A stretch of 10,723 nucleotides of DNA from Actinomycetes bacterium (GTDB taxonomy: Bacteria; Actinomycetota; Actinomycetes; Mycobacteriales; Mycobacteriaceae): assembly GCA_022600695.1 (NCBI GenBank), contig JAHZJY010000244.1, forward strand, positions 1 to 10,723, given 5' to 3'. Position 1 is the stretch's first letter, and each line of letters starts with the position of its first letter. A program made the position numbers and the translations under genes. Under the pieces are notes generated by a model that did not search any database, had not been told where the DNA came from, and worked only from the letters and a program-made list of their open reading frames with translations. This document shows positions 1 to 10,723 of this stretch, piece after piece.

Positions 1-125
1 CCGTGAGCGCGGCGATCGTTGACTGGTCCTATCTGTACGCCGACAAGACCCTGGCGGATTTCCGCGCTCTGCAGGCCGCCGCCAAGGCCGGGGAGATCGA
101 AGTTGCGGCCGACCCGCTTCGGTAG
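1..125 (+). CDS. C-terminal fragment of an unrecognised protein
   Basis: An open frame runs in from the left edge of the window and ends at TAG (123-125), giving about 40 C-terminal residues. The end is acidic and alanine-rich: it starts around IVDWSYLYADKT and finishes EVAADPLR. Codon choice is strongly G/C at third positions, as in the other genes here, and a DUF222 gene with its own promoter begins 81 bases later, so reading this as the tail of a real upstream gene is reasonable. A GTG at 3 sits in frame, but nothing shows it is a start. I do not recognise the family from this tail and assign no function. Confidence 0.6.
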   Translation, partial: VSAAIVDWSYLYADKTLADFRALQAAAKAGEIEVAADPLR

Positions 126-128
126 GAG

Positions 129-137
129 TTATCCACA
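129..137 (+). other. DnaA-box-like nonamer
   Basis: TTATCCACA lies four bases after the stop codon of the upstream gene. It is identical to the E. coli consensus DnaA box and one base from the usual mycobacterial form (TTGTCCACA). It stands alone, with no second box or AT-rich unwinding region nearby, so it is not an origin. It may be a DnaA titration or regulatory site in the promoter region of the DUF222 gene, or chance. Confidence 0.35.
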
Positions 138-177
138 ACGGCGTTTCCATCCCCAGTTGCTGGTCGTGGGGGTGATC

Positions 178-200
178 GTGTCGGTCGGGCGACATAGAAT
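178..200 (+). promoter_or_regulatory. RecA-NDp (PafBC-type) DNA-damage promoter
   Basis: GTGTCGGTC (178-186), an 8-base spacer and TAGAAT (195-200) fit the mycobacterial LexA-independent damage promoter TTGTCRGTG-N8-TANNNT. The upstream element matches at 7 of 9 positions, the spacer is exact and the -10 fits. PafBC is the activator known to act at this promoter class. With the -10 ending at 200, transcription would start at about 207, which is the A of the ATG, so the mRNA is predicted to be leaderless. Confidence 0.7.
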
Positions 201-216
201 TCGAACATGTTTTCGA
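201..216 (+). promoter_or_regulatory. LexA (SOS) box overlapping the transcription and translation start
   Basis: TCGAAC-ATGT-TTTCGA matches the mycobacterial/Gram-positive SOS box TCGAAC-N4-GTTCGA at 11 of 12 fixed positions. It begins right after the -10 hexamer and covers the ATG at 207, so LexA bound here would block initiation. 13E12/DUF222 genes of M. tuberculosis are known LexA targets, which supports the call. Confidence 0.8.
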
Positions 217-1562
217 CTACGGTATCCGGGGCGATCGAGCAGATCGACGAGGCCCTCGATGTGCTGGCCGGGGTGGACCTGGCCACCCTCGGTGCCGAGG
301 ATCTGATCCGGCTGGCCGGACGCTGCGAAACCCTGGCCCGCCGCCAGGCCGTGCTCGGCGGTGACATCGCCGTCGAGGTCAGCCGCCGCGAGATCAGTGC
401 CCTGGGCGGGGCCCCGCACAAGGTGCTGGCCGACTGGCTGCGGATCACCCCCGCCGAAGCCCGACGCCGGGGAACCCTGGCCGAACCGCTGGCCCCGCGC
501 ACCAGCCTGACCGGGCAGCCCCTGCCGCCGCGCCAGCCCGCGACCGCCGCCGCCTGGCGGGCCGGGGACCTCGACGTCGAGCACGTGCGGGTCATCGCCC
601 GCTTCCTGGCAGAATTGCCCTGCGCGGTCGGCCCCGCCCAGCGGGAATGGGCCGAAACTGTGCTGGCCGGCCACGCCCGCGACCTGCGCCCCGACCAACT
701 CGCCAGACTCGCCCAGAAACTCGCCCTGATCCTCAACCCCGACGGAACCTTCACCGACACCGACCGGGCCGCCCGCCGCGGATTCAGCTGGGGACCCCAA
801 CAGGCCAACGGGATGAGCCATGGCCGACTGTGCGCCACCCCGGCGCTGCGCGCCGAGATCGACGCCCTGTTCGCCAAATTCGCCGCACCCGGGCGCTGCA
901 ACCCGGCCGACCAGACACCCCTGATCGACGGCGACCCCACCCAGGCCCGCATCGACGCCGACACCCGCACCCACGCCCAACGCCAACACGACGCCCTCTC
1001 AGCGGTCATGCGCAGCCTGCTCGGAAACCCGAAACTAGGCCAGCACAACGGCCTGCCCGTCACCGTCATCGTCTCGGCGAGCATCCAAGACCTGCATGAC
1101 GCCGCCGGTGTCGGCATCACCGCCGCCGGCACCTGCCTTCCGATCCCCGACCTCATCCGGATGGCCAGCCACAGCTACCACTACCTGTCCCTGTTCGACA
1201 AAGCCACCGGACGCGCCCTGTGGCTGGGCCGAACCAAACGCATCGCCAGCGCCGACCAACGCATCGTCCTGCACGAACGCGACCGCGGCTGCACCTTCCC
1301 CGGCTGCACCGTGCCCGGCTACGACTGCCAGGCCCACCACGCCAACCGGGACTGGGCCGACGGCGGACACACCAACATCGATGAGCTTGCCTTCAGCTGC
1401 GGCCCCCACAACCGCCTCGTCAAACCCGGCGGCTGGACCACCCGCAAGCACCGAAACGGCACCACCGAATGGATACCCCCACCCCACCTCCCCCTGCGCG
1501 GCGGCACCAACACCTACCACCACCCCGAACGACTCCTCGGGGACGGAACCGACGCGGCCTGA
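207..1562 (+). CDS. DUF222 / 13E12-repeat family HNH endonuclease-like protein
   Basis: This 451-residue protein has the layout of the mycobacterial 13E12 family: a long helical DUF222 region (about residues 10-320) and a C-terminal HNH nuclease domain (about 350-405). In the HNH part I see a zinc-type knuckle, C362/C367 (CTFPGC) with C398/H401 (CGPHN), and the HH-N-H pattern at H377-H378, N390 and H401, so the catalytic site looks intact. The family is DNA-damage induced and often multicopy in mycobacteria; its biological role and target are not established. The ATG at 207 lies at the predicted transcription start, with no Shine-Dalgarno, so translation is probably leaderless. It runs towards ligD with 57 bases between the stops. 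The tail after residue 420 is proline- and histidine-rich. There is no transposase and there are no terminal repeats, so I do not call it a mobile element. Confidence 0.95.
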   Translation: MFSTTVSGAIEQIDEALDVLAGVDLATLGAEDLIRLAGRCETLARRQAVLGGDIAVEVSRREISALGGAPHKVLADWLRITPAEARRRGTLAEPLAPRTSLTGQPLPPRQPATAAAWRAGDLDVEHVRVIARFLAELPCAVGPAQREWAETVLAGHARDLRPDQLARLAQKLALILNPDGTFTDTDRAARRGFSWGPQQANGMSHGRLCATPALRAEIDALFAKFAAPGRCNPADQTPLIDGDPTQARIDADTRTHAQRQHDALSAVMRSLLGNPKLGQHNGLPVTVIVSASIQDLHDAAGVGITAAGTCLPIPDLIRMASHSYHYLSLFDKATGRALWLGRTKRIASADQRIVLHERDRGCTFPGCTVPGYDCQAHHANRDWADGGHTNIDELAFSCGPHNRLVKPGGWTTRKHRNGTTEWIPPPHLPLRGGTNTYHHPERLLGDGTDAA

Positions 1563-1619
1563 CCACGCGATGGAATACGGAATTCGTCGGTATCCGCAGC
1601 GTAATGGTTGCTCTCACCG
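1563..1619. other. Convergent intergenic region, no clear terminator
   Basis: These 57 bases separate the stops of the DUF222 gene and ligD. A weak interrupted stem can be drawn from GGAATAC and GTATCC (about 1572-1595) with a bulge, but there is no T-run on either strand. I see no confident terminator; termination here may be Rho-dependent or bidirectional. Confidence 0.3.
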
Positions 1620-3929
1620 CTAGACGGGAATCTCGAGCACAACGTCACCGGGCCTCTTATCCGGGCGCAGACCGCGCCAACTGGAATGCCGAAGCCGGCC
1701 CGCGGGCGTTATCTCGCCGTAGCGCACCTCGCCGACCAACTCTGGCCGAACGAAGGTGACACCCTTGGCCTCCCTACCGAGAAGTGCAGGGTGGAAGGGG
1801 GATTCACTGGTTCGCAGCGGCGACAAGATGGATTCGAGCGTGGCCCGGTCCTGCTCGGTGAAACCCGTTCCAACCCGGCCGATGAACCGTAGGCCACCCG
1901 CATCGGGAATACCGAGCAACAGCGCACCAATACCGCCACCCCCTCCATTCTTCCCGGCGCACCAACCGCCGATCACCGCATCCTGGGTATTCCAGTTCTT
2001 GTCCTTGACCCACGTCGGAGAACGGCGTCCGGGCCGGTAAGTGGAATCCCACTTCTTGGCTACCACGCCCTCCCACCGTCGCCTGCGGGAAAAAGCCAAG
2101 GCCTCGGCACCGTCACCGTCGATCAGTTTCGGAACAGTCAAACCCGTTGCTGAAGATAATGTTTCAAGCAATCGACGCCGGTCGCGGTACGTCACCGTCA
2201 CCAGCGAGCGACCATCCAGATGGAGCATGTCGAACGCCCAGAACTCGACTTCAGCACCGCGTGTGCGACTCTGCAACTCGCTGAAACTCGGCACACCGCG
2301 GGAATCGATCGCCACCACCTCACCATCGAGGATGACGTGGTGATCGTCCAGATCGGCGGCAAGGGCCTGCAATTGCGGATACTCCGCCGTCACGTCGCGG
2401 CCGTTGCGGGTTTGCAGCCGCAGGCGACCCGCATCAGCTTCGACCAGCATCCGGTAACCGTCGAACTTGCCCTCGAACGCCCATTGCTCAGCGGTGAAGC
2501 CGTCCACCGATCCGGCAGTCGCCAGCATCGGCGCGAAGTCCCGCACATGAACCGCCGAACGGTCTTCCATCCGGTGGGCCAGCCACTGGTCCCCGTCGGT
2601 CTGGATCAATGCGAACCGTCCGTTGAGTCGACCGCCGTGCAGATCGACGACCACCTGGCCGCCGTGGCCGCCCGCACCGTGCGGGGCGACGTGGAACTTC
2701 TCGGTCTCATAGCTGCCGGCGTCCCAGATGGTCACGGTCCCGGCGCCGTACTCGCCCGCCGGGATGGCGCCCTCGAAGGTGGCGTATTCCAACGGGTGAT
2801 CCTCGGTTCGCACCGCCAGGCGGTTCTTCGATGGGGAGTCGGGCAGGTTCTTCGGCACCGCCCAAGACACCAGCACACCGTCGCGTTCAAGCCGGAAGTC
2901 GTAGTGCAACCGCCGGGCGCGGTGTTCCTGGATGACGAAGCGGTTGTTGTCGCCGGTGACCTGCCTCGTGGACACCGGGGGTACAGGTTCGGGTGTCTTG
3001 GTCGCATCCCGCATGCCACGGTAGGCGCTGAGTCGGTCGGGGGGTGCCTTCTTCGAGGGCACGTCCAATCCGGCCAGGAGGTCGCCGTCGCACTGAACTC
3101 TGGCCAGGACCTCGTCGTACCGCAACTGCCGGAGGCCCGGATCGGCGATCTCATCCCAGGTTCGCGGCGCGGCGACGGTCGGATGTGGCCGGCCGCGAAG
3201 CGAATACGGCGCGATGGTGGTCTTCGCCGCGTTGTTCTGGCTCCAGTCCAGAAGGACCTTGCCGGCCCGCAGGCTTTTGGTCATGGTCGCGGTGACCAAC
3301 GCCGGCAGGCTCCCCTCGAGTTCTGCGGCCACCCGCCGGGCCAGCGCCACCGCCGCGGCGCTGCCGACAGGTTCGGCCAGCGGCGCGTACAAGTGCAGGC
3401 CCTTGCTCCCACTGGTGAGCGGATAGACCCTCACGCCGATGTCGTCCATCAACTCGCGCACGGCGTGAGCCACCTCGGCCAGCTGCGCCATCCCCACCCC
3501 CTCCCCGGGATCGAGGTCGAACACCAGCCGGTCAGCCGGGCCGGGCTTACCGTCCGGCCCGAAACGCCATTGCGGTACATGCACTTCCAGCGCAGCCTGC
3601 TGGGCGATCCAGGCCAACCCGACCGGACTGTCGATGATCGGGTAGACGGTGGCGCCGGCACGATGCACCATGACGCCGCGGCTCAACCAGTCCGGAGCCG
3701 ACTTCGCCAGGCGCTTCTCGAAGAACGACGCCTGCTCGACTCCGTTCGGCCAACGTTTTCGGGTGGCCGGCCGCCCGGTGACATACGGCAGCATCACTCC
3801 GGCGATGCTCGTGTAGTACCGGAACACGTCGGCCTTGGTGGTTCCGGTGGCCGGATAGAGGACCTTGTCGGGGTTGCTCAAGGTGACCATCGGTCCCGTC
3901 GTCGCGCCCGGCGGCCACACCTCGATCAC
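1620..3929 (-). CDS. ligD: Multifunctional NHEJ DNA ligase LigD (polymerase-phosphoesterase-ligase)
   Basis: This is the ATP-dependent ligase that Ku recruits to repair double-strand breaks by end joining. It has 769 residues, close to M. tuberculosis LigD. Domain order is the mycobacterial one. The primase-polymerase domain (about 15-290) has metal-binding D138 and D140 (VFDLDPGEG) and a third acidic site at D228 (LLDWSQNN). The 3'-phosphoesterase (about 325-460) carries H336, H342 and D344. The nucleotidyltransferase ligase (about 465-769) has nucleophile K488 in EGKFDGYR, and the C-terminal motif WRGLRPDK. All catalytic sites look intact. The GTG at 3929 is preceded by TACGTT ending six bases upstream, so a leaderless start is plausible. 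An alternative is the ATG at residue 14, just before the conserved VTLSNPDKVLYP. A run of five glycines (662-666) sits in a linker of the ligase domain. It is divergent from the small gene and ku. Confidence 0.97.
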   Translation of the reverse strand: MIEVWPPGATTGPMVTLSNPDKVLYPATGTTKADVFRYYTSIAGVMLPYVTGRPATRKRWPNGVEQASFFEKRLAKSAPDWLSRGVMVHRAGATVYPIIDSPVGLAWIAQQAALEVHVPQWRFGPDGKPGPADRLVFDLDPGEGVGMAQLAEVAHAVRELMDDIGVRVYPLTSGSKGLHLYAPLAEPVGSAAAVALARRVAAELEGSLPALVTATMTKSLRAGKVLLDWSQNNAAKTTIAPYSLRGRPHPTVAAPRTWDEIADPGLRQLRYDEVLARVQCDGDLLAGLDVPSKKAPPDRLSAYRGMRDATKTPEPVPPVSTRQVTGDNNRFVIQEHRARRLHYDFRLERDGVLVSWAVPKNLPDSPSKNRLAVRTEDHPLEYATFEGAIPAGEYGAGTVTIWDAGSYETEKFHVAPHGAGGHGGQVVVDLHGGRLNGRFALIQTDGDQWLAHRMEDRSAVHVRDFAPMLATAGSVDGFTAEQWAFEGKFDGYRMLVEADAGRLRLQTRNGRDVTAEYPQLQALAADLDDHHVILDGEVVAIDSRGVPSFSELQSRTRGAEVEFWAFDMLHLDGRSLVTVTYRDRRRLLETLSSATGLTVPKLIDGDGAEALAFSRRRRWEGVVAKKWDSTYRPGRRSPTWVKDKNWNTQDAVIGGWCAGKNGGGGGIGALLLGIPDAGGLRFIGRVGTGFTEQDRATLESILSPLRTSESPFHPALLGREAKGVTFVRPELVGEVRYGEITPAGRLRHSSWRGLRPDKRPGDVVLEIPV

Positions 3930-3970
3930 CGCTCCAACGTATTACGCGCTGCTAGGTTGGAACGGTGATC
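3924..3970. promoter_or_regulatory. Mirror-image divergent leaderless promoters of ligD and the small secreted gene
   Basis: An imperfect inverted repeat has 18-base arms (3924-3941 and 3953-3970) around an 11-base spacer. Read outwards, the arms are TACGTTGGAGCGGTGATC towards ligD and TAGGTTGGAACGGTGATC towards the small gene, identical at 16 of 18 positions. Each arm holds a TANNNT -10 (3936-3941 on -, 3953-3958 on +), then six bases, then the GTG start codon (3929 on -, 3965 on +). Both transcripts would be leaderless. No good -35 is visible on either side. The arms could also bind a dimeric regulator. Confidence 0.65.
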
Positions 3971-4186
3971 AGGATTTCCGTGGCCGGCATACTCGCGGTC
4001 GCGGTGCTCACCGCACCCGCTGCGGGCGCCGATCCGGCGGACCTCGAGCCGTATTGCACGGGCGGGCAGGAGCCCACCACCGGTGAATGCCTACCCCAAC
4101 CCGGCGATGTCTATACCGACAATGCCCCCGGCGCGGACCCGAACGTTCCCCTGGGCGTCGACCCGGAGTCCGTCCCCGCGGTCTGA
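3965..4186 (+). CDS. Small secreted protein between ligD and ku
   Basis: This is a 73-residue protein with a clear export signal: a short basic start (MIRIS), a hydrophobic core to about residue 18, and an AxA site (A20-G21-A22) for signal peptidase I before D23. The mature part is about 51 residues, acidic and proline/glycine-rich, with two cysteines (C31, C42) that could form a disulfide. No lipobox is seen. The GTG start has no Shine-Dalgarno but sits six bases after TAGGTT (3953-3958), which suggests a leaderless mRNA. It points the same way as ku and ends 27 bases before it, so the two may be co-transcribed. I do not recognise a named family. A role in repair is unlikely for an exported protein; the link to ku may be transcription only. 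Confidence 0.75.
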   Translation: MIRISVAGILAVAVLTAPAAGADPADLEPYCTGGQEPTTGECLPQPGDVYTDNAPGADPNVPLGVDPESVPAV

Positions 4187-4200
4187 CCAGATCGATCTGG
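4187..4200. promoter_or_regulatory. Perfect 14-bp palindrome before ku
   Basis: CCAGATCGATCTGG is a perfect 14-base palindrome. It begins one base after the small gene's TGA and ends 13 bases before the ku ATG, so it fills half of the 27-base gap. It could be an operator or a weak hairpin. A palindrome this long is expected somewhere in 10 kb by chance, so only its position makes it notable. Confidence 0.35.
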
Positions 4201-4213
4201 GCATACTGGACTC

Positions 4214-5053
4214 ATGCGGGCCATCTGGAAGGGTTCGATCGCCTTCGGCCTGGTCAACGTCCCGGTGAAGGTATACAGCGCCACCGAGGACCACGACCTC
4301 AAGTTCCACCAGGTGCACGCGAAGGACAACGGCCGCATCCGATATCGACGGGTCTGCGACGAGTGCGGCGAGATCGTGGAGTACCGCGATATCGCGAAGG
4401 CCTACGAGTCCGACACCGGCCAGACCGTAGTGATCACCGAGGAGGACATCGCCACTCTGCCCGAAGAGCACAGCCGCGAGATCGAGGTACTGGAGTTCGT
4501 CCCGGCGGGCGATATCGATCCACTGCTGTACGACCGTAGCTACTATCTGGAGCCGGATGGCAAATCGCCGAAATCCTATGTGCTGCTTGCCAAAGCGCTC
4601 AGCGAGACCGACCGGGTCGCGATCGTGCACTTCGCGCTGCGCAACAAGACCAGGCTGGCCGCACTACGGGTGAGAACATTCTCCGGTCGCAACGTGCTGG
4701 TGGTGCACACGCTGCTGTGGCCCGACGAGGTCCGCGTACCAGACTTTCCAAGCCTGCAGACCGATGTCGAGATACGGGCCACTGAGCTCACGATGGCCGG
4801 CCAGGTGCTGGAGTCGATGGCCGACGACTTCCACCCGGAGAGGTACACCGATACCTATCAGCAGCAGCTCGCCGAGCTCGTCGAGTCCAAGCTGACCGGC
4901 GGACACGCGTTCACGAACCCCGAGTCGACAGCCTCGCCCGACGAAACCGAGGACGTCTCCGATCTGTTGGCCCGGCTGGAGGCCAGCGTCCGGCGGCGCC
5001 GCGAGCATGCCGCCGAAACAGCCCCGGGCAGGACCATCCCGACCAAAAAGTAG
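4214..5053 (+). CDS. ku: Ku, NHEJ DNA-end-binding protein
   Basis: Bacterial Ku forms a homodimeric ring that threads onto double-strand-break ends, protects them and recruits LigD. The 279 residues match the usual length (M. tuberculosis Ku is about 273). The start MRAIWKGSIAFGLVNVPVK is the family signature, and the Ku core beta-barrel fills about 1-250. A CxxC pair (C48, C51) is present. The C-terminal tail, basic near RRRR at 260-263 and ending in lysines, is short, as in mycobacterial Ku, and the adjacent region is thought to contact LigD. There is no Shine-Dalgarno before the ATG; CATACT (4202-4207) ends six bases upstream and could be a -10 for a leaderless transcript, with read-through from the small gene also possible. 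Lying next to divergent ligD, it completes a two-component NHEJ system. Confidence 0.98.
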   Translation: MRAIWKGSIAFGLVNVPVKVYSATEDHDLKFHQVHAKDNGRIRYRRVCDECGEIVEYRDIAKAYESDTGQTVVITEEDIATLPEEHSREIEVLEFVPAGDIDPLLYDRSYYLEPDGKSPKSYVLLAKALSETDRVAIVHFALRNKTRLAALRVRTFSGRNVLVVHTLLWPDEVRVPDFPSLQTDVEIRATELTMAGQVLESMADDFHPERYTDTYQQQLAELVESKLTGGHAFTNPESTASPDETEDVSDLLARLEASVRRRREHAAETAPGRTIPTKK

Positions 5054-5064
5054 AACGTGTTACA
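5051..5064. promoter_or_regulatory. KstR-like operator over the ku stop codon
   Basis: TAGAACGTGTTACA fits the KstR consensus TnnAACnnGTTnnA at all eight fixed positions. KstR is the TetR-family repressor of mycobacterial sterol catabolism. The site starts on the ku TAG and lies 38 bases before the GTG of the SDR gene. A possible -10 (TACGGT, 5075-5080) follows, placing the box over the expected -35 region, as suits a repressor. A second TGTTAC copy (5072-5077) follows the one in the box (5058-5063). Another TetR-family repressor with a similar site is possible. Confidence 0.55.
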
Positions 5065-5091
5065 ACTCTCTTGTTACGGTAGGCCGGACGA

Positions 5092-5096
5092 GGGAG
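5092..5096 (+). promoter_or_regulatory. Ribosome binding site deciding the SDR start
   Basis: GGGAG lies five bases before the GTG at 5102. The longer in-frame GTG at 5057 has no such site, and it lies inside the KstR-like box upstream of the likely -10, so 5102 is preferred. Confidence 0.65.
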
Positions 5097-5101
5097 CGCA
5101 G

Positions 5102-5893
5102 GTGATCCTGGACAGATTCCGCCTCGACGGACAAGTCGCCGTAGTGACCGGAGCCGGACGCGGGCTCGGCGCGGCGATCGCGCTCGCGTTCGCTGAAGTG
5201 GGCGCCGACGTCCTCATTTCCTCCCGCACCCGCTCCGAGCTGGAGACGGTGGCCGCCGAAATCGAAGCGGCCGGCCGCCGCGCCCACATCGTCGTCGCCG
5301 ACCTGGCCCAACCGGACGCTACCGCGGAGCTGGCCGGAAACGCGGTGGAGGCCTTCGGCAGGCTCGACATCGTCGTCAACAATGTCGGCGGCAGCATGCC
5401 CAACACCCTGCTGACCACGAGTGTCAAGGAGATGCGCGACGCCTTCAGCTTCAACGTCTTGACCGCCCACGCCCTGACCGTGGCCGCCGTCCCGCTGATG
5501 CTCGAGCACTCCGGCGGGGGCAACATCATCAACATCAGCTCGACGATGGGACGCCTGGCGGGTCGAGGATTCGCCGCCTACAGCACCGCCAAGGCCGCAC
5601 TGGCCCATTACACGCGGCTGACCGCACTCGACCTGTGCCCGCGAATCCGGGTCAATGCCATCGCTCCGGGGTCGATCACGACCTCCGCCCTGCAGATCGT
5701 CGCCGCCAATGACGCGCTGCGCGGGCCGATGGAGCAGGCCACCCCGATGCGCCGCCTCGGCGATCCGCTCGACATCTCAGCCGCCGCGGTGTACCTCGCC
5801 TCACCGGCGGGCAGCTTCCTCACCGGGAAGATGCTCGAAGTCGACGGCGGACTGACAGTTCCAAATCTCGACCTGCCCATCCCGGATCTCTAG
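5102..5893 (+). CDS. Short-chain dehydrogenase/reductase (SDR)
   Basis: This classical NAD(P)-dependent SDR has 263 residues. The cofactor motif TGAGRGLG is at 16-23, NNVG (variant of NNAG) at 93-96, and the catalytic triad S147, Y160 and K164 (YSTAK) is intact. The RVNAIAPG motif at 182-190 and the [11 protein letters not shown] tail are typical. I chose the GTG at 5102 because GGGAG precedes it and the SDR fold starts just after; an in-frame GTG at 5057 would add 15 residues unlike the family. The substrate cannot be told from sequence. It resembles M. tuberculosis Rv0927c, which I recall being paired with Rv0926c as this gene is with its downstream neighbour. The KstR-like box upstream hints at sterol- or lipid-linked chemistry, an inference only. 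The downstream gene starts 10 bases after the stop, so the two are almost certainly co-translated. Confidence 0.93.
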
Positions 5894-5897
5894 GAGG
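5892..5897 (+). promoter_or_regulatory. Shine-Dalgarno AGGAGG overlapping the SDR stop codon
   Basis: A perfect AGGAGG begins inside the SDR TAG (5891-5893) and lies six bases before the ATG at 5904. This strong site, overlapping the upstream stop, favours translational coupling. Confidence 0.85.
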
Positions 5898-5903
5898 AAT
5901 CGC

Positions 5904-6983
5904 ATGCCCATCCGCGTCGCACAGATCGGCACCGGCAACGTCGGCGCCCACGCGCTGCGTTCCGTGATCGCCAATCCCGATTACGAGCTCACCGCGGTGT
6001 GGGTCTCCTCTGATGCCAAAGCCGGCAGGGACGCCGCCGAGCTGGTGGGGCTGGACACCAAGACCGGTATCACCACCACAACCGATCTGGATGCGGTGCT
6101 GGCCACCAGACCGGACTGTGCGATCTACAACGCGATGGCCGACAACCGGCTGGTGGAGGCCCTCGAGGACTATCGGCGGATCCTGGCCGCCGGCGTGAAC
6201 GTGGTGGGCAGCGGTCCGGTTTTCCTGCAGTGGCCCTGGCAGGTGATCCCCGACGAGATGATCAAACCCATTGAAGATGCCGCGCGGACGGGGAAGTCGA
6301 GCATCTTCGTCAACGGCATCGACCCCGGTTTCGCCAACGACCTGCTACCGCTGGCGCTGATGGGAACCTGTCAGAGCATCGAGCAGGTGCGCTGCATGGA
6401 GATCATCAACTACGACACCTACGACAGCGCCACGGTGATGTTCGACGTGATGGGCTTCGGTAAGCCGATGGATGAGATTCCCATGCTGTTGCAGCCCGGC
6501 GTTCTGAGTATCGGCTGGGGTTCGGTGGTGCGGCAGCTCGCCGCCGGAATGGGTGTCGAACTCGACGGCCTGGAAGAGATGTACGTCCGGGAACCGGCGC
6601 CGGAAGCCTTCGACATCGCCAGCGGACACATCCCGAAGGGCACAGCCGCAGCGCTGCGTTTCGAGGTGATCGGCATGGTCAAAGGGGCGCCGGCTGTCGT
6701 GCTCGAACATGTCACCCGGCTGCGCGATGACCTGTGCCCGGACTGGCCGCAGCCGGCGCAGGAGGGCGGCAACTACCGCATCGAGATCACCGGTGAACCC
6801 TGCTACGCGATGGATGTGTGCCTGTCCAGCCCAAACGGCGACCACAACCATGCGGGAGTGCTGGCCACCGCGACGCGTATCGTCAACGCCATCCCCGCCG
6901 TGGTCGCCGCCGATCCGGGCATCTGCACCACACTGGAACTGCCGCTGGTCACCGGTAAGGGGTTGTACGCCGCGCCCCGTTGA
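5904..6983 (+). CDS. Dihydrodipicolinate-reductase-like NAD(P)-dependent oxidoreductase
   Basis: This 359-residue protein has an N-terminal Rossmann fold (IGTGNVG at residues 8-14) of the DapB-like type, then a long C-terminal domain of the kind found in 2,4-diaminopentanoate dehydrogenase and relatives. The family hallmark NGIDPGFANDLLPLAL (137-152) is present. It is longer than true DapB (about 245 residues) and lacks an obvious DapB catalytic H-H-x-x-K stretch, so a role in lysine synthesis is unlikely; it is better read as an amine- or carbonyl-directed oxidoreductase of unknown substrate. Relatives occur in several mycobacterial copies; this one resembles Rv0926c from memory. A perfect AGGAGG six bases before the ATG overlaps the SDR stop, tying the two enzymes into one pathway, possibly successive redox steps on one substrate. 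Confidence 0.9.
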   Translation: MPIRVAQIGTGNVGAHALRSVIANPDYELTAVWVSSDAKAGRDAAELVGLDTKTGITTTTDLDAVLATRPDCAIYNAMADNRLVEALEDYRRILAAGVNVVGSGPVFLQWPWQVIPDEMIKPIEDAARTGKSSIFVNGIDPGFANDLLPLALMGTCQSIEQVRCMEIINYDTYDSATVMFDVMGFGKPMDEIPMLLQPGVLSIGWGSVVRQLAAGMGVELDGLEEMYVREPAPEAFDIASGHIPKGTAAALRFEVIGMVKGAPAVVLEHVTRLRDDLCPDWPQPAQEGGNYRIEITGEPCYAMDVCLSSPNGDHNHAGVLATATRIVNAIPAVVAADPGICTTLELPLVTGKGLYAAPR

Positions 6984-7002
6984 CTCGGGGCAATCAGGAC
7001 CG

Positions 7003-7008
7003 AGGAGG
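7003..7008 (+). promoter_or_regulatory. Shine-Dalgarno of the small secreted protein gene
   Basis: A perfect AGGAGG lies five bases before the GTG at 7014. It supports this short frame as a translated gene and fixes its start. Confidence 0.8.
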
Positions 7009-7013
7009 CAGCG

Positions 7014-7274
7014 GTGGGGACACTGCGCCGGACCGCTTTCCGGACCGCCACGGCCGCGTTACTGCTCCTGACGGCGGCCCCCGCGGCGGCCGCGCCGCCG
7101 GAGTGCACCGATGTCGGCATCAGCACCCGGGTCTGCACCACCGGGCCGGGGCACACCGCGATCACCACGACACCCGATCCGGCGTTGAGCGATCCGGGTC
7201 CCGGCTGGGGCTTCGGAACCCTGGGCATCCCGGCATTCGGCCTCGGAGGCGGCGGCGTCTGGGTCGGATTTTGA
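7014..7274 (+). CDS. Small secreted protein upstream of mntH
   Basis: This 86-residue protein has a signal peptide: a basic start (RRTAFR), a hydrophobic core at about 12-22, and an alanine-rich cleavage zone ending near residue 27. The mature 59 residues are threonine/proline-rich, carry two cysteines (C31, C41), and end in a glycine-rich, aromatic tail (GWGFGTLG, then GGGGVWVGF). The RR pair is not a good Tat motif, so Sec export is more likely. A perfect AGGAGG supports the GTG start. It lies 30 bases after the oxidoreductase stop, and its TGA overlaps the proposed TTG start of mntH, so it is inside the operon. I do not recognise a family. Its general plan (signal peptide, cysteine pair, Gly/Pro tail) resembles the small protein before ku. 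A link to metal uptake at the cell surface is possible but unproven. Confidence 0.75.
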   Translation: MGTLRRTAFRTATAALLLLTAAPAAAAPPECTDVGISTRVCTTGPGHTAITTTPDPALSDPGPGWGFGTLGIPAFGLGGGGVWVGF

Positions 7275-8500
7275 CGCCGGACCGCAACCAGGTCCGGGTG
7301 AAACGGGGATGGACGCTGCTCGGCCCGGCCTTCGTCGCGGCCATCGCCTACGTCGACCCGGGAAATATCGCGGCCAACGTCAGCGCCGGCGCCGAGTTCG
7401 GCTTCCTGCTGGTGTGGGTGATCGTGGTGGCCAATGTGATGGCCGCGCTGGTGCAGTACCTGAGCGCGAAACTCGGCCTGGTGACCGGGCGCACGCTTCC
7501 CGAAGCGGTACGGGACCGGACCAGAACCTCGAGCCGGATCGCCTACTGGGTTCAGGCCGAACTGGTGGCCATCGCCACCGACGTGGCCGAGATCATCGGC
7601 GGCGCGATCGCGCTGTACCTGTTGTTCGACCTGCCCCTGATGGTCGGCGGCGTCATCACCGGCCTGGTGTCACTGGGGTTGCTGGCAATCGGCGACCGGC
7701 GCGGACAGCGGATGTTCGAACGCGTCATCACCGGTCTGCTGCTGGTCATCGCCATCGGCTTCCTGGCCAGCCTGGTGGTCAACGTGCCGCCGGCAGATGA
7801 GGTGGCCGGCGGGTTGGTCCCGAGATTCGACGGTGTGCAGAGCGTGCTGCTCGCCACCGCCATGTTGGGGGCGACGGTGATGCCCCACGCCGTCTATCTG
7901 CACTCCGGGCTGGCCCGCGACCGGCACGGCCATCCCGACCCCGGCCCGGTACGGGCGAGGCTGCTACGAGCGACGCGCTGGGATGTCGGAATCGCGATGC
8001 TGGTGGCCGGCAGTGTGAACCTTGCACTGCTGCTGGTGGCGGCCACCAACCTCCGTGGTCGCGAGGGCACCGACACCATCGAGGGCGCGCATGCGGCGGT
8101 CGGAGACGCCCTCGGGCCGGGGGTGGCACTGCTCTTCGCGATCGGCCTGCTGGCCTCCGGCCTGGCCTCGACATCAGTGGGCGCCTACGCCGGCGCGATG
8201 ATCATGCAGGGCTTACTGCGACGGCGGTACTCGCTACTGCTGCGCCGCCTCGTCACCCTGGTCCCCGCCCTGCTGGTGCTCGCCAGCGGTGTGGACCCCA
8301 CCCGTGCGCTGGTGTTGTCGCAGGTGGTGTTGTCCTTCGGCATCCCGTTCGCATTGGTGCCGCTGATCCGCCTGACCAGTGATCGGGCCCTGATGGGCGC
8401 GGATACCAACAGCAGGCTCATTACCGCGCTGGGCTGGTTGGTTGCCGCACTCATCTCGTTGCTGAACGTGGCGCTGATCTACCTGACGGTGGTCGGCTGA
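7271..8500 (+). CDS. mntH: Nramp-family proton-coupled divalent metal transporter MntH
   Basis: MntH imports Mn2+ (and Fe2+ or similar ions) with protons across the cytoplasmic membrane. The protein has about 409 residues and some 11 hydrophobic segments. The metal-site motif DPGN lies in helix 1 (residues 29-32), the family signature around AELVAIATDVAEIIGGA in helix 3, and MPH in helix 6 (204-206), so the binding site is complete. The longer open frame upstream (from 6980) overlaps the small secreted gene and is arginine-rich, so it is not used. The first sensible start is the TTG at 7271, which overlaps the previous stop as TTGA and suggests reinitiation; GTG at 7298 would also leave a full protein. 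No strong Shine-Dalgarno is near either start. No MntR-type operator was recognised, and the operon's only visible control is the KstR-like box, which is odd for a metal transporter. It resembles Rv0924c. Confidence 0.95.
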   Translation: MTPDRNQVRVKRGWTLLGPAFVAAIAYVDPGNIAANVSAGAEFGFLLVWVIVVANVMAALVQYLSAKLGLVTGRTLPEAVRDRTRTSSRIAYWVQAELVAIATDVAEIIGGAIALYLLFDLPLMVGGVITGLVSLGLLAIGDRRGQRMFERVITGLLLVIAIGFLASLVVNVPPADEVAGGLVPRFDGVQSVLLATAMLGATVMPHAVYLHSGLARDRHGHPDPGPVRARLLRATRWDVGIAMLVAGSVNLALLLVAATNLRGREGTDTIEGAHAAVGDALGPGVALLFAIGLLASGLASTSVGAYAGAMIMQGLLRRRYSLLLRRLVTLVPALLVLASGVDPTRALVLSQVVLSFGIPFALVPLIRLTSDRALMGADTNSRLITALGWLVAALISLLNVALIYLTVVG

Positions 8501-8524
8501 GACGCGGAGATTTGGGTCACATCC

Positions 8525-8551
8525 CCATCCGTACGTCCGGCCGCTACGAAT
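8525..8551 (+). promoter_or_regulatory. SigK-type promoter of the DUF1365-sigK-rskA operon
   Basis: CCATCC (8525-8530) is followed 16 bases later by CGAAT (8547-8551). This fits the SigK consensus as I recall it, CCATCC-N16/17-CCGAAT, except that ACGAAT replaces CCGAAT and the spacer to the full hexamer is 15. Transcription would start near 8558-8559, at the GTG used here as the DUF1365 start. It implies that SigK drives its own operon, as known in M. tuberculosis. Confidence 0.65.
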
Positions 8552-8558
8552 GGCGAGT

Positions 8559-9332
8559 GTGGAAACTCCCGCGCTGTATCCCACCCGAGTGACTCATCTG
8601 CACCGGTCTCCGACTCGTCATTACGGCGAACATCGAAGCTACAGCTGGTACGTCGACATCGACGAGCTGCCCCGTTTGCCGTGGTGGATAAGGCCGTTCG
8701 CGCGGTTCGAGGCAGAAGACCATTTCCACGGTGCGCCGCAGGACACTCTGCGCCAACGAGTCGACGCCGTCCTGGCCCGCCAGGGTGTGTTCATACCGGG
8801 CGGCCGGGTCACCGCACTGCTGCTGCCCCGAGTTCTCGGCCGGTCGTTCAACCCCCTCAGTCTGTTCTGGTGCCACGACGCCTCGGGCGAATTGCGGTGC
8901 GTCGTCGCCGAGGTCCACAACGCCAAGGGCCAGCGCAGCGCCTTCGTGCTCCCGCCGGCCGAGGACGGCCCCGAGGCAGTCTCAACAGCGCTGCGCGGCG
9001 CACCGTTCGCCGAGGAGGACGGCTACTTCCTGGTTCGGGTTCCCCGACCGGCAGACACCGTGGACCTCACCGTGTCGCTGCATCGGGACAACCACGCCGC
9101 CCTCGTCGCCACCTGGCGGGGTGCGCGGCGTCGTGCCACCGCCGGCCAGGTCCTGCTGTTACAACTCACCCGGCCACTGGCCCCCCAGATGGCTCGACTC
9201 AGCCTGCGCGTCCAGTCCGTCATGCTGCGCTGGCGCGGGGTTCCGACCTCCCCCGCCCGCCGTCCGGAGCGCGTCGAGCGCACGACCGTCCCCACCTGGG
9301 GAGCACAGCGCCCCACGTGGGCACCATCGTGA
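8559..9332 (+). CDS. DUF1365 family protein, first gene of the sigK operon
   Basis: This 257-residue protein belongs to DUF1365. Family features are the start (TPALYPTRVTHLHRSP), RSYSWYVDIDELPRLPWW (about 26-43), the hallmark FNPLSLFWCHD (97-107) and VVAEVHNAKGQR (116-127). Its biochemistry is unknown; elsewhere DUF1365 genes sit with a flavin amine oxidase, a cyclopropane-fatty-acid-synthase-like enzyme and DUF1295, in clusters for modified fatty acids controlled by ECF sigma factors. I chose GTG 8559 because the likely SigK -10 ends at 8551, giving a leaderless start, and the N-terminus then resembles the family. ATG 8550 (three residues longer) would lie inside the -10. The last 25 or so residues are low-complexity, with PTW repeated, encoded by the DNA that forms a hairpin before sigK. 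The stop overlaps the sigK GTG by four bases (GTGA). Confidence 0.92.
   Translation: METPALYPTRVTHLHRSPTRHYGEHRSYSWYVDIDELPRLPWWIRPFARFEAEDHFHGAPQDTLRQRVDAVLARQGVFIPGGRVTALLLPRVLGRSFNPLSLFWCHDASGELRCVVAEVHNAKGQRSAFVLPPAEDGPEAVSTALRGAPFAEEDGYFLVRVPRPADTVDLTVSLHRDNHAALVATWRGARRRATAGQVLLLQLTRPLAPQMARLSLRVQSVMLRWRGVPTSPARRPERVERTTVPTWGAQRPTWAPS
9291..9321 (+). promoter_or_regulatory. RNA hairpin immediately upstream of the sigK start
   Basis: CCCACCTGGGG (9291-9301) can pair with CCCCACGTGGG (9311-9321): 10 of 11 positions, one C-C mismatch, 9-base loop. It ends seven bases before the sigK GTG (9329), where a ribosome binding site would lie, and no good Shine-Dalgarno is present. There is no T-run, so it is not a terminator. 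It may make sigK translation depend on ribosomes finishing DUF1365. Confidence 0.5.
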
Positions 9333-9946
9333 CTGATCTGCTTGACCGTCCGGTTACGCTTCGGATCGATGACACCGACAACGACGGATACGAGACGGTG
9401 ACGACCACCGATCTCGACACGCTGCTGCGCAGGGTTTCCCAACGTGACGCGGAGGCGTTCACCGCCCTGTACGACGCCACGCGCTCCCGGGTCTACGGCA
9501 TGGTCAGCCGGGTTCTCCGGGATCGCGGCTACAGCGAAGAGACCACCCAGGACGTCTACCTGCAAGTATGGCGAACAGCGGAAAGCTATGACCCGGCCTC
9601 CGGGAGCGCCCTGGCATGGCTGCTCACCCTTGCCCACCGCCGGGCAGTGGACCGGGTGCGCTCCGAACAAGCAGCCTCCCAGCGTCACTCGCGTTACGGT
9701 GCATCGACCGTCGAGCGGGAGACCGACCAGGTCATGGATGCGGTGATCTCCGGCGAGGAACGGCAGCGGGTCACGGCCTGCCTGGACAGACTGACCGGCG
9801 TTCAGCGCGAATGCATAGAACTGGCGTACTACCAGGGCCTGACCTACGTTCAGGTCTCCGAGCGGCTATCGGCGAATCTCGCGACGGTCAAATCGCGGAT
9901 GCGCGATGCGCTGCGCGGTCTGCGGACCTGTCTGAGCGTGGGGTGA
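9329..9946 (+). CDS. sigK: ECF RNA polymerase sigma factor SigK
   Basis: SigK directs RNA polymerase to a small regulon (mpt70/mpt83 and its own locus in M. tuberculosis) when released from RskA. The 205 residues hold sigma region 2 (about 44-111, with [15 protein letters not shown] at 68-82 and [15 protein letters not shown] at 97-111) and region 4 (about 145-200, with [15 protein letters not shown] and the [11 protein letters not shown] helix). C151 and C201 align with C133 and C183 of M. tuberculosis SigK, the pair reported to form a redox-sensitive disulfide. I used GTG 9329, which overlaps the DUF1365 stop by four bases. GTG 9398 would give 182 residues starting at [13 protein letters not shown], nearer the M. 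tuberculosis length, so the first 23 residues are uncertain. rskA follows after 10 bases. Confidence 0.96.
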
Positions 9947-9956
9947 CGACACGGCC

Positions 9957-10691
9957 ATGACTGAGACCCACGACGATTTCCACGGCGGCGATCTGCTGGA
10001 ACTGGCGGTGCCGTATGCGCTGCACGCGGTTTCCGACGCCGAGCGCGACGAGATCGAGGGCCGGCTCGCCGGCGCCGGCCTGCACGTCGCCGACGCCTTC
10101 TACGACGAGGTCCGCGCGGTGCGCGAGACCATGGCGGTGGTATCGGCGGTCAGCGCCGAGGAGCCGCCGGTTGACCTTCGGGCCAGGCTGCTGGCGACGG
10201 TTGCCGGGGACAACGTGCGAACCCTGCCGACGGCGCGGCCCGGCCGGCGTTGGCGGACAGCTCTCTTGTCGGCGGCGGCCGCGCTGGTGGTCGGGCTGGG
10301 CGCGGTCGGCGTCGGAATGTCACTGCGACCGCCCGCGCAGCAGCAGTCGACCGCACAGGAGGTGTTCTCCGCACCGGATGTACACACCGTCTACGGCGCG
10401 ATCCCGGCCGGCGGCACCGCCACCGTGGTGTTCTCCCGGGACCGGAACGCCGGTGTGCTGGTGATGAACGATGTACCGCCGCCCTCCCCCGGCACGGTCT
10501 ATCAGATGTGGCTGGTCAGCTCGACCGGCTCGACGTCCGCCGGGACCATGGACGCCGAAGCAGTCGCCCCTTCCACCACCGCGGTGCTCGACGATCTGGG
10601 CGACTCGACGAAACTGTCGTTCACCGTGGAACCCGGCACCGGGTCCACCCAGCCCACCGGCGCGGTGATCGCCGAACTGCCGCTGATCTGA
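9957..10691 (+). CDS. rskA: Anti-sigma-K factor RskA, single-pass membrane protein
   Basis: RskA holds SigK inactive at the membrane; in mycobacteria it is degraded by regulated intramembrane proteolysis (Rip1) to release it. The 244 residues show a cytoplasmic anti-sigma domain (about 8-90, with [20 protein letters not shown]), one transmembrane helix (about 100-123) and an extracytoplasmic RskA domain (about 125-244, with [11 protein letters not shown] at 179-189). There are no cysteines at all, so this is not a zinc-type (ZAS) anti-sigma factor, in line with M. tuberculosis RskA, and any redox sensing lies in SigK. The length is close to the M. tuberculosis protein (about 232). It starts 10 bases after sigK with only a weak GTGGGG upstream, so coupling to sigK translation is likely. 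The C-terminus is complete. Confidence 0.95.
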
Positions 10692-10694
10692 TCG

Positions 10695-10709
10695 CCGGGC
10701 ACTGCCCGG
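10695..10709 (+). terminator. Possible hairpin terminator after rskA
   Basis: CCGGGC-ACT-GCCCGG forms a six-pair, all G/C stem with a three-base loop, beginning four bases after the rskA stop. No T-run follows. Such tail-less hairpins are common after mycobacterial genes, but their efficiency is often low, so this is tentative. Confidence 0.4.
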
Positions 10710-10723
10710 GACGGTCATCGGGC

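Follow-up and report, generated by a model that had tools for sequence, protein, structure and literature searches.

The ligD gene and its divergent neighbor, a small secreted-type gene, very probably start from two separate, overlapping SigA-type leaderless promoters that stand back to back. The pair is real and conserved but of an ordinary kind, and it had been over-read as a mirror: judging from the related loci compared here, the mirror image that the two promoters form in this genome is not maintained. The window (the whole stretch of DNA analysed, 10,723 nucleotides) belongs to a 2.8-Mb assembly made up of 401 contigs.

A repeat search placed the inverted repeat at 3924..3970, with two arms of 18 nt (3924-3941 and 3953-3970) that are complementary at 16 of 18 positions (89%) and are separated by 11 nt, as an earlier note on this DNA had described. 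The minus-strand arm reads TACGTT-GGAGCG-GTG-ATC and is the start of ligD at 3929, and the plus-strand arm reads TAGGTT-GGAACG-GTG-ATC and is the start of a 73-codon open reading frame at 3965. Both readings confirmed the composition that the note had given for each arm (a -10 hexamer, a six-base gap, and GTG followed by ATC), and the distance of 11 bases between the -10 hexamers, at 3936..3941 (minus strand, TACGTT) for ligD and 3953..3958 (plus strand, TAGGTT) for its neighbor, was likewise correct. Each arm is thus a mycobacterial leaderless-type promoter joined to a start codon (TAnnnT, six bases, RTG), with the hexamer at the 6 to 7 bases before the start by which such promoters are recognized. 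TAnnnT-N6-RTG occurs at three sites in the window, two of which are the repeat arms. From the hexamer spacing, the GTG codons at 3929 (minus) and 3965 (plus) are predicted to coincide with the 5' ends of the two transcripts, which places the predicted starts 36 bp apart, each with its own -10 hexamer. An E. coli-type sigma-70 scan returned no sites in the window and is uninformative for mycobacteria.

Mycobacterial promoters have been described as carrying TANNNT with no -35 consensus, with about a quarter of genes leaderless (PMC3898074; PMC6448022), and an RTG at the 5' end has been reported as necessary and sufficient for leaderless initiation (PMC4633059). The two units found here resemble such promoters in their TANNNT -10, the lack of a -35 consensus, and an RTG where the transcript is predicted to begin. 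They differ from the usual case in that two of them, with predicted starts, are arranged back to back, their hexamers 11 bp apart.

For the comparison, 150 ligD loci (the window, 80 relatives, 29 loci from a wider search, and 40 regions picked by hand, mostly from the upper part of the matches listed in that search) were reduced to 118 distinct upstreams. The loci lean towards close relatives, are not a random sample, and form part of the genomes with a match, which number at least 393 of 396. The 80 relatives listed comprise 3 Rhodococcus and otherwise sequences labelled as mycobacteria or as actinobacterial assemblies. L001 and L083, which are the window itself, and L002, another place in the genome of the window, were left out. 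Two different ligD loci, L004 and L042, came from one MAG (isolate bin19), which points either to a second ligD copy or to mixing of genomes in the bin.

The ligD gene (1620..3929, minus strand, 769 aa, GTG at the predicted transcription start) matched the Pfam domains LigD_Prim-Pol, LigD_N, and DNA_ligase_A_M/C and the NCBIfam models NF007210 and TIGR02776, both above the cut-off; its product has polymerase, phosphoesterase, and ligase domains. An in-frame TAnnnT-N5..8-RTG was present at ligD in 104 of the 118 distinct upstreams (89 with N6, 101 with N6 or N7), while dinucleotide shuffles of the same 118 averaged 2.2 such units and never had more than 6. TAnnnT was the best of 64 letter triples at this place in the 118 upstreams. 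Since these loci share ancestry and further triples are frequent there as well (ACnnnG in 73/118, GGnnnT in 62/118), the 104 units are not 104 independent events. The unit was absent from 14 of the 118, including the three Rhodococcus loci. Among 48 loci chosen solely by the upstream sequence GSGTAATAC, position 6 of the hexamer was T in 47, and the two bases preceding it varied.

The GTG start of ligD is supported by the conservation of the N-terminus that it adds, by an excess of diversity at third codon positions, and by the rarity of methionine at residue 14. In 43 paired loci sharing the same 48-nt N-terminal extension, W5, P6, G12, and V15 were invariant, residues 1 to 13 were mostly conserved with a third-position excess, and the diversity at the three codon positions over codons 4 to 16 was 0.135, 0.169, and 0.370. 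A start at the ATG of residue 14, which the earlier note had named as counting against its own reading, was not borne out and was rejected, since the N-terminus is conserved and methionine occurs there in 2 of the 43 loci. In many relatives (L013, L018, L071, and others) the last three bases of the ligD spacer form an in-frame RTG, which gives a tandem RTG-GTG; the window has GCG directly before the ligD GTG at the place where many relatives have RTG. In relatives with the extra RTG, ligD could start one codon earlier.

The partner in the window (3965..4186, plus strand, GTG at the predicted transcription start) encodes a 73-aa protein whose N-terminus looks by eye like a signal peptide and which gave no Pfam or NCBIfam match. 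Its TAGGTT hexamer is preceded by TGC, a TGN extended -10; in M. tuberculosis this element is reported for 7% of TANNNT promoters and goes with higher activity (PMC3898074). Besides the ligD unit, a divergent TAnnnT-N5..8-RTG opening a reading frame was found in 60 of the 118 distinct ligD upstreams, 45 of these 60 partners having TG where an extended -10 would lie, and a divergent TAnnnT-N5..8-RTG was likewise present in 45 of the 48 loci chosen solely by GSGTAATAC. Judged from their translations, the partners at the 60 paired loci comprise 50 small secreted-type proteins, 4 PfkB-type kinases, and 6 mannitol-dehydrogenase-type proteins, with one example of each of the latter two kinds verified with Pfam. 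At the 10 loci with a kinase or mannitol-dehydrogenase-type partner the gap between the hexamers was 19 or more.

A further partner is ku. In the window ku is the gene after the 73-codon frame and has a leaderless-type promoter and start codon of its own, CATACT-GGACTC-ATG (4202..4216, plus strand), which is conserved in relatives: CATACT-N5..7-ATG was found at 46 of the 54 loci in which ku was located (it was not found in 27 of the 81). In L077 ligD is directly divergent from ku, with the hexamers 12 bp apart (L077:2440-2490). We also observed ku at most 110 nt from the ligD anchor in L058, L064, L065, L067, L068, L069, and L070. Elsewhere in the window, the DUF222 reading frame at 207 has TAGAAT-N6-ATG (195-209), a further leaderless-type start. 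The partner changes with the lineage (small secreted-type, PfkB-type kinase, mannitol dehydrogenase, ku) and ligD retains a promoter of this type. That so varied a set of genes starts back to back with ligD favors a compact leaderless architecture over a special switch between ligD and a secreted-protein gene.

Paired back-to-back promoter/start units exceed chance. Among the 118 distinct upstreams the gap between the hexamers was 11 in 35 loci and 10 to 12 in 42. The pattern CAY-N6-AnnnTA-N7..14-TAnnnT-N6-RTG gave 18 matches in 532,692 bases of 78 sequences (of the 81 made up by the 80 relatives and the window, the three Rhodococcus loci being left out), all of them at the ligD start, and none in 20 first-order Markov simulations of those 78 sequences. 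As the sequences are related, the 18 matches are not 18 independent events.

The symmetry of the repeat is a different matter. The earlier note had taken it as functional, as a bidirectional switch, a site for a dimeric regulator, or the relic of a duplicated start region. Of the 60 paired loci, 33 had two N6 spacers and a gap of 7 to 12 and entered the arm comparison (27 were dropped), and conservation was measured in 21 of the 28 loci with a gap of 11 and both spacers N6 (7 were dropped for having less than 600 nt of ligD); in both sets TA..T and RTG were fixed by selection, and their conservation there is no evidence. The two arms of one locus agreed at 10.27 of 18 positions on average and arms from different loci at 10.15, a value that 26.6% of permutations reached, and the six-base spacers matched at 1.94 positions within a locus versus 1.95 between loci. 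Even the first base of the start codon was often unequal, ligD having GTG in 33 of 33 loci and the partner ATG in 20 and GTG in 13. The arms follow different consensuses, TAC[CG][GT]T-GRGRTG-GTGAAT on the ligD side versus TACCGT-GGACCA-RTG on the partner side (33 loci). In the 21 loci the pairwise identity was 0.66 and 0.68 in the spacers and 0.67 and 0.54 in the hexamer middles, with 0.66 at the four-fold sites of ligD.

Within this set the window stands out: its 16 of 18 is the highest of the 33 loci, with 14 in second place, and a match of 16 is attained by 0.09% of cross-locus pairs. This looks like about what is expected for the best of a few dozen loci, a one-off. Among its nearest relatives with both spacers N6, compared over 180 ligD residues, the arms matched at 6 (L008), 13 (L019), 10 (L010), 9 (L023), and 8 (L003) of 18 positions, and all the N6/N6 loci besides the window among the best 26 of 60 by nearness of ligD gave 6 to 13 of 18, the identities of L113, L115, L118, L119, L122, and L133 resting on 19 to 21 residues. 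The arms therefore do diverge in close relatives, an outcome against which the note had set its own reading, and the symmetry of the whole repeat is not conserved outside the promoter and start-codon letters. Whatever symmetry this window has beyond the shared architecture is best attributed to chance.

These comparisons bear on three readings that give the repeat itself a role. A dimeric regulator that sits on the symmetric arms and turns both genes off or on together would suit the 16/18 symmetry of the window, and an operator overlapping both promoters would be effective; it is nevertheless very improbable, given that the arms do not co-vary within loci, that the spacers are as variable as four-fold sites, and that the loci nearest by ligD keep as few as 6 to 13 matches. 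In addition, the tuberculosis proteins are reported in PMC8151990 as lower after mitomycin C. Descent from a duplicated start region, to which the likeness of the arms in the window lends some color, is hardly credible when each arm holds its own distinct consensus across 33 loci, the same design recurs with unrelated partners, and the nearest relatives are less symmetric. Equally hard to credit is a repeat that acts as a hairpin, either as a cruciform or in RNA. The single-strand DNA fold of the window has a z of -4.86, but with RNA parameters, among 46 loci, z was -3 or below in two, the window and L013, and -2 or below in 6, with a median of -1.0; neither promoter, if leaderless, would give a transcript that spans both arms, and the window had no Rfam match at the gathering score. 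The separate leaderless promoters, on the other hand, would account for the repeat on their own: two outward-facing TAnnnT/RTG units necessarily yield an inverted repeat at TA...T and RTG, with the other matches fortuitous. The comparison bears out two leaderless-looking genes whose divergent promoters overlap with a conserved geometry; it does not support the functional symmetry proposed in the earlier note, with arms no more alike within a locus than across loci and a conserved middle that is itself asymmetric.

That middle, the 11 bp between the -10 hexamers (3942..3952), reads GCAGCGCGTAA on the minus strand of the window and NCAGCGGGTAA in relatives. On the ligD strand NCAGCGGGTAA has a pairwise identity of 0.92 in the 21 loci, versus 0.66 at four-fold sites, is not symmetric, and is the most conserved variable stretch of the region. 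Its right end, GGGTAA, accompanies ligD: in L015, where the gap is 24, GGGTAA stays at the ligD hexamer and the TGN-compatible triplet stays with the partner, and in L049 and L051 it stays with ligD though the partner is a PfkB-type kinase. On sequence grounds, GGGTAA beside the ligD -10 appears to be under tighter constraint than a plain TAnnnT promoter needs. It is conceivable, if on balance unlikely, that the middle is a regulator site or a special promoter element and that the pair is regulated by a route other than symmetry. Set against this, the left end of NCAGCGGGTAA reads as the partner's TGN extended -10 in 45 of 60 loci, L014 (gap 7) is without GGGTAA, and the window itself has GCGTAA. 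The narrower proposal that the all but invariant, asymmetric CAGCGGGTAA between the hexamers is a dedicated control element setting the balance of ligD and the small gene, for example as a place where a regulator binds or as an extended -10 of non-canonical type, is doubtful.

A scan of 31 genomes found CAGYGGGTAATAC in 10 of them, at 13 places in all, with 1 match for the reversed control pattern; 6 of the places were at ligD, all followed by a hexamer with T, and the 7 elsewhere were without the position-6 T. GGGTAATAC was rejected as a regulon motif, there being no sign of one in the 31 genomes, though the 7 non-ligD matches of CAGYGGGTAATAC do exceed the 1 of the reversed control. SigF was rejected as well. 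The M. smegmatis SigF promoters are given as GTTT-N14-19-GGGTA (PMC4694148), and the likeness beside the ligD -10 of relatives is confined to GGGTA: GTTT stood 14 to 19 bases before it in 0 of 48 loci, three of its four letters were found at that distance in 1 of 48 (control offsets, mean 3.3), and the window has GCGTA.

If the two leaderless promoters work as their sequences suggest, RNA polymerase would recognize each TAnnnT and begin transcription at the start codon about seven bases further downstream, so that the mRNA of each gene would begin with GTG and need no Shine-Dalgarno site. Each -10 lies about 24 to 29 bases upstream of the opposite start, and the footprint of a bound polymerase reaches that far. 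Given the 11 bp between the hexamers and the 36 bp between the predicted starts, a polymerase bound to either promoter should keep the opposite one from being used; the earlier claim that two polymerases cannot occupy both -10s is better put as their being unlikely to do so together, which we infer from the geometry. Strong firing of one gene could then hold down the other, and at low activity there would be barely any mutual effect. The outcome would depend on firing rates, because competition in E. coli appears only when one side is raised: in the account of PMC12825309, the five bidirectional promoters examined were too weakly active at basal level for polymerases to compete, and raising one side led to strong repression of the opposing transcript. 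The same account defines bidirectional promoters by a shared -10, the common distances between starts being 10, 18, or 23 bp, and sets them apart from separate divergent promoters, which it describes as not affected in this way. The ligD pair resembles bidirectional promoters in its pseudo-symmetric DNA, its divergent starts, and the steric exclusion expected from its geometry, but it has separate rather than shared or overlapping -10s and predicted starts 36 bp apart, and it is not a member of that class. Another parallel is found among the closely juxtaposed divergent promoters reported in M. tuberculosis, such as prpD (Rv1130)/Rv1129c, where both transcripts are leaderless (PMC3898074); leaderlessness is predicted here, and the genes are different. 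In the open-access papers searched, we found neither a description of a back-to-back leaderless start for ligD nor a mapped ligD 5' end.

Taken as a whole, the comparison indicates conserved leaderless-type starts for ligD, for ku, and for the small gene between them, and a back-to-back start of ligD whose partner gene varies among mycobacterial lineages. It also illustrates how leaderless architecture can produce a striking inverted repeat as a side effect. If CAGCGGGTAA were indeed a control element, one mycobacterial lineage would possess a compact regulated switch for end joining. If the polymerases do compete, expression of the end-joining ligase would be tied to the promoter of an unrelated small secreted-type protein.
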